Origin: Paenibacillus bovis
GTDB taxonomy: Bacteria > Bacillota > Bacilli > Bacillales > Bacillaceae_C
NCBI GenBank assembly: GCA_007679095.1
Contig: VEFU01000011.1
Span: 1 to 64,000 of the forward strand
Length of the DNA stretch: 64,000 nucleotides
Direction of reading: 5' to 3'
Shown piece after piece: positions 1 to 64,000 of this stretch. Both the position numbers and the translations under genes were made by a program. The notes under the pieces are model-generated. The model made no database searches and was not told the DNA's origin. It saw nothing but the letters and a program-made list of their open reading frames with translations. How positions within the stretch are numbered: position 1 is the first letter of the stretch; every line of letters begins with the position of its first letter.

Positions 1-46
1 AAAAGCAATAAGATGAAAGAAAATTAGGATTTATCAAAATCACTGA

Positions 47-439
47 AACCACTACTTTTTATCACGGATTCAGGATTACGATAGAATGGATTCTGCTGGG
101 AATAAGCGTGAATTACATCTAGACCGTGCGAAAGAGGTAACAACGATTCCCCACAAAGATGCAGAGGTTGAGCAAATCGAAACCGTAATTGGTGATCTAG
201 TAGAGAAAAAACTCGTCGAGGAACAGTATTTTACCGTTTATCATTGGAAGCTAGATGGGAAAGCTACACGTACATTAAACAAAGACTTTTTACAAGTTAG
301 TGTTGTCGAAGGAACAGCTGATGTAAAAATTGGAGAACAGTCTTTTCATATAGAAAAAGGAAGTCATTTCATTTTGCCTTATAATATTGGTGAGTATGAG
401 GTTGTGGGGAACGCGGAGTTTATCGTATCACATGAATGA
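47..439 (+). pseudogene. manA: Remnant of class I mannose-6-phosphate isomerase, C-terminal end
   Basis: The readable part resembles the C-terminal cupin region of Bacillus-type ManA (mannose-6-phosphate to fructose-6-phosphate): a DYDR segment, then GNKRELHLD, then the ending with EKGSHFILPYNIGEY. The family is about 315 residues; here only about 117-130 remain. All three forward frames carry stops in the first 46 bases (TAG at 24-26, TAA at 9-11, TGA at 14-16 and 44-46), so the catalytic N-terminal half is not joined in frame. The DYDR segment lies upstream of the first ATG (86), which argues for a degraded older gene rather than a new short one. A strong terminator follows. Fragment call is firm; whether the short ORF is still translated is unknown. 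Confidence 0.75.
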
Positions 440-462
440 TTCTCCCCTAAGAAAGAATATTA

Positions 463-492
463 CTCGGGTTCCATTATGGAGCCCGAGTTTTT
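463..492 (+). terminator. Rho-independent terminator after manA remnant
   Basis: A 10-bp stem (463-472 with 478-487, one G-T pair) with a 5-base loop is followed by a T run. It closes the manA remnant. Confidence 0.85.
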
Positions 493-694
493 CATATTGT
501 GTTAACTCCTTTTTATGGTAATTTAATAAATTTAGCTATTGTTAATGTACATTTTATATAAGAAATGTTGGTATAGTAGATGAACGAGGGTAAATTGTGA
601 TTAAATAAAAAATAGAGTATAATATTGTGTCTGAAAAAAATTTTAATAGACTTCACGAGATATCGTTTTATATAAATTGAGAGGGTTGTTTAAC

Positions 695-1678
695 ATGAAG
701 AATAATTTTTGGCATGAGTTACCACGGCCATTTTTTGTACTAGCACCAATGGAAGATGTGACAGATGTTGTATTTCGCCACGTAGTGAGTGCAGCGGGTA
801 GACCAGATGTGTTTTTCACGGAGTTTACCAATACGGAGAGTTACTGCCACCCAGATGGACAACAAAGTGTACGCGGGCGCTTAACTTTTACAGAAGATGA
901 ACAACCAATCGTTGCTCATATATGGGGAGATAAGCCTGAATACTTTCGTCAAATGAGTATTGGAATGGCAGAAAAAGGTTTTCGTGGTATTGATATAAAT
1001 ATGGGTTGCCCTGTCGCAAATGTAGCAGGGAATGGTAAAGGCTGTGGTTTAATCCGCCGTCCAGATGTTGCAGCAGAATTAATTCAAGCAGCAAAAGCGG
1101 GAGGATTACCCGTTAGTGTGAAGACTAGACTTGGATACACATATGTAGACGAATGGCGTGATTGGCTTACACACATTTTGAAACAAGACATTGTAAATCT
1201 TTCCATTCATCTCCGCACGAAAAAGGAAATGAGTAATGTCGATGCCCATTGGGAGTTAATCCCCGAGATTAAGAAGCTACGTGACGAGGTTGCACCACAA
1301 ACACTATTGACCATTAATGGTGATATTCCTGATCGTCAAACTGGATTAGAGCTAGCTCAGAAATATGGTGTCGATGGGGTTATGATTGGAAGAGGTATTT
1401 TCAAAAATCCATTTGCTTTTGAAAAAGAGCGTCGAGAGCATAGTAGTCAAGAGTTGTTAGATCTTTTAAGGTTACATTTAGATCTTTTTGATAAATATTC
1501 TGAAATAGAACCACGCTTGTTCAAGCCACTACGTCGCTTTTTCAAGATATATGTTCGTGGATTTAGAGGAGCAAGTGAGTTAAGAAATGAATTAATGAAT
1601 ACAAAGTCAACAGATGAAGTTCGTTTTATGTTGGATGAGTTTTTAAGTAAGAATGTAGATTTGGTAAGTGAAAAATAG
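695..1678 (+). CDS. tRNA-dihydrouridine synthase
   Basis: FMN-dependent enzyme that reduces uridine to dihydrouridine in the D-loop of tRNA. Visible family motifs are LAPMEDVTD near the start (FMN-binding strand of the TIM barrel), the [10 protein letters not shown] segment with the catalytic Cys, VSVKTRLGY, and the late [12 protein letters not shown] phosphate-binding segment. About 327 residues, normal for the family. I chose the ATG at 695 because GAGAGGG lies 8 bases upstream; a TTG at 677 would add six residues without a good ribosome site. Monocistronic, closed by its own terminator. The exact Dus subgroup was not resolved. Confidence 0.93.
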
Positions 1679-1697
1679 AATAAAGATTCGGGTGGAA

Positions 1698-1735
1698 AAC
1701 AGTGAGATAGGACAAACTATACTCACTGTTTTTTT
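1698..1735 (+). terminator. Rho-independent terminator after dus
   Basis: Perfect 9-bp stem AACAGTGAG/CTCACTGTT (1698-1706 with 1722-1730) followed by seven T. The same stem core returns in the terminator at 3313-3351. Confidence 0.9.
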
Positions 1736-1754
1736 ATTTCTAGAAAAATTACCA

Positions 1755-1802
1755 TTGACTGGACACTAAATGGTGTCATATAATTATGACACTGATTGGT
1801 GT
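1755..1802 (+). promoter_or_regulatory. Promoter with two GACAC-N6-GTGTC operators
   Basis: TTGACT (1755-1760) and TATAAT (1779-1784) are 18 bases apart. Two inverted repeats GACAC-N6-GTGTC lie at 1762-1777 (inside the spacer) and 1788-1802 (just downstream of the -10), with 26 bases between equivalent positions. The next gene is an ArsR-type repressor, so autoregulation is the obvious reading. Confidence 0.75.
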
Positions 1803-1827
1803 CCTATTAAGGTGAGGGGGGAGGATT

Positions 1828-2148
1828 TTGAATAATACAGTACAAAGAACGGATGTCTTTGTAGCAATTGCCGATCCAACTAGACGAAAATTAATTCATT
1901 TGTTAGCTCAAGCAGATGAGTTACCACTATATAAACTAACATCTCAATTTGAAATGGGGCGTACAGCTGTGTCCAAGCACTTAACAATCCTAAAAGAAGC
2001 TGATTTAGTAACGAATCGGAAAATAGGGAGAGAAACAAGATATCGCTTAAATGCAGCCCCATTGAAAGAAGTAAAAGACTGGTTATCCTTTTATGAGGAA
2101 TTTTGGAATGAACGAGTTAATATACTTAAAAATATTTTGGAGGAATAA
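1828..2148 (+). CDS. ArsR-family winged-helix transcriptional regulator
   Basis: A 106-residue winged-helix protein. The HTH core is the segment FEMGRTAVSKHLTILKEADLV (around residues 46-66), followed by a wing (KIGRETRYRLN). No CxC metal site of the classical arsenic sensors is present, so it belongs with the non-metal ArsR proteins that sit beside SRPBCC/AHSA1 genes. The start is TTG at 1828, set by GGGGGAGGAT just upstream. It is four bases from the next gene and is probably co-transcribed and autoregulated through the two operators upstream. Ligand unknown. Confidence 0.9.
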   Translation: MNNTVQRTDVFVAIADPTRRKLIHLLAQADELPLYKLTSQFEMGRTAVSKHLTILKEADLVTNRKIGRETRYRLNAAPLKEVKDWLSFYEEFWNERVNILKNILEE

Positions 2149-2152
2149 ATAA

Positions 2153-2542
2153 ATGGCAGATATTTCATTAGATTTTCAATTTAAGAGTCCAATACATAAA
2201 GTATGGGATGCTTTAACAAATTCTGAAACACTAGCACTTTGGGTAATGGAAAATAACTTTAAGCCCGAAGTTGGATACAAATGTCAGTTTCGAAATAAGG
2301 AAATTGACTTAGTTGTAGATAGTGAAGTCCTAATCGTGGACAAGCCTAATAAATTATCCTACACGTGGGTTGGTGGTCCGATAGATACGGTAGTTACATG
2401 GACGTTAAAACAAGAAGGAGAAACAACATACGTACATCTTAATCATGCTGGATTCAACCAGGAAGATTATGCATATAAAGGTGCGAAAAGTGGTTGGACA
2501 TATAAGGTGGAAGAGCTTAAGAAAGTTATTGGTGAAGAGTAA
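2153..2542 (+). CDS. SRPBCC (AHSA1-like) domain protein
   Basis: A 129-residue single-domain START/Bet v1-type protein. The opening ISLDFQFKSPIHKVWDALTNSETLALW and the late GAKSGWTYKVEELKKVI are typical of the AHSA1 group. These small cytoplasmic proteins usually bind hydrophobic ligands or a protein partner. It follows the ArsR gene by four bases, a pairing that is common in Firmicutes, so it is likely the target of that repressor. Biochemical role unknown. Confidence 0.88.
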   Translation: MADISLDFQFKSPIHKVWDALTNSETLALWVMENNFKPEVGYKCQFRNKEIDLVVDSEVLIVDKPNKLSYTWVGGPIDTVVTWTLKQEGETTYVHLNHAGFNQEDYAYKGAKSGWTYKVEELKKVIGEE

Positions 2543-2601
2543 GATATTGCAACACCACAAGGAAAGATACGCTGAATTTCAGAGTTAAAGGAGTTAACGA
2601 C

Positions 2602-3309
2602 ATGGGTTTTTTTCAAGATGCATTAGCTGTATTTAAAAAAAGAGAAATTACATTTATGGAAAGCTATAAAGAAACTGAAAATGTATATAGTTTTCTATTT
2701 GAAAAAGAGAATGATTTTACCTGGAAAGCAGGACAATATTGTTTATTTGATATTACACATAAAAAAATAAAAAATCCTACTCGGCCATTTAGTGTCGCTT
2801 CAGCACCTTCAGAAGGTGTGATAAGAATAACAACGAAAATTGGTGATAATCCAAGTGAATTTAAGAAAGCTTTGCTTGATTTAGAAAAGGGAATGAAGAT
2901 ACGAGTAAGTGGTTCTGTAGGGCCGTTTTATCTAGAAGGAAATAGTCCTGCACTCCTTGTTGCAGGTGGTATGGGGATTACACCATTTCGAGCAATGCTG
3001 AAACAGTTAGAAGCAGATGGAGGTAGATCAGGTCGAAAAATAAATCTACTATATATGGATAGTCAAAAGCCTTATTTATTTAAGAATGAACTGGACGAAA
3101 TAGCGAATAAAAGTTTAATAACTATTAAATACCTTGAATCAAGAGATGATTTACAAAAAGATATAGACACGTTTATTAATGATAATAAGGAAGACGGTAA
3201 CTACTATATTGCCGGACCGAAATCGATGGTTACATCTATTTATAGTTATATCGGAAACAAAAATATTCATAAACGAAATATAAAAAAGGATGTATCTGAT
3301 GGTTATTAA
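2602..3309 (+). CDS. FAD/NAD(P)-binding ferredoxin reductase-like protein
   Basis: A 235-residue soluble oxidoreductase of the ferredoxin-NADP reductase fold. The FAD site is RPFSVAS (about residues 66-72), the NAD(P) site starts at VAGGMGITPFRAML (about residues 118-131), and the late YYIAGPKSMV is the family's conserved C-terminal strand. There is no N-terminal membrane domain and no 2Fe-2S cysteine set, so it must pass electrons to a separate acceptor. It stands 59 bases behind the SRPBCC gene and may be in the same unit. Its substrate cannot be told from sequence. Confidence 0.85.
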   Translation: MGFFQDALAVFKKREITFMESYKETENVYSFLFEKENDFTWKAGQYCLFDITHKKIKNPTRPFSVASAPSEGVIRITTKIGDNPSEFKKALLDLEKGMKIRVSGSVGPFYLEGNSPALLVAGGMGITPFRAMLKQLEADGGRSGRKINLLYMDSQKPYLFKNELDEIANKSLITIKYLESRDDLQKDIDTFINDNKEDGNYYIAGPKSMVTSIYSYIGNKNIHKRNIKKDVSDGY

Positions 3310-3312
3310 TAC

Positions 3313-3351
3313 AAAAAAACAGTGAGCAATATGTAAGCTCACTGTTTTTTA
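3313..3351. terminator. Bidirectional terminator between convergent genes
   Basis: A 14-bp stem (3313-3326 with 3337-3350) has A and T runs on both sides and so can serve the reductase gene (+) and ytoQ (-). It contains the same AACAGTGAG/CTCACTGTT core as the terminator at 1698-1735. Confidence 0.9.
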
Positions 3352-3353
3352 TT

Positions 3354-3794
3354 TTATTCAAAAATATAACTGATAACATCAATCGCTTGATCAACTGTTT
3401 CCACAGTCACATTTGCTTTATTGGAAAGCTCTTTTAAAGGGTGAATTAAAGATTCCGGACGGATGATAATCGTTGGTTTATTCATCGCAATTGCCATACT
3501 TGCATCCATTGCTGTATTCCATTGTCTGTATTTTTCACCAAATAAGGCAATAACCACATCTGCCTTCTGCATTAAAACTTGTGTTCTAAAATTGTTAATA
3601 TCTGAAGCAGCTGCATCTTTATAAAGGTTAGATGGCTGTTTGCCTAAAATAGCTTCACCAATATTGTCTGACCGGTCATGGTCTGTTTGTGGTGCAACGA
3701 ATTTGAGAGGAAGATTTTTTGCCTTCGCTTTTTGCGCAACCTCATCTCGCCAATCATCATGGATTTGCCCTGCTAAGTAAACAACTAATTCCAT
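3354..3794 (-). CDS. ytoQ: YtoQ family protein
   Basis: A 146-residue soluble protein close in length and sequence to Bacillus YtoQ. It opens with MELVVYLAGQIHDDW and contains the segments VAPQTDHDRSDNIGE, ADVVIALFGEKYRQWN and KPTIIIRPESL. The fold looks like the nucleoside 2-deoxyribosyltransferase or TIR-like Rossmann group, with a Gly near the N-terminus and an ADVVIALFG strand, but the function of YtoQ is not established. GGAGGAG upstream on the minus strand supports the start. It runs away from the TCGCGA array, which lies upstream. Confidence 0.9.
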   Translation of the reverse strand: MELVVYLAGQIHDDWRDEVAQKAKAKNLPLKFVAPQTDHDRSDNIGEAILGKQPSNLYKDAAASDINNFRTQVLMQKADVVIALFGEKYRQWNTAMDASMAIAMNKPTIIIRPESLIHPLKELSNKANVTVETVDQAIDVISYIFE

Positions 3795-3876
3795 ATTAAC
3801 TCCTCCTATGCTCTATCGTTCTAGTTATATAGTATCTAATATTTTTGGGTTTTCAAAGCAAACAGATTGAAGAGGT

Positions 3877-4331
3877 GTACTCGCGATTCGGGAAGTTATT
3901 TCGCGATTGTGGATGTTTACTCGCGAATCGGAGATTTTTCTCGCGATTGTGGATGTTATTTTCGCGATTATGAGATTTTTCTCGCGATAGTGGGTGTTAT
4001 TCTCGCGATTGTGAGATGTTTACTCGCGAATCGGAGATTTTTCTCGCGATTATGATGTTATTCTCGCGATTATGATGTTATTCTCGCGATTGCGGATGTT
4101 ATTCTCGCGATTATGATGTTATTCTCGCGATTATGATGTTATTCTCGTGAAAATGAGGTGTTTTCTCGCGATTGTGGAGGTATTCTCGCGATTATGATGT
4201 TATTCTCGCGATTGCGGATGTTATTCTCGCGATTGCGGATGTTATTCTCGCGATTGGGTGTATTCTCGCGATTCGGAGGTGTTTATTCGCGATTCCGAGA
4301 AGTTTACACGCGATTTGTGAAGTTAACTCGC
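3877..4331. repeat. Short tandem repeat array with TCGCGA in each unit
   Basis: About 22 units of 19-22 bases, most of the form TATTCTCGCGATTATGATGT or TATTCTCGCGATTGCGGATG. Nearly every unit keeps the palindrome TCGCGA; the unit at about 4141-4162 is degenerate (TCGTGA). The middle of each unit varies in blocks, and the last units decay. The array lies between the divergent ytoQ and DUF1801 genes. ORFs here (3867-4055, 4158-4373) are by-products of the repeat and not genes. Role unknown; the spacing is close to two helical turns. Confidence 0.9.
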
Positions 4332-4393
4332 CCTATATATAAAATAATACTAGGGTATAATTATTACATATGAAATAAAAAGGAGAATTTTTT

Positions 4394-4741
4394 ATGGATA
4401 ATAGAAAAAAACAGAAGTGGATGAGTATATTGTAAATTTACCTGAGGATATTCAAGAAATTACAAATTCCTTAAGAGAGATTATCCTTAACGCATCACTA
4501 AAATTGGAAGAAGAGTTTAAATGGTCAATGCCCAATTATTCGTATAATGGGTTAGTTTGTTATCTTCAAGCAAGTAAGAAACATGTCAATCTTGGTTTTC
4601 ATAAGGGAAATGAACTTGTAGAAAAAGATACACACAACCTATTAGAAGGTACCGGAAAAACAATGCGTCATGTTAATGGAAGAGATCAATCCAGAGGTGT
4701 TTACTTCTCTTATTAATGAAGCAATAAAACTAAATGATTGA
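4394..4741 (+). pseudogene. DUF1801 family protein, broken by two frameshifts
   Basis: The ATG at 4394, with AGGAG upstream, enters a frame that stops at once. The DUF1801 sequence (VDEYIVNLPEDIQEI to NLLEGTGKTMRHV) is in another frame from about 4417. Adding one A to the A7 run at about 4404-4410 would restore MDNRKKTEVDEY, which suggests a one-base loss. Near 4675 the frame changes again: the expected ending EEINPEVFTSLINEAIKLND is readable to the stop at 4739-4741, while the current frame ends in SRGVYFSY at 4716. DUF1801 proteins are about 115-120 residue YdhG-like proteins of unknown function. A promoter-like TATAAT lies upstream. Confidence 0.85.
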
Positions 4742-4759
4742 GTGATAGAGGAGTAAGGT

Positions 4760-5299
4760 ATGATGAATATTATTATAAAACAAGAAACTGCTGCGGATTA
4801 TGAAGATGTGAAGCAAGTAATAAAGGCTGCGTTTGCTAATGCAGAACATAGTGATAAAAACGAGCATAAGTTAGTAGCTCGTTTAAGAGACTCTGACGAA
4901 TATATATCAGAGTTATCTTTAGTGGCAGTAGATAAAGATAGGAATCATATAGTAGGACATATACTTTTATCTAAGATTAAGATAATACATGATAATTATG
5001 CAGTAGAGTCACTAGCTCTTGCACCAATAGCTGTCTTGCCTGAATATCAACATAAAGGAATTGGAAAAAGGTTAATTTCGGAAGCGTTGAAGATAGCAAC
5101 AGCGATTGGATTTAAATCAGTAGTAGTATTAGGTCATCCGGATTATTACCCGAAATTTGGTTTCGAAAAGGCATCTAAATGGGGAATTAAAGCACCTTTT
5201 GAAGTGCCGAACGAGGCGTTCATGGCAGTGGAACTAAAAGAAGGTGCTCTCAAAAATGCCTCGGGTGTTGTGGAATATCCAAGTGTGTTTTTCGAATGA
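4760..5299 (+). CDS. GNAT family N-acetyltransferase (YhbS-like)
   Basis: A 179-residue GNAT-fold acetyltransferase. The acetyl-CoA site is APIAVLPEYQHKGIGKRLISEAL (about residues 91-113), with the Q-x-x-G-I-G signature. The segment VVVLGHPDYYPKFGF is typical of the YhbS (COG3153) subgroup. The substrate is not known for this group and cannot be read from sequence. GAGGAG upstream supports the start at 4760 or 4763. It converges with the NlpC/P60 gene across the 52-bp repeat array. Confidence 0.88.
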   Translation: MMNIIIKQETAADYEDVKQVIKAAFANAEHSDKNEHKLVARLRDSDEYISELSLVAVDKDRNHIVGHILLSKIKIIHDNYAVESLALAPIAVLPEYQHKGIGKRLISEALKIATAIGFKSVVVLGHPDYYPKFGFEKASKWGIKAPFEVPNEAFMAVELKEGALKNASGVVEYPSVFFE

Positions 5300-5337
5300 G
5301 ATAAGTTGTTTTAGATAACTGTTTTTAAGAATTTATG

Positions 5338-6252
5338 ATGAGCCCAGTCCTCACGACCATATCGTTAATGAATTCGTGTTGAACCCGTCATGAGACGTGT
5401 CCTCACGTCGAATTCGTTAATGTATTCGTGTTGAACCCGTCATGAGACGTGTCCTCACGACGATTTCGCCTATATATATGTACTGAACCCGTCATGAGCC
5501 CTATCCTCACGACCAATTCGCCAATGAATACGTACTGAACCCGTCATGAGCCCTATCCTCACGGCCATATCGTCAATGAATACGTGCTGAACCCGTCATG
5601 AGACGCAGTCCTCACGACCATATCGTCAATGAATTCGTGCTGAACCCGTCATGAGCCCAGTCCTCACGACCATATCGTTAATGAATTCGTGTTGAACCCG
5701 TCATGAGACGTGTCCTCACGACGAATTCGCCTATATATACGTGCTGAACCCGTCATGAGACGTGTCCTCACGACGAATTCGCCAATGAATATGTGCTGAA
5801 CCCGTCATGAGACGTGTCCTCACGACCATATCGTCAATGAATATGTGCTGAACCCGTCATGAGACGTGTCCTCACGACCATTTCGCTAATGTATTCGAGC
5901 TGAACCCGTCATGAGCCGTGTCCTCACGACCATATCGTCAATGAATATGTGTTGAACCCGTCATGAGCCCAGTCCTCACGACGAATTCGCCAATGAATAT
6001 GTGCTGAACCCGTCATGAGACATGTCCTCACGACCATATCGTCAATGAATTCGAGCTGAACTCGTCATGAGGCCAGTCCTCACGACCATATCGTCAATGA
6101 ATACGTGCTGAACCCGTCATGAGACGTGTCCTCACGACGATTTCGCCTATATATATGTACTGAACCCGTCATGAGCCCTATCCTCACGACCAATTCGCCA
6201 ATGAATACGTGCTGAACCCGTCATGAGACCCTGTCCTATAAGACGAATTCAA
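5338..6252. repeat. Tandem array of 17 copies of a 52-bp hairpin unit
   Basis: The anchor GAACCCGTCATGAG recurs at 5381, 5433, 5485, 5537, 5589, 5642, 5694 and on every 52 bases to 6214 (17 copies, one 53-base step), plus a partial unit at the left edge. Each unit has GTCATGAG, a six- to eight-base variable stretch, then CTCACGAC. On the minus-strand RNA the two arms pair over 8 bases with one G-U. The rest of the unit varies in blocks (CCAATTCGCC, CATATCGTCA, CTATATATA). There is no coding frame. The array lies between two convergent genes. Confidence 0.93.
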
Positions 6253-6321
6253 CCTCTCTTTGGAGCAAGTTCCTTAACACCACATAATATCCGTGTTCTA
6301 AATCGCCTAAAAATCAAAATA

Positions 6322-6365
6322 CAAAAAGAACTCCATTGGTGTACCGTTAACCCAATGGAGTTCTT
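6322..6365 (-). terminator. Terminator of the NlpC/P60 gene
   Basis: Stem of 14 bp (6326-6339 with 6352-6365), followed on the minus strand by a T run (A run at 6323-6327 on the plus strand). Confidence 0.88.
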
Positions 6366-6380
6366 GTCTTATTTAAGTTG

Positions 6381-7436
6381 TTATTGAAGAACACGTTTTG
6401 AGAATAAGTAATTTTTGGACCAATAAGGATTTTGTAAAACATTTGTTGTGATTGTAACACCTTTAGATGTTGAAGCGTGAATCATGTTACCATCACCCAT
6501 ATAAATACCGACATGCGCCACTCTTCCATCAGTATAAGTGTCAGTCATCGTAAAGAACATTAAATCTCCGGCCTCTAAGCTAGATGTAGAGACAGATACA
6601 CCTTTACTAGCTTGATCTCTTGATACTCTTGGAAGATGGACCCCATTGTTTCCAAAGACAAATTGTGTGTAAGAAGAGCAATCAAATAAATAAGGAGCTT
6701 CTGCAAGTGTTGCACCAAATTTATATTTTGCACCGATGTATTTCTTCGCATCTAACAGGATTTGTGTTGCTAAATCTGCTGGAGGTGCATTATTGTCTTT
6801 TTTTACAGGCTCGCGTTCTTTGATAGGCTCCATTTCCCCTTTGGAGGAATCAGCAGGAGGTAATTTTAAGACCTGCCCATCGTAAATTAAGTTTGAGGTA
6901 AGATTGTTAATACGTTTTAATTCATTCACAGTTATATGATGAATGCGAGAGATATTGTAAAGTGTATCTCCTTTGTGAACGACATATTTAGTTGCCGGAT
7001 TTTGAATTTGGATAGAGCCATTCGTTTTGTTAAATGTAATATAAGAATTAAACAAAGCTCCACCTGCGTGTAATGAAATATATGCTGTATCATTTATCCA
7101 TCTTGGCGGCTTTATATTTATATATTCATTTCCTTTTTTAGCTCGTGATCCACCCATCGTTACTCGAATAACGGTAGATCCATCTGTTATTTCATATGTC
7201 TTCGTATTTGCTTCAAACTTGATACTGTTATATTTCAAAATTTTCGCAAGGTCCACAAATGGTAAGTAGTATATACCATCCTCAATAATGGGATTAATTC
7301 CATTAACTATTTTTCCGTTAATATACACACCCGCGTTCGGAACATATTCCACTTGTGCGTTTGCTGTGTTAAACCCACTCATGCAAATGCTTAGACAAAG
7401 CATAAATACTGTAGTAATGCGTGCTAAGTTTTTCAT
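6381..7436 (-). CDS. Secreted NlpC/P60 peptidase with stalk and LysM domains
   Basis: About 351 residues. A signal peptide ends near ANAQVEY. Residues about 30-145 form a copper-amine-oxidase-N-like or stalk domain (GVYINGKIVNGINPII, ISLHAGGALFNSYI). A LysM follows (YVVHKGDTLYNISRIHHITVNELKRIN to VLKLP), then a charged linker and a C-terminal NlpC/P60 domain. The catalytic Cys is in LFDCSSYTQ and the His in GRVAHVGIYMG. It should cut gamma-D-glutamyl to diamino acid bonds in peptidoglycan stems, outside the cell. ATG at 7436 is chosen; the codon before it is a GTG, and AAAGGAGAG lies upstream. Confidence 0.92.
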   Translation of the reverse strand: MKNLARITTVFMLCLSICMSGFNTANAQVEYVPNAGVYINGKIVNGINPIIEDGIYYLPFVDLAKILKYNSIKFEANTKTYEITDGSTVIRVTMGGSRAKKGNEYINIKPPRWINDTAYISLHAGGALFNSYITFNKTNGSIQIQNPATKYVVHKGDTLYNISRIHHITVNELKRINNLTSNLIYDGQVLKLPPADSSKGEMEPIKEREPVKKDNNAPPADLATQILLDAKKYIGAKYKFGATLAEAPYLFDCSSYTQFVFGNNGVHLPRVSRDQASKGVSVSTSSLEAGDLMFFTMTDTYTDGRVAHVGIYMGDGNMIHASTSKGVTITTNVLQNPYWSKNYLFSKRVLQ

Positions 7437-7627
7437 CACTTCTCTCCTTTATCCTGTTTAATCTATAGTGATTATGATGGCATATAATCACACTTTTATT
7501 CTTCGAGAACCAATTTAACAGTTGAGGAGTTAAGAGACTTTGATAAAATAATTGTAAAGTTGATTTTATATAAACAATAATATAATATGTTTGTATATAG
7601 ATAAACGAACTAGAGGTGTGTCTACAA

Positions 7628-8383
7628 ATGAACGTAGAAGAAACTTTCTGGAATGCATCAATTGAAGAACTTTCAAATGGGTATATATTTTCTAAAGAGG
7701 AGTATACTTGTCTCCTTTGTGGTGAGAGCTTTGTGGATGGCATTATATATCCAATGAACGAAGCATTATACGAAGCGAAGAGAGCAGTAACACTACATAT
7801 ACAAGAAAATCATGGATCCGTATTTGATTATTTGCTTAAGTTAGATAAAAAGTACACAGGATTATCTGATCATCAGAAGGAATTATTGCAACATTTTAAA
7901 AATGGATTGAGTGACAAAGAAATTGTAAAAGAGCTAAATGGAGGTAGTACTTCAACAATTAGGAATCACCGCTTCAAACTAAAAGAAAAAGAGAAGCAAG
8001 CTAAGATTTTTTTAACGATAATGCAGTTGCTGAATACAGAAGAAAAAAATGAAGATAAGTTTATTAGCTTTCACAAGGGAGCTACAATGGTGGATGATCG
8101 TTATGCAATAACAGAAACCGAAAAACAAAAAGTGTTATCAACCTATTTTAAAGATGGGAAGGATGGAAAACTAGATACTTTCCCAAGTAAGGAAAAGCGA
8201 AAATTGATTGTTTTGCAAAATATAATACAGCATTTTAAAGTAACTAAAATTTACACAGAAAAAGAAGTGAATGAAATTTTAAAGCAAATTTATGATGACT
8301 TTGTCACAATAAGAAGATACCTAATTGAGTATGGTTTTATGGAGAGAAATAAAGACGGCAGCGAATATTGGGTGAAAGGATAG
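7628..8383 (+). CDS. DUF2087 transcriptional regulator with HTH
   Basis: About 251 residues in three parts. An N-terminal zinc-finger-like segment has CLLCGESF and later HIQENH (Cys2His2 spacing). A LuxR-like HTH spans LSDHQKELLQHFKNGLSDKEIVKEL to IRNHRFKLKEKEKQ. The C-terminal DUF2087 domain runs from KQKVLSTYF to GSEYWVKG. This set matches Firmicutes DUF2087 regulators. The ATG at 7628 is preferred over a GTG at 7616 because AGAGGTG lies about 9 bases before it. Six bases separate it from the next gene, so the three genes 7628-9261 probably form one unit. Confidence 0.85.
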   Translation: MNVEETFWNASIEELSNGYIFSKEEYTCLLCGESFVDGIIYPMNEALYEAKRAVTLHIQENHGSVFDYLLKLDKKYTGLSDHQKELLQHFKNGLSDKEIVKELNGGSTSTIRNHRFKLKEKEKQAKIFLTIMQLLNTEEKNEDKFISFHKGATMVDDRYAITETEKQKVLSTYFKDGKDGKLDTFPSKEKRKLIVLQNIIQHFKVTKIYTEKEVNEILKQIYDDFVTIRRYLIEYGFMERNKDGSEYWVKG

Positions 8384-8389
8384 AAAGAG

Positions 8390-8734
8390 ATGAACGTTGA
8401 ACTAACAAGATTTAAAGTGAAACAGGGGAAATCTGAAAAGGTTGATGAATGGTTGAAGTTTTTACATGATAATATGAAAGATGTGCTTGTGACATTAGCT
8501 GGCGAAAAAATGTATATTGAGACTATCTTTAGAGAAGAATTCGAAGGAAATGAATATCTCTATTGGTACTCTGTTCAAGGAGAAGGAGGGCAGGATGTAG
8601 AGGATTCTGAACATTGGATTGACAAGAAACATTTGGAGTATTGGAATGAATGTATCGATTCCTCTTATCCAGGTATAGATTTAACTACTGAAGTCGTGAT
8701 GATTCCAGATAATATTAGGGTTGCAATGAAATAA
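8390..8734 (+). CDS. DUF6176-like small protein
   Basis: A 114-residue soluble protein opening with MNVELTRFKVKQGKSEKVDEWLKFL and containing GEKMYIETIFREE. This looks like the small family annotated as DUF6176, whose function is unknown; the fold is probably a ferredoxin-like alpha/beta barrel, as in antibiotic-monooxygenase-type dimers. It lies between the DUF2087 regulator and the DUF1456 protein. The domain name is from memory and not checked. Confidence 0.65.
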   Translation: MNVELTRFKVKQGKSEKVDEWLKFLHDNMKDVLVTLAGEKMYIETIFREEFEGNEYLYWYSVQGEGGQDVEDSEHWIDKKHLEYWNECIDSSYPGIDLTTEVVMIPDNIRVAMK

Positions 8735-8766
8735 ATCATATACATATAAAATAGGAGATAAAACAA

Positions 8767-9261
8767 ATGGATAATAACGATATATTAATACGATTAAGAT
8801 ATGCATTAAACATAAAAAATAAAGAAATGGCGGAAATATTTCAGTTAGGTGGAGTGGAAGTATCTGTTCCAGATGTGGTGAAAATCCTTATGAAAGAATC
8901 AGATGATGCAGAAACAGAAGAACGAATTAACTGTACGAATAGTATGTTAGATTCATTTCTAAATGGTCTCATTGTTTTTAAAAGGGGAAGACAAGAACCT
9001 AAGCCTGGGCAACAAACAAAAACGGAACCAACTGAAAAAATAAATGAAAGTGTAAATAATCTTCTTTTAAAGAAAGTAAAAATAGCATTGTCATTAACGA
9101 CAGAAGATATGATTGATATCTTTAAAAAGGCTGGATTAAGAGTATCTAAAGGAGAAATTGGAGCGTTTTTAAGAAAAGCTGGTCATAAAAATTACAAAGA
9201 ATGCCTCGATAATTTTGCAAGGAATTTCTTAAAAGGACTTGCAATTAAATATAGAGGATAA
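8767..9261 (+). CDS. DUF1456 (YehS-like) protein
   Basis: A 164-residue protein made of two repeats of about 70 residues. The first begins NNDILIRLRYALNIKNKEMAEIFQLGGVEVS, the second LLLKKVKIALSLTTEDMIDIFKKAGLRVS, and both end with a conserved F-L-G motif (LDSFLNGLIVF, NFLKGLAIKY). A linker rich in Q, K, P, T and E separates them. This is the layout of the DUF1456 or YehS family, of unknown function and cytoplasmic. It is the last gene of the three-gene group and is closed by a terminator. Confidence 0.85.
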   Translation: MDNNDILIRLRYALNIKNKEMAEIFQLGGVEVSVPDVVKILMKESDDAETEERINCTNSMLDSFLNGLIVFKRGRQEPKPGQQTKTEPTEKINESVNNLLLKKVKIALSLTTEDMIDIFKKAGLRVSKGEIGAFLRKAGHKNYKECLDNFARNFLKGLAIKYRG

Positions 9262-9267
9262 AGCGTG

Positions 9268-9303
9268 AAATAGACTGACAGAATTCTGTTGGTCTATTTT
9301 TTG
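9268..9303 (+). terminator. Terminator of the 7628-9261 unit
   Basis: The stem AATAGAC-TGACAG pairs with CTGTTG-GTCTATT, followed by a T run at 9297-9302. Confidence 0.82.
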
Positions 9304-9428
9304 TTATGTAAAAAATCTAAACATTTTGATTAATAATAGAATTAAATCCTTAGTCACTGTAAAATGTAATTATAATTATTTGTGATGGAGCTAGTATCTT
9401 TTTATTTCATTTTGAGGAGGATTTTAAA

Positions 9429-10184
9429 ATGAATAACTATACTAAAAATGTCGTCAAGATAAAACATCATGGTAGAGAGATTTACGGTGTTTCCTATATG
9501 CCAGAAAATAGAGGGAAATTCCCAATTGTTATCTTTAGCCACGGATATAACGGAACACATGCAGACTTTGCAATGAATAGTGAATATTTAGCGGAAAAGG
9601 GAATTGGAGCTTTTTGTTTTGATTTTTGTGGTGGATCGATACATTCCAATAGTGACTTAAAAACGACCGAAATGTCTATCTTCACCGAAAAGGAAGATTT
9701 GAGTGCTGTGATTGATAATCTGAAAGAATGGCAGAATGTTGATGAAGACAATATTTTTCTCTTTGGTGGAAGTCAGGGTGGATTAGTAACAGCATTAACT
9801 GCGGAGGATTATAAAGAGGATATTAAAGGGATATTATTATTATTTCCTGCATTAGGAATACCTGATAATTGGACCAATAGATTTACTACAAAAGAAAGTA
9901 TCCCTGATACGGTTGAGTTTTGGGGAGTCTCTTTAGGTAGAGTATTCTTTGAATCAATCCATGGCTATCATGTATTTGAACACATTGGGAAATTTGATAA
10001 AGAGGTCTTAATTTTTCATGGCGACCAAGATGACATTGTTGCACTTGAATATGGAGAGAAAGCATTAAACTGTTATGCGAATGCAAAATTAGAAGTATTT
10101 CCAGGAGAAGGGCATGGTTTCTCAGCTGCTGGAAATAAGAGAGTAGCAGAGATGACTTATGAATTTGTAATGGAAAATATTTAA
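9429..10184 (+). CDS. Alpha/beta hydrolase (acyl-esterase or peptidase-like)
   Basis: A 251-residue single-domain alpha/beta hydrolase without a signal peptide. The oxyanion region is FSHGYNGTHADF, the nucleophile elbow is FLFGGSQGGL (G-x-S-x-G), the acid strand is LIFHGDQDDIV, and the His is in PGEGHGFS. This pattern is shared by BAAT/S9-type and serine-aminopeptidase-like hydrolases; the substrate is open. AGGAGG sits just upstream of the ATG. It stands alone, with terminators on both sides. Confidence 0.85.
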   Translation: MNNYTKNVVKIKHHGREIYGVSYMPENRGKFPIVIFSHGYNGTHADFAMNSEYLAEKGIGAFCFDFCGGSIHSNSDLKTTEMSIFTEKEDLSAVIDNLKEWQNVDEDNIFLFGGSQGGLVTALTAEDYKEDIKGILLLFPALGIPDNWTNRFTTKESIPDTVEFWGVSLGRVFFESIHGYHVFEHIGKFDKEVLIFHGDQDDIVALEYGEKALNCYANAKLEVFPGEGHGFSAAGNKRVAEMTYEFVMENI

Positions 10185-10207
10185 GATAAGAAGAGTGTTT
10201 AAAAAGG

Positions 10208-10240
10208 AGATGAATTAAATAATTAATTCGTCTTTTTTTT
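10208..10240 (+). terminator. Terminator of the alpha/beta hydrolase gene
   Basis: A 10-bp stem (10208-10217 with 10223-10232, one G-T pair) ends in a run of eight T. Confidence 0.82.
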
Positions 10241-10436
10241 ATGTAAATAAAGAAAAAATCTCCACTAAATTACCTCTTTAAAATTGTTTACCTACCAAAA
10301 CACACAATTTACACAAAGTTAATAATAGATTAATAGTAAATCGCTACAATTATCCTAGAAGGAATGTTAATTGATTAATAGTAAGAAGAGCTTTTTCGCT
10401 ACATATGCAATTAATTTAAAAATGAGGAGGAGAAAC

Positions 10437-12917
10437 ATGAATTTGCGATTAGAAAGAATGGGCTTGTCATTTTTACTTGCTTTTGGTTTAGTCGTATCAA
10501 GTTTTCTAGTAAGTTTTTTACCTGCTGCAAGTGCGGAAGAACAGAATGATTATGTACTAACGATCATGCATACAAATGATACACATGCAGCTTTGGATAA
10601 AATGCCGAAAACTGTCACAGCTGTAAAAGAGGTAAGAGCTGAAAAAGCAAACTCCCTTCTTTTAAATGCAGGAGATGTTTTCACTGGTACGTTATATTTT
10701 AATGAATTTCAGGGAAAAGCAGATTTGGCATTTATGAATCTAATGGGATATGATGCAATGACATTTGGTAATCATGAATTTGATTTAGGCTCTTCAGCGG
10801 AGGGGCATCAAGCTCTAGTTGGTTTTATTAAAGGAGCTAATTTTCCATTTGTTAGTGCCAACGTAGATTTCTCACAAGATGAAAAATTTACTGGAATATT
10901 CAATAGTGTGATAACAGAGGAAGCAGAAAATGGTCAGATTTACAACGGAATAATCAAAGAAATTAATGGAGAAAAAGTTGGTATCTTTGGCTTAACGACC
11001 GAAGAAACAAAAGAGCTATCTAGTCCAGGTGCAATTACATTTGAAGCTTATTTACAAGCTGCTGAAAAAGTAGTAGCTGCTTTTGAAGCAGAAGGAGTAA
11101 ATAAAATTATTGCAGTAACACATATTGGCTATGATGATAATGGTGCTATTGATAATGACTTAATACTTGCCGAAAAAGTAGAAGGTATTGATGTAATTGT
11201 TGGTGGACATAGTCATACAGCATTATCAGAGCCTGTCGTAATTGCGAAGGATGAAACTCCAACCATTATTGTACAGTCAGGTAATGCTAATAGTAATCTT
11301 GGTGTTCTAGATGTTACATTTGATGAAAATGGTGTAGTAATTGGACAAGCTGGAGAATTAATTGCAATTGGTGAACAAGAAGATGATCCAAAAGCAGCAG
11401 GAATTTTAGCACCATTCAAATCAAAGGTAGATGCGGTGGCACAAGAAGAAATTGGAGTAACAACAAAAATTGAATTGGAAAATCCCCGTACAAATGGTGA
11501 CAATAGTGCACCAAGTGTACGTAAAAACGAAACAATTTTAGGTAATCTTATTACAGATGGAATGCTTACAAAAGCAAAAGAATTCACCGGAAAAAATGTG
11601 ATAATGGCATTGCAAAATGGTGGAGGAATTCGCGAAACAATAAATGCTGGTCCTATCACGGTAGGAGAGGTTATTACTGTATTACCATTCGGAAACACAT
11701 TAGCAACGATGGATGTCACCGGTACAGAGTTAAAAGAAGCATTCGAGATTAGTTTCAGTAAATATCCATTAGAAAATGGCGGGTTCTTACATGTAGCAGG
11801 GGGTAAAGTGGAATTCGATTCTACGAAGCCAGTTGGAGAACGTGTTGTCTCTATATCATATAAAGATGATGAGGGGAAATATGTTCTAGTAGAAGATGCA
11901 ACAACTTACACCGTAGCAACGAATGCATTCACAGCAAAAGGTGGAGATGGATATACAGTCTTTGAAAAAGCTTATAATGAAGGGCGCGTAACAGACTTAG
12001 GCTTATCAGATTGGGAAAACTTTAGAGATCATCTAGTAAGCTTAGAAACTATCCCAACTAGTGTCGAAGGTAGAATTGTCGATGTAAGTAGCAATCAAGA
12101 AGCTCCAGGTGAAGATTCAACTGAAGATCAAGACAAAGAACCGAGTGAAAATCAAGACAAAGATCCAAGTGAAAATCCAGGCGAGGCCCCAAGTGAAGAT
12201 ACAGATGAAAAACCAGATGAAAACATAGACGAAGAATCCGGTGAAGGAAAAGAAATAAAAGTTTCTGTTACGAAAACAGGTAATAATTATGTAATTAATG
12301 ATGATGCATTTGATAACCTAGAAGAAAAAGTAACAGTAATTGTAGAAGTGAATAATACGTATGCCAAACTTAAACTTGCAAAAGAACAAATACAAGCATT
12401 AAAAGATGCTCATGCAACGATTGATGTTAGAAATGGGAATGTAGATGTGCAAATTCCTACTTCTATCTTACCTATAGCAGAAAATCTTGAAATTAAGGTA
12501 AAGAAAATGGAAGCAAAGGGCTCCTTAGTTGTTTACGATTTTACAATTGAAGCAGATGGTAAATTGCATCATCAGTTTAATGAAAAAGTTCAACTTTCAT
12601 TTAAAATTGATCCAAAACAAGTGGAAATACCTGAAAATGTAAAAGTTTATTATTGGAATGATGAGGAAGATAAGTGGCAATTAGTTGGTGGAGAATATCA
12701 GAATGGAGAAATAATAGCTGATACCACTCACTTCAGTACATTTGGAGTGTTTGAAGGTGAACCAGAAACTAATCTAATTCCAACTGATTCTGGAGAAGTT
12801 CTTCCGAATACAGCAACTAACAACTTTAATATTTTAATTATTGGTTTCGTATTAGTTTTAGCAGGTGGAGTTTTATATTTCGTACTAAGAAGAAAAAACA
12901 TCACTTCAACAAATTAA
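10437..12917 (+). CDS. Sortase-anchored 5'-nucleotidase / cyclic phosphodiesterase
   Basis: About 826 residues. The signal peptide runs to ASAEEQ. The metallophosphatase domain starts with LTIMHTNDTHAAL and has GNHEFD and VGGHSHTAL as metal ligands. The 5'-nucleotidase C-terminal domain follows (NGGGIRETINAGPITVGEV, FTAKGGDGYTVF). An acidic repeat-like linker rich in E, D, P and S lies near residues 550-605. The C-terminus has LPNTA, a membrane helix and RRKN, which is a sortase signal of LPxTA form. It would act on nucleotides at the cell surface to release nucleosides and phosphate. GAGGAGGAG sits 5-7 bases before ATG 10437; an earlier start at 10371 lacks such a site. Confidence 0.93.
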   Translation: MNLRLERMGLSFLLAFGLVVSSFLVSFLPAASAEEQNDYVLTIMHTNDTHAALDKMPKTVTAVKEVRAEKANSLLLNAGDVFTGTLYFNEFQGKADLAFMNLMGYDAMTFGNHEFDLGSSAEGHQALVGFIKGANFPFVSANVDFSQDEKFTGIFNSVITEEAENGQIYNGIIKEINGEKVGIFGLTTEETKELSSPGAITFEAYLQAAEKVVAAFEAEGVNKIIAVTHIGYDDNGAIDNDLILAEKVEGIDVIVGGHSHTALSEPVVIAKDETPTIIVQSGNANSNLGVLDVTFDENGVVIGQAGELIAIGEQEDDPKAAGILAPFKSKVDAVAQEEIGVTTKIELENPRTNGDNSAPSVRKNETILGNLITDGMLTKAKEFTGKNVIMALQNGGGIRETINAGPITVGEVITVLPFGNTLATMDVTGTELKEAFEISFSKYPLENGGFLHVAGGKVEFDSTKPVGERVVSISYKDDEGKYVLVEDATTYTVATNAFTAKGGDGYTVFEKAYNEGRVTDLGLSDWENFRDHLVSLETIPTSVEGRIVDVSSNQEAPGEDSTEDQDKEPSENQDKDPSENPGEAPSEDTDEKPDENIDEESGEGKEIKVSVTKTGNNYVINDDAFDNLEEKVTVIVEVNNTYAKLKLAKEQIQALKDAHATIDVRNGNVDVQIPTSILPIAENLEIKVKKMEAKGSLVVYDFTIEADGKLHHQFNEKVQLSFKIDPKQVEIPENVKVYYWNDEEDKWQLVGGEYQNGEIIADTTHFSTFGVFEGEPETNLIPTDSGEVLPNTATNNFNILIIGFVLVLAGGVLYFVLRRKNITSTN

Positions 12918-12927
12918 TAATTACAAG

Positions 12928-12963
12928 AAAGGCGTGCTAGTGTTTCATGCACGCCTTTTTTAT
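12928..12963 (+). terminator. Terminator of the 5'-nucleotidase gene
   Basis: Perfect 10-bp stem AAAGGCGTGC/GCACGCCTTT (12928-12937 with 12949-12958) followed by T. It may also help end the convergent GH30 gene. Confidence 0.9.
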
Positions 12964-12969
12964 ATGATA

Positions 12970-14616
12970 TTAATTTTTTGCAACTAATGTAACGACAGAT
13001 CTAGGTGGTACTTGGAATGTTTCTTGTGTAGAAAAATCGCTAATTTTTTCTAAATTATGCGTTTCCGAAGTGATATAAGCTTGAAAATTAATATGTTCGA
13101 CTTCCTTTGCTATACCATCTACATGAATGTTCACTGGCTGTGTTTCATCACTATAATTCACAAACACTATCGATAACTGGTTATTTTCCTCACTATAATA
13201 TGCAGATCCCATTAATGAGTCCTTATCGTTTGCTCCTTGTAAGTCCACTCTATATGCACCTGGACGAACAAATCGACTATAATTTCCAAATGCCCATAAT
13301 AATTTAGATTCAAAGATGAGTTCCTGATCCCCTTCTTTTTGGTAGGTCGTATAGAGCAACCCATCTTTATAATTATATGGAGACATTGCTAGCCACCATT
13401 GCCAGGAAGAGACTTGAGTTTCTACTAAGTCAAAGTGCATTAGACGAGCTACATCAAGTGCAGATTGTATCGATAAATCACGACCATGACCATGATCACC
13501 TAAGATACAGTATTCTGACATCCATATTTTGACGTCTTCATCATATCGATCAAGATTTTCCCGTACTTTTTGTCTTAATGGGACGAGGCGTTCGTCTCCA
13601 GAATAATGATCAGACCAATAGGCATGCGCACTAATTTTATTGCCAATCATCTCTTTTATCGTTTCATCACCTAAAAACTCCTTGATATATTCTCTATACT
13701 TACCTGGATATGCTCCACTCGCATTTCCACTACTATAATGACCTCCAAAAAGCTCGGAGTATAGGTCATCATCTAGTAAAGAGGCATATTCAACAGCTTC
13801 GCTTACATCTATTTCTGTATCTAATCCCCGTTTTTGTAGTTCACTATTTAAAGCTTTTACAACATTTTTCATATCTTCAATATTATAACGATTGCCTTCT
13901 TGCCCAGCGTTATTCCAATCCCAAGTAGGTTCATTGATTGGACTAATGTAGTTAAAATGCAGTTGCTCTTGTTCAAAGTGCTCCAATACGTCCGCCAAAA
14001 ATATTGCAAAATCATCAAAGTGTTCTTCTTTTAAATTAGTGCCATCAATGGATGGATCTGGTTGCCCGTGGCCATTTTTTGTCATCCATACGGGAGGGCT
14101 ATTTACAAAAGCGATAAATTCCTCCACTCCGCGATCTTTAGCTGCTTGGAGGAACCACTGCTGACCTGCTTGTTTGTTCCAATCATAAGCTTCATCTTTT
14201 CCAGATTTAAAACTTTCCGCTCTTCTAAATCGATCTTTAATTATTTCCTGGTCGGTTTCTTCACTTCCTGCCCCAATATTAAAGCGCCACATAGATAATC
14301 CAATGCCTTTATCCTGTGAAAATAATAAATCTGCTATCTTTTCCTTATTTTCATCTGACCATTCACTCCCTATAGGATCCATCGCCCAAGCACCTGAAGC
14401 ACCAAAACCGTCTATTTCCTGGTGTTTTCTATCTATGTTGATACTAATCTCTTTAGGGGTGGTGTCTATATGTTGATCATCTTTATGCTCATTTTCTGAA
14501 GTAGTAGTATTGTTTGGTTCTACCTTTTTACTTTGATTATCACAGCCTCCCATTGCCCCAATGAATGATAAACTTAATAATAATACCAATGGAACCTTCC
14601 TCCTTAATAATTGCAT
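12970..14616 (-). CDS. GH30-like glycoside hydrolase lipoprotein
   Basis: About 548 residues. The N-terminus is a lipoprotein signal ending in GAMGGC, then a linker rich in N, T, E and D. The catalytic barrel opens with IDGFGASGAWAMD. The acid/base Glu is in ISPINEPTWDWN and the nucleophile Glu in KIWMSEYCIL, as in family GH30. A beta-sandwich closes the protein (LSIVFVNYSDE, PPRSVVTLVAKN). It should cut a glycan outside the membrane; GH30 includes glucuronoxylanases and beta-1,6-galactanases, and the subfamily was not resolved. I prefer ATG 14616 with GGGGTGG upstream; a GTG at 14628 is also possible. A cre-like site lies upstream. Confidence 0.85.
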   Translation of the reverse strand: MQLLRRKVPLVLLLSLSFIGAMGGCDNQSKKVEPNNTTTSENEHKDDQHIDTTPKEISINIDRKHQEIDGFGASGAWAMDPIGSEWSDENKEKIADLLFSQDKGIGLSMWRFNIGAGSEETDQEIIKDRFRRAESFKSGKDEAYDWNKQAGQQWFLQAAKDRGVEEFIAFVNSPPVWMTKNGHGQPDPSIDGTNLKEEHFDDFAIFLADVLEHFEQEQLHFNYISPINEPTWDWNNAGQEGNRYNIEDMKNVVKALNSELQKRGLDTEIDVSEAVEYASLLDDDLYSELFGGHYSSGNASGAYPGKYREYIKEFLGDETIKEMIGNKISAHAYWSDHYSGDERLVPLRQKVRENLDRYDEDVKIWMSEYCILGDHGHGRDLSIQSALDVARLMHFDLVETQVSSWQWWLAMSPYNYKDGLLYTTYQKEGDQELIFESKLLWAFGNYSRFVRPGAYRVDLQGANDKDSLMGSAYYSEENNQLSIVFVNYSDETQPVNIHVDGIAKEVEHINFQAYITSETHNLEKISDFSTQETFQVPPRSVVTLVAKN

Positions 14617-14696
14617 ATTTTTTTCCACCCCTTATAGATTGGAATGATTTTCTATTTTTATATATTTATATTCTTATAACGAATAGTAACACTCTG

Positions 14697-14710
14697 TGAA
14701 ACCGATTTCA
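14697..14710. promoter_or_regulatory. Candidate cre (CcpA) site near GH30
   Basis: TGAAACCGATTTCA fits the catabolite-response consensus TGWAANCGNTNWCA at every defined position. It lies between the divergent GH30 and kinase-like genes, about 80 bases upstream of the GH30 start. A LacI-family regulator other than CcpA could also bind this form. Confidence 0.55.
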
Positions 14711-14796
14711 ATATACTTTAAGTTTGAAAAATGCTTTATCATAAATAAGTGCGATGTAAGAGATTTTGTGACAACGCAAATTAAAGGAGGAGTTCT

Positions 14797-15342
14797 ATGC
14801 GAAAAGCAATTTATATAATAACAGGTGTAATGGCAGCTGGGAAATCTACTGTTGCGGAATTATTAGCAAAAAGATTAGAAAAATCTGTTCATCTTCGAGG
14901 AGATATTTTTCGCAAGATGATCGTAAGTGGTAGAGAGGAAATGTCTGATAAACCGAGTATAGAAGCATTGAATCAACTTGATTTGAGGTACCAAATTACT
15001 GCAAATGTAGCAAAGCAATATTACGATAATGGGTTTACCGTTGTTGTGCAAGATAATTATCTAGGGGAAAAACTATTATATTTTATCGAGCTCTTAAAGG
15101 ACTATTCTGTTTATGTAATTGTGTTGAACCCTAATATAAGAACGATTGAACAACGCGAAAAAAATAGGAATAAGAAAGGATATGTTGGCTTTACTGTTGA
15201 AAACCTGTATCGAGAATTTATGAGTAATACACCTAAAATAGGTCTATGGATTGATTCGTCTACATTAACACCAGATGAAACAGTGGATGAAATAATAAAA
15301 AGAGTAGATAAAGAAGCGAAAATAAAGGTTGTTGGTAAATGA
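14797..15342 (+). CDS. AAA/P-loop kinase-like ATPase (chloramphenicol-phosphotransferase type)
   Basis: A 181-residue P-loop protein. Walker A is ITGVMAAGKST (about residues 8-18), and residues VHLRGDIFRKMIV follow as the adenylate-kinase-like acceptor region. The protein resembles the AAA_33 and chloramphenicol phosphotransferase-like small kinases that phosphorylate small molecules or polynucleotide ends. The substrate is unknown. AAAGGAGGAG before the ATG sets the start. It is divergent from GH30 and ends at its own terminator. Confidence 0.8.
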   Translation: MRKAIYIITGVMAAGKSTVAELLAKRLEKSVHLRGDIFRKMIVSGREEMSDKPSIEALNQLDLRYQITANVAKQYYDNGFTVVVQDNYLGEKLLYFIELLKDYSVYVIVLNPNIRTIEQREKNRNKKGYVGFTVENLYREFMSNTPKIGLWIDSSTLTPDETVDEIIKRVDKEAKIKVVGK

Positions 15343-15360
15343 ATAAAGAGGTATTAAATT

Positions 15361-15398
15361 AATGGTTTGTTCATGCGTATAATGAACAGACCTTTTTT
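15361..15398 (+). terminator. Terminator of the kinase-like gene
   Basis: Stem GGTTTGTTCAT/ATGAACAGACC (15364-15374 with 15382-15392) followed by six T. Confidence 0.85.
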
Positions 15399-15529
15399 AA
15401 TGATTAATCATTAAAGAAAATGTTTTTTAAAAGATTTACTTCATTTATAACACCAAGTATTTCATAAGTAAATTGTAGCTTAATATTTGAATATGTGACT
15501 AGTTGTTGAATTGAATTCATAAAGGTTAC

Positions 15530-15576
15530 TTGACAAAATAAAATAACGATTATAAACTAAGTTACATAAAGTAACT
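15530..15576 (+). promoter_or_regulatory. Promoter and HxlR-type operator of the doxX operon
   Basis: TTGACA (15530-15535), a 17-base spacer and TAAACT (15553-15558) form the promoter. The palindrome AGTTAC-N5-GTAACT at 15560-15576 begins one base after the -10. The same box, at the same offset, precedes the FMN reductase at 17719-17735. The HxlR regulator at 17306 is the likely binding protein. Confidence 0.75.
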
Positions 15577-15599
15577 AACTGATAAAAGGAGAGTTAAAG

Positions 15600-15977
15600 A
15601 TGAATAAAAATGAAATTGCAAAAGTTATTTTAAGGGTAGTAATAGGTTTTACATTCTTCCTTCATGGATTAGATAAATTCCAAAGTGGGATTTCCAATAT
15701 AGCTGATTATTTTGCTAGTCTAGGTCTTCCTGGCTTTTTTGCTTATGGAGTTGCTACAATTGAATTAGTTGGTGGTATTGGTCTTATTCTTGGTCTAGGA
15801 ACAAGAATTTTAGGCTTATTATTTACAGCCATTATGTTAGGTGCTATTTTTACAGCAAAGCTTTCACTAGGTTTTCTTAATGGATATGAACTCGATGTAG
15901 CATTACTAGCAATATCTGTATACTTTATTTTGGCTGACAAATCAGTTTTATCTTTAGATCATAAACTATTTAATTAA
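15600..15977 (+). CDS. DoxX family membrane protein (CatD-like)
   Basis: A 125-residue protein with four predicted membrane helices. The N-terminal helix VVIGFTFFLHGLDKFQ and the second segment GVATIELVGGIGLILGLGTR are the usual DoxX signature. In Bacillus, DoxX proteins such as CatD sit in operons for quinone or thiol stress, where they act with an oxidoreductase. Here the gene is followed by a luciferase-like monooxygenase 49 bases downstream, under the shared operator. The exact reaction is not known. Confidence 0.88.
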   Translation: MNKNEIAKVILRVVIGFTFFLHGLDKFQSGISNIADYFASLGLPGFFAYGVATIELVGGIGLILGLGTRILGLLFTAIMLGAIFTAKLSLGFLNGYELDVALLAISVYFILADKSVLSLDHKLFN

Positions 15978-16025
15978 TCTATCAACTAATAACAAAGAAA
16001 ATAATATAGATGAGGAGAAATAGGG

Positions 16026-17114
16026 ATGTCTTCACAACAAGAATTCGAAGTTGGAATTTATACACTTGCTGATATAGGACCAGACCCCCTTACTGGGAAA
16101 ACAATAAGTGCTAAACAGAGAATGGATGAGATACTGAAGGCCGCGAAGTTAGCGGACGAAGCAGGTCTTAATCTATTTGGGGTAGGGGAGCATCATCGTT
16201 TAGATTATGCCGTTTCTTCTCCTGCAGTAGTATTGTCAGCAATTGCACAAGCAACAGAACAAATAAGATTAACAAGTACTACAAGTGTAGTAAGTACACT
16301 TGACCCGGTTAGATTATTTGAAGATTTTGCTACATTAGATTTAATTTCAGGTGGCCGTGCAGAAATATTCGCAGGTCGCGGTGCTTTTATTGAATCCTTC
16401 CCACTTTTCGGATACAGTACCGATGATTATAATGAACTTTTTAATGAACATATGGAATTATTATTAAAACTGAATAAAAATGAAGTTGTTACTTGGAATG
16501 GAAAGTTTCGTTCTCCGTTAAGAAATGCAGAAATCGCTCCAAGACCGGTACAAAAACAACTCCCAATTTGGATTGGCGTTGGAGGGACTCCTTCGAGTGC
16601 AGAACGTGCAGGTAAATTAGGGGTTGGGATGGCTTTAGCAATATTGGGTGGTGATCCAAAGAGATTTAAACCACTCGTTGATATTTATCGTCAGGCTGGA
16701 TTGGATGCTGGGCATAATCCAGAAATGTTAAAGGTTGGGGTAACGGGCCATACGTATATTGCAAGAACAACCGAAGCGGCGAAAGATGAATACTATCCTT
16801 ATTACTCTAATTATTGGAATTATGTTAATAGTCAACGTGGAATGGGGACAAGAATGTCAAGAGCAGAGTTTGAGCGCTTAGCTAGTCCTGAAACAGCATT
16901 ATTTGTAGGTAGTCCAGAACAAATTGTGGAGAAGATTTTAAAACAACATGAATTATTTGGACATACACGATTCTTAGCACAAATTGATATTGGTGGTCTT
17001 CCATATCATATGGTAGAAAAAAATATAGAATTACTTGCAACAGAGGTTGTACCAATGCTGAAAAAGGCAATAAAACAGAAGGAAAAGGAAGCAAAGACAC
17101 CTGAGTTTGTATAA
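16026..17114 (+). CDS. LLM-class FMN-dependent monooxygenase (luciferase-like)
   Basis: A 362-residue bacterial luciferase-like flavin monooxygenase. The opening EVGIYTLADIGPDP, the segment GLNLFGVGEHHRLDYAVSSPAVVLSAIA and the RPVQKQLPIWIGVGG strand are typical of this group. FMN is taken up reduced from a partner reductase, and an FMN reductase gene lies 700 bases downstream in the same operator group. It is cytoplasmic, with GAGGAGAAATAGGG before the ATG. The substrate is unknown. It probably takes part in stress or xenobiotic handling together with DoxX. Confidence 0.9.
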   Translation: MSSQQEFEVGIYTLADIGPDPLTGKTISAKQRMDEILKAAKLADEAGLNLFGVGEHHRLDYAVSSPAVVLSAIAQATEQIRLTSTTSVVSTLDPVRLFEDFATLDLISGGRAEIFAGRGAFIESFPLFGYSTDDYNELFNEHMELLLKLNKNEVVTWNGKFRSPLRNAEIAPRPVQKQLPIWIGVGGTPSSAERAGKLGVGMALAILGGDPKRFKPLVDIYRQAGLDAGHNPEMLKVGVTGHTYIARTTEAAKDEYYPYYSNYWNYVNSQRGMGTRMSRAEFERLASPETALFVGSPEQIVEKILKQHELFGHTRFLAQIDIGGLPYHMVEKNIELLATEVVPMLKKAIKQKEKEAKTPEFV

Positions 17115-17200
17115 CTTCTTCGAATTCAAAGAAGTTAGAGGGCCGCTGAATATTCCTTATTTAAGTTAATGATTATAGCGAAATAACTTTTTTATATTGC

Positions 17201-17256
17201 AAAAAGACATTAACAAACGCTACTTAAAGATGCGATGTTAATGTCTTTTTATTTTT
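17201..17256. terminator. Bidirectional terminator between LLM and HxlR genes
   Basis: A 14-bp stem (17201-17214 with 17237-17250) plus an inner extension, with A and T runs outside on both strands, sits between convergent genes. Confidence 0.9.
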
Positions 17257-17305
17257 AATAGTTTCATTTATATTCTGCATTCCTTCTCATGTTTTAAGAT
17301 ACATT

Positions 17306-17623
17306 TTATTCGTCCGTAACCCATGTTTGTGACCAGTTTTCTATTGTTTTTAAAATGGGCTCCATGGAACGTCCTTTTTCAGTTAATGAGTATTCAATAA
17401 TGACTGGCGTATTTGGTATTACTTCTCGTTTTACCAGACCTTGCTGCTCCAATTCCTTTAATCTTTCGGATAATACTTTCCCACTAATACCAATGGAAGA
17501 TTGGATTTCATTAAACCTCTGTGTTCCTTTTAATAATTGATAAATAACTAATGCGGTCCATCTTTGACTAAGTAGTGTGATAGCCCTTTCAAATTTTGGG
17601 CAAATTGCAGGCTGTTTCATCAT
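17306..17623 (-). CDS. HxlR-family winged-helix regulator (YodB-like)
   Basis: A 105-residue regulator. The HxlR core is FERAITLLSQRWTALVIYQLLKGTQRFNEIQ, then ISGKVLSERLKELEQQGLVKREV and EYSLTEKGRS. There is one cysteine, Cys8, in the same N-terminal place as the redox Cys of Bacillus YodB, which senses diamide and quinones through thiol modification. It is divergent from the FMN reductase gene, and two copies of an inverted repeat suitable for an HxlR dimer are found upstream of that gene and of doxX. Thiol control is inferred from the family. Confidence 0.9.
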   Translation of the reverse strand: MMKQPAICPKFERAITLLSQRWTALVIYQLLKGTQRFNEIQSSIGISGKVLSERLKELEQQGLVKREVIPNTPVIIEYSLTEKGRSMEPILKTIENWSQTWVTDE

Positions 17624-17688
17624 AATCCCCCCTTATTCATAATTGTACCACAAAATATAAAACAAATAACAAAAATCAATTTAATTAC

Positions 17689-17735
17689 TTGACATAATCT
17701 GATGGTTTTATTATACTTACTTACGTAAAGTAACT
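17689..17735 (+). promoter_or_regulatory. Promoter and HxlR-type operator of the FMN reductase gene
   Basis: TTGACA (17689-17694), 17 bases, TATACT (17712-17717). The operator ACTTAC-N5-GTAACT lies at 17719-17735, and the TACTGATAAAA that follows is shared with the doxX promoter. Spacing from -10 to the box is the same in both. Confidence 0.75.
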
Positions 17736-17816
17736 TACTGATAAAAAGAATAGGTGGTGTCCCAATTGGGTTTCATAGATAAATTATTTGGAAAACAATC
17801 TAAGGAGGAAGAAACG

Positions 17817-18365
17817 ATGACAACAGAAAAATTAAACATAGGGATTATTTTAGGAAGCACTCGTCAAGGTCGCGTAAGTCCACAAGTTGGAGAATGGGTA
17901 AAATCAATCGCGGATCAACGTGGAGATGCAAATTATGAAATCGTAGATATTGCTGAATTCGACCTTCCGTTTTTAGGAACTACAGAAGGAACTGAACCTG
18001 GAATTGCTGCTTGGAATGAAAAATTAGCAAGTCTAGATGGATTTGTTTTCATAGTTCAAGAATATAATCACAGTATTTCTGGTGCGTTAAAGAATGCTAT
18101 CGACTTTGCTCGTGAAGTTTGGTATGACAAAGCAGCTGGTATCGTAAGTTATGGTTCAACTGGTGGAGCACGTGCTGCAGAACATTTACGTGGTATTCTT
18201 GCAGAGCAAAAAGTAGCAGATGTTCGTACACATCCAACATTGAGCTTGTTCACTGATTTTGTTAATGGCTCAGAATTTAACCCTCAAGAGCTACACAACG
18301 AAAACGTAAATACTATGCTTAGTGAAGTAGTAGCTTGGAGCGGAGCACTTAAAACATTACGCTAA
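17817..18365 (+). CDS. NAD(P)H-dependent FMN reductase / azoreductase-like flavoprotein
   Basis: About 182 residues of flavodoxin-like fold. The FMN phosphate loop is GIILGSTRQGRVSPQVG, and VQEYNHSISGALKNAIDFA with YGSTGGARAAEHLR complete the NADPH-dependent FMN reductase pattern. ATG 17817 has TAAGGAGG 8 bases before it. An upstream in-frame GTG (17754) or TTG (17766) with AGGTGG would add a basic-acidic leader of about 20 residues; that start cannot be ruled out. It may supply reduced FMN to the LLM monooxygenase and detoxify quinones. Shared operator with doxX. Confidence 0.88.
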   Translation: MTTEKLNIGIILGSTRQGRVSPQVGEWVKSIADQRGDANYEIVDIAEFDLPFLGTTEGTEPGIAAWNEKLASLDGFVFIVQEYNHSISGALKNAIDFAREVWYDKAAGIVSYGSTGGARAAEHLRGILAEQKVADVRTHPTLSLFTDFVNGSEFNPQELHNENVNTMLSEVVAWSGALKTLR

Positions 18366-18387
18366 ACTAAATAAATTATTTATCTCT

Positions 18388-18424
18388 AAAAATATCAGAC
18401 ATCTATGTGTCTGATATTTTTTTG
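18388..18424 (+). terminator. Terminator of the FMN reductase gene
   Basis: Perfect 13-bp stem (18388-18400 with 18408-18420) followed by T. Confidence 0.9.
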
Positions 18425-18491
18425 TAGATTGGCATCCTAATAGAAAAGGTTCAAAAGATTTGCTAAAGTATTTATAGAGATAAAAAGGATA

Positions 18492-19359
18492 ATGGTGAGT
18501 TTTATGAACAATCTTGTAGAACTTAAAAATATTAAAAAAGTATATGCAAGTAATTATGTATTACGTGACGTTTCACTTTCGATTGAAAAAAATAAAAACA
18601 TTGCAATTCTAGGTGGAAATGGAACTGGGAAGAGTACATTATTACGGATAATTGCAGGTATCGAAAGACCAAGCTCAGGAGATATTTATCATCCTAACAA
18701 AGAAATTAATATTGGTTATGTGCCTGAAAGGTTTCCGTAGAATATCCGTTTTACTCCAGGTGAATATTTACACTACATTGGAAGAATGAACGGTATCTCT
18801 TCAGTGAATCTCCAAAAAAATATTCCTGATTACATTCAACGTTTTCAATTAGAGGAAGTAAGTAACAAATGGATAATGAACTTGTCAAAAGGAAATATCC
18901 AAAAAGTAGGTATCATCCAAGCAATTTTAGATAAACCAGATTTATTAATTTTAGATGAGCCAATTTCTGGACTAGATGCTCATGCACAGCAAGAATTACT
19001 AAAGTTATTAAAAGAAATGAACGAGGAAGGTACAACCGTTTTATTAACATATCATGAATCTAATATATTGGAAGGAATTGTAGATACTGCTTACCATTTA
19101 TCTAATGGGAGTATTACGAAGGAAACAAAAGAAGCTACAAGAAATGAAATTAATAGAAATAGAGAAACTAGACGATGGTATAGTGATAAGTTGGGATGAG
19201 GTACTTTTCATGGAAAAAGTAGAGAGTAGATTAATTCTATATGTACATGAAAGAGACAGTGATTTGATTCTAACTAGAATTCTACAATTAAAAGGAACTA
19301 TCCGTCGTGTAGATTATGTAGTGGATTTTTACTTACGTGATGAAAAGGGGCAGGGGTGA
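18492..19359 (+). pseudogene. ABC transporter ATP-binding protein, broken by a stop and a frameshift
   Basis: An ABC ATPase frame begins at ATG 18492 (or 18504) with Walker [13 protein letters not shown]. An in-frame TAG at 18738-18740 cuts it after VPERFP. The same frame then continues NIRFTPGEYLHYIGRMNG through the signature LSKGNIQKVG and Walker B LLILDEPISGLD. CAG to TAG is the simplest cause. Around 19140 the frame shifts: the expected C-terminus (MKLIEIEKLDDGIVISWDEV to 19359) is in another frame. With the broken permease next to it, this is a decaying transporter. A translational bypass is not excluded, but two lesions make decay more likely. Confidence 0.88.
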
Positions 19360-19408
19360 AATAACCTGTCAGAATAGAAAATCTTACAATTAATTAGGGG
19401 AGATTCCT

Positions 19409-20114
19409 TTGTTAGAATTGATCAAATATAGTTTACATGACTATGTACGTTCCCATAAGTATTTTGCACCAATTTCAACATATATTATCTTAATTATTGT
19501 TTTCTATACTTATAAACCTAATCCTGTTCTGGATAGCTATGCCGTTACTGCATCGATGCTATATGTTGTGTCGGCTTGGTTATGTATTTATTAGTGTTCT
19601 CGCACTTGATGCCCCTGTCCAGAGACAATTATTCATAAAACACATCGGGAGTATGAATCGATATTATGTTTCAAAACTTATATCAGTATTTTTCATTGCG
19701 ATTATACTCACTATTTTTACCTTTATCTATCCAATTATTTTTCAAAATGATACTGTAACGCCAATGATTGGTACAGTTGCAATTATAAATCATATTGTTT
19801 TATCGGTATTAGGAATAAGTATTGCTAGCTTATTTAGTAATGCCATTACGGATAGTGCCGTCAATTCTTACGGAGGCTTAGCACTAGTTATTGTTATTTC
19901 TATTGCATCGCTTGGTATTTATAATATTTTACCAGCCTATGTAAAGTACATTGTTTGGATTATTCCACCGGCAATTCACACTCATAAAACATTAATCGAT
20001 TGGAATGGTATCAGTATTTCGGAACTGTCATTGTTTTCGTTTATTTGGATTATTTTATACGCGCTCTTACTGATATTTTTATTTTTAACATTAGCGAAAA
20101 GATTAAATAAATAA
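19409..20114 (+). pseudogene. ABC transporter permease, frameshifted
   Basis: The N-terminal part (MLELIKYSLHDYVRSHKYFAPISTY) stops at 19594. The rest, from about FISVLALDAPVQRQLFIKH to the end at 20114, is in another frame with several membrane segments. One frameshift near 19580-19590 explains both. The two parts would give about 235 residues with roughly six helices, a usual ABC-2-like partner. The gene follows the broken ATPase and shares its fate. A clear RBS (GGGGAG) still stands before the TTG at 19409. Confidence 0.85.
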
Positions 20115-20140
20115 TTGATACGTTCTTAAAAAATTGTAGG

Positions 20141-20172
20141 AGCCCGAAATCGTATAGAAATCGGGCTTTTGC
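20141..20172. terminator. Terminator after the ABC pseudo-operon
   Basis: A 7-bp stem AGCCCGA/TCGGGCT (20141-20147 with 20161-20167) followed by TTTT. It lies between converging genes. Confidence 0.75.
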
Positions 20173-20176
20173 ATTT

Positions 20177-21607
20177 CTAGAAGATTAATAGTCCAATAAT
20201 GGTGGATATGATGAGCCCCACTGTGACAGGGATAAACGACTTTCTTACAATTTCCATTACTGGAACTTTTGCAAAACCAGCAACAGCCACGAGAGAAGAC
20301 CAAGCGATTAGTGTTCCACCGCCTACCCAGATAGAACCCATTTGACCAATAGCAGATAAAGTTTCTGCATCAATGCCTACATTTTGACCAAGTGCTCCTG
20401 ATAAAGAACCGACTAAAGGTAATCCGGAAAAACCAGAACCATCTAAGCCAGTAATTGCCCCAATTATTAAGATAGCAAACCCAACTATAAATGGATTTTC
20501 CGGTATCAATTGTTGTCCGGATACAACTAGATCAAATAAGAGAGAAGGTGCTTCTTCTTGATTAATACCGAATATCTTACTAGATAATTCACCACTTCCT
20601 AGAAAGAAAAAGCCTGCTATTGGAATGACAGGACCCATTGCTTTAAAAGCAAACACGAATCCCTTCACAAGGTTATCACTCACTATATTTAAGGAAGAGC
20701 GAATATTAATAAATAATGATGCAGCGATAAGAAGAATGGCGGAGATACCACCGATTAATGCTGCTCCAGTTCCACCTTCAACGGCAGGAATCACATCAGA
20801 AAATTTAGCGAGAAACATATAAATAATAATGATTAAAAATGTAACAGGTACAATAATAGCAAATAGTAGGCTGAATTTATTTTTAGTGGACTTTTCTTGA
20901 TTAGTGGCTTCATTTAATTGTGCTGAATGAAAATCATCTTTTTCCCAAGAAAGTAAATGTTGATTGGACGGAGATGAAATTTGTTTTCTAATGATGATAT
21001 AGGCAATTACAATAGCAATCATTCCAGTTATTACGGACAATACAAATGCACGGTCTGCGACAATATTTACATCTGCTCCTGCAGCTGTAGCTGTTAAGGT
21101 TGGGGCAATTTGTATAATATAATCTGATGACAAGGCCATTCCCTGGCCAGCTAGTGATATAGCTATTGCAGTGCCAATTGGTGGAAGTCCAGAGCGGATT
21201 GCGACAGGAATAAGTAAGGCGCCAACGAGTGGTACAGCAGGTGTCGGCCAAAAGAAGAGTGAGATAATGTATGTGACAAAAATGAGAATCCAAAAGGAGA
21301 TGTGGCCATTCTTCATTACACCTTGAAATGGCTTAATCATTAGCTCATCTGTACCTAATGATTTCAATGAGTGCAATAATGCTGTCATAATTGCAATAAT
21401 CAGGAAAATATTAAATAGTTCCCCAGCAGCAACAATGCTCGCATTGAATATAGTCTGTAACCCTGTTGTAAAGGAGTCGGTATAAATCCAACCCACCAAA
21501 AAAGTTAAAAGAATGGAGGGGACCACAATATTTTGACGAAATAGCATTGTTAAAATAATGATACAAGTGCCTAGAAAATAAACCCAATGTGCAGCGACTA
21601 AATCCAT
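20177..21607 (-). CDS. Multi-span membrane transporter, ion-transporter type
   Basis: A 476-residue protein with about twelve hydrophobic segments and no signal peptide. Repeated motifs with Pro and Gly (WPTPAVPLVGALLIPVAI, GLDGSGFSGLPLVGSLSGAL, GSIWVGGGTLIAWSS) suggest two inverted halves, as in GntP/CitM-like secondary transporters. AAAGGGGG precedes the ATG. The substrate cannot be read, and no catabolic genes flank it. I recognise the general fold pattern but not a named family member. Confidence 0.7.
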   Translation of the reverse strand: MDLVAAHWVYFLGTCIIILTMLFRQNIVVPSILLTFLVGWIYTDSFTTGLQTIFNASIVAAGELFNIFLIIAIMTALLHSLKSLGTDELMIKPFQGVMKNGHISFWILIFVTYIISLFFWPTPAVPLVGALLIPVAIRSGLPPIGTAIAISLAGQGMALSSDYIIQIAPTLTATAAGADVNIVADRAFVLSVITGMIAIVIAYIIIRKQISSPSNQHLLSWEKDDFHSAQLNEATNQEKSTKNKFSLLFAIIVPVTFLIIIIYMFLAKFSDVIPAVEGGTGAALIGGISAILLIAASLFINIRSSLNIVSDNLVKGFVFAFKAMGPVIPIAGFFFLGSGELSSKIFGINQEEAPSLLFDLVVSGQQLIPENPFIVGFAILIIGAITGLDGSGFSGLPLVGSLSGALGQNVGIDAETLSAIGQMGSIWVGGGTLIAWSSLVAVAGFAKVPVMEIVRKSFIPVTVGLIISTIIGLLIF

Positions 21608-21790
21608 CTATGAAAACCCCCTTTATAAGCATTAAAAGTCTAATATAATGTATGCTTTTATTTGGGCTTCGGTGATGGTTGGTGATAAAGTTGAACGACT
21701 ATAAGGAAAGATTAATTATAACTATTTTATCCCTTGTGAAAGGCCACTAAAATATGAGTTAATAAGGTTGTCGGGCCGATAGTTTTTTCG

Positions 21791-21886
21791 AAAGGAGGCT
21801 GATTATTTTGATCACGAACAACGAGGTGATTTCCGCTTAGGTGGAAATCACAAAATGAGAGGTCGCATGGATTGCGACCTCTTTTA
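21791..21886 (+). other. Short leader-like ORF with two stem-loops
   Basis: AAAGGAGG (21791-21798) stands before a 10-codon ORF TTG..TAG (21808-21840; MITNNEVISA). The end of this ORF lies inside a perfect 9-bp hairpin (21826-21834 with 21843-21851). A 10-bp terminator hairpin follows (21858-21867 with 21873-21882, then T). It may be a leader peptide, a small RNA, or the remnant of a small holin-like toxin gene, but none of these is shown. The rest of 21608-22044 shows no other gene. Confidence 0.4.
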
Positions 21887-22044
21887 CTATTAATTTTCTA
21901 AGATTCAAGTATACTATTACTAACAAGGTGAGCCATATAATCTTTTGTAAAGGCTTTCCTAAAATATAGAACGAAAGGGGTTTTTCAAATGATTAAAGGA
22001 ACGGACTGTTTATTTATACAAATAAATAAGGAGGATAAGAATTT

Positions 22045-22317
22045 TTGCAATATAAAAATGGAAAAGAGGTGCTTCCCCCTCATTTGCTAAAGGAGCTACA
22101 GAAGTATATTCAGGGAGAGTTAATTTATATCCCAAAGAAGAATAATGAGCGAGCGGGATGGGGAGAAGTGAATGGTTCACGTCGATTAATTGCTCAAAGA
22201 AACGCAGAAATTTTCCAATTGTATCGGGAAGGACGTTCTTTTGAAGAGTTGGAGCGACTGTACAATTTGTCCATCGATAGTATTCGTAAAATTATTTATA
22301 AAACCCGTAGATTGTAG
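22045..22317 (+). CDS. CD3324-like small HTH protein
   Basis: A 90-residue protein with KEVLPPHLLKELQKYIQGELIYIPKK at the start and an HTH-like end (RNAEIFQLYREGRSFEELERLYNLSIDSIRKIIYKTRR). This matches the small Firmicutes family called CD3324, related to Mor-type activators. The start is TTG at 22045 with AAGGAGG 10 bases upstream. It is monocistronic, and its target is unknown. Confidence 0.8.
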   Translation: MQYKNGKEVLPPHLLKELQKYIQGELIYIPKKNNERAGWGEVNGSRRLIAQRNAEIFQLYREGRSFEELERLYNLSIDSIRKIIYKTRRL

Positions 22318-22443
22318 AATTAAGTAAAAAGAAATTGTCTTAATAAGTAAATTTAATTACCTAATGCGGTGTGACAATAATATTTTATAATGTCCTCGCA
22401 GCGGGAAATCAATATACATTGTATAAAGCTACTACAAAGAAAG

Positions 22444-22483
22444 AGGTCCATCAACATGTCTATTTTTGACAAGTTGTGGACCT
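22444..22483 (-). terminator. Likely terminator of the CNNM/CBS gene
   Basis: The stem AGGTCCA plus CAAC pairs with GTTG plus TGGACCT (22444-22455 with 22473-22483). The T-rich side on the minus strand is weak, so the call is moderate. Confidence 0.6.
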
Positions 22484-22494
22484 GTTCGTTTTCT

Positions 22495-23805
22495 TCATTG
22501 TTTTTTTTCTACTGTTACTAACACGTTTTCGATTCGATTATCTAGTACTTTTTTTACCTCAAAGGTTAAATTTTTGTAGGTGATGACAGTTTTTTCTTCA
22601 ACAGATGGAATATAGCCAATTTTATTAATTAGAAACCCGTTAAGGGTATCGAATTTATCAGTTGGAAGATCTATGTGTACTATATCTTCAAGCTCCCAAA
22701 GTCTGTATGTGCCTTTAACTAAGTATTGATTTTTCGAGATTTCTTTTATTTCCACATCAGATAATTCAGGATCATCACTTTCACTAGAAATATCACCAAC
22801 AATCTCTTCAATCACATCTTCAATTGTAATAATTCCCTCAGTACCACCGAACTCATCGAGTACAATCGCAATATGGACATTATCTTTTCGCATTTTTGAA
22901 AATAAAACATCGATGGTTAATGTCTCCAATACATAGTATGGTTTTCTTATCACTTCTTTTAAATGAAAGTTCGTTTTGTCTCGGCTGATATATTGAAATA
23001 AGTCCTTTACATGTAGAACACCAACAATATTATCAATATCTCCTTCATAGACAGGGAATCTTGTATACCTATACTTATTAATTTGCTCCAGTATTTCATC
23101 AAGGCTAGAATCAATTTCTATGACAGACATATCCGTGCGATGAGTGATAATATCTGAAGCTAGCTTATCATTAAATTCAAAAATATTATCAATCATTAAC
23201 TTTTCCGATTGGTTGATTGTTCCTCTCTCTCTGCCAAGGTCTACCATCATACGGATGTCTTCTTCTGTAGCTTCTTCATTCTGAGCATTGGGATCTACGC
23301 CAAATAAGCGAATGACAGTATTAACAGAAAAAGTTAAGATCTTTACAATAGGTAAACAGATTTTTGCTAATATCGAAATAGGACCAACAGCAAAAGAGGA
23401 AATGGATTCAGCTTTTTGTAATGCTAGCTGTTTTGGTACAAGTTCTCCAAATACTAAAGTAAAATATGATAATACTATTGTTATCACGACGACTGAAATA
23501 GTCTTCAAGATATCCAATGAAATTGGAACACCTACATCATATAACAAGTTTGCTAATGGCTCTGCAAAGAAATCTGCTGCAAATGCACTGGATAAAAAAC
23601 CAGCTAATGTAATACATATTTGTATGGTACTTAGAAAGAGACTAGGTTTTGATATAAGACTATACAGTTTTCTAGCCTTTTTATCGCCATTGTCAGCTGC
23701 TCGCTTTACCTTTTTATCATTTAAGTTTACAAATGCAAGCTCTGAAGCTGCAAAAAAGGCATTTACAAAAATCAACACAATAAGTGTTATGAGCGCTATC
23801 GCCAA
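22495..23805 (-). CDS. CNNM-domain / CBS-pair membrane protein (HlyC/CorC family)
   Basis: A 436-residue protein. An N-terminal CNNM (DUF21) domain with four helices (FVNAFFAASELAFV, LSTIQICITLAGFLSSAFA, VFGELVPKQLALQ) is followed by two CBS motifs (TRFPVYEGDIDNIVGVLHVKDLF, VLDEFGGTEGIITIEDVIEEIVGDI) and a CorC_HlyC domain. Relatives such as Bacillus MpfA (YhdP) export Mg2+, and others handle metal ions. The start is TTG, set by GGAGGG nine bases before it. It is followed on the same strand by TerC, which suggests a metal-ion theme, though they are likely separate units. Confidence 0.9.
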   Translation of the reverse strand: MAIALITLIVLIFVNAFFAASELAFVNLNDKKVKRAADNGDKKARKLYSLISKPSLFLSTIQICITLAGFLSSAFAADFFAEPLANLLYDVGVPISLDILKTISVVVITIVLSYFTLVFGELVPKQLALQKAESISSFAVGPISILAKICLPIVKILTFSVNTVIRLFGVDPNAQNEEATEEDIRMMVDLGRERGTINQSEKLMIDNIFEFNDKLASDIITHRTDMSVIEIDSSLDEILEQINKYRYTRFPVYEGDIDNIVGVLHVKDLFQYISRDKTNFHLKEVIRKPYYVLETLTIDVLFSKMRKDNVHIAIVLDEFGGTEGIITIEDVIEEIVGDISSESDDPELSDVEIKEISKNQYLVKGTYRLWELEDIVHIDLPTDKFDTLNGFLINKIGYIPSVEEKTVITYKNLTFEVKKVLDNRIENVLVTVEKKQ

Positions 23806-23904
23806 AATAGATTACCCTCCGTAATTGCTAATATATCATAGTGTACTCATTTTAATCATATCTATGAGCTGGAATTTTAAAGGCGCACAATTCATGTATG
23901 ATCC

Positions 23905-24669
23905 CTATGCTTCTTGTACCTTTTTATCTTTTGTCATAAACCACCCTGTTACAGCAATTCCTACTAATACGACATAGAAGAGTACTTTCCATTCAGTAGA
24001 GTGTGCAAAATCAGGGGATAAGACTCCTATATCAGGGTGTCCTAAAGTTAATACAGCAAGCTTAACTCCGACCCAACCAACAATTGCAAATGCTGCGATT
24101 TCGAGCCCAGGTCTAGAATGAAGTAATTTTACAAAAAGATTAGCTGCGAAACGCATAATGATTAATCCAATTAATCCTCCCGCGAAAATGACAAGGAATT
24201 TACCCCCATCCATTCCACCAATTTGTGGAAGATTCGTGTTCGGGAGAGTCATTGCCAATGCGACTGCAGCAAGGATAGAGTCGATTGCAAAAGCGATATC
24301 AGCTAACTCAACTTTAATAACTGTCCCCCAGAAACCGGCTTTTTTCTTTGGCTTATCATTCGTACTCTCTTTTTTCTGCTTGAAGAAGAGTTTCCTAGCA
24401 ATGTGATTAATAGCGATAAACAGAAGGTATAATGCACCAATTGCTTGTACCTGCCAAACGTCAACAAGAAATGAAATGATAAATAATGATGCTAAGCGGA
24501 ATACAAATGCACCAGCTAATCCATAAAATAGCGCCTTTTTCCTTTCTTTTTCATCTAAGTGTTTGACCATGATTGCTAATACGAGTGCATTATCAGCTGC
24601 TAGTAATCCTTCTAGTGCTATTAAAAGTAACAATACCCAGCCGTACTCCAATAAAATCGAGAAATCCAA
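23905..24669 (-). CDS. TerC family membrane protein, probable Mn exporter
   Basis: A 254-residue TerC-family protein with seven or so helices. Metal-binding acidic segments are EGLLAADNALVLAIMVKHL and VELADIAFAIDSILAA, both inside helices. The Bacillus relatives MeeF and MeeY (YceF, YkoY) export manganese and help metallate secreted proteins. A yybP-ykoY riboswitch and terminators lie just upstream, which fits Mn-induced expression. The start is TTG with AAGGAGG. Which of the two Bacillus orthologues it matches was not settled. Confidence 0.92.
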   Translation of the reverse strand: MDFSILLEYGWVLLLLIALEGLLAADNALVLAIMVKHLDEKERKKALFYGLAGAFVFRLASLFIISFLVDVWQVQAIGALYLLFIAINHIARKLFFKQKKESTNDKPKKKAGFWGTVIKVELADIAFAIDSILAAVALAMTLPNTNLPQIGGMDGGKFLVIFAGGLIGLIIMRFAANLFVKLLHSRPGLEIAAFAIVGWVGVKLAVLTLGHPDIGVLSPDFAHSTEWKVLFYVVLVGIAVTGWFMTKDKKVQEA

Positions 24670-24730
24670 TTAATTTCCTCCTTAAAATTCATAGTATTGA
24701 AAGTTCATAAAGGCGGATGAGGCTAATAAA

Positions 24731-24760
24731 AAAACCTTTACCAAATTTGGTAAAGGTTTT
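24731..24760 (-). terminator. Second of two tandem terminators before terC
   Basis: Stem AAAACCTTTACC/GGTAAAGGTTTT (24731-24742 with 24749-24760) with T at its end on the minus strand. It repeats the arm sequence of the first hairpin at 24771-24799 closely. Confidence 0.8.
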
Positions 24761-24770
24761 AAAAAAATAA

Positions 24771-24799
24771 AAGACCTTTACCGTTTGGGTAAAGGTCTT
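24771..24799 (-). terminator. Expression-platform terminator of the Mn riboswitch
   Basis: Stem AAGACCTTTACC/GGTAAAGGTCTT (one extra G) with a T-rich run on the minus strand, adjacent to the aptamer. It is presumably melted or kept by Mn binding to the aptamer. Confidence 0.8.
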
Positions 24800-24805
24800 G
24801 CTAAC

Positions 24806-24890
24806 AACAATTAGTTGCCAACAAAGCCGGGGAGCATAAAACTCACCGAAATGACGACTTTGTTGTAAAAGCTACTCCCCTTTAGGAGAA
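24806..24890 (-). ncRNA. yybP-ykoY manganese riboswitch
   Basis: On the minus strand the aptamer has AAAGGGGAGTAGC, a hairpin region GTCGTC, the GGTGAG loop, CCCCGGC and the closing GTTGTT to GCAACAA arms. This is the yybP-ykoY pattern, which senses Mn2+. It precedes the TerC gene, the classical Mn-exporter target. Two terminators follow it. Confidence 0.9.
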
Positions 24891-24991
24891 CATATTCAAT
24901 GTATTTATTTTACTGTATACTACTTATATCTTGATGTCAAATAGTTTTTTAGATTAATAGTTCATTAGATTTTAAACAGTAGAGTGAAAAT

Positions 24992-26065
24992 TTATTGACT
25001 ATGTCGTTTTACATAGTCCATGAACTGGTTCCAGTCATATCTACTAAGATAGTGAGTTCCTGCTCGTTTATGGTATCCTATATTTCCGTCGTGAAGTGAT
25101 ACTCCAGTTCCCGGTAATGAATCATCATGTACAAGCCCATTGCTAGCATAAATTTTTTCATAAACAGAAGAAGCGGCTACACATGATAAAAACTCCGATG
25201 TTGGATCTGCCCACATATCATCTTCTGCACTGGATACATAAATCTTTCTAGGAGCAATAAGTGCCAATAGAAAATGTTGATCAAAAGGCATTTCAATCTC
25301 CTTATTAGAAAATTGTTTATAAGATTTACAGAACCAGTATGGAAATGAAAGATTAATTTTTTCTATTGTTTCCCCGACTTTTCCTCGACTAATCGCTGCT
25401 CCACTACAACCTGAATTATTTGCGAATACAAATGCGAATCTTTCATCCAAAGCTGCAGTGAGTAATGCTGTTTTTCCTAATCGTGAATGTCCTGCAATAC
25501 TGATATTAGAGAGATCGACTTTCTCATGTGTTTCCAAAAAGTCCATGATTCGCATCGCAGCCCAAGCCCAAATAGAAATTTTTCCAGCACTATCTTCTGA
25601 ACGCTTTCCATCAGGATATAGTAATCCTGAAAGTCCATTAGAAAAGTTATCATTATCGGAAGTTACATCTTCATAAAAAAAGGATGCTACTGCAAATCCA
25701 TTATCCGCAAGTTCTTCTGACGGCATGAATTTATCCGGAACATGTGGGCTGAAACTTATGTGAACGATTGTCTTGTATTTCCCATTTGCGCTCGGACAAG
25801 CAAAGTAAAATGGGAAGGAGTAATCACCATTATGAAAGGAGACTGTCAATTTAATTTTTTGTAATACAACATTGGAGGCACAGAAATGTGAATCAGTCTC
25901 GATAATCTCAAACTTCACTTCTTTTGGCTTTTCTGGGAAATATCCATATTCATATTTACACAACAAATCCTTCAAGACTTCTCTTTGCTTTTCCCACTCC
26001 TCCAAACTTTCTATACCACTTAATACATTTGGCAGATTACGCTCAAGCAAAATATTCCTTATCAA
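24992..26065 (-). CDS. Alpha/beta hydrolase of CE15 (glucuronoyl esterase) type
   Basis: About 357 residues without a signal peptide. The segment ISIAGHSRLGKTALLTAALDERFAFVFANNSGC is the CE15 nucleophile motif (G-x-S-R-x-G-K), and a His is found in the late GYHKRAGTHYLSRYDW. CE15 enzymes cut the ester between glucuronate on xylan and lignin alcohols or methyl groups. Being cytoplasmic, it would act on imported aldouronate methyl esters. I prefer the TTG at 26065 because GGAGGGG is 6 bases upstream; a start at 26089 would put that site within the gene. Confidence 0.78.
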   Translation of the reverse strand: MIRNILLERNLPNVLSGIESLEEWEKQREVLKDLLCKYEYGYFPEKPKEVKFEIIETDSHFCASNVVLQKIKLTVSFHNGDYSFPFYFACPSANGKYKTIVHISFSPHVPDKFMPSEELADNGFAVASFFYEDVTSDNDNFSNGLSGLLYPDGKRSEDSAGKISIWAWAAMRIMDFLETHEKVDLSNISIAGHSRLGKTALLTAALDERFAFVFANNSGCSGAAISRGKVGETIEKINLSFPYWFCKSYKQFSNKEIEMPFDQHFLLALIAPRKIYVSSAEDDMWADPTSEFLSCVAASSVYEKIYASNGLVHDDSLPGTGVSLHDGNIGYHKRAGTHYLSRYDWNQFMDYVKRHSQ

Positions 26066-26106
26066 GAGAGCCCCTCCATTCATCATCAATACAACTTTAT
26101 TCTAAC

Positions 26107-26184
26107 ACGGGACATGGGGTCAGGACGACTGTCCCGTTATTCAAACATTTTGAAAATGGTCCAAGGTTCCTGACCCCATGTCCC
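26107..26184. repeat. REP-like palindromic element (GGGGTCAGG type)
   Basis: A perfect 17-bp inverted repeat (26109-26125 with 26168-26184) carries GACATGGGGTCAGGA. A second, nested 8-bp pair ACGGGACA/TGTCCCGT (26107-26114 with 26130-26137) offers an alternative fold. Similar GGGGTCAGG palindromes occur beside TnpA_REP (RAYT) transposases in other genomes. No transposase is in the window. Confidence 0.7.
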
Positions 26185-26234
26185 ATTTAATTTTTAAAAA
26201 AAGGGTTTGCAAATTAAATGAACTGTGTTAAGGT

Positions 26235-26254
26235 GTGTATATAGATATATACAC
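26235..26254 (+). promoter_or_regulatory. Palindromic operator of the YtrA-like ABC operon
   Basis: The sequence is GTGTATATA-GA-TATATACAC, a perfect 9-2-9 palindrome. The flanks extend the symmetry (GTGTTAAGGTGT against ACACCTTAACAC). It lies about 34 bases before the first gene. The GntR regulator in this operon (27558) is the likely ligand. No confident -10/-35 pair was placed. Confidence 0.65.
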
Positions 26255-26287
26255 CTTAACACTTTGGTTTATAGGAGGAATTTGTTG

Positions 26288-26776
26288 ATGAAGGCAATTT
26301 ATGGATATGTTTTAGTTTTTATTCTTGCGGCATTACCTTTATTTGAGGCGTATGGTGTGATTCCAATAGCGTCTCTTGCTGGTCTTTCCGTAATTCCAGT
26401 AATGATTATCGGGTTATTAGGAAACATTTTGACTGTTTTCCTTGTCATTTTATTTATTGATCACATTAAAAATTGGAGGAAAAAACGTAAAAAAGGGGAA
26501 GAGACAAAAGAGAGTAAACGCTCTGCACGTGCAGAAAAATTATGGAAAAAATATGGTTTGCCAGGTTTAGCAATGTTAGGGCCACTACTTGTGGGGAGTC
26601 ATTTAACTGCTATTGCAAGCATGTCATTCGGTGGTAATAAAAAAAGAACATTTGCATGGGTTTCAGCTAGTATTACAATTTGGAGTATTGTTTTCACTGT
26701 TTTGTTACTATCTGGGGTCGATTTAATGGGATTAGAAGATCGAGGAATTATCAATTACTTTCAAACAAATGATTAA
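26288..26776 (+). CDS. Small multi-drug export family membrane protein
   Basis: A 162-residue protein with three or four helices matching PF06695: MKAIYGYVLVFILAALPLFEAYGVIPIA, then a helix with VIPVMIIGLLGNILTVFLVILFI, a basic loop (KKRKKGEETKESKRS) and LWKKYGLPGLAMLGPLLVGSHLTAIASMSFG. Despite the family name, the export role is not proven. ATG 26288 has AGGAGGA 9 bases upstream. It is the first gene of the four-gene operon with the YtrA-type regulator. Confidence 0.85.
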   Translation: MKAIYGYVLVFILAALPLFEAYGVIPIASLAGLSVIPVMIIGLLGNILTVFLVILFIDHIKNWRKKRKKGEETKESKRSARAEKLWKKYGLPGLAMLGPLLVGSHLTAIASMSFGGNKKRTFAWVSASITIWSIVFTVLLLSGVDLMGLEDRGIINYFQTND

Positions 26777-26793
26777 TAAATGAGGTGAGTGAA

Positions 26794-27540
26794 TTGCTAA
26801 ATGATGCTATTTGGTTGGCAAAAAAAGAATTTAAACAACACTGGATAGCTGTGGTATTTACATTTCTATTTAGCATGATTATTGGATCTATGGTAGGTAT
26901 CATTCTTTCAGGATCACAAGCTTTCATTATAGAATTTAATGATAAATCGATTAGTCATTACATGTTGGACTTTATCATTATTGGAGTAGCTCCAGGATTT
27001 GGAGCTATATACATGGCGAAACCGTATTTAAGCTATAAGGCAGCTGTGGAAGAGCCTTATGGAAAACGGATAGCTGTTCTACGATCATTGCCAATTTCCA
27101 TCTCCGTTATAGCACTAAGTAGGACGCTTGTGATGCTTGTCATCTTAGCTCTTAATTTGATTGCTTTATTTGGTACAGCACTGGCTGTACTTATATATAC
27201 GGATACATTTTCGGATTTTATGAGTGTAGGAGAGTATGTAGCCTTTGTTGTATTATGGTCTGGTTTCATGCTTGCACTTGGTGGAATGAGTCCATTTTTG
27301 GAAAACGGATTAAAAGGTCGTTACTTATTTATTGTCCCATTTATTTACATTGTTCTATTTGTCATCGCAATTTTTAGCTACTATCCTTCTGTACAAAAAG
27401 GCATTATTGAATCGAGTATTGATTTTATTCAAGATGGTGGTTGGTATATTAGCCTACTATCCTTAATCATTGGTATTATCTGTTGTTATGCCTGGCATCA
27501 ATTATTAAAGAGACGATTAACTAACCGAGATTATGTGTAG
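26794..27540 (+). CDS. ABC transporter permease subunit (YtrC/D-like)
   Basis: About 248 residues with six predicted helices. It opens LNDAIWLAKKEFKQHWIAVVFTFLFSMIIG, like ABC-2-type permeases, and contains a large polar loop after helix 2 with KPYLSYKAAVEEPYGKR. I prefer TTG 26794 with GAGGTGAG before it; GTG 26785 is the alternative. Its ATPase is at 27950, and the repressor sits between them. This resembles the Bacillus ytr group induced by cell-wall antibiotics, but the substrate is not known. Confidence 0.82.
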   Translation: MLNDAIWLAKKEFKQHWIAVVFTFLFSMIIGSMVGIILSGSQAFIIEFNDKSISHYMLDFIIIGVAPGFGAIYMAKPYLSYKAAVEEPYGKRIAVLRSLPISISVIALSRTLVMLVILALNLIALFGTALAVLIYTDTFSDFMSVGEYVAFVVLWSGFMLALGGMSPFLENGLKGRYLFIVPFIYIVLFVIAIFSYYPSVQKGIIESSIDFIQDGGWYISLLSLIIGIICCYAWHQLLKRRLTNRDYV

Positions 27541-27557
27541 AAGGGAGTGGGGTACCT

Positions 27558-27953
27558 ATGAAGATACCTATCCACATCTCTGAAGATAGTCGTGAACCTA
27601 TTTATCATCAAGTGGAAATGCAAATTAAAACAATGATTGCTAGTGGTCAACTAAAGCCAGGATCTTCACTTCCTTCCATCAGGGCTTTGGCTAGTGACTT
27701 AGGATGTAGTGTTATAACGACAAGAAGGGCATATCAAAATTTAGAAGCGAGTGGTTTTATTAAAACAGCGCAAGGAAAAGGGACGTTTGTTCGAGAAATG
27801 GAAACGATGATGAAGGAAGAGACGAAACATAAAGTAGTGCAAGAAGGATTAGAAAAAGCTGTTGAACAAGGAATGCAGGTGGGAATTTCAGAACAAGAAT
27901 TGCATTCAATATTTAGAGACATTATGGTGAAAAAATTTAAAAATGGGGGATGA
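27558..27953 (+). CDS. GntR-family regulator, YtrA subfamily
   Basis: A 131-residue regulator. The winged HTH spans EPIYHQVEMQIKTMIASGQLKPGSSLPSIRALASDLGCSVITTRRAYQNLEASGFI, and the short C-terminal helix pair is typical of YtrA (no large ligand domain). YtrA-type proteins usually repress their own operon and are induced by wall-acting antibiotics. The 4-base ATGA overlap with the next gene indicates co-translation. The palindrome at 26235-26254 is the likely target. Confidence 0.92.
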   Translation: MKIPIHISEDSREPIYHQVEMQIKTMIASGQLKPGSSLPSIRALASDLGCSVITTRRAYQNLEASGFIKTAQGKGTFVREMETMMKEETKHKVVQEGLEKAVEQGMQVGISEQELHSIFRDIMVKKFKNGG

Positions 27954-28822
27954 AAATGCAAACCTCAATTTTACAAGTAAAAGGGTTATCGAAGAAATTA
28001 AAACGATTTACACTTGGTCCCATCGATTTACAAGTGGAACAAGGAATAATTGTAGGATTAGTAGGCGCAAATGGTTCAGGTAAAAGTACGTTATTTAGAA
28101 TATGGATGAATTTATTAAAATCGGATACTGGACATGTGGAACTTTTTGGTCAGGATGTTAATAGTATTAAATCAGATTGGAAGACAAGAGTTGGCTATGC
28201 CGGAGAAATTCTAGATGGGTATGGATTCTTAACGGTATCAGAAATGAAAAAGTTCATTTCCCGCTGGTATTCTACATGGGATGAGGCACTGTATGAACAA
28301 CTAATTATGCGCTATAAAATTGATGTGAAAGAAATATTCAATAAATGTTCTAATGGAACGAAGAAAAAAATTGAATTTATTTTTGCGCTTTGTCATCATC
28401 CAGATTTACTCATATTAGATGAACCGACAGCTGGCGTGGATATTGCATCACGGAGAAGAATAAAAGAAGATTTAATTAAGTTTATGGAAGATGGAGACAA
28501 AAGCATTGTAATGGCCACCCATACGATCGATGAAATCAATCAACTCTGTGATGAGATTATTGTTTTGGAGAATGGCAAAGTAATCCAGTCTTTTAATAAG
28601 GACGACATATACCATGATTGGGCTAGAATTAGAATTTCGGATCTTTCGGATTTAGTGAAACAACATTCCAATGTACTGCATTATGAAATAGAGCCAGCAG
28701 AAATTATTACAAATAATGTTCATATTTTAGAAACCGTTCTTCAAAGGGATAACATACAGATTCATCAGCAGGAACGATTAACACTAGAAGAAGTATTGCA
28801 ATATTTAATTGATAAGGAATAA
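27950..28822 (+). CDS. ABC transporter ATP-binding protein (YtrB-like)
   Basis: A 290-residue ABC ATPase. Walker A is GLVGANGSGKST, the signature is NKCSNGTKKKIEF (a degenerate LSGGQ), Walker B is LLILDEPTAGVD, and the H-loop follows in VMATHTID. A 75-residue C-terminal extension lies after the core, as in some YtrB-type proteins. The start overlaps the regulator stop as ATGA; an ATG at 27956 is the alternative. It pairs with the permease at 26794. Confidence 0.9.
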   Translation: MKMQTSILQVKGLSKKLKRFTLGPIDLQVEQGIIVGLVGANGSGKSTLFRIWMNLLKSDTGHVELFGQDVNSIKSDWKTRVGYAGEILDGYGFLTVSEMKKFISRWYSTWDEALYEQLIMRYKIDVKEIFNKCSNGTKKKIEFIFALCHHPDLLILDEPTAGVDIASRRRIKEDLIKFMEDGDKSIVMATHTIDEINQLCDEIIVLENGKVIQSFNKDDIYHDWARIRISDLSDLVKQHSNVLHYEIEPAEIITNNVHILETVLQRDNIQIHQQERLTLEEVLQYLIDKE

Positions 28823-28842
28823 TATGGAACAGTTATGATAGG

Positions 28843-28878
28843 AAAACTGGTTTCCACAGAGGAAATCAGTTTTTTTTA
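28843..28878 (+). terminator. Terminator of the YtrA-like operon
   Basis: Stem AAAACTG-TTTCC with GGAAA-CAGTTTT (28843-28854 with 28861-28873), then T. Confidence 0.83.
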
Positions 28879-29271
28879 TAATATAAGCAGATAAAAGAGA
28901 AGGGTTTGTAGAAAAATGTAGGAATATGCAGAAAATTCTTTCGGAAATTCTATTTACATTGATCTTTATGAGGAATATAATAAATTTAATAAAGTAACCG
29001 CTTTCAAAAAGAGAACTATGGAACATTGATAGTCTATCGAAAAAGAGGAAGAGGTTATTTTTTTATTTCTTCAGAACATTGATTTCAATTTTTCGCATAT
29101 TTCTATTTGTGTAAGGTTGGGGGAGTTAAGTTTTGCGAAAAATGCAACCGATTTCAATGGGGTTTCTTACGTATTGTATAGGCTGAAAATTTGATAGGAA
29201 TCTATTAATGGCTGAAGTTCGAATAGTTGGTTGCTACTTTGAATGAAAAAACATACGTTGGGAGGATTTAA
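28879..29271. promoter_or_regulatory. Leader region of the oligosaccharide ABC operon with two cre-like sites
   Basis: Almost 400 bases without a gene. Two sites fit the cre consensus with one mismatch each: AGTAACCGCTTTCA (28993-29006) and TGCAACCGATTTCA (29143-29156). They resemble the full match at 14697. A CcpA or local LacI-type regulator could act here. GGGAGG precedes the first gene at 29272. Confidence 0.5.
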
Positions 29272-30240
29272 ATGAAAAGTGTAACTGCACAATCACAAGC
29301 AACAATTCTGGATAAGAAAAGAAAGGATTCTATTTTTCTAAGATTAAAGAAAAATCGATCCCTTCTAATTATGTGTTTACCGGCAATTATCTTCTTTGCC
29401 GTGTTTGCATATCTACCGATGCCAGGCCTATACATAGCTTTCGTAGATTTTAACTATACGGCTGGGATCTTTAAAAGTGCTTTCATTGGTTTAGAAAACT
29501 TCCGCTTTTTAGTAATGACTGGCGATTTGTGGAAGCTAACGTTTAATACGATTGCTTATAATCTAGCATTTATTATTCTAGGGAATTTCCTGCAAATAGG
29601 TGTAGCGATATTACTTAATGAACTCGCCAGTAAGTGGTTCAAAAAAGTATCCCAAACCATCATGTTTTTACCACATTTTATTTCCGCAGTTTTAGTTGGA
29701 CTTCTAGCATATAACATCCTTAGTTACGATTATGGTGTCCTAAACTCATTTTTAAAAGGGATTGGCTTAGATCCAGTCCAAACATATTCAAATCCAGAAA
29801 TTTGGCCATTCATTATTGTCATTACTTTCTTATGGCAGTCAACAGGTTATGGATCGATTATTTATTTTGCTGCCATTATGGGACTTGATAAGCAAATAAT
29901 TGAGGCGGCTGAAATTGATGGAGCAAATGCATTTCAACGTATTAGATATGTCATTATCCCATGGCTCAAGCCAACCTTTATCATACTATTACTATTCTCC
30001 TTAGGTGGAGTGTTAAAAGGAAATTTTGGTTTGTTCTTTAACCTTGTAGGTGCTAATAATGCCATGCTTTATTCAACGACAGATATTATTGAAACCTATG
30101 TGTTCCGTACATTAATGACAAATTTCAACTTCTCATTAGGAAGTGCTGTTAGCTTATATCAATCTGTATTTGGATTCATTATCGTAATAACAGCTAACTG
30201 GATAGTGAAGAAGGTTTCACCAGAAAATTCATTGTTTTAA
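29272..30240 (+). CDS. Oligosaccharide ABC transporter permease (LplB-like)
   Basis: A 322-residue CUT1-type permease with six helices. The EAA loop is EAAEIDGANAFQRIRYVIIPWLKPT, and the N-terminus has the basic stretch typical of LplB/YtcP-type importers. With the next two genes it makes the membrane part of an importer for oligosaccharides or aldouronates. No ATPase is encoded here; this class often uses a shared MsmX-type ATPase encoded elsewhere. The context of xylan enzymes suggests glucuronoxylan fragments. Confidence 0.92.
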   Translation: MKSVTAQSQATILDKKRKDSIFLRLKKNRSLLIMCLPAIIFFAVFAYLPMPGLYIAFVDFNYTAGIFKSAFIGLENFRFLVMTGDLWKLTFNTIAYNLAFIILGNFLQIGVAILLNELASKWFKKVSQTIMFLPHFISAVLVGLLAYNILSYDYGVLNSFLKGIGLDPVQTYSNPEIWPFIIVITFLWQSTGYGSIIYFAAIMGLDKQIIEAAEIDGANAFQRIRYVIIPWLKPTFIILLLFSLGGVLKGNFGLFFNLVGANNAMLYSTTDIIETYVFRTLMTNFNFSLGSAVSLYQSVFGFIIVITANWIVKKVSPENSLF

Positions 30241-30255
30241 AGGAGGACACATTTT

Positions 30256-31158
30256 ATGGAAAGTACAGCTAGACGTAATATAGATTTTTCATCCGTAGTA
30301 GTTCGCTTTTTTGGATATGGATTCATCAGTCTTTTTGCATTATGTTGTCTCTTACCGTTTGTTCTGATAGTCTCTTCTTCCTTTACAACAGAAAAGGCTA
30401 TCATGGATTATGGCTTTTCTTTATGGCCAAAAGAATTTTCTACTTTTGCATATGAACTTGTATTTCAAAATCCTCGACTCGTCATCGGCTCATATGTAGT
30501 AACCTTGGTTCTTACAGTTGTTGGTACTGCATTAGGTTTATTTATTGTCGCAATGACAGGTTATGCATTACAGCGCCAGGACTTTTTGTATCGCAACAAA
30601 ATATCGTTTTATATTTACTTTACGACACTTTTCTCAGGTGGACTTGTACCGTTTTATCTTCTAGTAACGAAATATATGCAACTACAAGATAACTACTTAG
30701 CTGTATTATTGCCTGGATTATTAAGTCCGTTTCTAATCATAATGATGAAGTCATTTACTAGGTCGATTCCTCATGAGATTACGGAATCAGCAAAGATGGA
30801 TGGCGCGGGAGATTTTACGATATTTATTAAATTAATCTTACCGATGTCTACTCCAGCTTTAGCTACAATCGGTCTTTTCATTGCCTTAGGATATTGGAAT
30901 GAATGGTATCATGCAATGCTTTTCCTTTCCTCTAATATGGAATACAGACCTTTACAGTTGTTTCTCTATAACGTGATCAATAGTGCAGAATATGTTAGAA
31001 ACTCTGCTGCAGCATCTAATGTGCCACCTCAAGATATACCATTGGAATCGATGAAGATGGCTACTGCAATAGTAGCTACTGGACCAGTTATTCTATTTTA
31101 TCCGTTTGTACAACGATACTTTATTAAAGGGATAACGATTGGTGCAGTAAAGGGTTAA
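30256..31158 (+). CDS. Oligosaccharide ABC transporter permease (YtcP-like)
   Basis: A 300-residue partner permease with six helices and an EAA loop (ITESAKMDGAGDFTIFIKLILPMSTPALATI). The two permeases share one transcript with the binding protein, 15 bases apart. AAAGGAGGAC before the ATG sets the start. As with other CUT1 permease pairs, the two should make one transmembrane channel. Confidence 0.92.
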   Translation: MESTARRNIDFSSVVVRFFGYGFISLFALCCLLPFVLIVSSSFTTEKAIMDYGFSLWPKEFSTFAYELVFQNPRLVIGSYVVTLVLTVVGTALGLFIVAMTGYALQRQDFLYRNKISFYIYFTTLFSGGLVPFYLLVTKYMQLQDNYLAVLLPGLLSPFLIIMMKSFTRSIPHEITESAKMDGAGDFTIFIKLILPMSTPALATIGLFIALGYWNEWYHAMLFLSSNMEYRPLQLFLYNVINSAEYVRNSAAASNVPPQDIPLESMKMATAIVATGPVILFYPFVQRYFIKGITIGAVKG

Positions 31159-31227
31159 TGTTGATATGATTGAGGACTTTCCTCATTTCATAGAGTTTTA
31201 AATTCATATAAAAAGGGAGGAAATAAG

Positions 31228-32790
31228 ATGTTCAAGCCAAAAAAATTTATGGTAAGACTATTGATTTTGCTGTTGATTTTTATTCTTGTAGCATGTAGTG
31301 GATCCCAAGGCAATAAGCCAACTACAACCATTAATGAAGATGGTGAAATTGATACTTCTGAATTTGTAACCATTACGATGATGACATTAGGGGATAAGCC
31401 AACGAATGGACAGTTGGAAAAGGTAATGGAAAAAGTAAATGAAAAATTAAAAGAAAAAGTAAATGCACATCTAGAAATTAAATGGATTGAATGGGCAGAT
31501 TATATGACAAAATATAATCTAACGCTGGCTTCTGGTGAACCTATTGATTTAATTATCACAGCTACAGACTGGTTAGATGCTTGGGGTAATGCACAAAAGG
31601 GAGCATTCAAAGATATTTCTGATCTCCTCCCAAAATTTGCACCTGAAACTTGGAAAGAAGTTCCGGAAGAACATTGGGATCAAACAAAATACGATGGTAA
31701 GATTGTTATGATTCCAGAAGACGATTTTACGCAATGGGTGAACCATGGAATGTTCTATCGCACAGATTGGGCGAAAGAATTCGGAATTAATGAGCCGATT
31801 GAGGACTTCGAAACGTTAGAAAAATATTTTCAAGGCATTGTAGACAATAAACCAGGTGTAATTCCTTGGGATGTACAGGGAACGAATGTACAAACAGCAT
31901 GGGGATATGTAACAGCCTATTCCGATGCAATTGAGCTTCCAATTACGACAGGAGTTTTCCCAGTTTATTGGGGTAAGTCGATTGATGATTTTACATCCGT
32001 TGTAAGTCCAATATTTGATGACATGTTCGTAGACTATGCGAAACTAATGAAAAAGTGGGCCGATAAAGGCTTTTGGCGCACAGACGTATTGAATTACAAA
32101 GGTGACACTCGTGCACTATTTGAAGCAGGAAAAACTGGTGCTGACGAACATCATACACAAACTTTTTCTGGCTTACGTACGCAAATGGACAAGAAACAAC
32201 CAGGTTCCGAGATTGATATGTTTGCATGGGCAGATACGCGTGGTAACTTAGTTTCTATGAGCATCACACATGGTGCGACAGCAGTAGGAGCCCATAGTAA
32301 ACACCCTGAACGAGCGCTTATGGTGTATGATCTTCTACGAAATGATAAAGAAATATATCAATTATTCAACTATGGAATCGAAGGAGTACAATATGAAATT
32401 GTAGATGGAAAAAGAGTTCAACCTGAAGGGTATGACGATACAGAGCATTCCTTTGCAACTAACTTCTGGGGTGGACGTGTAGATAAATTCGAGATTCCTT
32501 CTGTTGATACTTGGGATGGTATGGATGAAATATACGCTGAATATGATAAGATTAAGAAACCTTACCCATACGGCAGATTCGTATTTGATGCTACACCTGT
32601 AAACTCTGAGATCGCTGCATTATCACAAGTAACTTCACAAATGATACCATCCATTGCCTTTGGTAAAGCAGGTGACCCAGAAAAAGCAGTTGAGGATCTC
32701 AGAAAGAGATTAGAAGCAGCAGGCTATGAAAAAGTGCTTAAGGAAATACAAAAACAAATGGATGAATATAAAAAGCTAGTCGAAGGATAA
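31228..32790 (+). CDS. Oligosaccharide-binding lipoprotein of the ABC importer
   Basis: A 520-residue family 1 solute-binding protein. The lipoprotein signal ends in LVACSGS. The type resembles LplA/YtcQ, with a long mature part, segments such as KWIEWADYMTKYNLTLASGEPIDLIITATDWLDAW and a C-terminal GDPEKAVEDLRKRLEAAGYEKVLKEIQKQMDEY. It would deliver the oligosaccharide to the two permeases. The exact sugar is inferred, not shown. Confidence 0.93.
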   Translation: MFKPKKFMVRLLILLLIFILVACSGSQGNKPTTTINEDGEIDTSEFVTITMMTLGDKPTNGQLEKVMEKVNEKLKEKVNAHLEIKWIEWADYMTKYNLTLASGEPIDLIITATDWLDAWGNAQKGAFKDISDLLPKFAPETWKEVPEEHWDQTKYDGKIVMIPEDDFTQWVNHGMFYRTDWAKEFGINEPIEDFETLEKYFQGIVDNKPGVIPWDVQGTNVQTAWGYVTAYSDAIELPITTGVFPVYWGKSIDDFTSVVSPIFDDMFVDYAKLMKKWADKGFWRTDVLNYKGDTRALFEAGKTGADEHHTQTFSGLRTQMDKKQPGSEIDMFAWADTRGNLVSMSITHGATAVGAHSKHPERALMVYDLLRNDKEIYQLFNYGIEGVQYEIVDGKRVQPEGYDDTEHSFATNFWGGRVDKFEIPSVDTWDGMDEIYAEYDKIKKPYPYGRFVFDATPVNSEIAALSQVTSQMIPSIAFGKAGDPEKAVEDLRKRLEAAGYEKVLKEIQKQMDEYKKLVEG

Positions 32791-32810
32791 TGAAGAGTAA
32801 TATAAATGAA

Positions 32811-32846
32811 GAAAGAGCTATCGAGAATCGATAGCTCTTTCTTTTT
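32811..32846 (+). terminator. Terminator of the oligosaccharide ABC operon
   Basis: Perfect 13-bp stem AAAGAGCTATCGA/TCGATAGCTCTTT (32812-32824 with 32828-32840) followed by T-rich sequence. Confidence 0.92.
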
Positions 32847-33049
32847 GTCATTGATATAACAGAAGTATATATCCAAAAATATGAATCTTTTTGAAAAAAA
32901 AGAAAAGAAGAAATATTAATTGTAAATAACTAATGATATAATTTTTATAAAAGTAAATTCGTAGAATAAGGCTTTATTTATCTAATGGAGTTCTTGAATT
33001 TCTATGATACTTCTAAACATTAATCATAATAGAAAGGGTTGATCATTAT

Positions 33050-34540
33050 TTGAGTGTATTAGTTTCCAAGCTGAAGGAAGTATTATATGCAGTTATCCCC
33101 ATTACTGTAATCGTTTTATTGTTGAATTTTACTGTTATACATCTCGAATCCTCTCTAATTATCCGATTTATAATTGGCGCTATCCTCATCATTATTGGGT
33201 TATCCATTTTCTTATTTGGAGTCGATATTGGCTTAACGATAATTGGCCAGAACATGGGGGCATCCATAGCAAAGTCAAATAAAATATGGGTAGTTATTAT
33301 TGCTGGGTTACTGTTAGGGTTTTTTATTTCTATTGCGGAGCCCGATTTACATATACTTGGCGGACAAATCGAGCTTGTAACATCTGGGTTAATCACAAAA
33401 TGGTTAATTGTAGTAATTGTATCGATTGGCATTGCAGCTTTACTCGCTTTTGGACTAGTAAGGATTGTATACAATATTCCACTTTACAAAGTACTTACTG
33501 TAATATATCTGCTTATTTTTGTAATAGCAATATTTACATCCCCAGAGTTTTTAGCTATATCCTTCGATGCTTCTGGAGCAACTACTGGCGCATTAACAGT
33601 TCCATTTATACTAGCACTTGCTTTAGGTGTATCATTATTGAAAAAGGATAGTAAAGCTTCTGAAAAGGATAGCTTTGGTTTAGTGGCTATTGCATCCACA
33701 GGAGCAATCATATCCGTTATGATTATGTCTATCGTTTCCAAGAGTGATAAAATATCAGGAAGCTTGGAGCAAGTGAATATTTCTAATTCAATTATCGGAC
33801 CTTTTATTAAAAAGCTTCCAATTATTACGGGTGAAGTCTTACTTGCCTTGCTACCTATTGTGATAATTTTTCTTATATTTCAAAAAATATCTTTTAAATT
33901 ATCAAAGAAGACTGTTCGAAATATTTTAATTGGAATATTTTTTACATTCATTGGACTAATCTTATTTTTAGTTGGTGTCAATGCTGGTTTTATGGATGTT
34001 GGTAGTGCGGTAGGCTATAGCATTGCTAATCTCGATAATAAAGCATATATTGTTATTGTCGCATTTGTACTTGGCTTCGTCACAATATTAGCGGAACCTG
34101 CTGTTCATGTTCTAACTCATCAAATTGAGGATGTTACAAGTGGCTATGTTAAGCGATCTATCGTAATGATTGCACTATCGATCGGAGTCGGGTTTGCGGT
34201 TTTACTTTCTATGTTAAGAATTATTATTCCTGACTTACAATTATGGCATTTACTCCTACCTGGGTACGCAATTGCGATTGCTATGACGTACTTTGTGCCA
34301 AAATTATTTGTAGGTATCGCCTTTGATTCCGGAGGGGTAGCATCAGGGCCTATGACTGCTACATTTATATTAGCGTTTGTTCAAGGGGCTGCAGAGGCAA
34401 TCGAAGGAGCAAATGTACTTGTAGACGGTTTTGGAATGATTGCGATGGTTGCGTTAACACCATTAATTGCATTACAAGTTTTAGGTGTTATTTTTAAATT
34501 AAAATCAAAAAAGGGGGGACTAGAAAGGAATGTGGAATAG
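33050..34540 (+). CDS. DUF1538 membrane protein (two repeats)
   Basis: A 496-residue membrane protein with two copies of DUF1538. Each copy has a helix pair ending in a GLTIIGQNMG or GFMDVGSAVG type segment, then IAEPDLHILGGQIE (copy 1) or LAEPAVHVLTHQIEDVTSG (copy 2), and a late FDASGATTGALTVPFILA or FDSGGVASGPMTATFILAF motif. The transported ion or molecule is unknown. The start is TTG at 33050 with GAAAGGG upstream. The stop overlaps the P-II gene by 11 bases, so the two are translationally linked. Confidence 0.9.
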   Translation: MSVLVSKLKEVLYAVIPITVIVLLLNFTVIHLESSLIIRFIIGAILIIIGLSIFLFGVDIGLTIIGQNMGASIAKSNKIWVVIIAGLLLGFFISIAEPDLHILGGQIELVTSGLITKWLIVVIVSIGIAALLAFGLVRIVYNIPLYKVLTVIYLLIFVIAIFTSPEFLAISFDASGATTGALTVPFILALALGVSLLKKDSKASEKDSFGLVAIASTGAIISVMIMSIVSKSDKISGSLEQVNISNSIIGPFIKKLPIITGEVLLALLPIVIIFLIFQKISFKLSKKTVRNILIGIFFTFIGLILFLVGVNAGFMDVGSAVGYSIANLDNKAYIVIVAFVLGFVTILAEPAVHVLTHQIEDVTSGYVKRSIVMIALSIGVGFAVLLSMLRIIIPDLQLWHLLLPGYAIAIAMTYFVPKLFVGIAFDSGGVASGPMTATFILAFVQGAAEAIEGANVLVDGFGMIAMVALTPLIALQVLGVIFKLKSKKGGLERNVE

Positions 34541-35198
34541 TTCTGAAATTGCCGATTATGAAATTGTTTGTGTTATTGTTAACTTCGGCCTTGGAAGTAA
34601 AATACTGCAAACAGCTAAGAAATGCGGTATTTCAGGTGGGACAGTGCTTCTAGGAAAGGGCACAATCAATAATCGTCTGCTGAATTTTCTAGCCTTATCC
34701 GAAATGAGAAAAGAAATTGTAGTAATGGTCTCTAATAAAACGACAGCTGATCAGGCATTGGAAGAGCTTGATAATAAATATAAATTTAATAAACCAGGTC
34801 ACGGGATAGCATTTACAATTCCTGTGAAGAATGTTTTCGGTGCTAGTAAGTGTAGACCAGATGATACGAAAGAAAGTAGGGGTGCAGAGAATACCATGTA
34901 TGATGCCATTACGATTATCGTGGAAAAAGGTAATGCAGAGTATGTAATCGACGCCGCAACCGAAGCTGGATCAAAAGGTGGAACAATTATCAATGCGAGA
35001 GGTTCTGGCATCCATGAAACAAGTAAATTGTTTTCGATGGAAATTGAACCTGAGAAAGAAATTGTGATGATCTTATCCAAAAAAGAAATAACAGATGCAA
35101 TCGTTACTTCGATTAGAAATAAACTGAAAATTGATGAGCCAGGAAATGGTATCATCTTTATTCAAGAAGTTAGTAGCACACACGGAATATATGAATAA
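34530..35198 (+). CDS. Tandem P-II-like regulatory protein
   Basis: A 222-residue protein with two P-II-like (GlnB-type) domains. Domain 1 is about residues 9-100 (YEIVCVIVNFGLGSKILQTAKKCGISGGTVLLGKG) and domain 2 about 125-215 (DAITIIVEKGNAEYVIDAATEAGSKGGTIINARGSG). Both carry the P-II-like GG-T element that starts the nucleotide-binding T-loop region; Tyr51-type uridylylation is not evident. P-II proteins often sit beside the membrane protein that they control, so this one likely gates the DUF1538 protein in response to a nucleotide or ion signal. Confidence 0.88.
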   Translation: MWNSSEIADYEIVCVIVNFGLGSKILQTAKKCGISGGTVLLGKGTINNRLLNFLALSEMRKEIVVMVSNKTTADQALEELDNKYKFNKPGHGIAFTIPVKNVFGASKCRPDDTKESRGAENTMYDAITIIVEKGNAEYVIDAATEAGSKGGTIINARGSGIHETSKLFSMEIEPEKEIVMILSKKEITDAIVTSIRNKLKIDEPGNGIIFIQEVSSTHGIYE

Positions 35199-35207
35199 AA
35201 AAGTTAT

Positions 35208-35256
35208 AAAACGAACTATACAGTTGATGAAAAAATCAATATAGTTCGTTTTTTAT
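35208..35256 (+). terminator. Terminator of the DUF1538/P-II operon
   Basis: Stem AAACGAACTATA/TATAGTTCGTTT (35209-35220 with 35240-35251) followed by T. Confidence 0.9.
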
Positions 35257-35283
35257 TTTGCTTTCGCAGAGTTGTTTTTACAG

Positions 35284-35440
35284 GGGTGGACTTCCCCACT
35301 CCACGAATATAAAGTTGCTTGACAGTGCTTTAGCACGAGCGATAGGAAGTCGCTGTTGGAGCTTACCAACAGGATGTTGTGTCTTTACTCTTCCTACAAG
35401 TACCAGCGTTTTCGCTTCACTAAGCAAGCGGAAAACGCAG
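35284..35440. other. GC-richer stretch with five successive hairpins
   Basis: In 157 bases five stems follow each other: GTGGA/TCCAC (35286-35290, 35300-35304), GTGCT/AGCAC (35325-35336), AGCGA/TCGCT (35338-35354), CTGTTGG/CCAACAG (35353-35372) and GCGTTTTCGCTT with AAGCGGAAAACGC (35406-35438). The region is GC-richer than its surroundings, and an overlapping 73-codon ORF has no recognisable product. It could be an intergenic repeat element or a structured RNA. Nothing else was seen in 35257-35691. Confidence 0.45.
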
Positions 35441-35691
35441 TGTATTTCCGAAGCGGTCTACATGTTCATACATTCTTAGAGTTTAATACAAAGAATATAG
35501 TTTGGACAATATTCTTAACTGAATAGGTATTACTACCTGTGAATCTCAGTTAATTTATGAAAAATACTCTAAATATAAGAATAAGGAAGGGTATTTCATT
35601 ACTTTCCTTCAATTATTTATTGATAGAAGATTTGAAACATAGAATAATACAGTGAAATTAAGGGGCTATAGAAAGGGGGAGAACAGCAAAC

Positions 35692-36435
35692 ATGTTAAAA
35701 AAGAGGTTACTATTTATCTTGTGTTTGGCATCAATTGTAATAATTACAGGTTGTAGTCAATCAAATTATAAACCTAGTGATCCAGATACCCCATTAAATT
35801 TAGATAATCTTAATGGAATGTATGCTGGATTTCGTGATGATTTTGGCGGTTCCGAATGTGGAGGTATGTGTTGGGATTTTTACACCTTCTTACCAAAAAA
35901 TAATGTGTTCATTGGTTTACCCGACAATGGAGGACCTGAAACGATTGATTGTAAAGTGAATGAGTGTCTTACTTATAAGATAAGTGATGGTATGCTAAAG
36001 CTTAGTGATGGGGAATCAGTACCGATTGAAATAACGGATGAACAGCTAGTGATAAACAAGATCAAACTTAATCCTGTTATACCTGTACCAAAAGGAACCA
36101 CATTGGATAATACGTACACTTATATTGGTTATTTTGGATTGATCGGAGTAAACGGAGCGGCAAGCTCTTGGACGTATAAACTAATATTAGAATCGAATGG
36201 TACATTTGAACTTTCTGGTGTTACCTTAGGGAGTCTAGGAGCAACTAGTGGTGGTCCTTCTACACACGCTAGTTCGTCAGATAGTAATACTATTGGTACT
36301 TATCAAATTCAAAATAATACAATTATGATGAAATCGGACGATGGGAAGGTGGAGAATGCATTATTTTTTATCCATAACGGGGATGAAGAAGATATTCAAA
36401 TCGGGGACAAAAATTATTATGTAAAGAAGAATTGA
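35692..36435 (+). CDS. Lipoprotein of unknown function
   Basis: A 247-residue lipoprotein; the signal peptide ends in VIITGCSQ. Four cysteines lie in the N-terminal half (SECGGMCWDF, IDCKVNECLTY) and may form disulfides. The C-terminal half is rich in Gly, Ser and Thr (SGVTLGSLGATSGGPSTHASSSD) and lacks known motifs. It would sit on the outer face of the membrane. AAAGGGGGAG precedes the ATG. It was not assigned to a known family. Confidence 0.85.
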   Translation: MLKKRLLFILCLASIVIITGCSQSNYKPSDPDTPLNLDNLNGMYAGFRDDFGGSECGGMCWDFYTFLPKNNVFIGLPDNGGPETIDCKVNECLTYKISDGMLKLSDGESVPIEITDEQLVINKIKLNPVIPVPKGTTLDNTYTYIGYFGLIGVNGAASSWTYKLILESNGTFELSGVTLGSLGATSGGPSTHASSSDSNTIGTYQIQNNTIMMKSDDGKVENALFFIHNGDEEDIQIGDKNYYVKKN

Positions 36436-36448
36436 ATATTAATAATAT

Positions 36449-36489
36449 AAAAGAAAAAGGTGATAGGAGACTAATCACCTTTTTCTTTT
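36449..36489. terminator. Terminator between the lipoprotein gene and a convergent gene
   Basis: A stem of about 16 bp (36449-36464 with 36474-36489), AAAAGAAAAAGGTGAT against ATCACCTTTTTCTTTT. Confidence 0.9.
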
Positions 36490-36533
36490 GAAAAAAATAA
36501 AAAAATGTTCATAGAAAGGATGTTATGTTTATA

Positions 36534-36926
36534 TTATTTTCCCCATTTTAGGGTGATTTTTAATGTACAACAATTGGCTCCTTTACTCACCGCAGGAGAC
36601 TCAAGGGTAAATATTACTCCAGAAGGCGTGTAGCTAACTTTAATTGGAACGGATATTCCAACTATTGTATGAATTAAGCGATCTACTTCAGCTTGATTTC
36701 CATGCTGAGCAGCTTCCATTAACTTCATTGAAAACGTTTTGTCACCTAATTTATCTAATAAATGTCCCCCTTGATTTAATAAGACACGATATGAATTTAC
36801 AGATTCAATCAGCATTGTTGGATCCACAGGAGGATACTCACGGTATGGGAGATATGGAGAATAAATTACATTTTGTGATACTGGAAAGTAGCTATATATT
36901 GGATACCGGTAAAATGAGTAGTACAT
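36534..36926 (-). CDS. Tyr/Pro-rich small protein, possibly spore-related
   Basis: A 130-residue protein whose first 35 residues are rich in Tyr and Pro (MYYSFYRYPIYSYFPVSQNVIYSP, PYLPYREYPPVDP). The rest is compact and conserved-looking (YRVLLNQGGHLLDKLGDKTFSMKLMEAAQHGNQAEVDRLIHTIV, ANCCTLKITLKWGK). I recall related proteins in endospore formers, but this is not verified, and the spore role is only a guess. GGAGG upstream supports the start. Confidence 0.72.
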   Translation of the reverse strand: MYYSFYRYPIYSYFPVSQNVIYSPYLPYREYPPVDPTMLIESVNSYRVLLNQGGHLLDKLGDKTFSMKLMEAAQHGNQAEVDRLIHTIVGISVPIKVSYTPSGVIFTLESPAVSKGANCCTLKITLKWGK

Positions 36927-37142
36927 AACAAGCCTCCTTTCCTCATTGGATCTGATTATACGTCATAGCATATTATGATGATATGCTTGCCATTTGTTAC
37001 AGATTAATTTCGTTGTCCGATACGAACTCAAAAATGGCATGGGAAAGTATAGATGTTAAAGCTTTTAAGCCAATGTGACTAGACATGTTTCTTTCTATTA
37101 ATCTAGAATAGTAAATAGGTAGAAAAAAGTATGGGGGAGTTA

Positions 37143-38651
37143 ATGGTGATAAAAACAGTACTAAAAAATCCTATTTATTGGTCTGATATTCCAGATGTTG
37201 ATGTAATTAGAGTTGGAAACGCTTATTATATGGTGAGTACTAGTATGCATTCAATGCCAGGCTGTCCAATTATGAAGTCTGAAAACCTAGCAGATTGGGA
37301 GATTATTGGCTATGTTTATGATCAACTAGAAGACAATGATGCTCATAATTTAATAGATGGGAAAGGCATCTATGGAAAAGGTTCATGGGCTGCGAGTTTA
37401 CGTTATCATAATGGCACATTTTATGTTTGTTTTTCTAGTAATGACGCTAGGAAGTTTTATATTTATCAAACAAACGACATTGAATCCAGAAATTGGAAGC
37501 GCTCTACTATTGACGGTATTTATCATGATCCTGCATTGCTATTTGATGAAGGGAGAGTTTTCGTAATTTATGGCTGTGGTCATATTCGTATTACTGAACT
37601 TACAGAAGATGTAACCGCTGTTAAAGAAGGTGGGATAAATCAGCTATTACTAGAAACAGAAACGGAGGGAATTGGCCTCCGTTGTGAAGGCTGCCATGCA
37701 TATAAAATAAATGGCCAATATTATTTAATATTTATTGAGTGGCCAACAGTTGGTAATAGACGCAGAAGGCAAATTTGTTATCGTTCCAACAACCTTCTTG
37801 GAGAATACGAACGTAAAATTATTTTTGATGATGATATGGGCTACCATAATAAAGGAATCGCTCAAGGTGCCATTTTTAATACACCGAATGAGGAATGGTA
37901 TGCAATGTTATTCCAAGACCATGATGCAGTCGGGAGAATTCCATATATTCTTCCTGTTAAATGGGAGGATGGATGGCCGATGATTGGAATTAACGGAAAG
38001 GCACCGGAAGAAATAGAAATTAACTTGCCTCCTACACAATCTAAGCCATTGGTCATTAGTGATGACTTTGACTATAAGGAAAATAAACTGCAGTTGAATT
38101 GGCAATGGAATCATAATCCAGACAATGATTTGTGGTCCGTAATCAAAAGACCAGGTTTTTTACGATTAGAAACAGGATATATTGCTGACAGTATTTTACG
38201 TGCTCGTAATACATTAACTCAAAGAACAGAGGGGCCACATTGTACAGGAATTACATCCATGGATATGTCTAACATGAAGATAGGTGACCATGCAGGTCTC
38301 GTAGCTCTGCAAAATACCTTTGGCACGGTTGGGGTAGCGGTTGAAAATGATGGGAAATATGTAATAGCGACTGTAAACGATGGTAATGGTGGCGAAGAAG
38401 TAGTTGAAAAACATCTTATAGAAGATGATTTGCTTTTTGTAAAAATAAAATTTAACTTTGAAGATAGTAAAGACATAGCAACATTTTATTATTCGGGAAA
38501 TGGACAAGACTGGATTGAAATAGGTTCCCCGTTAAAAATGAAATATACATTAGATCATTTTATGGGCTATCGAATTGGACTTTTCAATTATGCTACGAAA
38601 GAAATTGGTGGTTACGTAGATTTCGACTATTTCCATTATGAGAAAGAATAA
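37143..38651 (+). CDS. GH43 glycoside hydrolase (beta-xylosidase-like)
   Basis: About 502 residues, no signal peptide. A five-bladed propeller opens with NPIYWSDIPDVDVIRVGNAYYMVSTSM (general-base Asp in IPDVD). GIYHDPALLFDEG holds the modulating Asp, and LRCEGCHAYKINGQYY holds the acid Glu. A C-terminal beta-sandwich domain (LVISDDFDYKENKLQLNWQWNHNPDNDLWSVI) is as in two-domain GH43 xylosidases and arabinofuranosidases. It would act inside the cell on short oligosaccharides. Starts at 37131, 37143 and GTG 37146 are all possible; GGGGGAG supports the last two. Confidence 0.9.
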   Translation: MVIKTVLKNPIYWSDIPDVDVIRVGNAYYMVSTSMHSMPGCPIMKSENLADWEIIGYVYDQLEDNDAHNLIDGKGIYGKGSWAASLRYHNGTFYVCFSSNDARKFYIYQTNDIESRNWKRSTIDGIYHDPALLFDEGRVFVIYGCGHIRITELTEDVTAVKEGGINQLLLETETEGIGLRCEGCHAYKINGQYYLIFIEWPTVGNRRRRQICYRSNNLLGEYERKIIFDDDMGYHNKGIAQGAIFNTPNEEWYAMLFQDHDAVGRIPYILPVKWEDGWPMIGINGKAPEEIEINLPPTQSKPLVISDDFDYKENKLQLNWQWNHNPDNDLWSVIKRPGFLRLETGYIADSILRARNTLTQRTEGPHCTGITSMDMSNMKIGDHAGLVALQNTFGTVGVAVENDGKYVIATVNDGNGGEEVVEKHLIEDDLLFVKIKFNFEDSKDIATFYYSGNGQDWIEIGSPLKMKYTLDHFMGYRIGLFNYATKEIGGYVDFDYFHYEKE

Positions 38652-38659
38652 ATATTAAA

Positions 38660-38711
38660 TAGAGGCTAAGTAGTAAGGTTTTTCATTTTAAACCTTCTGC
38701 TTAGCCTCTAC
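38660..38711. terminator. Terminator between GH43 and a small convergent gene
   Basis: A long, slightly interrupted stem: TAGAGGCTAAG with CTTAGCCTCTA, plus an inner AAGGTTT/AAACCTT. Confidence 0.85.
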
Positions 38712-38722
38712 TGTTTTAATAG

Positions 38723-38938
38723 CTATCTTCTTTTCTTTTTTGAATCCATTAGAACATTCTTCCTCGTAATAGATGCCATATTAACATTAACATGTACTAC
38801 GTTATCCTTTATTTTTTTTATATCAACGACAATGCCATTACGGCCCTTAATTCTTATATTTTCACCTGCAGTAGGTACCGTTTTTCGTAATTGTGTTAAT
38901 AAGACATTTCTATTCTCAATAAAATGAACAACAATCAT
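38723..38938 (-). CDS. Small KOW/SH3-like protein
   Basis: A 71-residue protein. It opens with MIVVHFIENRNVLLTQLRKTVPTAGENIRIKGRNGIV and ends in a basic tail (MDSKKKRR). The VPTAGENIRIKGRNGIVVDIKKI strand pair looks like a KOW or SH3-like barrel of the DUF2187 type, though the family match is not certain. AAAAGGTGAG precedes the start. Function unknown. Confidence 0.65.
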   Translation of the reverse strand: MIVVHFIENRNVLLTQLRKTVPTAGENIRIKGRNGIVVDIKKIKDNVVHVNVNMASITRKNVLMDSKKKRR

Positions 38939-39226
38939 CAGATTCTCACCTTTTCTTTTGGAATGAATTCAATACTCCAAATGAAATATATGAGTGAATG
39001 TATAATTTATTCCCGATAATAATAAAAAATATTATACGGTGTTTTACATCGTTTTGCGATTTATATCGGAACTCAAATCTTGTTGCTTTTCACCATGTAA
39101 GAATTAACTTTCAATATAAAAGGTTTTTCAAAAGTAACACGAAGTCATTACTGTTAAAATAAAACATAATACTATCTAATATGAATAACTAGCCATGAGA
39201 AAACGTGAAGTTGAGGTATTAATTAT

Positions 39227-41572
39227 ATGAATGAAGATTTATTGCTAGCTGCTAATATGAAATATCAAAGAGCTGAAGAAAAGGCAATAGCTTACTTTAA
39301 AGCACTACATACGCAAATGCAGGAGAAATATTATGTCTCAACGTTAACGAATGATATACATATATGGAAAAAACATCATATTCATTATCGTTGGAATGGG
39401 AGAAGAAAGTCTAAAACAAAGCATTATCGCCATTATATTGAATGGCTTAATTTTACAGGAAAATTAGATAATTATTTACAACGAAGTATATCCTATTTGT
39501 ATTTGCGTGATTTAGGAAAGCCTTTGGACAATGAGAAGACACAGACAAAGATACAAGAGGCAGTTGCTAGTTTGAAAAAAAGACTTTTATCTGATGACAA
39601 GTCAGAGTTTTTTAATATGGCTACTTTGTATCGATGGTCCCAAAAGTATGGGATTGAATCCACCATCATCTGGCTATTTGAAAAGCTAACAATTGTTTCC
39701 TCTAACATACCAGTGGGGATGGATAAAGAACATGCGAAAAGAAAACTAATTAAATTAATCGCAGGGGTTGTCATGCATGAATTTGAAGAAATAGATGATG
39801 ATCTATCTGAACAAGACCGTCAACTTAGACTTGATAAAGCAATAAGGCTTGGATATTGTTACGGATTAACATATCCGTTTATTGATGATCTTCTTGATGC
39901 TAATGTCTTAACGGAAACGGAGAAACAGCAATATACTAAAATCATTCGTATCTCCCTAATCACAGGTAATGTACCTCAACTCGGCGAATGGGTTGGTCCA
40001 AAAAAACAGCTTATCGAATTTGTACATCAAGAACTTAAGGCTGCTTTTGAGTATATAAAAGCTAATTTGAGTAGTGAAACACATACACAATTTTTCGAGC
40101 AAGCGTATATATTTTTTCATTCGCAGGAAATTGATCGTGAAAAGGACTTAGATAATGAACAGTATACAAATGAGGATATATATGTCCCGATTATCTTAAA
40201 ATCTGCGTATTCTAGATTAATTGCTAGAACGGTACTTAGCCCAGAAACGGATGAGGGCTTTAATAATCGAACTTTTTACTACGGGATATACAACCAGCTT
40301 GCAGATGACTTTGCTGATATGTTTGATGATATGGAGGAAGGTGCAGTTACTCCTTATACTTACTATTGGAAATATCATAAGAAGCGCAAAGACTTACTAA
40401 ATCCGTTTGAATTATACTGGACAGTTATTTGCAATCTAATTCATCATATTTATCAATCTGATCCTAATACAAGGGAAGTTATTTTAGCTCGAGCAATAAA
40501 TGGGATAAAACGTTTTAAAGAGAAATGTGGAAAAGAGCAATATAAAGAAGTAATGGGGATTTTTGCACCGTCAAATTCAAAATTTAACAATCTCATTCAA
40601 AAAGTGGTACGTCAAGCAGATGATGTGGACTTTTTTGATAAATTGCTGCGGGATGAAATGATTGCGAATTTGAGAAAAGAACAGAAAGAACAAGATGAAT
40701 TTACAGCTAACATGGAATCGATTCGAATTCAATTGAATAATGTTTTACCTATTCCTAAAAATGAACAAACATTATTGTTAGAAGAACCACTTATGGATGC
40801 GGTAAATTACAGTTTGGAGGGGGATGGAAAACGAATCCGACCATTCGTTGCTTGGATGATGGCAAAGCAGTATGGTCTTAATGAATCAGCTGTATTACCG
40901 TTATTAAAATCATTAGAATATATGCATACTGCTTCATTAATTTTTGATGATTTACCTTCACAAGATAATGCTGAAATACGGAGAGGGCGACCAACGCTAC
41001 ATCATATATATAATAGTGCGATTGCAGAATTAACTGGTTTATTTTTAACACAGAAAGCTATCGAAGAGCAGATATCCCTGAACGGTTTTGATGCTAAATT
41101 TGTTCTACGATTAATCCAATATTCTGCACAAAAAACAATGGAAATGTGTAAAGGTCAAGCTTTGGATTTAGAGTCTAAGGGAAAAAAGTTAACATTAGAG
41201 CAACTAAATTTGATGTGTTTTTATAAAACAGGAATTGCATTTGAAGCGTCTATTATTATGCCTCTAATACTTGTAAATGAGAAGCCATCACATATAGAGA
41301 TGTTTAAGAAGTTTGCTTATCATGCTGGCATTGCCTTTCAAATTAAAGATGATTTACTGGATGAGGAAGGGGATGTCGAAGTACTTGGAAAACCAATACA
41401 ACAAGATCTTGATAATAATAGTTCCACCTTTGTAACCGTCCTTGGAGTGGATGGGGCAAAAAAGGAAATGTGGGACCATTATTATCTTGCAATGGAAACT
41501 CTGCATCAAGTCCCACAAAAACCTGTATTTCTTAAATATTTGCTGGACTATATGGTTAATAGAAATCAATAA
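39227..41572 (+). CDS. Two-domain class I isoprenoid synthase (prenyl synthase fusion)
   Basis: A 781-residue cytoplasmic protein made of two class I isoprenoid-synthase-like halves. The C-terminal half (about 500-781) is a clear trans-prenyl diphosphate synthase: GDGKRIRPF (532-540), the first Asp-rich motif DDLPSQD (574-580) with RRGRPT, GQALDLE (643-649) and the second Asp-rich motif DDLLD (708-712). The N-terminal half also has two Asp-rich clusters: DDLLD (220-224) and DDFADMFDD (360-368), in helical context. The C-terminal half should make a prenyl diphosphate; the N-terminal half could be a cyclase or a second prenyltransferase. The product is unknown. It has no partner gene nearby, and a terminator follows. 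Confidence 0.85.
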   Translation: MNEDLLLAANMKYQRAEEKAIAYFKALHTQMQEKYYVSTLTNDIHIWKKHHIHYRWNGRRKSKTKHYRHYIEWLNFTGKLDNYLQRSISYLYLRDLGKPLDNEKTQTKIQEAVASLKKRLLSDDKSEFFNMATLYRWSQKYGIESTIIWLFEKLTIVSSNIPVGMDKEHAKRKLIKLIAGVVMHEFEEIDDDLSEQDRQLRLDKAIRLGYCYGLTYPFIDDLLDANVLTETEKQQYTKIIRISLITGNVPQLGEWVGPKKQLIEFVHQELKAAFEYIKANLSSETHTQFFEQAYIFFHSQEIDREKDLDNEQYTNEDIYVPIILKSAYSRLIARTVLSPETDEGFNNRTFYYGIYNQLADDFADMFDDMEEGAVTPYTYYWKYHKKRKDLLNPFELYWTVICNLIHHIYQSDPNTREVILARAINGIKRFKEKCGKEQYKEVMGIFAPSNSKFNNLIQKVVRQADDVDFFDKLLRDEMIANLRKEQKEQDEFTANMESIRIQLNNVLPIPKNEQTLLLEEPLMDAVNYSLEGDGKRIRPFVAWMMAKQYGLNESAVLPLLKSLEYMHTASLIFDDLPSQDNAEIRRGRPTLHHIYNSAIAELTGLFLTQKAIEEQISLNGFDAKFVLRLIQYSAQKTMEMCKGQALDLESKGKKLTLEQLNLMCFYKTGIAFEASIIMPLILVNEKPSHIEMFKKFAYHAGIAFQIKDDLLDEEGDVEVLGKPIQQDLDNNSSTFVTVLGVDGAKKEMWDHYYLAMETLHQVPQKPVFLKYLLDYMVNRNQ

Positions 41573-41576
41573 AAAA

Positions 41577-41624
41577 GAAGTAGTCCCTGGTTTAATAACG
41601 AAGTGTTGAACCAGGGACTACTTT
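41577..41624. terminator. Bidirectional terminator after the isoprenoid synthase
   Basis: Perfect 15-bp stem AAGTAGTCCCTGGTT/AACCAGGGACTACTT (41578-41592 with 41609-41623), with an A run on the left. Confidence 0.93.
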
Positions 41625-41639
41625 GGATTGGAAGAATCA

Positions 41640-41771
41640 TTATTGTTTGGAATTTTGGCGATTCGTGGGATGAATAGCTTTTTCTAAATCTTCTGCTGCA
41701 ATTGTGCTTTTTATAGTATCACTGTTAGGTTTACCTTTTTGGCTGTATCCTTTATCACGTTTTTGACTCAT
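41640..41771 (-). CDS. 43-residue small basic protein
   Basis: A short ORF of 43 codons, MSQKRDKGYSQKGKPNSDTI to NRQNSKQ, which is hydrophilic and charged. AAAGGAGTGGAG before the ATG and a terminator just beyond the stop support a real gene. It resembles small spore-associated proteins in size and composition, but I do not recognise it. Confidence 0.6.
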   Translation of the reverse strand: MSQKRDKGYSQKGKPNSDTIKSTIAAEDLEKAIHPTNRQNSKQ

Positions 41772-41865
41772 TGTCTCCACTCCTTTCTACTATTAAGATG
41801 TTTCAAATGTCAAAAGCCTATTCAAAATTATTTAGAGCTATAGCAGAGCTAGTATCGCTTCTAGC

Positions 41866-42858
41866 TCATGTAGTAGATTTTGGTGGTTCTTCCATCCAGC
41901 CTTTTTCAATCATGATATTTGCCCCGTCTTCCACAAAGAGTGCAACATCCATTGACATCTTTGCGTACATTGCTCCAATATCTCTTCTTCCATCAAGTGA
42001 TAAAGCATTTGCGTATGACCGAATCTTCATCGCAAACATATCAATCTTATGCCATAACATTAATTTATCTGAAAACGGTGAGAAAGTAGACGTAGTAACG
42101 AGCGAATCTAAAAGATGTGGTGTTGGTAAATCATCATTTTCCAGTTTTTCTGAACACTTTTGAATATGTTTATGTGTAATATCTTTTCCTCTAATGAAAA
42201 ATTTCTGCACCTTTTCTGATTTCGCCACTTGACTAAATGCTTGTAGGAGCGCCTTACTCGCTACATTATTTTCAATATTATCATGAAGATGTGATATTTC
42301 TAATGCATGTAAAGGGCGAACATCACCAAAAAAACCTTTTAAAAAACTTTGCTTATTTATAAAATCTACTTTATTTGGAATAGGGATAACAGGCGGTTTC
42401 ATTAACATACCTTTTTTCTCTAGCGTATTATTTATTTTGGTAATTAAGTGTAATGTAGAATGAAGCGTACTTACATAAAAGTCCTTTATATCCTGTCTCG
42501 TAACTAGTGGAATGGCTATCGAATATATACTCATCCCTGCTTTACTCGTATATTTTAAATAGTGTAAGTAAAATTCATCCGCAAATAATCTTGGTGCACC
42601 TATATTTACATCTTCTTTAGAAAATCCAACTGGAATGGGGAAATTTTCCTTATCAAATATGAATTTTAATTGATCGACTAATTTATTACTAAGATTTAAG
42701 GCATACTCTACTACCTTTTTGATATCTTTATCATCTACATGCTGTAGGAAATATTGAAGGACACATTGTGCCATAGTATTACCATTATAAGTTGCCCACA
42801 TTTTACCCATCTCAGCTGCAGTTAGTGGCTCCGACGTTTTTGATTTATGAAGATTCAC
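41866..42858 (-). CDS. DUF3231 family protein
   Basis: About 330 residues made of two similar helical halves of about 165 residues. Half 1 has PLTAAEMGKMWATYNGNTMAQCVLQYFLQHVDD, and half 2 has PLHALEISHLHDNIENNVASKALLQAFSQVAKSEKVQKFF. This is the DUF3231 layout common in Bacillus (ferritin-like four-helix pattern), of unknown function. I prefer GTG 42858 with AGAGGA 9 bases before it; ATG 42876 would place that site inside the gene. It runs the same way as the 43-residue gene. Confidence 0.9.
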   Translation of the reverse strand: MNLHKSKTSEPLTAAEMGKMWATYNGNTMAQCVLQYFLQHVDDKDIKKVVEYALNLSNKLVDQLKFIFDKENFPIPVGFSKEDVNIGAPRLFADEFYLHYLKYTSKAGMSIYSIAIPLVTRQDIKDFYVSTLHSTLHLITKINNTLEKKGMLMKPPVIPIPNKVDFINKQSFLKGFFGDVRPLHALEISHLHDNIENNVASKALLQAFSQVAKSEKVQKFFIRGKDITHKHIQKCSEKLENDDLPTPHLLDSLVTTSTFSPFSDKLMLWHKIDMFAMKIRSYANALSLDGRRDIGAMYAKMSMDVALFVEDGANIMIEKGWMEEPPKSTT

Positions 42859-43041
42859 GATACAAATTCCTCTCATCAGTCATATTTGTATATAGTGTTA
42901 TCGGCTTATTGAAAAGTATTCATAACATGTCAAAAGTTAGTTTCAAGTTATTGGAAAATGATCTTTAATAATGATAGGCAATTGTCCTCCGAATTTAAAT
43001 ATAAACGTAAAAAAATCCATCATGTATAGACGGATCTTCTC

Positions 43042-43236
43042 TTAAGTAATATCGAAAATATCATGAAACAACCTACCAAAACCTCTAACAATCCAAAATA
43101 ATAAGCGAAACGGTAACAAAAGTATTTCAGGTATCCAAAATAAAATATCAGCAAGAATATCAAGAAAAGAATAGTGATCATTTCTTTTTTTATATTTTCG
43201 TGTATTTGTTTTCTTTTTCTGCCACCAATCTCTCAT
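43042..43236 (-). CDS. Small membrane-associated protein
   Basis: A 64-residue protein with a strongly basic first part (MRDWWQKKKTNTRKYKKRN) and a hydrophobic segment FLDILADILFWIPEILLLPFRLLFWIVRGFGR, probably one or two membrane helices. AGAGGAGC just before the ATG supports it. I do not recognise the family. Confidence 0.65.
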   Translation of the reverse strand: MRDWWQKKKTNTRKYKKRNDHYSFLDILADILFWIPEILLLPFRLLFWIVRGFGRLFHDIFDIT

Positions 43237-43373
43237 TGCTCCTCTATTCCCCTTTCTTTAAAATTCCTCATTGACATATATAGAAATCGAACTCTATGCT
43301 ATTAAGTAATACTATATACGAATTGAATATTTTTTAGTTTCAGAAATGAAAGAAATGAGTGGAGAGAATAGAA

Positions 43374-44078
43374 ATGTTATTGAAACAATTATTTATTGGT
43401 AAGCCAAAAACAGTTGGAAAAAAGGATGCTCCAAATCCAATGGATAGAGAATGGACAAGTGCTATTTTTAAAGAGCCTGTGCAAGGACCTATTTATGTAA
43501 GCAAAACGAATTTACATGGAGATGGGCAGGCAGATTTAAAGAATCATGGTGGTCCTGAAAAGGCAGTATTTGTTTATCCATCTGAGCATTATGATTATTG
43601 GAGAAAAGAGCTTAATGGAGTAGATATTTCAGCAGGAGGAATGGGAGAAAATTTCTTACTAGAAAATGCATCTGAAAGTACGGTGTGTATTGGTGATACG
43701 TATCAAGTTGGAGAAGCAATTGTTCAAGTATCGCAACCAAGACAACCATGCTGGAAACCTGCACGTAGATATAAAATTAAAAATTTAGCATTATTGATTC
43801 AACATACTGGAAGGACAGGCTGGTATTTACGAGTAATAGAAGAAGGATATGTAGAGGCTGGTCAATCACTCCGTTTACTAAACCGTCCTTTTCCTGATTG
43901 GACAATAGCAAGGTGTAATAAAATTATGCATGTGGAAAAGGATAATCTAGAGCTAGCTCGCAACCTTGGAGATTGTGAGTTACTTGCAGAAAATTGGAGA
44001 ACAACTTTAAGAAATCGAGTTGAAAAAGGAGTTATATCTAATATTCAAAATCGTGTGTATGGACCAAATAATGGATGA
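43374..44078 (+). CDS. MOSC domain protein (YiiM/YflK-like)
   Basis: About 234 residues. A MOSC fold runs over KTNLHGDGQADLKNHGGPEKAVFVYPSEHYDYWRKEL, GGMGENFLL and the Cys-containing VSQPRQPCWKPARRY, which is the likely metal or sulfur-handling Cys. An extra C-terminal helical segment is typical of the YiiM group, which detoxifies N-hydroxylated base analogs with molybdenum cofactor. ATG 43374 with GGAGAG 7 bases upstream is preferred over GTG 43359. No partner gene is adjacent. Confidence 0.9.
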   Translation: MLLKQLFIGKPKTVGKKDAPNPMDREWTSAIFKEPVQGPIYVSKTNLHGDGQADLKNHGGPEKAVFVYPSEHYDYWRKELNGVDISAGGMGENFLLENASESTVCIGDTYQVGEAIVQVSQPRQPCWKPARRYKIKNLALLIQHTGRTGWYLRVIEEGYVEAGQSLRLLNRPFPDWTIARCNKIMHVEKDNLELARNLGDCELLAENWRTTLRNRVEKGVISNIQNRVYGPNNG

Positions 44079-44124
44079 TGTACATGTTTTATAGAAAAAT
44101 GCTTTTTAAAGGAGAAGAATAAAG

Positions 44125-45339
44125 ATGAAGTCTATGCTCATCCATGAATGGAAGATGATGGTGAAAAGTAAGAAAAACGTGTTATTTGTAATGGCGTTAG
44201 TCGTGCTAATCTTAAGCTATTGCTTTATTTTTCTACCAAATAAAGAAACGAATGACACATTTGATCCTGAAAAAGCGAAACAGCAAATTCAAAACTTGGA
44301 AGCTGTTCAGAAAGGGAAAAAGGCTAGAGGTGCCACTGGTTTTTCTACGATGTCAGGCAGAGCTGTTTATGCAGAAAATGAATATAGTATAAAACTCTTA
44401 AGTAAATTGGTAACTTCCTACGAGGATGGAGATTTCGTTCGATTTGCACATTTGAAATTACTTGATTTTTTAAAAAATGGTGTTCCAACAGATGAAAAGC
44501 TTCTAGAACAATCAATATTCCTCAGTAATGATTACCAATTTGCCTTTAACCAAACAACTCTCCGATATCAAGGATATTTGGAGGAAGAATTACCAGTTAC
44601 ATATGAAATGATTGAGCAAAAAACAGCATTGCAAACGATTCAAAATTTCTTATTAGGAACTGCTGTATTGGGTATTATATTTGTTGCTATATATTTCAGT
44701 AGCGACATGTTAACAAGGGATCGCCAAAATAAAACAGTTTTACAAGGACTACCGATAGGATGGTATCGACTAATTAATATTAAATCATTTGTCTCCTTTT
44801 CTTATACGATTATTATCTTAGCAGCCCTACTAGTCATTGCTTCCATTGTACTAACAATTCTGAATGGATTTGGTTCGTTTGACATTCGAGTTCCTATTAC
44901 ATTACCGAGGGCAGAACCAGAATACGGATTCAGCTTTAATCAATATGACACCATTTCACTTGGAAAGTTCCTTATGAAGGGATTAGCGTTTTTCTTTATT
45001 CTTATCTATCTGTTTATAAGATTGAATGCTATGCTCGGTCTTCTATTTAAAAACGCTTGGCTTGTTCTTATGGTAAGTACAGTCCTATTATTTTCCGAGC
45101 TAATTTATTTTTCAAGAACGACCAATAAGTTGTTTGGGATTGATATCAGTAATTTTCCACAAACATACTTTGAATTTGGAAAAATAATAAGTGGGGAAAA
45201 AATGTTTCTAGTAAACGTAGAGTCTATTACTTATGGTAAAGGATTAATAGTTTTAGCTATCACATTATTAATAATTGAAATTGCGCTGTATGTTACTTCG
45301 CGTTTTATTACGAAAAGACGTTTTTATCATGGCGTTTAA
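44125..45339 (+). CDS. ABC transporter permease subunit 1
   Basis: A 404-residue membrane protein. One N-terminal helix, a long outer domain of about 145 residues (charged, E/K-rich, about residues 35-178), then five C-terminal helices. The layout is the ABC-2/YhfE-like permease with an extracytoplasmic loop. It shares a four-gene operon with a second permease, an ATPase and a lipoprotein (44125-48067). AAAGGAGAAG before the ATG. The transported molecule is unknown; the lipoprotein suggests wall stress or export work. Confidence 0.85.
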   Translation: MKSMLIHEWKMMVKSKKNVLFVMALVVLILSYCFIFLPNKETNDTFDPEKAKQQIQNLEAVQKGKKARGATGFSTMSGRAVYAENEYSIKLLSKLVTSYEDGDFVRFAHLKLLDFLKNGVPTDEKLLEQSIFLSNDYQFAFNQTTLRYQGYLEEELPVTYEMIEQKTALQTIQNFLLGTAVLGIIFVAIYFSSDMLTRDRQNKTVLQGLPIGWYRLINIKSFVSFSYTIIILAALLVIASIVLTILNGFGSFDIRVPITLPRAEPEYGFSFNQYDTISLGKFLMKGLAFFFILIYLFIRLNAMLGLLFKNAWLVLMVSTVLLFSELIYFSRTTNKLFGIDISNFPQTYFEFGKIISGEKMFLVNVESITYGKGLIVLAITLLIIEIALYVTSRFITKRRFYHGV

Positions 45340-45356
45340 TAGAAAGGGTTAAAAAC

Positions 45357-46517
45357 ATGTTCTGGAGATATTCTCTTTATGAAACGAAATTATTGTTGCA
45401 TAATCGCAAAAACTGGTTTATTGCTGCATTTTTATTATTATTTTTTCTCGTTTTCTTTATTTACTACAGTCAAGACGAACCAATGACACTACGTGAACAA
45501 AAAAGGATAGAATCGGAAGAGACCTTTGCTGCATTTGAGTATATTGATGAACAACGCGAGGATGTACCGGAAATTGCAGAGGTTTATAACATTCTAACGA
45601 AGCAATCCGAATTGGTACAACTTCAGGTGTATTACATCGGGATGGGGAATGATAGTGAGCAATACATTGAAAGTGGTTTGCAGTTAAATGAATTGAAATT
45701 AAAAATACATGAACTTGGAAATAAAGGGTTACCGGATCACTTTATCACACCAAAAGAAGAAATTCTAAAGGATACAGCATTATTAAACTATATAAAAGAC
45801 AATGAGCTCCCACTGGAAGAAGATTCCTTTAAGACGAATTACTATGTCGAGAATGCATTAGAAGCGATGAGCGGTATATTATTTTTGGTTATTTTATTAA
45901 TCAGTGGTAGTGAATTATTAGTTTATGAACAACGGCATGCATCTGTTGTAAAGGGGTTACCAATCTCCTTTTTGAAAAAGATTACAAGTAAAGTAGCTAT
46001 CTATAGTATTCAAATAAATGTATTTTTACTTGGAGGCTTTATGATAGGCATCCTTTACGCAGCTATGAAACTTTTAGCTGGAGACTTTTCCTTCCCAGTC
46101 CTAATTTATGAGAATGGTGAATACATTTCTGTTTCTACGACGAAGTATTTGCTTTACATTTTCACGGGATTTGCAGTAGTTTCACTACTTATCATGTTTT
46201 TGTCGATATTATTAAATATGTTGTTTAAAAATGCCTATGCTAATATTCTAGTCGGGTTAGGTATTTTCGCTATTCCTCAAGTGATGATGGCAGCAGGGAT
46301 TAAATTGATCATGATAGAACCTCTATTATTTATCGATATCGTGGGTGTCTTATCAGGTGATATAGCAATTACATTAGGAAATAATGCAGTAGACTTTAGC
46401 TATGCTGTTTTGATGTTACTACTCCTTATTGCAATTGTGATAGGCAGTATTTATATCATCCATATGTTGTCATATCGTAAAAAACCAAAAGATGAACCAA
46501 TTGCGAAAGCATATTAA
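45357..46517 (+). CDS. ABC transporter permease subunit 2
   Basis: A 386-residue paralogue of the previous gene, with the same layout: N-terminal helix, long outer domain, and about six helices from residue 170. The opening LYETKLLLHNRKNWFIAAFLLLFFLVFFIYYSQ and the middle AMSGILFLVILLISGSELLVYEQRH are comparable with subunit 1. The two probably form a heterodimeric membrane part. AGAAAGGGTT precedes the start. The stop lies 14 bases before the ATPase start. Confidence 0.85.
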   Translation: MFWRYSLYETKLLLHNRKNWFIAAFLLLFFLVFFIYYSQDEPMTLREQKRIESEETFAAFEYIDEQREDVPEIAEVYNILTKQSELVQLQVYYIGMGNDSEQYIESGLQLNELKLKIHELGNKGLPDHFITPKEEILKDTALLNYIKDNELPLEEDSFKTNYYVENALEAMSGILFLVILLISGSELLVYEQRHASVVKGLPISFLKKITSKVAIYSIQINVFLLGGFMIGILYAAMKLLAGDFSFPVLIYENGEYISVSTTKYLLYIFTGFAVVSLLIMFLSILLNMLFKNAYANILVGLGIFAIPQVMMAAGIKLIMIEPLLFIDIVGVLSGDIAITLGNNAVDFSYAVLMLLLLIAIVIGSIYIIHMLSYRKKPKDEPIAKAY

Positions 46518-46530
46518 GGGGGGAGAGCTC

Positions 46531-47421
46531 GTGTTATCAATAAAGGATATTACAGTTTCATATAAAGATAAAAAAGTACTAGATAAATTATCTCTAACAG
46601 CTGAAAAAGGAGAGATTATTGGTTTAGTAGCTCCAAACGGAACAGGGAAGACAACATTATTTAATGTAATTGCAAATTATTTAAAACCAAATACGGGAAA
46701 AGTAACTTTTCATGGAAAGCTATCGTATAAACAAGAGAAAAGTGAATTATTAATACGGAAACATATGGCTACTTTTCCAGACCAAGGAGACTTATTAGAA
46801 GAATTATCTGGTGTCGACCATATGAATTTATATGCCAATATGTGGAAAGGGACGAAGAAACACGTTCCTCAAATATTGGAACAGTTAAATATGACTAGTT
46901 ATGCGAAAAAGAAGGTTAAAACGTATTCTTTAGGAATGAGGCAGAGACTTTGTTTTGCCATGATGGTTGCAGCAGATACTCCGATAATGTTGATGGATGA
47001 ATTGATGAATGGACTTGATGTAGAAAATGTCGCCTTAATATCTAATTTATTATTGGATATGAAAAAACAAGATAAGTTAATTTTTGTGGCATCTCACTTA
47101 CTTGAAAACTTAGACCTATATGCAGATAGAGTCATTTTCTTGAAAGACGGAGTAATTATTCACGAACATCGTCACGGTGAAGATAGTAATGACTATATAA
47201 AACTTGAGTTAAGTCCGGAACAATATGAGCAAATTTTAAATCAACTTCCAAAGGATCATCTATATTTAGGGAATCATTTATGCTGTATTCCGCTAGCTGG
47301 TATGGAAATAACGGAACAATCAAGAATGTTAGAAAAACTGCTTGCATATAAACAAAAAGAATTAACGATTGGACCATTAGGGACGGTAGAATATTATGAA
47401 AAATATTATTTGGATAAGTAA
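46531..47421 (+). CDS. ABC transporter ATP-binding protein
   Basis: About 296 residues. Walker A is GLVAPNGTGKTT, the signature is TYSLGMRQRLCFA, Walker B is PIMLMDELMNGLD and the H-loop follows in FVASHLLENL. The Walker B Glu is present (MDELM). The start GTG 46531 is set by GGGGGGAGAG; the longer frame from 46492 overlaps the permease stop region. A C-terminal domain of about 80 residues follows the core. The gene overlaps the next one by 26 bases. Confidence 0.9.
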   Translation: MLSIKDITVSYKDKKVLDKLSLTAEKGEIIGLVAPNGTGKTTLFNVIANYLKPNTGKVTFHGKLSYKQEKSELLIRKHMATFPDQGDLLEELSGVDHMNLYANMWKGTKKHVPQILEQLNMTSYAKKKVKTYSLGMRQRLCFAMMVAADTPIMLMDELMNGLDVENVALISNLLLDMKKQDKLIFVASHLLENLDLYADRVIFLKDGVIIHEHRHGEDSNDYIKLELSPEQYEQILNQLPKDHLYLGNHLCCIPLAGMEITEQSRMLEKLLAYKQKELTIGPLGTVEYYEKYYLDK

Positions 47422-48067
47422 GATATTAGTTTGTTTACTAATTGTAAGTGGGTGCCAGCAACAAACAGATAAAGTGCAACAATATCAAACAAACTATGAA
47501 ATTATCGGTGATGAGCGTGATGACATTATTGGGGAAATAAGTAATACCATATATGATTCAATTGATCGTAATAACTCAGAAGCTACTGAAATGATGATAG
47601 ATGTCATTGATCAATATGGCGAAACTATTATCCTTCCTCGGGGGCGATACCATATCTCTGGTCATGCTGCTGGTACTGTGGAAATTACAGACAAGCAAGG
47701 AAAAGAATTAATGAATGAAGTGTACGGCGGGTCCGTTCATGGTATAACGGTTGATTTAAATGGAGAACATGCCGTTCATATTGATGGCTTTGATGAAGTT
47801 TTTATTACTCCAGTTGAAACACAAATAACAAAGGAACTACATGCAGGAATATGGGAAGTTGGTAAAGATATTGCTCCAGGGAAATATATCGCATCTGGCT
47901 ATGGCCTAGGGTATATTCAAATATTTGAACATGGATCTACTCCAAGAGTGTTTGAAATAATTGGTGGATTAAGTGAAACAAAAGTAGAATTGGACTTAAA
48001 AAAGAATCAAAAAATGAAGATAATCGGAGTTTCGCAAATTACGCTCGATGAATACGATCAAAAATAA
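47396..48067 (+). CDS. Lipoprotein of the ABC operon
   Basis: A 223-residue lipoprotein with a signal ending in LIVSGCQQQ. The mature part has two similar beta-rich stretches, RGRYHISGHAAGTVEITDKQGKELM and APGKYIASGYGLGYIQIFEHGS, which may be small repeated domains. It sits on the outer face of the membrane, next to the ABC transporter. The overlap with the ATPase gene shows co-translation. I do not recognise a named family. Confidence 0.82.
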   Translation: MKNIIWISKILVCLLIVSGCQQQTDKVQQYQTNYEIIGDERDDIIGEISNTIYDSIDRNNSEATEMMIDVIDQYGETIILPRGRYHISGHAAGTVEITDKQGKELMNEVYGGSVHGITVDLNGEHAVHIDGFDEVFITPVETQITKELHAGIWEVGKDIAPGKYIASGYGLGYIQIFEHGSTPRVFEIIGGLSETKVELDLKKNQKMKIIGVSQITLDEYDQK

Positions 48068-48091
48068 CGAATACAATAAAAATATTTTATC

Positions 48092-48132
48092 TAGTGGGAC
48101 ATTTGATAATTCAAGTGTCCCACTATTTTTTG
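48092..48132. terminator. Terminator of the four-gene ABC operon
   Basis: Stem TAGTGGGACA/TGTCCCACTA at the ends of 48092-48127, followed by T. Confidence 0.88.
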
Positions 48133-48144
48133 GAAAAAATAGTG

Positions 48145-48187
48145 TTGACATTTATGGAATACATTTTATAATTTGCATTAAGGAAAT
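48145..48187 (+). promoter_or_regulatory. mntABC promoter with a candidate MntR box
   Basis: TTGACA (48145-48150), 16 bases, TATAAT (48167-48172). The box ATTTGCATTAAGGAAAT (48171-48187) overlaps the end of the -10 and fits the MntR-box pattern (TTTGCATnAGGGAAA type). A second, weaker copy may lie at 48191-48207. Mn-bound MntR should repress here. Confidence 0.75.
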
Positions 48188-48283
48188 ATTATTTACTTAA
48201 GGACAAAATTGTTCTTTAGGCAACAATTTGTGCTCTTGCTCATAAAATTAAAAATCAATAATGAACAAAGGAGAAGAAGCGAT

Positions 48284-49027
48284 ATGGGGACAGCACTAGC
48301 TATAGAAGACCTGCATGTTTCTTATTATGGAACGGATGCAGTGAAAGGAGTGAGTCTTACTGTTGAAACTGGGAAGTTAGTAGGCATTATTGGACCAAAT
48401 GGTGCAGGAAAATCTACATTTTTGAAGGCGGTCTTAAATCTTATCCCCAAAGATAAAGGAACCTTGTCTATTTTAGGTACATCCATCCAACAAGCAAGGA
48501 AGAAAATTGCATATGTACCGCAACGGAGCAATATTGATTGGGACTTTCCAATTACAGTATTAGACACAGTGTTAATAGGGACTTATCCACATCTAAATTG
48601 GTTTAGACGACCTAAGAAAGAACATAAAGAATGGGCAATTCAGTGTCTTGAAAGAGTAGGCATGCAAGAGTTTAGTAGACGGCAAATTGGAGAGCTTTCT
48701 GGAGGACAACAGCAACGAGTTTTTTTAGCAAGAGCATTAGCGCAGAAAGCAGAGTTGTTTTTTTTAGATGAACCTTTTGTCGGCGTAGATATGACCAGTG
48801 AAGAGACAATTATTCAAATACTAAAAGAACTTTGCGAGCAAGGAAAAACAGTGATTGTCGTTCATCATGATCTGAGTAAGGCAAATGATTACTTCCAGGA
48901 ATTAATTTTACTGAATAAAGAATTGGTCAGTTATGGAACCGTAGAAGAAGTGTTTCAGCCGGAGATTATTTCAAAAGCCTACAGAGGACAGTTTGCTTTT
49001 ATGAATGAGATCGGAGTGTCTATGTAA
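48284..49027 (+). CDS. mntB: Manganese ABC transporter ATP-binding protein
   Basis: A 247-residue ABC ATPase of the metal-importer (MntB/ZnuC-like) group. Walker A is GIIGPNGAGKST, the signature is LSGGQQQRVFLARAL, Walker B is LFFLDEPFVGVD and the H-loop follows in VVHHDLS. AAAGGAGAAG before ATG 48284 sets the start; a longer frame from 48209 has no good site. The order ATPase, permease, binding protein is as in many Firmicutes Mn operons. The MntR-type promoter supports Mn. Confidence 0.92.
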   Translation: MGTALAIEDLHVSYYGTDAVKGVSLTVETGKLVGIIGPNGAGKSTFLKAVLNLIPKDKGTLSILGTSIQQARKKIAYVPQRSNIDWDFPITVLDTVLIGTYPHLNWFRRPKKEHKEWAIQCLERVGMQEFSRRQIGELSGGQQQRVFLARALAQKAELFFLDEPFVGVDMTSEETIIQILKELCEQGKTVIVVHHDLSKANDYFQELILLNKELVSYGTVEEVFQPEIISKAYRGQFAFMNEIGVSM

Positions 49028-49884
49028 TGGAATTTATGGAGGCAGTCTTCCAGTATAGTTTTTTACAGAAAGCGTTAATTACATCGATTATCGTTGGGAT
49101 AATTTGTGGGGTAATGGGATGTTTTATCATCCTTCGAGGAATGGCATTAATGGGAGATGCAATTTCACACGCAGTACTTCCGGGAGTAGCTCTCTCCTAT
49201 ATGTTAGGAATAAACTTCTTTTTTGGAGCAGTCATTAGTGGCGTAATTACTGCTATTGCAATTGGGTTTGTATCGCAAAATAGTCGAATTAAGCATGATA
49301 CATCCATTGGTATTATGTTCACGGCCGCATTTGCTGCAGGGATCATTATCATCACGATGTTAAAAAGCAGTACTGATTTATACCATATTTTATTTGGCAA
49401 TGTTTTGGCAGTTAGAACATCTGAAATGTGGATGACATTAGGAATTGGAGTTCTTGTCATTCTAGCAGTCTATCTTTTCTATAAGGAATTGTTAGTGTCT
49501 TCGTTTGATCCGACGATGGCAGCTGCATATGGACTACCAACTAAACTCATTCATTATTTTCTCATGACGTTATTAACGATGGTGACAGTAGCTTCCTTAC
49601 AAACAGTAGGTATTGTATTGGTAGTTGCGATGCTAATTACACCTGCAGCGACAGCGTACCTACTTACGGAACGATTGTGGATCATGATTTTTATTGCTGC
49701 AGGGATTGGAATAGTATCAGCCACTATTGGTTTGTACTTTAGCTATACTCATAATCTTGCTTCAGGAGCAACCATCGTTATAACAGCAACAGTAATCTTT
49801 GGAGTAGTATTTTTGTTTTCACCAAAACATGGAATTGTCTGGAAGGCATTTAAAACAAAAAGGAAAAGAGCTTCGTTGGCATAA
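49027..49884 (+). CDS. mntC: Manganese ABC transporter permease
   Basis: A 285-residue permease with eight or nine helices of the ABC-3 type (metal importers). MGDAISHAVLPGVALSYML and the AAYGLPTKLIHYFLMTLLTMVTVASLQTVGIVLVVAMLITPAATAYLL stretch are typical. The stop of the ATPase and this ATG share bases (TAATG), so the two are co-translated. Confidence 0.93.
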   Translation: MEFMEAVFQYSFLQKALITSIIVGIICGVMGCFIILRGMALMGDAISHAVLPGVALSYMLGINFFFGAVISGVITAIAIGFVSQNSRIKHDTSIGIMFTAAFAAGIIIITMLKSSTDLYHILFGNVLAVRTSEMWMTLGIGVLVILAVYLFYKELLVSSFDPTMAAAYGLPTKLIHYFLMTLLTMVTVASLQTVGIVLVVAMLITPAATAYLLTERLWIMIFIAAGIGIVSATIGLYFSYTHNLASGATIVITATVIFGVVFLFSPKHGIVWKAFKTKRKRASLA

Positions 49885-49902
49885 AAAAAAGGAGGTATAA
49901 AG

Positions 49903-50835
49903 ATGAAACGTTATTTCAAATTTATAACCATTTTCATAGTAGGACTATTTCTACTAGGAGCATGTGGGAAGGAAAAGACAAGTGAGGATGATGATGGAAA
50001 AGTAAAAGTAGTTACTACCTATTCTATCGTATATGACATTGTGAAGAATATCGGTGGTGACTTAGTAGAGATTCATAGTTTAGCACCAATCGGATCCAAT
50101 CCACATGAGTACGATCCACTTCCGGATGACATAAAGAAAACAACCGATGCAGATGCAGTATTTTATAATGGACTTAATTTGGAAGCAGGAAACTCTTGGT
50201 TTGATAAATTAATGGAAACTGCTGATAAGGATGGAAAAGATGCTCCGGTTTTCTTGATGAGTAAAGGAGTAAATGTGAAGTACCTTACAACGAAAGGGCA
50301 AGAAGGTGAAGAAGATCCACATGCTTGGTTAGACATTAGAAATGGAATTAAATATGCAGAAAATGCAAGGGATGGCTTAATAAAAGTTGATCCAGATAAT
50401 GCAGATATTTATAAGGAAAATGCAGAAAAGTATATTGCAAAACTACAAAAGCTTCATGATGACGCATTGACACAATTTGAGGAAATTCCTGTAGAGGAAC
50501 GAGTATTAGTTACGAGTGAAGGAGCTTTCAAGTATTTTAGTGATGCATATGGATTTACAGCAGAATATATTTGGGAAATAAATCAAGAAAATCAAGGAAC
50601 TCCACAGCAGATTACAAGAATCGTAGATATTATTAAAAAGATGCAGATCAAAGGTTTATTCGTAGAAACTAGTATTGACCCAAGAAGTATGGAAGCAGTT
50701 TCATCAGAAACGAACGTTCCAATAATGGGGAAGGTTTTTACGGATTCACTTGCTGAACCTGGGGAGGATGGAGATACGTACATCTCAATGATGGAATGGA
50801 ATATAAAAACGATAAAAGAAGGGTTATTAAAATAA
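49903..50835 (+). CDS. mntA: Manganese-binding lipoprotein
   Basis: A 310-residue cluster A-I metal-binding protein. The lipoprotein signal ends in LLGACGKE. Metal ligands can be picked out by family pattern: His in SNPHEYDPLPDD, His in EEDPHAWLDIRN, Glu in VLVTSEGAFKYF, and Asp in TDSLAEPGEDGDTYISMMEWN. This His-His-Glu-Asp set fits Mn or Zn. It delivers the metal to the MntBC part. AGGAGG before the ATG. Confidence 0.93.
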   Translation: MKRYFKFITIFIVGLFLLGACGKEKTSEDDDGKVKVVTTYSIVYDIVKNIGGDLVEIHSLAPIGSNPHEYDPLPDDIKKTTDADAVFYNGLNLEAGNSWFDKLMETADKDGKDAPVFLMSKGVNVKYLTTKGQEGEEDPHAWLDIRNGIKYAENARDGLIKVDPDNADIYKENAEKYIAKLQKLHDDALTQFEEIPVEERVLVTSEGAFKYFSDAYGFTAEYIWEINQENQGTPQQITRIVDIIKKMQIKGLFVETSIDPRSMEAVSSETNVPIMGKVFTDSLAEPGEDGDTYISMMEWNIKTIKEGLLK

Positions 50836-50892
50836 CCAAAAAATAAACACTTATAAATTTGGGGGATTTTAATAGAAATACCTTGAGAAAGT

Positions 50893-51066
50893 GGTGAGAC
50901 TGGGGAAAATAAACTATACGATGATAGTCCTTTTATTACGTTGGCTCTGTTAAAGTTCATTGTTGTTAACAACTTAGTTGATAGTAGCGAGAGTACAGGA
51001 GCGAAAATCAACAACAGAGTTTAACAGAGCTATTACGTTAACTTATTTTCACAGTCTCACCTTTTA
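50893..51066. terminator. mntABC terminator region split by an insertion
   Basis: Outer arms GGTGAGACTG...GAAAATAA (50893-50913) and TTATTTTC..CAGTCTCACC (51043-51061) could have made one long hairpin followed by TTTTA. An 88-bp element now sits in the loop. Confidence 0.6.
50943..51030. mobile_element. MITE-like 88-bp element with 9-bp direct repeats
   Basis: Terminal inverted repeats are GGCTCTGTTAAA (50943-50954) and TTTAACAGAGC (51020-51030), with further imperfect symmetry (TTGTT/AACAA) inside. The element is flanked by the direct repeat TATTACGTT (50934-50942 and 51031-51039), a typical target duplication. It is too short to encode a protein. The parent element is not in the window; GGCTCTGTT ends are found on several IS families. 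Confidence 0.75.
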
Positions 51067-51103
51067 TATAAAGGCAGACGGATTACCTTTTTGCCCGTGA
51101 AAT

Positions 51104-51295
51104 TCAAATCCCATGGGATTGGCAGTATGCATCGACAACCTGTTCAATTTGGCTAGGTTCAGGTGCTGCCCCTCTAAATTTAAATTTCAGTTCCTCTATA
51201 AACTCGCCATTTTGATAAACATGAATTGCTGCTTTTTGTTCAATGACACTATATTCCGGTTCGAATATATATCCACCACGTTCAATTGCACCCAT
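51104..51295 (-). CDS. ybxH: DUF5370 family protein (YbxH-like)
   Basis: A 63-residue soluble protein opening MGAIERGGYIFEPEYSVIEQKA and ending SQIEQVVDAYCQSHGI. It matches the small Bacillus YbxH (DUF5370) family in size and pattern. The function is unknown. AAGGAGAG sits before the ATG. Confidence 0.85.
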   Translation of the reverse strand: MGAIERGGYIFEPEYSVIEQKAAIHVYQNGEFIEELKFKFRGAAPEPSQIEQVVDAYCQSHGI

Positions 51296-51356
51296 GTAAA
51301 CTCTCCTTTATTCCATTTTAACTGCTAATTTAATTTGTAGTTTATCCAATAATGAA

Positions 51357-51394
51357 AAAAACAACACTTTCTCCATTGAAAGTGTTGTTTTTTT
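51357..51394. terminator. Terminator between ybxH upstream region and the glycosyltransferase gene
   Basis: Stem AAAACAACACTTTC/GAAAGTGTTGTTTT (51358-51371 with 51378-51391) with T and A runs. On the minus strand it ends the glycosyltransferase gene. Confidence 0.88.
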
Positions 51395-51417
51395 AGAAAT
51401 AAATTGTTAAAAACATC

Positions 51418-53385
51418 TTAAAATTTGTGTACGTTCATAGGAGTGTAATCAGGTGCTGTATGTGATAAATAATCAATTGTATTATCAATAGATATTAATT
51501 CCTCATATTTTTGCTGTAATGCTTTAATATAAGGGCTATATAAGTTTTTTAATATACTTTTGGTGAAATTGAGTTCCTCTAATTTCCATAGGTCATATTC
51601 AATTTCACTTAGCATTAGTAAACTACCAAAATGGAAACATACTATTTCCGTATTTTCAATAAGGATACGTCTACCTTTACGTGTAACATCATTCCCATCA
51701 ACCATTACAATATTCCATGGGGCAGCATCGATACCGATATTTTGGATGACTTTAATATTAATAAATTTATTCGGAATCTTATTTAGATACTTCTGATCTC
51801 CCCACCTATCGTCTTCATATTGGTCGTAGCACCATTCTAAACATTTTTCTTTCCACCATTTAAGGATTTTCAAACTATTTTCTTCACGTTTGAAACCGAG
51901 GAGACCAGCTTGATAGATACCATGTTTGTGTTCTATCATTCTGGTACTTCTTTGTTTACATAAGAAAATAGAATAAGTAGACCATTCGTCTAAAATTGGT
52001 TTAGGACTGGAAAAGAAATACATATCGGCATCACAATAAATAATATAATCAATCTCACTGTAATGCTTTAGAATATGCTCACATAAAGGAGCTTTCATAG
52101 TCCAACAACATTCTGTAAGACTTCTTTTCTCACTAAGTTTGGCGATCATATTGTTTTCAATTTCACTCACAGGAATTAGTGTTACATTCTTTAGATTTAA
52201 CTTTGATAATATATTCAAGCTTTCCGAATCCATACAACAAATCCATAAATGGAATTCGTCCCCAAGATTTAGTAAAGATTGATGGAATGCCAAGCCCTTT
52301 ACCAAGTATTCTTTACTAATAATCGTAGCCATACAATAAAATTCATCGGTTTGGTCCATTTTTCTCCGAAACGTTGTGTACTTATAATAACTTTTCACAT
52401 TTGATTTATTACTATAAAAATGGTTTACATCATATCCTCTGTTTTTTAAATCTTGAATTATTTCACGGATTTTCTCTATATAAGGAATGTAAATGCTATT
52501 TTTTATCGTACTTCTTATTTTCAGAGTATCTAAACTCCAAAGATCAAATTCCTCTTCGTTAAAGATGGAGAAGCAAGCAAAATGGTATGCTACCAGCTTA
52601 TTCTTTTCAATATATAATGAATCATTTTTCTTTTCTATACGATAGTTATTGTTGTAGATGCAGTTCCAAGGTGCTGCATCAACCCCTAAATGTTCTGATA
52701 TCCTTACATTTGAGAACATGTTTGGAATTTCATCTAAATACTTCTGATCACCGAAGCGTTCTTTATCAGGTAAAGCGAAACACCATTCTTCACATTTTTT
52801 CTGCCACCATTTTAAAGATTCAAGACCAATAGTATCATGTCGAAATCCGATAACTCCTGCTTGGTATTTTCCATATTTTTTTTCTACCCATTCTGCATCA
52901 CGTTGTGGACATAAATAAATGGATGCATTACCCCATTCTTCAAAAATCTCATTTGGATCTGAAAAAAAGTAAATATCACCGTCACAATATAAGACGGAAT
53001 CCAAATTATATCTTGTTAGTAAATAATGAATCAGTGGTGCTTTCAGTGTCCAGCAGTATTCGTTCAATTTACGTTGTTGCTTAATTAACCGCAAGTTAAT
53101 ATCTTCCACTTCCTTGACAGAGAATAGCACCACATGCTGGAGATTCATTTCTTTGAGAAATGAAATTGTTTCTTGATCCATACAACAAACCCATAGTTTG
53201 AAATTTTTTGAATGTGTAACAAGAGAATAGTACATAGCTAATATTCGCAGTATATAATCCTTACTTGCCGTAACACATATATGGTTGAGATTATCATTAT
53301 TCTTTGTATCTCCAATTACGGTGTTAATTAATTTTTTTTCTTCTAGAAATTTTTTTATAGAATTTAAAAAACTCTCCTTCGCCAA
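51418..53385 (-). CDS. Tandem glycosyltransferase, two GT8-like domains
   Basis: A 655-residue soluble protein with two copies of one domain. In domain 1, YCDGDIYFF has the DxD motif at about residues 135-137; in domain 2, YCDADMYFF has it at about 452-454. Both copies have a WTLKAPL or WTMKAPL segment, a YQAGVIGF or YQAGLLGF segment and a late HLGVDAAPWN or NIGIDAAPWN. This is the GT-A fold pattern with metal and sugar-nucleotide binding. It is divergent from the CDP-sugar genes at 53548, and both may serve one glycan. The start is TTG with AAGGGA upstream. Confidence 0.85.
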   Translation of the reverse strand: MAKESFLNSIKKFLEEKKLINTVIGDTKNNDNLNHICVTASKDYILRILAMYYSLVTHSKNFKLWVCCMDQETISFLKEMNLQHVVLFSVKEVEDINLRLIKQQRKLNEYCWTLKAPLIHYLLTRYNLDSVLYCDGDIYFFSDPNEIFEEWGNASIYLCPQRDAEWVEKKYGKYQAGVIGFRHDTIGLESLKWWQKKCEEWCFALPDKERFGDQKYLDEIPNMFSNVRISEHLGVDAAPWNCIYNNNYRIEKKNDSLYIEKNKLVAYHFACFSIFNEEEFDLWSLDTLKIRSTIKNSIYIPYIEKIREIIQDLKNRGYDVNHFYSNKSNVKSYYKYTTFRRKMDQTDEFYCMATIISKEYLVKGLAFHQSLLNLGDEFHLWICCMDSESLNILSKLNLKNVTLIPVSEIENNMIAKLSEKRSLTECCWTMKAPLCEHILKHYSEIDYIIYCDADMYFFSSPKPILDEWSTYSIFLCKQRSTRMIEHKHGIYQAGLLGFKREENSLKILKWWKEKCLEWCYDQYEDDRWGDQKYLNKIPNKFINIKVIQNIGIDAAPWNIVMVDGNDVTRKGRRILIENTEIVCFHFGSLLMLSEIEYDLWKLEELNFTKSILKNLYSPYIKALQQKYEELISIDNTIDYLSHTAPDYTPMNVHKF

Positions 53386-53547
53386 TTTATATCATCCCTT
53401 CTCCTGTTTTGTTTCTGGATAATATATGAACGCTTGTATAGTTTGTATAGTATATTAGCTTGTTTTTTTACAAATATAGGTACTTGTACAACCGAAAGTT
53501 TAATAATGCACATATTATTGCTTAAATTGAAAAAAAGGAGGATATAA

Positions 53548-54327
53548 ATGAAAGTCGTTATTTTAGCTGGAGGATTAGGTACAAGAATAAGTGAAGAAAC
53601 AAAAGTAAAGCCAAAACCAATGGTTGAAATAGGAGGGATGCCGATTTTATGGCATATCATGAAGATTTACTCCTCATATGGCTATAATGAGTTCATCATT
53701 TGCCTTGGATATAAAGGAAATGTAATTAAGGAGTTTTTCTCACAGTATATGTTGCAAAAATCGGATGTTACGTACAACTTCACAAAGGAAACAATTGAGT
53801 TTACTATCCACAGAAACGAAGTAGAGAATTGGAAAGTAACTTTAGTTGAAACAGGAGAGCATTCAATGACTGGTGGTAGAGTAGGAAGAGTGAAACCTTA
53901 TATTAATGATGAAACGTTCATGTTGACATATGGTGATGGTTTGGCAGACATCGATATTAGAAAGTTAGTTAATTCACATAAACAACATGGAAAATATGCC
54001 ACTCTAACAGCAGTTCAACCAGAGGGTAGGTTTGGCTCACTAGATATATCAACTACAAATGAAATAAATAAGTTTATCGAGAAGCCACAAGGTGACGGCC
54101 ATTGGATTAATGGTGGATTCTTTGTATTAGAACCGGAAGTTTTTGAATATATCGAAGGTGATGATAGTGTATTTGAAACGGATGTATTACCAAAACTGGC
54201 AGAAGAAAATCAATTAATGTCTTTTAAACATCAAGGATTCTGGAAACCAATGGATACTTTACGTGACCGAAATCAATTAGACGAATTATGGAACACAGGT
54301 AATCCACCATGGAAGAAGTGGTCATAA
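53548..54327 (+). CDS. rfbF: Glucose-1-phosphate cytidylyltransferase
   Basis: A 259-residue nucleotidyltransferase that makes CDP-glucose from CTP and glucose-1-phosphate. The nucleotide loop is LAGGLGTRISEETKVKPKPMVEIGG, typical of RfbF. The middle MTYGDGLADIDI holds a metal-binding Asp, and GHWINGGFFVLEPEVF is also typical. It starts the CDP-sugar operon. AAAGGAGG precedes the ATG. The operon continues with the dehydratase one base later. Confidence 0.93.
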   Translation: MKVVILAGGLGTRISEETKVKPKPMVEIGGMPILWHIMKIYSSYGYNEFIICLGYKGNVIKEFFSQYMLQKSDVTYNFTKETIEFTIHRNEVENWKVTLVETGEHSMTGGRVGRVKPYINDETFMLTYGDGLADIDIRKLVNSHKQHGKYATLTAVQPEGRFGSLDISTTNEINKFIEKPQGDGHWINGGFFVLEPEVFEYIEGDDSVFETDVLPKLAEENQLMSFKHQGFWKPMDTLRDRNQLDELWNTGNPPWKKWS

Positions 54328-54328
54328 G

Positions 54329-55438
54329 ATGATAAATGCTTCTTTTTGGAAAAATAAAAGAGTTTTTTTAACTGGTCATACTGGTTTTAAAGGAGCTTGG
54401 TTAAGTTTATGGTTAACTAAGATGGGGGCAAAGGTAACAGGATACGCACTAGCACCTTCTACACATCCGAATCTGTATGAATTAGCTAGGTTAGATGATT
54501 TAGTAGACTCCTATCTTGCTGATATTAATGATAGTGAGAAATTAAAAAATGCATTATACGATGCAAACCCAGAAATAGTTATTCATATGGCTGCTCAGCC
54601 GCTCGTAGGAATTTCGTACAAGGATCCAGTCATGACATTTCAAACTAATGTACAGGGCACAGTTAATCTTCTGGAAGCAGTAAGGTATGCGATTGAACGA
54701 GGACGTAAGATTCAAGCTGTCGTTAATGTTACAACAGATAAATGTTATGAAAACAAAGAGTGGTTATGGGGTTATCGAGAAATCGATCCACTAGGTGGAA
54801 AGGACCCATACTCTGCAAGTAAAGCATGCTCAGAGCTTGTGACAGCAGCGTATCGTCACTCTTTTTTCCATCCTAATCAAATAAATGATCATGGGGTTGT
54901 GCTTGCTTCAGCAAGAGCGGGAAATGTAATTGGAGGGGGAGATTGGTCACAAGATCGCTTAATCCCTCAATGCTTGGAAGCGATAGTAAATCAAAATGAG
55001 ATTAAACTACGCCGTCCAAATGCGGTTCGACCATGGCAACATGTATTGGAGCCATTAAGTGGTTATTTGTTATTGATACAGAAAATCTATGAGGGCAAGG
55101 AAACATATGCCGATGCATGGAACTTTGGACCAGAATATAATGATTGTAGGTCAGTAGGGGAAGTGGTAAATCAATTAATAGAAATGTGTGGTACGGATAT
55201 CAAAGTTGAAGCTTTTCCTGACACACCATATCAAGAATCTGATTTACTAATGTTGGATTGTTCAAAAGCAAAAAGTATTCTTGGCTGGCAACCACTTTGG
55301 AATTTAACAAATGCTTTGCAGTATATAGTTGAATGGCATATGGCGTACCAAAAAAACGAGAATATGCGAGATATCACAGTGGAGCAAATAAATCAGTATA
55401 TGAGTGGATTAGCAGTAAGAGATGTTCAAAATGAGTAG
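54329..55438 (+). CDS. rfbG: CDP-glucose 4,6-dehydratase
   Basis: A 369-residue short-chain dehydrogenase-type enzyme that converts CDP-glucose to CDP-4-keto-6-deoxyglucose. The NAD site is TGHTGFKGAWLSLWL, and the catalytic Tyr-Lys pair is in DPYSASKACSEL, after NVTTDKCYE. Length fits RfbG. It lies one base behind the cytidylyltransferase stop. The product is a precursor of CDP-deoxy sugars. Confidence 0.93.
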   Translation: MINASFWKNKRVFLTGHTGFKGAWLSLWLTKMGAKVTGYALAPSTHPNLYELARLDDLVDSYLADINDSEKLKNALYDANPEIVIHMAAQPLVGISYKDPVMTFQTNVQGTVNLLEAVRYAIERGRKIQAVVNVTTDKCYENKEWLWGYREIDPLGGKDPYSASKACSELVTAAYRHSFFHPNQINDHGVVLASARAGNVIGGGDWSQDRLIPQCLEAIVNQNEIKLRRPNAVRPWQHVLEPLSGYLLLIQKIYEGKETYADAWNFGPEYNDCRSVGEVVNQLIEMCGTDIKVEAFPDTPYQESDLLMLDCSKAKSILGWQPLWNLTNALQYIVEWHMAYQKNENMRDITVEQINQYMSGLAVRDVQNE

Positions 55439-56345
55439 CTTAAAAGATGTTCCTGTTTTGATAACAGGAGCAACAGGTTATATAGGTAGTTGTTTAGCAA
55501 AGAGGTTGGTGACCATCGGTTGCAAAGTTTCTGTATTAGTTCGATCATCATCTAAGCTAACATTAATCGATCCTATATGTGAAAAAATAGACATATATCA
55601 ATATGATGGAACCTACGAATCAGTAGAAAATTCAATTAAGCTAGCAAAGCCTCAAATTGTTTATCACCTAGCCTCTTTTGCTTCCATTCAATACAAATCT
55701 TCAGATATTAACAACATGATTCATAGCAACGTACTATTTGGTACATTTCTTGCTGAAGCGATGGTTAATTGCAATGTGAAATATTTAATTAACACTAGCT
55801 CTTATTCACAGCATGTAAATCAGGAACATTATAATCCAAATAGTCTATATGCAGCAACGAAGCAAGCTTATGAAGATATACTACGGTTTTATTCAACGAA
55901 GTTAAATATAATTAATCTTGTATTATTTGATAACTTTGGACCTAATGATCCGCGACCGAAAATAATGAACCTTTTGTATAAATCACTTGTTGAAAAAAGT
56001 ACTTTATTAATGTCACCAGGAGAACAGTATCTAGATCTTTTATATATAGAGAATGTGATTGATGCCTATATAGTAGCAGCAAAGCACTTAATTACGGGTC
56101 GTATTAAGGGGTTTGATCGATTCTCCGTAAGTAGTGAAAAGCATATTAGGCTTAAAGAACTAGTCCGCCTCTTTGAACAGATAGCAAAAAGAACCATCGA
56201 TGTGAGATGGGATTTAGATTATCGACCAGGAGAGATTATGGTTCCATGGAATAAAGGTAGGTTGCTACCTGATTGGCAACCAAAAATACCTTTGGAGGAT
56301 GGAATTCGATTACTAATAACTAAAAATCAAGAAAAGAAAACATAA
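55431..56345 (+). CDS. NAD-dependent epimerase/dehydratase family protein
   Basis: About 304 residues. The Rossmann loop is LITGATGYIGSCLAKRL, and the catalytic pair is in SLYAATKQAYEDIL. It overlaps the dehydratase stop; ATG 55431 is preferred and 55422 is the alternative. In CDP-sugar clusters such enzymes reduce the 4-keto group (CDP-abequose or paratose type). The exact product is inferred from position only. Confidence 0.85.
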   Translation: MSSLKDVPVLITGATGYIGSCLAKRLVTIGCKVSVLVRSSSKLTLIDPICEKIDIYQYDGTYESVENSIKLAKPQIVYHLASFASIQYKSSDINNMIHSNVLFGTFLAEAMVNCNVKYLINTSSYSQHVNQEHYNPNSLYAATKQAYEDILRFYSTKLNIINLVLFDNFGPNDPRPKIMNLLYKSLVEKSTLLMSPGEQYLDLLYIENVIDAYIVAAKHLITGRIKGFDRFSVSSEKHIRLKELVRLFEQIAKRTIDVRWDLDYRPGEIMVPWNKGRLLPDWQPKIPLEDGIRLLITKNQEKKT

Positions 56346-56364
56346 AAAAGTAGGTGATAAAATA

Positions 56365-56895
56365 ATGAGGAAGACTGTTGTGTTAATAAGTGGACCGAGT
56401 GGTATTGGGAAAACAACTTTACGCTTACTATTAAGAAATGAATTAGGTAAGTATTATAATAATAAAATAGCAGGTATTGATATAGATAATATTTATGGAT
56501 TCATTGATCCTAGCTTTGTTGCACCTGATTATTTGGAAATATGGAAAAAAGCTAGGCAAAACACAGGCACATTAGCGAATGGTTTTTTAAACAGTGATAT
56601 TGATGTAGTATTTATTTTTGGGAATACGATTTTTAGAAAAGACCAAGTGGATGATGTATTATGTAATATTAATAGAGACATAGTTACTCACCATATAACA
56701 CTGTATGCGAATAGAGATACACTTGCAGAGCGCTTGGAAAAACGTCAATATGCTGTACCAAAATGGATAACGGAACATTTAGCAGAGAGGGAGCCATTTT
56801 TAAATGAGTCATGGACCACTCTTATAGATAATTCCACCTTTAGCCCCGAGCGCACATTACAAATCATACACCAAATTATTAAAAATAAAAGTTAA
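56365..56895 (+). CDS. P-loop kinase-like protein of the sugar locus
   Basis: A 176-residue P-loop protein. Walker A is SGPSGIGKTTL, and AGIDIDNIYGFIDPSF follows. It looks like small adenylylsulfate- or AAA_33-type kinases. It is the last gene of the operon 53548-56895 with GTAGGTGATAAA just upstream. The substrate is unknown; a sugar or lipid phosphate is possible from context. Confidence 0.75.
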   Translation: MRKTVVLISGPSGIGKTTLRLLLRNELGKYYNNKIAGIDIDNIYGFIDPSFVAPDYLEIWKKARQNTGTLANGFLNSDIDVVFIFGNTIFRKDQVDDVLCNINRDIVTHHITLYANRDTLAERLEKRQYAVPKWITEHLAEREPFLNESWTTLIDNSTFSPERTLQIIHQIIKNKS

Positions 56896-56980
56896 TATGT
56901 CATTGTGGAGTGCAGTTCCCGATAGGGCTAAGGAATGTGTGTGAAAGAATTGATTTAAACAAAAATGCTTAAATTAAAAT

Positions 56981-57017
56981 GCCAAACTAACTCCATTCAG
57001 AAAGTTAGTTTGGCTTC
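56981..57017. terminator. Terminator between the sugar operon and yndJ
   Basis: Perfect 11-bp stem GCCAAACTAAC/GTTAGTTTGGC (56981-56991 with 57004-57014). Confidence 0.85.
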
Positions 57018-58653
57018 AATTCATTACTGTTCTTTCGTTTAAACCGTCATTATTATTAATTGTTTTCCTCACAATATCATAATTAATTGTTAAAAACGGG
57101 AGGCCAAAAATCCACATGCAATGTGTTGCGATTAATTTTCCATTATCAACTTCTTCTATATGAAATTCCTCAGCGATAGGTAATTTAGGTAACAGTTTAC
57201 CTATTGCAAGATATATTCCAGCTTCATCGTCTTCTTTGCCTTTACTACTTAAAATAAGATGATGCTCATTTTGCTCTAACTTTAAAATACCAACCATAGT
57301 TGATGCTGGAAGGGGAAGTGCGATATTCATATATGTTCTATCCTTTGATACATGCTCAGAATAAAGTGCTACAAAGATTACTTTATCTTTGATTTTTCGC
57401 ACCCAAGCTCTTGGTGCTTTCCTTCCATCTAATTCACGTTTAATAGAAAGGATGTCTCCTGTCATTTCTACCTTTTTCTTCGTAATGGGTAAGTTGATCT
57501 GTTGTACTCGTTGACTAATTAATCGATACATAAAAGCGAGTGGTATAAACCACCAATGCCATTTTACTTGTGCATATAATTTATAATTTTTAGTGTTTTC
57601 ATAGAAGTCTTTAATAGTAGGCGCTAAAGTTGAAACATTTACTTGTGGCTCATATGAATCCATAGAATCTACAAGACCTTGTACAGGATGTTTACGATTT
57701 ACTATGTTTTCAATTATTTTTTCACCAATTATGCATCTGCCACGAATGTTGCTTATAGGCAAGTTTGTCCGTTTCTTAGGTTCCGGAATGGATATGGACC
57801 AGCCTATTATCCCTACTAATGCAAATACAATGCAATTTAAAAACCCATGAAATAACAGCATAAAATCAATATCCACAATTATTAGGCCTAATGCATTTCC
57901 AATAGCATAAAGAAAGGAGAAAAAGATGGTTACGCCTAAAGAACAAAAGGAAATGCAAATCATCCATTTCTGTTTAAGACTAGAAATCGGTGCTTTCATA
58001 GACAAATATATGAATCCGTAAATACCAGCAATGTATAAGACAACTGAAAAAAGTTCGACCCAATGGGAAAATGTAATCCCTAAAGCTACAATGATAGGTG
58101 AAATTAGGATGATGGTGCATATGTAATGATAAGAAATAGGTTTATATATTCTCCCCAAAAAACCAGTGAAAACAGGGAGCAGGAAGGCGGAATAATGAAA
58201 ATGTATACTTGTTAACCATGTTATTAATGGTGGAAACCCAGTTTCAATATTCAATTCAAAGGCGAAGAACCATATCCCTCCCATTACTAAATAAATGAGA
58301 CCGAGGTTAATCGAGAACTCCTCTAGCTGAGTAAAACCAATACGTAAAAAACGGACTACGCCATATATTGCCACACAGAAAGTAAATAATAAATAAATGG
58401 TCGCTAGTAACCAATCCAATGGAGTTTGATCTGTTATCTGTAACAAAGCTATAGAAATGTAAACTGGAATGGCAAAGAAGAAATACCATTTACGGAACCA
58501 TGCTTCATCTTTAAAAATGAAATGCAGTGCTGTTGGTATGTAAATTAATTGAGCAACAGTTAATAGACTGTATGGCCATTTATCTAAACTAAATATAGTT
58601 ACGATTAAAAATAACAGAACATGAACAAAAGTATATTTATAAAATGTCTTCAT
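57016..58653 (-). CDS. yndJ: YndJ-like multi-span membrane protein
   Basis: About 545 residues. An N-terminal membrane part with about nine or ten helices (MKTFYKYTFVHVLLFLIVTIF onward) is joined to a soluble C-terminal part of about 240 residues. It matches Bacillus YndJ in length and layout, and the two genes upstream match YndH and YndG, which is the same order. Function unknown. I chose ATG 58653 because GGGAG precedes it; longer starts at 58671 and 58689 lie inside yndH. The overlap with yndH is 17 bases. Confidence 0.82.
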   Translation of the reverse strand: MKTFYKYTFVHVLLFLIVTIFSLDKWPYSLLTVAQLIYIPTALHFIFKDEAWFRKWYFFFAIPVYISIALLQITDQTPLDWLLATIYLLFTFCVAIYGVVRFLRIGFTQLEEFSINLGLIYLVMGGIWFFAFELNIETGFPPLITWLTSIHFHYSAFLLPVFTGFLGRIYKPISYHYICTIILISPIIVALGITFSHWVELFSVVLYIAGIYGFIYLSMKAPISSLKQKWMICISFCSLGVTIFFSFLYAIGNALGLIIVDIDFMLLFHGFLNCIVFALVGIIGWSISIPEPKKRTNLPISNIRGRCIIGEKIIENIVNRKHPVQGLVDSMDSYEPQVNVSTLAPTIKDFYENTKNYKLYAQVKWHWWFIPLAFMYRLISQRVQQINLPITKKKVEMTGDILSIKRELDGRKAPRAWVRKIKDKVIFVALYSEHVSKDRTYMNIALPLPASTMVGILKLEQNEHHLILSSKGKEDDEAGIYLAIGKLLPKLPIAEEFHIEEVDNGKLIATHCMWIFGLPFLTINYDIVRKTINNNDGLNERTVMN

Positions 58654-59242
58654 CCTTAAATTCTCCCTCATAGGCAAAAACTGTTCCAATTAAAGGATTT
58701 TTAACATTCACCTTAATTTGGTATGCGTGTATTTTTTCATTATAATTTTCTGTCACAGTTGCAAGTCCTTGCAAAAATTTCGGCAGTGGAATTTCCAACT
58801 TCCCTAGTACTAGTCTTTGTTTCTTTGATAGTATTTGTAAAGCTCCTCCGTCTGTCGTAAAAAACATAAGATCTGAATATACTAAACTCGGTTCCCCAAG
58901 ATAGTCCTTAATTATATTTCGCTCCATATCCAAGCTCATAAGTGCATTGAAGAAGCGTTTTTTCTCTTTAAAATAAAATATTCTTTCCCAATGTATTTGT
59001 CGTTCTCCATTTGCCCCAATACGTGGAGTATTTGTAATTGTAAAATGTATATTTTTACCGTGTTCCGGAAATAGCAATTTTCGTTTAACTCCTAATCTAA
59101 GAAGGGGAGCAAGTAACTTAGGTGCTCCTTGAATTTTATACATTACTCCAGTAGCTCGAAATGATGTGGATTCATATCTTTGCTGAAGCTTAGGATGAAG
59201 TTTGAAAAATTCATTGCCCATTACTTGTTTGTAAATAGACAT
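58637..59242 (-). CDS. yndH: YndH-like DUF4166 protein
   Basis: A 201-residue soluble protein with the DUF4166 pattern: MSIYKQVMGNEFFKLHPKLQQRY, later SLVYSDLMFFTTDGGALQI and FAYEGEFKDEDIL. The function is unknown. AGAGGTGA sits before the ATG. It lies six bases after yndG and overlaps yndJ. Confidence 0.82.
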   Translation of the reverse strand: MSIYKQVMGNEFFKLHPKLQQRYESTSFRATGVMYKIQGAPKLLAPLLRLGVKRKLLFPEHGKNIHFTITNTPRIGANGERQIHWERIFYFKEKKRFFNALMSLDMERNIIKDYLGEPSLVYSDLMFFTTDGGALQILSKKQRLVLGKLEIPLPKFLQGLATVTENYNEKIHAYQIKVNVKNPLIGTVFAYEGEFKDEDIL

Positions 59243-59248
59243 CAGTGA

Positions 59249-60151
59249 TCACCTCTTTCTCTTACAAGTTCGTGCGGATGGGATATCTTTGTATAGTACA
59301 TAGCCAATAATGGATAAAACGAATAAGGCTATATTAAACGTTAACGGATTAAATGGATGTAACAAATAATTAGAATTACCTATAATAGCTGCTCCGGCAA
59401 GAAAAGGAAATGCAAGCATTTGTAATAGGAAAAGTTTTCTCTTTTTCCGATAAAATAACAATATAATACCAAAAGTAATTTCTGCGAGACCTATTAATCT
59501 CGTAATTAGCTTTGCTGGATCATCATTAATAGAAATTAAGTTTTGTAACATGATTAATTCTTCTGCATGTGTATGTGTAATTTTAGGAACTAGTCCATGA
59601 TATAACCAAACGAAAAAGAAAAGGAGGGTAATCATCCAACTGCAGAAGAATCGGATATATTGTGATTTTGGTAGCTCACCTTGTTCAAGCCACCTTTTTA
59701 CCACATCGAAGCTAAGTGCGGTTGCCCAACCAATTAGCGGACGGAAAATGAAGTAATCAAACACCTTCCCAATTTTTCCAAAGTTCACATCATAGTCGTA
59801 TTGAGTTGAAAAGTTGATTACATTGCCATTCGGCTTGTACTTCCAGTATCCTCTTCCTTCACGGATGATCGAAATTGCTTGATCAGTTCCGAAGTGGAGA
59901 GAGGAGGTGCGTGAACCATCTTCTCCATGAAAATTGCCGACACTTTTTCCCCAACCAGCGATTTTTAAGCCGAAGCCAATCTTCGTTTCATATGTAAACA
60001 GTTGTGGTTCATTTTCCTGTTTAGGCTTATAAGTAATCGAGGAAAAACGTAAATCCCATTGCTCATGGCTATGTGGTTGCTGTGTGGCATCCCATAGCTC
60101 ATTCATCTTACTCTGTATCGGTATTTCTACATAAATAGGTTTCGTTTTCAT
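59249..60151 (-). CDS. yndG: YndG-like SRPBCC and DoxX-like membrane protein
   Basis: About 300 residues. The N-terminal part (YVEIPIQSKMNELWDATQQPHSHEQWD to VVKRWLEQ) is a SRPBCC-like ligand-binding domain. The C-terminal part has four helices in a DoxX-like arrangement. This matches Bacillus YndG and its place at the head of yndGHJ. GAGGTGAG supports ATG 60151 over the 60160 start. Function unknown. Confidence 0.8.
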   Translation of the reverse strand: MKTKPIYVEIPIQSKMNELWDATQQPHSHEQWDLRFSSITYKPKQENEPQLFTYETKIGFGLKIAGWGKSVGNFHGEDGSRTSSLHFGTDQAISIIREGRGYWKYKPNGNVINFSTQYDYDVNFGKIGKVFDYFIFRPLIGWATALSFDVVKRWLEQGELPKSQYIRFFCSWMITLLFFFVWLYHGLVPKITHTHAEELIMLQNLISINDDPAKLITRLIGLAEITFGIILLFYRKKRKLFLLQMLAFPFLAGAAIIGNSNYLLHPFNPLTFNIALFVLSIIGYVLYKDIPSARTCKRKR

Positions 60152-60311
60152 TCGTCTCACCTCAAAAAAAGCTTAACATATTATTCCTTTTTAACAACAT
60201 ACTTTAATCTTTTATGAAACTGACTTACTTGTAAAGAATGAATCTCGGAATGTGCTAGCAAAAGAAGTAAAGAGATGTTACAAATGTCATAAAACGAGGA
60301 GTTGAAAGTGC

Positions 60312-60341
60312 TTACATACTAATGTATGTTTTCATTATAAT
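60312..60341 (+). promoter_or_regulatory. GH115 promoter with ACATAC-N4-GTATGT operator
   Basis: TATAAT (60336-60341) with a weak -35 TTACAT (60312-60317) 18 bases before it. The perfect 6-4-6 palindrome ACATAC-TAAT-GTATGT (60314-60329) lies in the -35 and spacer, a place for a repressor. No such regulator gene is adjacent. Confidence 0.55.
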
Positions 60342-60361
60342 GATATTTTAGGAGAGTTATA

Positions 60362-62857
60362 ATGAATTTTAATGTAGCGAAACAGGATTATGTAGCTGAT
60401 TTGTATTTGGAAGAAACAGCGTTATCAGGTGTCGTGAAAATTGCGGAAAAGGTTGCAGCAGATATTGAACTCGTAAGTGGAAAAAGACCACGTATCAAAA
60501 GAGAGTTATCTGATCCATCAAGAACGGTTATTGCAGTTCTTACAGTCGGTCATAGTGAGTTAGCAAAGTCATTACCTCAAGCAAAGGAGATTGAAGGTAA
60601 AAGGGAAGTTTTCTCTATCTTCTTTGCCAAAGAATTAGTTCCAGGTTCGGACAATACGCTTGTCATTTTAGGTAGTGACAAAAGAGGAACTATTTATGGT
60701 CTATTCACGCTTTCTGAAAAAATTGGAGTTTCACCACTATTATATTGGGGTGACAGCAAACCAATAAGGAAAGAAGAAATCAGTTTAGGGCACGATTTTG
60801 TACAAGTATCTAAAGAGCCATCCGTGAAATATAGAGGATTTTTCATCAATGATGAATGGCCAGCATTTGGAAATTGGACGATGAAATCTTTTGGTGGATT
60901 TAATGCAAATATGTATGATCACGTATTTGAACTCCTTCTAAGATTAAAAGGAAATTATTTATGGCCGGCAATGTGGTCCTCGAGTTTTTCACTTGATGGT
61001 CCAGGCTTGTTATCTGCAGAACTAGCGGATGAATATGGAGTGATTATTGGATCTTCTCACCATGAGCCATGCTGTAGAGCAGGAGAGGAATTTAAGCATT
61101 TTAAAGGGGAAGATTCGATTTATGGTAATGAATGGAGCTTTATTAACAACAAGGAAGGCATAACAAAGTTTTGGGAAGATGGGCTTAAAAGGAACGGTAA
61201 ATTTGAAAACCTCATTACAATTGGTATGAGAGGTGAAGCTGATTCACTTTTACTTCGACATGATAGTTCTCTAGAAGAAAATATTAATGTTTTACGAGAT
61301 ATTATAACGACACAACACAATCTAATGCGAGAAATAATAAATCCTGATATAACGAAGATTCCACGAGTATTTGTTATTTATAAGGAAGTCGAGAAGTTTT
61401 TCTATGGAGATGAACATACAGAAGGTTTAATTGATTGGGAGGAACTCGATGGAGTTACGCTCATGCTTGCTGACGATAACTTCCAAAATGTTCGTACATT
61501 ACCACGAGAAGACCTTCGAGACCGTGATGGTGGATGGGGAATGTATTACCACTTTGATTATCATGGGGCACCGACTTCATATGAATGGGTGAATTCAACC
61601 CATCTCTCCAAGGTGTGGGAACAGATGACAATGGCCTGGGAGTTTGGAGTGAGAGAGGCTTGGATTGTGAACGTAGGAGATATAAAACCACAGGAGCTTC
61701 CTCTATCTTACTTCATGGCTTTAGCTTATGACTTTGAGAAGTGGGGGACTACAGCACCTAACAAATGTGATGAATTTCTTGAAGATTGGGTAGCGCAGCA
61801 ATTCCCTGCACTCGGCAAATTGGAACAAAGTGAGATCTTTTACGTGCTAGATAAGTATACGTACTTAAATAGTATTCGCAGACCAGAAGTAGTGAAGCCT
61901 GAGGTTTATAGTATAGAACATTACCGTGAGGCAGAGAGAATTTTAGAACTGGTTGCAGAAATAGAAAGCAAGTGTGAAAAGCTAAGAGCCATTATGCCTT
62001 CAGAGAATTTTGATAGTTTTATTGGCTTAGTTTATTTTCCGGCGGTTGCTTCTGCAAATCTTATTAAGATGAGTATTTATGCAGCATATAGTCAGTACTT
62101 TGCGAAGCTTTCACTACCGATTGCTAATACTTTTGCGGATAAAGTGGAAGCGGGAATAAAGCGAGATAATGAACTAACAGATGAATATCATACCATTGCG
62201 GATGGTAAATGGTATGGGATGGGGCTCTCTAAGCATTTCTGCTTTGAATCCTGGAATGATGAAGGTTGGCATTACCCAGAAGTAGCAAGAGTGGATATAG
62301 AAGTTCCTCGGAAAACATTTGTGGAGACAGAAGGGTATATTGCAATCAATGCTCATAATTTTGCAGAAAGCAATACGTTCAGTGATGATAAGTGGATTGT
62401 CCTAGAGAATTTTGGGAAAACAGGAACTGGGGTGAAGGCATATCCATTTACAAAATCATTTGCTGCAGAGGAAGATGCACCAACACTGACGTACTATATT
62501 TATGTTACGGAATCAGGGGAGTATGAAGTGGAATGCTACACTTCTCCTAGCAACCCTGTGTATGCAGGTGGAAAGTTAAGATATGCCATTTCTGCTAATG
62601 ATAATCCGTTTCAAGTTGTTAACTCAGTATCAGAAGATTTTGTAGGTGGAGATTATTACAACCGCCCATGGTCTATCGGTGTAACGGACAATATTCATAA
62701 AAGTAAAAACAAGGTTAATTTAAATAAAGGCTTGAACAAGATAACGTATAAGGCAGTTGATCCGGCCGTTGTAGTGGAAAGAATCATAATTTATAGAACA
62801 AATAATCCAGTGAAACCATCGTATCTAGGACCAGAAGAGAGCCTATATACTAACTAA
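60362..62857 (+). CDS. GH115 alpha-glucuronidase
   Basis: An 831-residue protein without a signal peptide. The motifs FFINDEWPAFGNW, LRLKGNYLWPAMW, GVIIGSSHHEPCCRAGEEF, TIGMRGEADS and WIVNVGDIKPQELPLSYFM are characteristic of GH115, which removes (4-O-methyl)glucuronate from xylan chains and oligosaccharides. The C-terminal part is a beta-sandwich (VDIEVPRKTFVETEGYIAINAHN, LRYAISANDNPFQVV). It acts in the cytoplasm on imported fragments, fitting the ABC importer, the CE15-like esterase and GH43 elsewhere in the window. AGGAGAG before the ATG supports the start. Confidence 0.93.
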   Translation: MNFNVAKQDYVADLYLEETALSGVVKIAEKVAADIELVSGKRPRIKRELSDPSRTVIAVLTVGHSELAKSLPQAKEIEGKREVFSIFFAKELVPGSDNTLVILGSDKRGTIYGLFTLSEKIGVSPLLYWGDSKPIRKEEISLGHDFVQVSKEPSVKYRGFFINDEWPAFGNWTMKSFGGFNANMYDHVFELLLRLKGNYLWPAMWSSSFSLDGPGLLSAELADEYGVIIGSSHHEPCCRAGEEFKHFKGEDSIYGNEWSFINNKEGITKFWEDGLKRNGKFENLITIGMRGEADSLLLRHDSSLEENINVLRDIITTQHNLMREIINPDITKIPRVFVIYKEVEKFFYGDEHTEGLIDWEELDGVTLMLADDNFQNVRTLPREDLRDRDGGWGMYYHFDYHGAPTSYEWVNSTHLSKVWEQMTMAWEFGVREAWIVNVGDIKPQELPLSYFMALAYDFEKWGTTAPNKCDEFLEDWVAQQFPALGKLEQSEIFYVLDKYTYLNSIRRPEVVKPEVYSIEHYREAERILELVAEIESKCEKLRAIMPSENFDSFIGLVYFPAVASANLIKMSIYAAYSQYFAKLSLPIANTFADKVEAGIKRDNELTDEYHTIADGKWYGMGLSKHFCFESWNDEGWHYPEVARVDIEVPRKTFVETEGYIAINAHNFAESNTFSDDKWIVLENFGKTGTGVKAYPFTKSFAAEEDAPTLTYYIYVTESGEYEVECYTSPSNPVYAGGKLRYAISANDNPFQVVNSVSEDFVGGDYYNRPWSIGVTDNIHKSKNKVNLNKGLNKITYKAVDPAVVVERIIIYRTNNPVKPSYLGPEESLYTN

Positions 62858-62938
62858 AAAGAAGCATATAAAAATCGTCCTTCCTATTAATGGAGGACTT
62901 CACAACCAAATTTAAACACGAGTTAAATTGGTGATGGA

Positions 62939-63150
62939 TTCTAATAGACATTTCGTTTTGAGATCTTGATTGAAATGTCTAATAAAGCGGTTCTAATGGA
63001 CATTTGAATATGTAAACTTGGTTGAAATGTCCTATAGGGTGTTTCTAATGGACACTTGGATATGAAATCTTTGTTGAAATGTTCAATAGAGCGGATCTAA
63101 TCGACACTTCACATTACAATCTAAGTCAAAATGTCTAATAGAACTTGTCA
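62939..63150. repeat. Four tandem copies of a second 52-bp hairpin repeat
   Basis: The anchor TTCTAAT.GACA recurs at 62939, 62991, 63043 and 63095, exactly 52 bases apart; a decayed fifth copy starts near 63147. Each unit has an inverted pair of the type GACATTT/AAATGTC. In copy 1 it is TAGACATTT/AAATGTCTA; in copy 2 GGACATTT/AAATGTCC, a change on both arms that keeps pairing. Copies 3 and 4 keep partial pairing. It lies between two convergent genes, as does the array at 5338-6252. Confidence 0.88.
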
Positions 63151-63191
63151 AATCGCAATTTCACATTAATACTCCATAAAATATATCAAAC

Positions 63192-63240
63192 AAAAAGGTA
63201 TCCAACGAGTTATGTATGATGACTCATTGGATACCTTTTT
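63192..63240. terminator. Terminator between the repeat array and the SRPBCC gene
   Basis: The stem AAAAAGGTATCCAA..GAGT pairs with ACTC.TTGGATACCTTTTT (63193-63209 with 63224-63240), usable on both strands. Confidence 0.88.
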
Positions 63241-63243
63241 CAA

Positions 63244-63714
63244 TTAGTAGTCTGCGACTTCATTTTCAATATAGTTTACTAAGTTTTCATATTGTTCGAT
63301 GTACATAGCTTTAACTGCCCAACCAAACAGTTTGATTGTTAACTTATAGAAGAAATTGCTGGGAATTACACTTGATTCAACCACTATTCGTGTCCCAGTT
63401 CCCTCTATTGTTAAGAAGTATTTGGATATACTTAAACCTTCTTTAGATGTCGAATGCATGATGATTTTATAAGGTGGATCATATTCAATCATTTCCGAGT
63501 CCACTGTTACGGTTTTTTTCTCCACTCTTTGCACGGTCTTAAACTTCATTCCGGGTTTGTAGTCGTATTTATCTTCATCATTCTCATAGATATTCTCGAC
63601 TAAAAGAGTATTCCATAACTTGATTTTCTCATCATCATTTACTAATTCAAATACGACATCAATTGGTGCATCGACATACTCATCGAAACGGAATACCATC
63701 ATTTCTTTACTCAT
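63244..63714 (-). CDS. SRPBCC family protein
   Basis: A 156-residue SRPBCC-type protein. VFRFDEYVDAPIDVVFELVNDDEKIKLWNTLLVENIY opens the domain, and the C-terminal helix begins near LTIKLFGWAVKAMYIEQYENLVNYIE. It binds an unknown small hydrophobic molecule by family analogy. It is unrelated in position to the other two SRPBCC-type genes (2153 and 59249). It is cytoplasmic. Confidence 0.85.
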   Translation of the reverse strand: MSKEMMVFRFDEYVDAPIDVVFELVNDDEKIKLWNTLLVENIYENDEDKYDYKPGMKFKTVQRVEKKTVTVDSEMIEYDPPYKIIMHSTSKEGLSISKYFLTIEGTGTRIVVESSVIPSNFFYKLTIKLFGWAVKAMYIEQYENLVNYIENEVADY

Positions 63715-64000
63715 ATTTTTTCCTCTATCTTTCTATCATATAATTAGAAAATAGCTGAAATTATCATACATTTCAAGTTTTATTGAATTATATTTCTTGA
63801 AAAAATGAATTGACAGTAGAACTAAATTAACCTATTCTAAACAAGCATCACTTCGCTATGCAGAGAACAATAAATATATCCCTTTAAATATCTACATCTG
63901 AGGTCCTAGAAAAAATTACAACTGCAGTTTGTTTTCAGCAAACTAGATTCATAGGAAAATAAATGATGTAAGAAATGATGTGTACTTCCTTAGTAGAGTT
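63715..64000. other. Right-edge intergenic stretch, no gene seen
   Basis: AT-rich sequence upstream of the minus-strand SRPBCC gene. No ORF, RNA gene or clear repeat was recognised; it probably holds that gene's promoter and the edge of the next locus. Confidence 0.5.

Follow-up and report, generated by a model that had tools for sequence, protein, structure and literature searches.

One gene in the window (the whole 64,000-nucleotide stretch of Paenibacillus bovis DNA analysed here) encodes a fusion protein that is real, conserved and under-annotated. The evidence supports a single chain with two domains of the class I isoprenoid synthase type, the N-terminal one by structure prediction and conservation. 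We argue, with a probability of roughly 0.58, that the fusion would be a self-contained bifunctional terpene synthase working like the fungal PTTS chimeras, and we infer that the N-domain is the cyclase. The open reading frame and the two Asp clusters of its N-terminal half, DDLLD and DDFADMFDD, lie exactly where the initial annotation placed them (Table 1). The full-length AF2 model has a pLDDT of 84.0 and a pTM of 0.78.

Table 1. Parts of the fusion gene and the repeat that follows it.
Feature	Position	Strand	Basis
Whole gene, two-domain isoprenoid synthase, 781 aa	39227..41572	+	ORF with ATG start; full-length fused homologues
Residues 1-160, extra N-terminal helices of N-domain	39227..39706	+	AF2 helices; conservation
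Residues ~161-465, class I isoprenoid synthase-type core, putative cyclase	39707..40621	+	Foldseek; weak PF00348
Putative N-domain metal motif 1, D220-D221-L-L-D224	39884..39898	+	Asp invariant in 50 homologues; C-terminal end of helix 217-224
Residues 300-330, Q300/D303/R304 and K325/S326/S329/R330, degenerate GQxxD and KT counterparts	40124..40216	+	Invariant in 50 homologues; second-ranked hhalign path, P 0.07
Putative N-domain metal motif 2, D360-D361-F-A-D364-M-F-D-D368	40304..40330	+	D360, D361, D364, D368 invariant; D367 varies
Residues 466-506, predicted interdomain helical linker, conserved	40622..40744	+	AF2 helix 469-506; conservation
Residues 495-781, prenyl diphosphate synthase domain, FARM D574-D580, SARM D708-D712	40709..41569	+	PF00348; PDB 5ayp; L002 identity
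Inverted repeat, likely bidirectional terminator	41578..41623	.	18-nt arms; folding energy

That the C-terminal half carries every prenyl diphosphate synthase motif was borne out by PF00348, which matches residues 521-747 with an E-value of 3.1e-50 (171 bits, cut-off 27), and by catalytic signatures that are invariant in 50 homologues: K535/R538, H567, DDLPxxD 574-580, R585-R586-G587, G643-Q644, D647, K667-T668, Q705 and D708-D709-x-x-D712. The FARM, SARM, GKR, RRG, GQ and KT motifs are all present and invariant or nearly so, with the FARM and SARM on AF2 helices 554-575 and 687-714. The closest solved structures are FPP/GGPP synthases (FPP synthase 5ayp, E 3.4e-42), and the identity to the FPP-synthase-like protein of the same genome (L002) is 33%. 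Judged by these signatures, the type II prenyl diphosphate synthase formed by residues ~495-781 is complete. Established mutagenesis of FPP synthases links the residue at position -5 from the first Asp motif to chain length. This residue is Ala in 50/50 of the fusion proteins; within the same genome, L002 has Tyr there and the long-chain-type L001 has Ala. Since Ala rather than Tyr is found at this position, the product should extend beyond C15. It is probably a C20 or longer diphosphate, with C20 or C25 as the suggested length.

Residues 1-480, modelled alone by AF2, are all-helical (pLDDT 81.8, pTM 0.82) and begin with helices 3-33, 35-51, 67-76, 80-96, 103-121, 131-140 and 144-159. When this domain was compared with the PDB by Foldseek, the best 50 matches listed were all class I isoprenoid synthases with a probability of 0.85-1.00; as the E-values are modest (4e-3 to 0.1), the TM-scores by query low (0.21-0.37) and the rmsd large (9-20 A), these matches indicate a fold class, not a family. 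Among the best 50 listed are octaprenyl, heptaprenyl, solanesyl and GGPP synthases, together with human squalene synthase, cucumene synthase, the diterpene synthases BjKS and LrdC, and CqsB4. In the model, motif 1 ends helix 195-215/217-224 and motif 2 ends helix 345-363, matching the placement of the FARM and SARM in the C-domain, and Q300/D303 and K325/S326 lie on helices in between, like GQxxD and KT. The prediction therefore has the alpha-fold of class I terpene synthases, with motifs at the C-terminal ends of two core helices, and the possibility raised initially, that residues 1-480 fold unlike class I synthases, did not materialize in the model. The best matches of the N-domain among viral models (BFVD) were uncharacterised Cedratvirus and Pithovirus proteins (A0A6G8MX44 and A0A481ZCB8), which are possibly isoprenoid synthase-fold proteins.

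The Asp clusters are also conserved, as the survey of homologues called for by the initial annotation shows: D220, D221, D224, D360, D361, D364 and D368 are identical in 50/50 homologues, down to ~50% identity, whereas D367 varies. The other invariant residues of the N-domain include Q300, D303, R304, K325, S326, S329, R330, N356, Q357, L358, R422, N425, R429 and Y439. The N-terminal half had been described as lacking any clear prenyl synthase signature elsewhere. This needs correction, as degenerate signatures (Q300-x-x-D303-R304, K325-S326 and N356-Q357-x-x-D360-D361) are present, in the expected order and each on the matching helix. The chain-elongation signatures GKRxRP and RRG are absent from the N-domain. 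In class I terpene synthases, the residues of the NSE/DTE triad are spaced at i, i+4 and i+8. D360, D364 and D368 of motif 2 are spaced in the same way, so that motif 2 resembles in sequence the triad of terpene cyclases but is all-Asp; the literal NSE/DTE motif and the adjacent RY pair are both absent from the N-domain. Aromatic residues are enriched among the invariant positions of the N-core (14/59, Fisher p 0.007, uncorrected for sequence relatedness), compared with 7/50 in the C-domain (p 0.17, likewise uncorrected). A further invariant stretch, R86-S87-x-x-Y90-x-x-x-R94-D95-x-G97, is found in the extra N-terminal helices (window 39482-39517; 50 homologues).

Comparison of sequences places the N-domain nearest to prenyl synthases. 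Residues 1-480 gave no confident family match in Pfam or NCBIfam, their profile gave chance matches only against PDB sequences, and 0/17 members scanned matched a Pfam terpene-synthase family. A weak PF00348 match of the N-domain was found in 10/17 members (best E 0.0012). In five tabulated members, N-domain residues ~283-381 align to profile positions ~93-196, past the N-terminal part of the profile that holds the IPP site (GKRxRP/RRG), and motif 2 is set opposite the SARM. With hhalign, the sole match to prenyl synthases above the null spans 23 columns (32.0 against a shuffled maximum of 28.3) and pairs motif 1 of the N-domain with the second prenyl synthase motif, the SARM, while the second-ranked full path restores the expected register (P 0.07). 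Because of this pairing, support for the motif register comes from the order of the helices, from the weak Pfam match and from the weaker hhalign path. In HMMER, 577 neighbour ORFs and the shuffled controls rank below most prenyl synthases, mainly via the same 23-column motif. We considered an internal duplication from N- to C-domain, which is unsupported past that motif, and kinship to YtpB, which looks good by eye (motif spacing, and 'LSPxE...LTTGxxP' after motif 1), but the profile scores fall within controls (hhalign against PF10776 20.4; shuffled null mean 16.8, maximum 25.7; reversed 21.5). The most fitting description of the N-domain is a diverged domain of the class I isoprenoid synthase type, whose closest sequence relationship is to prenyl synthases and which has neither GKRxRP nor RRG. 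Its origin may be an ancient domain of the prenyl synthase kind, from which the IPP-binding signatures were lost.

How the two domains could work together is suggested by these features. The C-domain would condense DMAPP and IPP to a diphosphate that exceeds C15 and has C20 or above, which would then pass to the N-domain. There, DDLLD and the D360/D364/D368 triad would hold Mg ions, the diphosphate would be ionised, and the allylic cation would be cyclised in a pocket rich in invariant aromatic residues. The joined prenyl synthase and cyclase proposed initially thus stands as to the two class I-type domains, given the predicted fold and the invariant Asp residues, and is tentative as to the cyclase, since the N-domain lacks a literal NSE/DTE motif and significant similarity to a known terpene-synthase family.

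The main rival, which we consider unlikely, is that the N-domain is a second coupling enzyme, joining chains head-to-head like squalene/phytoene synthases or transferring a long chain to an acceptor. Neither of its motifs is of the NSE kind; both are rich in Asp, like those of squalene and prenyl synthases. Squalene synthases and the carbazole prenyltransferase CqsB4, which has the same fold, are among the top structural matches listed. The genome has no gene of the SQS/PSY family (PF00494), a gap that a non-canonical coupling enzyme would therefore fill, and the invariant K173, K176, R304, K325 and R330 could grip a second diphosphate. On the other hand, D368, the third acid (i+8), is reminiscent of the cyclase triad, the N-domain showed no similarity to the single SQS/PSY sequence compared, and 52 neighbourhoods contained no recognised user of a coupled product.

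It is improbable that the N-domain is a non-catalytic or chain-length-setting fused subunit, like the small subunits of heterodimeric synthases. The layout is heterodimer-like and 3aqb, a synthase of a heterodimeric system, is among the structural matches listed, but such small subunits are generally without intact Asp motifs, while none of the seven Asp residues of the N-domain varies across 50 proteins, and the C-domain carries every catalytic residue by itself. We give very little weight to an ordinary prenyl synthase with an unrelated helical N-terminal extension whose Asp clusters are not an active site: residues 1-480 do lack a confident sequence family and the structural E-values are modest, but the structural matches listed are isoprenoid synthases without exception, PF00348 matches weakly in 10/17 members, and the invariant motifs sit at helix ends as in the C-domain.

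The fusion protein is a family widespread in Bacillota and not an isolated oddity. Homologues of residues 1-480 were found in 45/397 Bacillales genomes, where their occurrence is patchy even inside the genus of our strain, and in 8/398 genomes of a Bacillota sample, the present genome being one of them. A pattern scan of GTDB gave 16 loci, in Psychrobacillus, Paenibacillus (including P. polymyxa) and Pseudobacteroides. Every homologue of residues 1-480 is fused to a prenyl synthase, mostly in frames of ~790-800 aa, and no stand-alone N-domain was seen among them. Residues V467, F469, D471, K472, R475 and D476 of the linker are invariant in 50 homologues. As the distances of the N- and C-domains across 50 proteins are correlated with r 0.93, the fusion looks old and inherited as one unit. 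No relatives were found on plasmids and viral contigs. In 2/52 loci (L049:8001-10400 and L089, G347:C30:13065-14504), the frame is broken by a frameshift or TAG, due to assembly error or decay.

The gene stands alone among its neighbours. A short ORF on the opposite strand lies 289 bp upstream, and the inverted repeat directly after the stop (18-nt arms, folding at -32.2 kcal/mol, z -7.5) is followed by a convergent DUF3231 gene. Around 52 homologues, no recurrent isoprenoid-type neighbour was recognised (families assigned by eye except in the window), and neighbours vary by lineage. A recurrent neighbour of ~490 aa (cluster 10) looks SelO/YdiU-like by eye, and the neighbour block in Paenibacillus reflects shared synteny and contains no recognised isoprenoid gene. 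A lone gene without an isoprenoid partner is as expected for a one-gene pathway. Elsewhere in the window (33050-35198), a P-II-like gene overlaps the end of a DUF1538 protein gene, a possible membrane protein-regulator pair.

The genome encodes two other PF00348 proteins (L001 and L002) and one YtpB (L050). Some relatives have a third, weakly scoring kind of PF00348 protein (G010:C7, G788:C15 and G012:C119) of ~300 aa and 56-77 bits, one of them with an internal TAA, which is possibly ComQ-like. In the genus g149 (G404, G451, G490 and G578), PF10776 appears as two matches inside one frame of 529-708 aa, which suggests an insertion.

We see about an even chance that the N-domain would represent a new bacterial lineage of class I cyclases, with an all-Asp motif 2, no recognised family and its own fused synthase, and that the fusion would be a counterpart of PTTS through which Bacillales and Paenibacillus make diterpenes, sesterterpenes or triterpenes. 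If so, the PTTS-like layout arose outside fungi too, in a conserved bacterial family with an unrecognised N-domain; the gene would provide a single-gene route from C5 units and would suggest that common soil bacteria, Paenibacillus polymyxa among them, make terpenes yet to be assigned.

Among known systems, the C-domain belongs to the type II (E)-prenyl diphosphate synthases (PF00348), and the N-domain has their fold class by prediction, along with degenerate forms of the Q-x-x-D-D, QxxD and K-S motifs. Unlike FPP/GGPP synthases, the N-domain is without the GKRxRP, RRG and HxxSLIxDD context that bind IPP for elongation. YtpB, or tetraprenyl-beta-curcumene synthase (PF10776), is likewise found in Bacillota, and its motif 2 (DYFIDQEED) has the same i, i+4, i+8 spacing, but YtpB is ~360 aa and unfused, and its two motifs are spaced by 164 as compared with 140 here.

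The closest parallel is with PTTS, in which an N-terminal cyclase and a C-terminal prenyltransferase form one chain (PMC8307374) of 700-800 aa in fungi (PMC8307374, PMC8190136). A 2021 survey called class I prenyltransferase-terpene synthase chimeras unique to fungi (PMC8307374), and we found no bacterial chimera in the open-licence papers searched. The present fusion shares the domain order of fungal PTTS such as the fusicoccadiene synthase PaFS, with a predicted N-terminal class I-fold domain and a C-terminal prenyltransferase, and has the DDXXD/N motif of the prenyltransferase in its SARM, DDLLD 708-712. It differs from PTTS in its bacterial host, in the type II FARM (DDLPxxD 574-580), a DDxxxxD, as its first prenyltransferase motif, and in an N-domain of ~480 aa that starts with ~160 extra helical residues, does not significantly resemble any Pfam terpene-synthase family and has DDLLD but an all-Asp D360/D364/D368 in place of NSE/DTE. 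As this last feature departs from PTTS and the cyclase role is inferred, we do not file the fusion as a PTTS. The domains of PaFS are joined by a flexible linker of ~70 residues (PMC8190136), unlike the conserved helix predicted at residues 466-506 here, which would offer a contrast case for intermediate transfer in chimeras.
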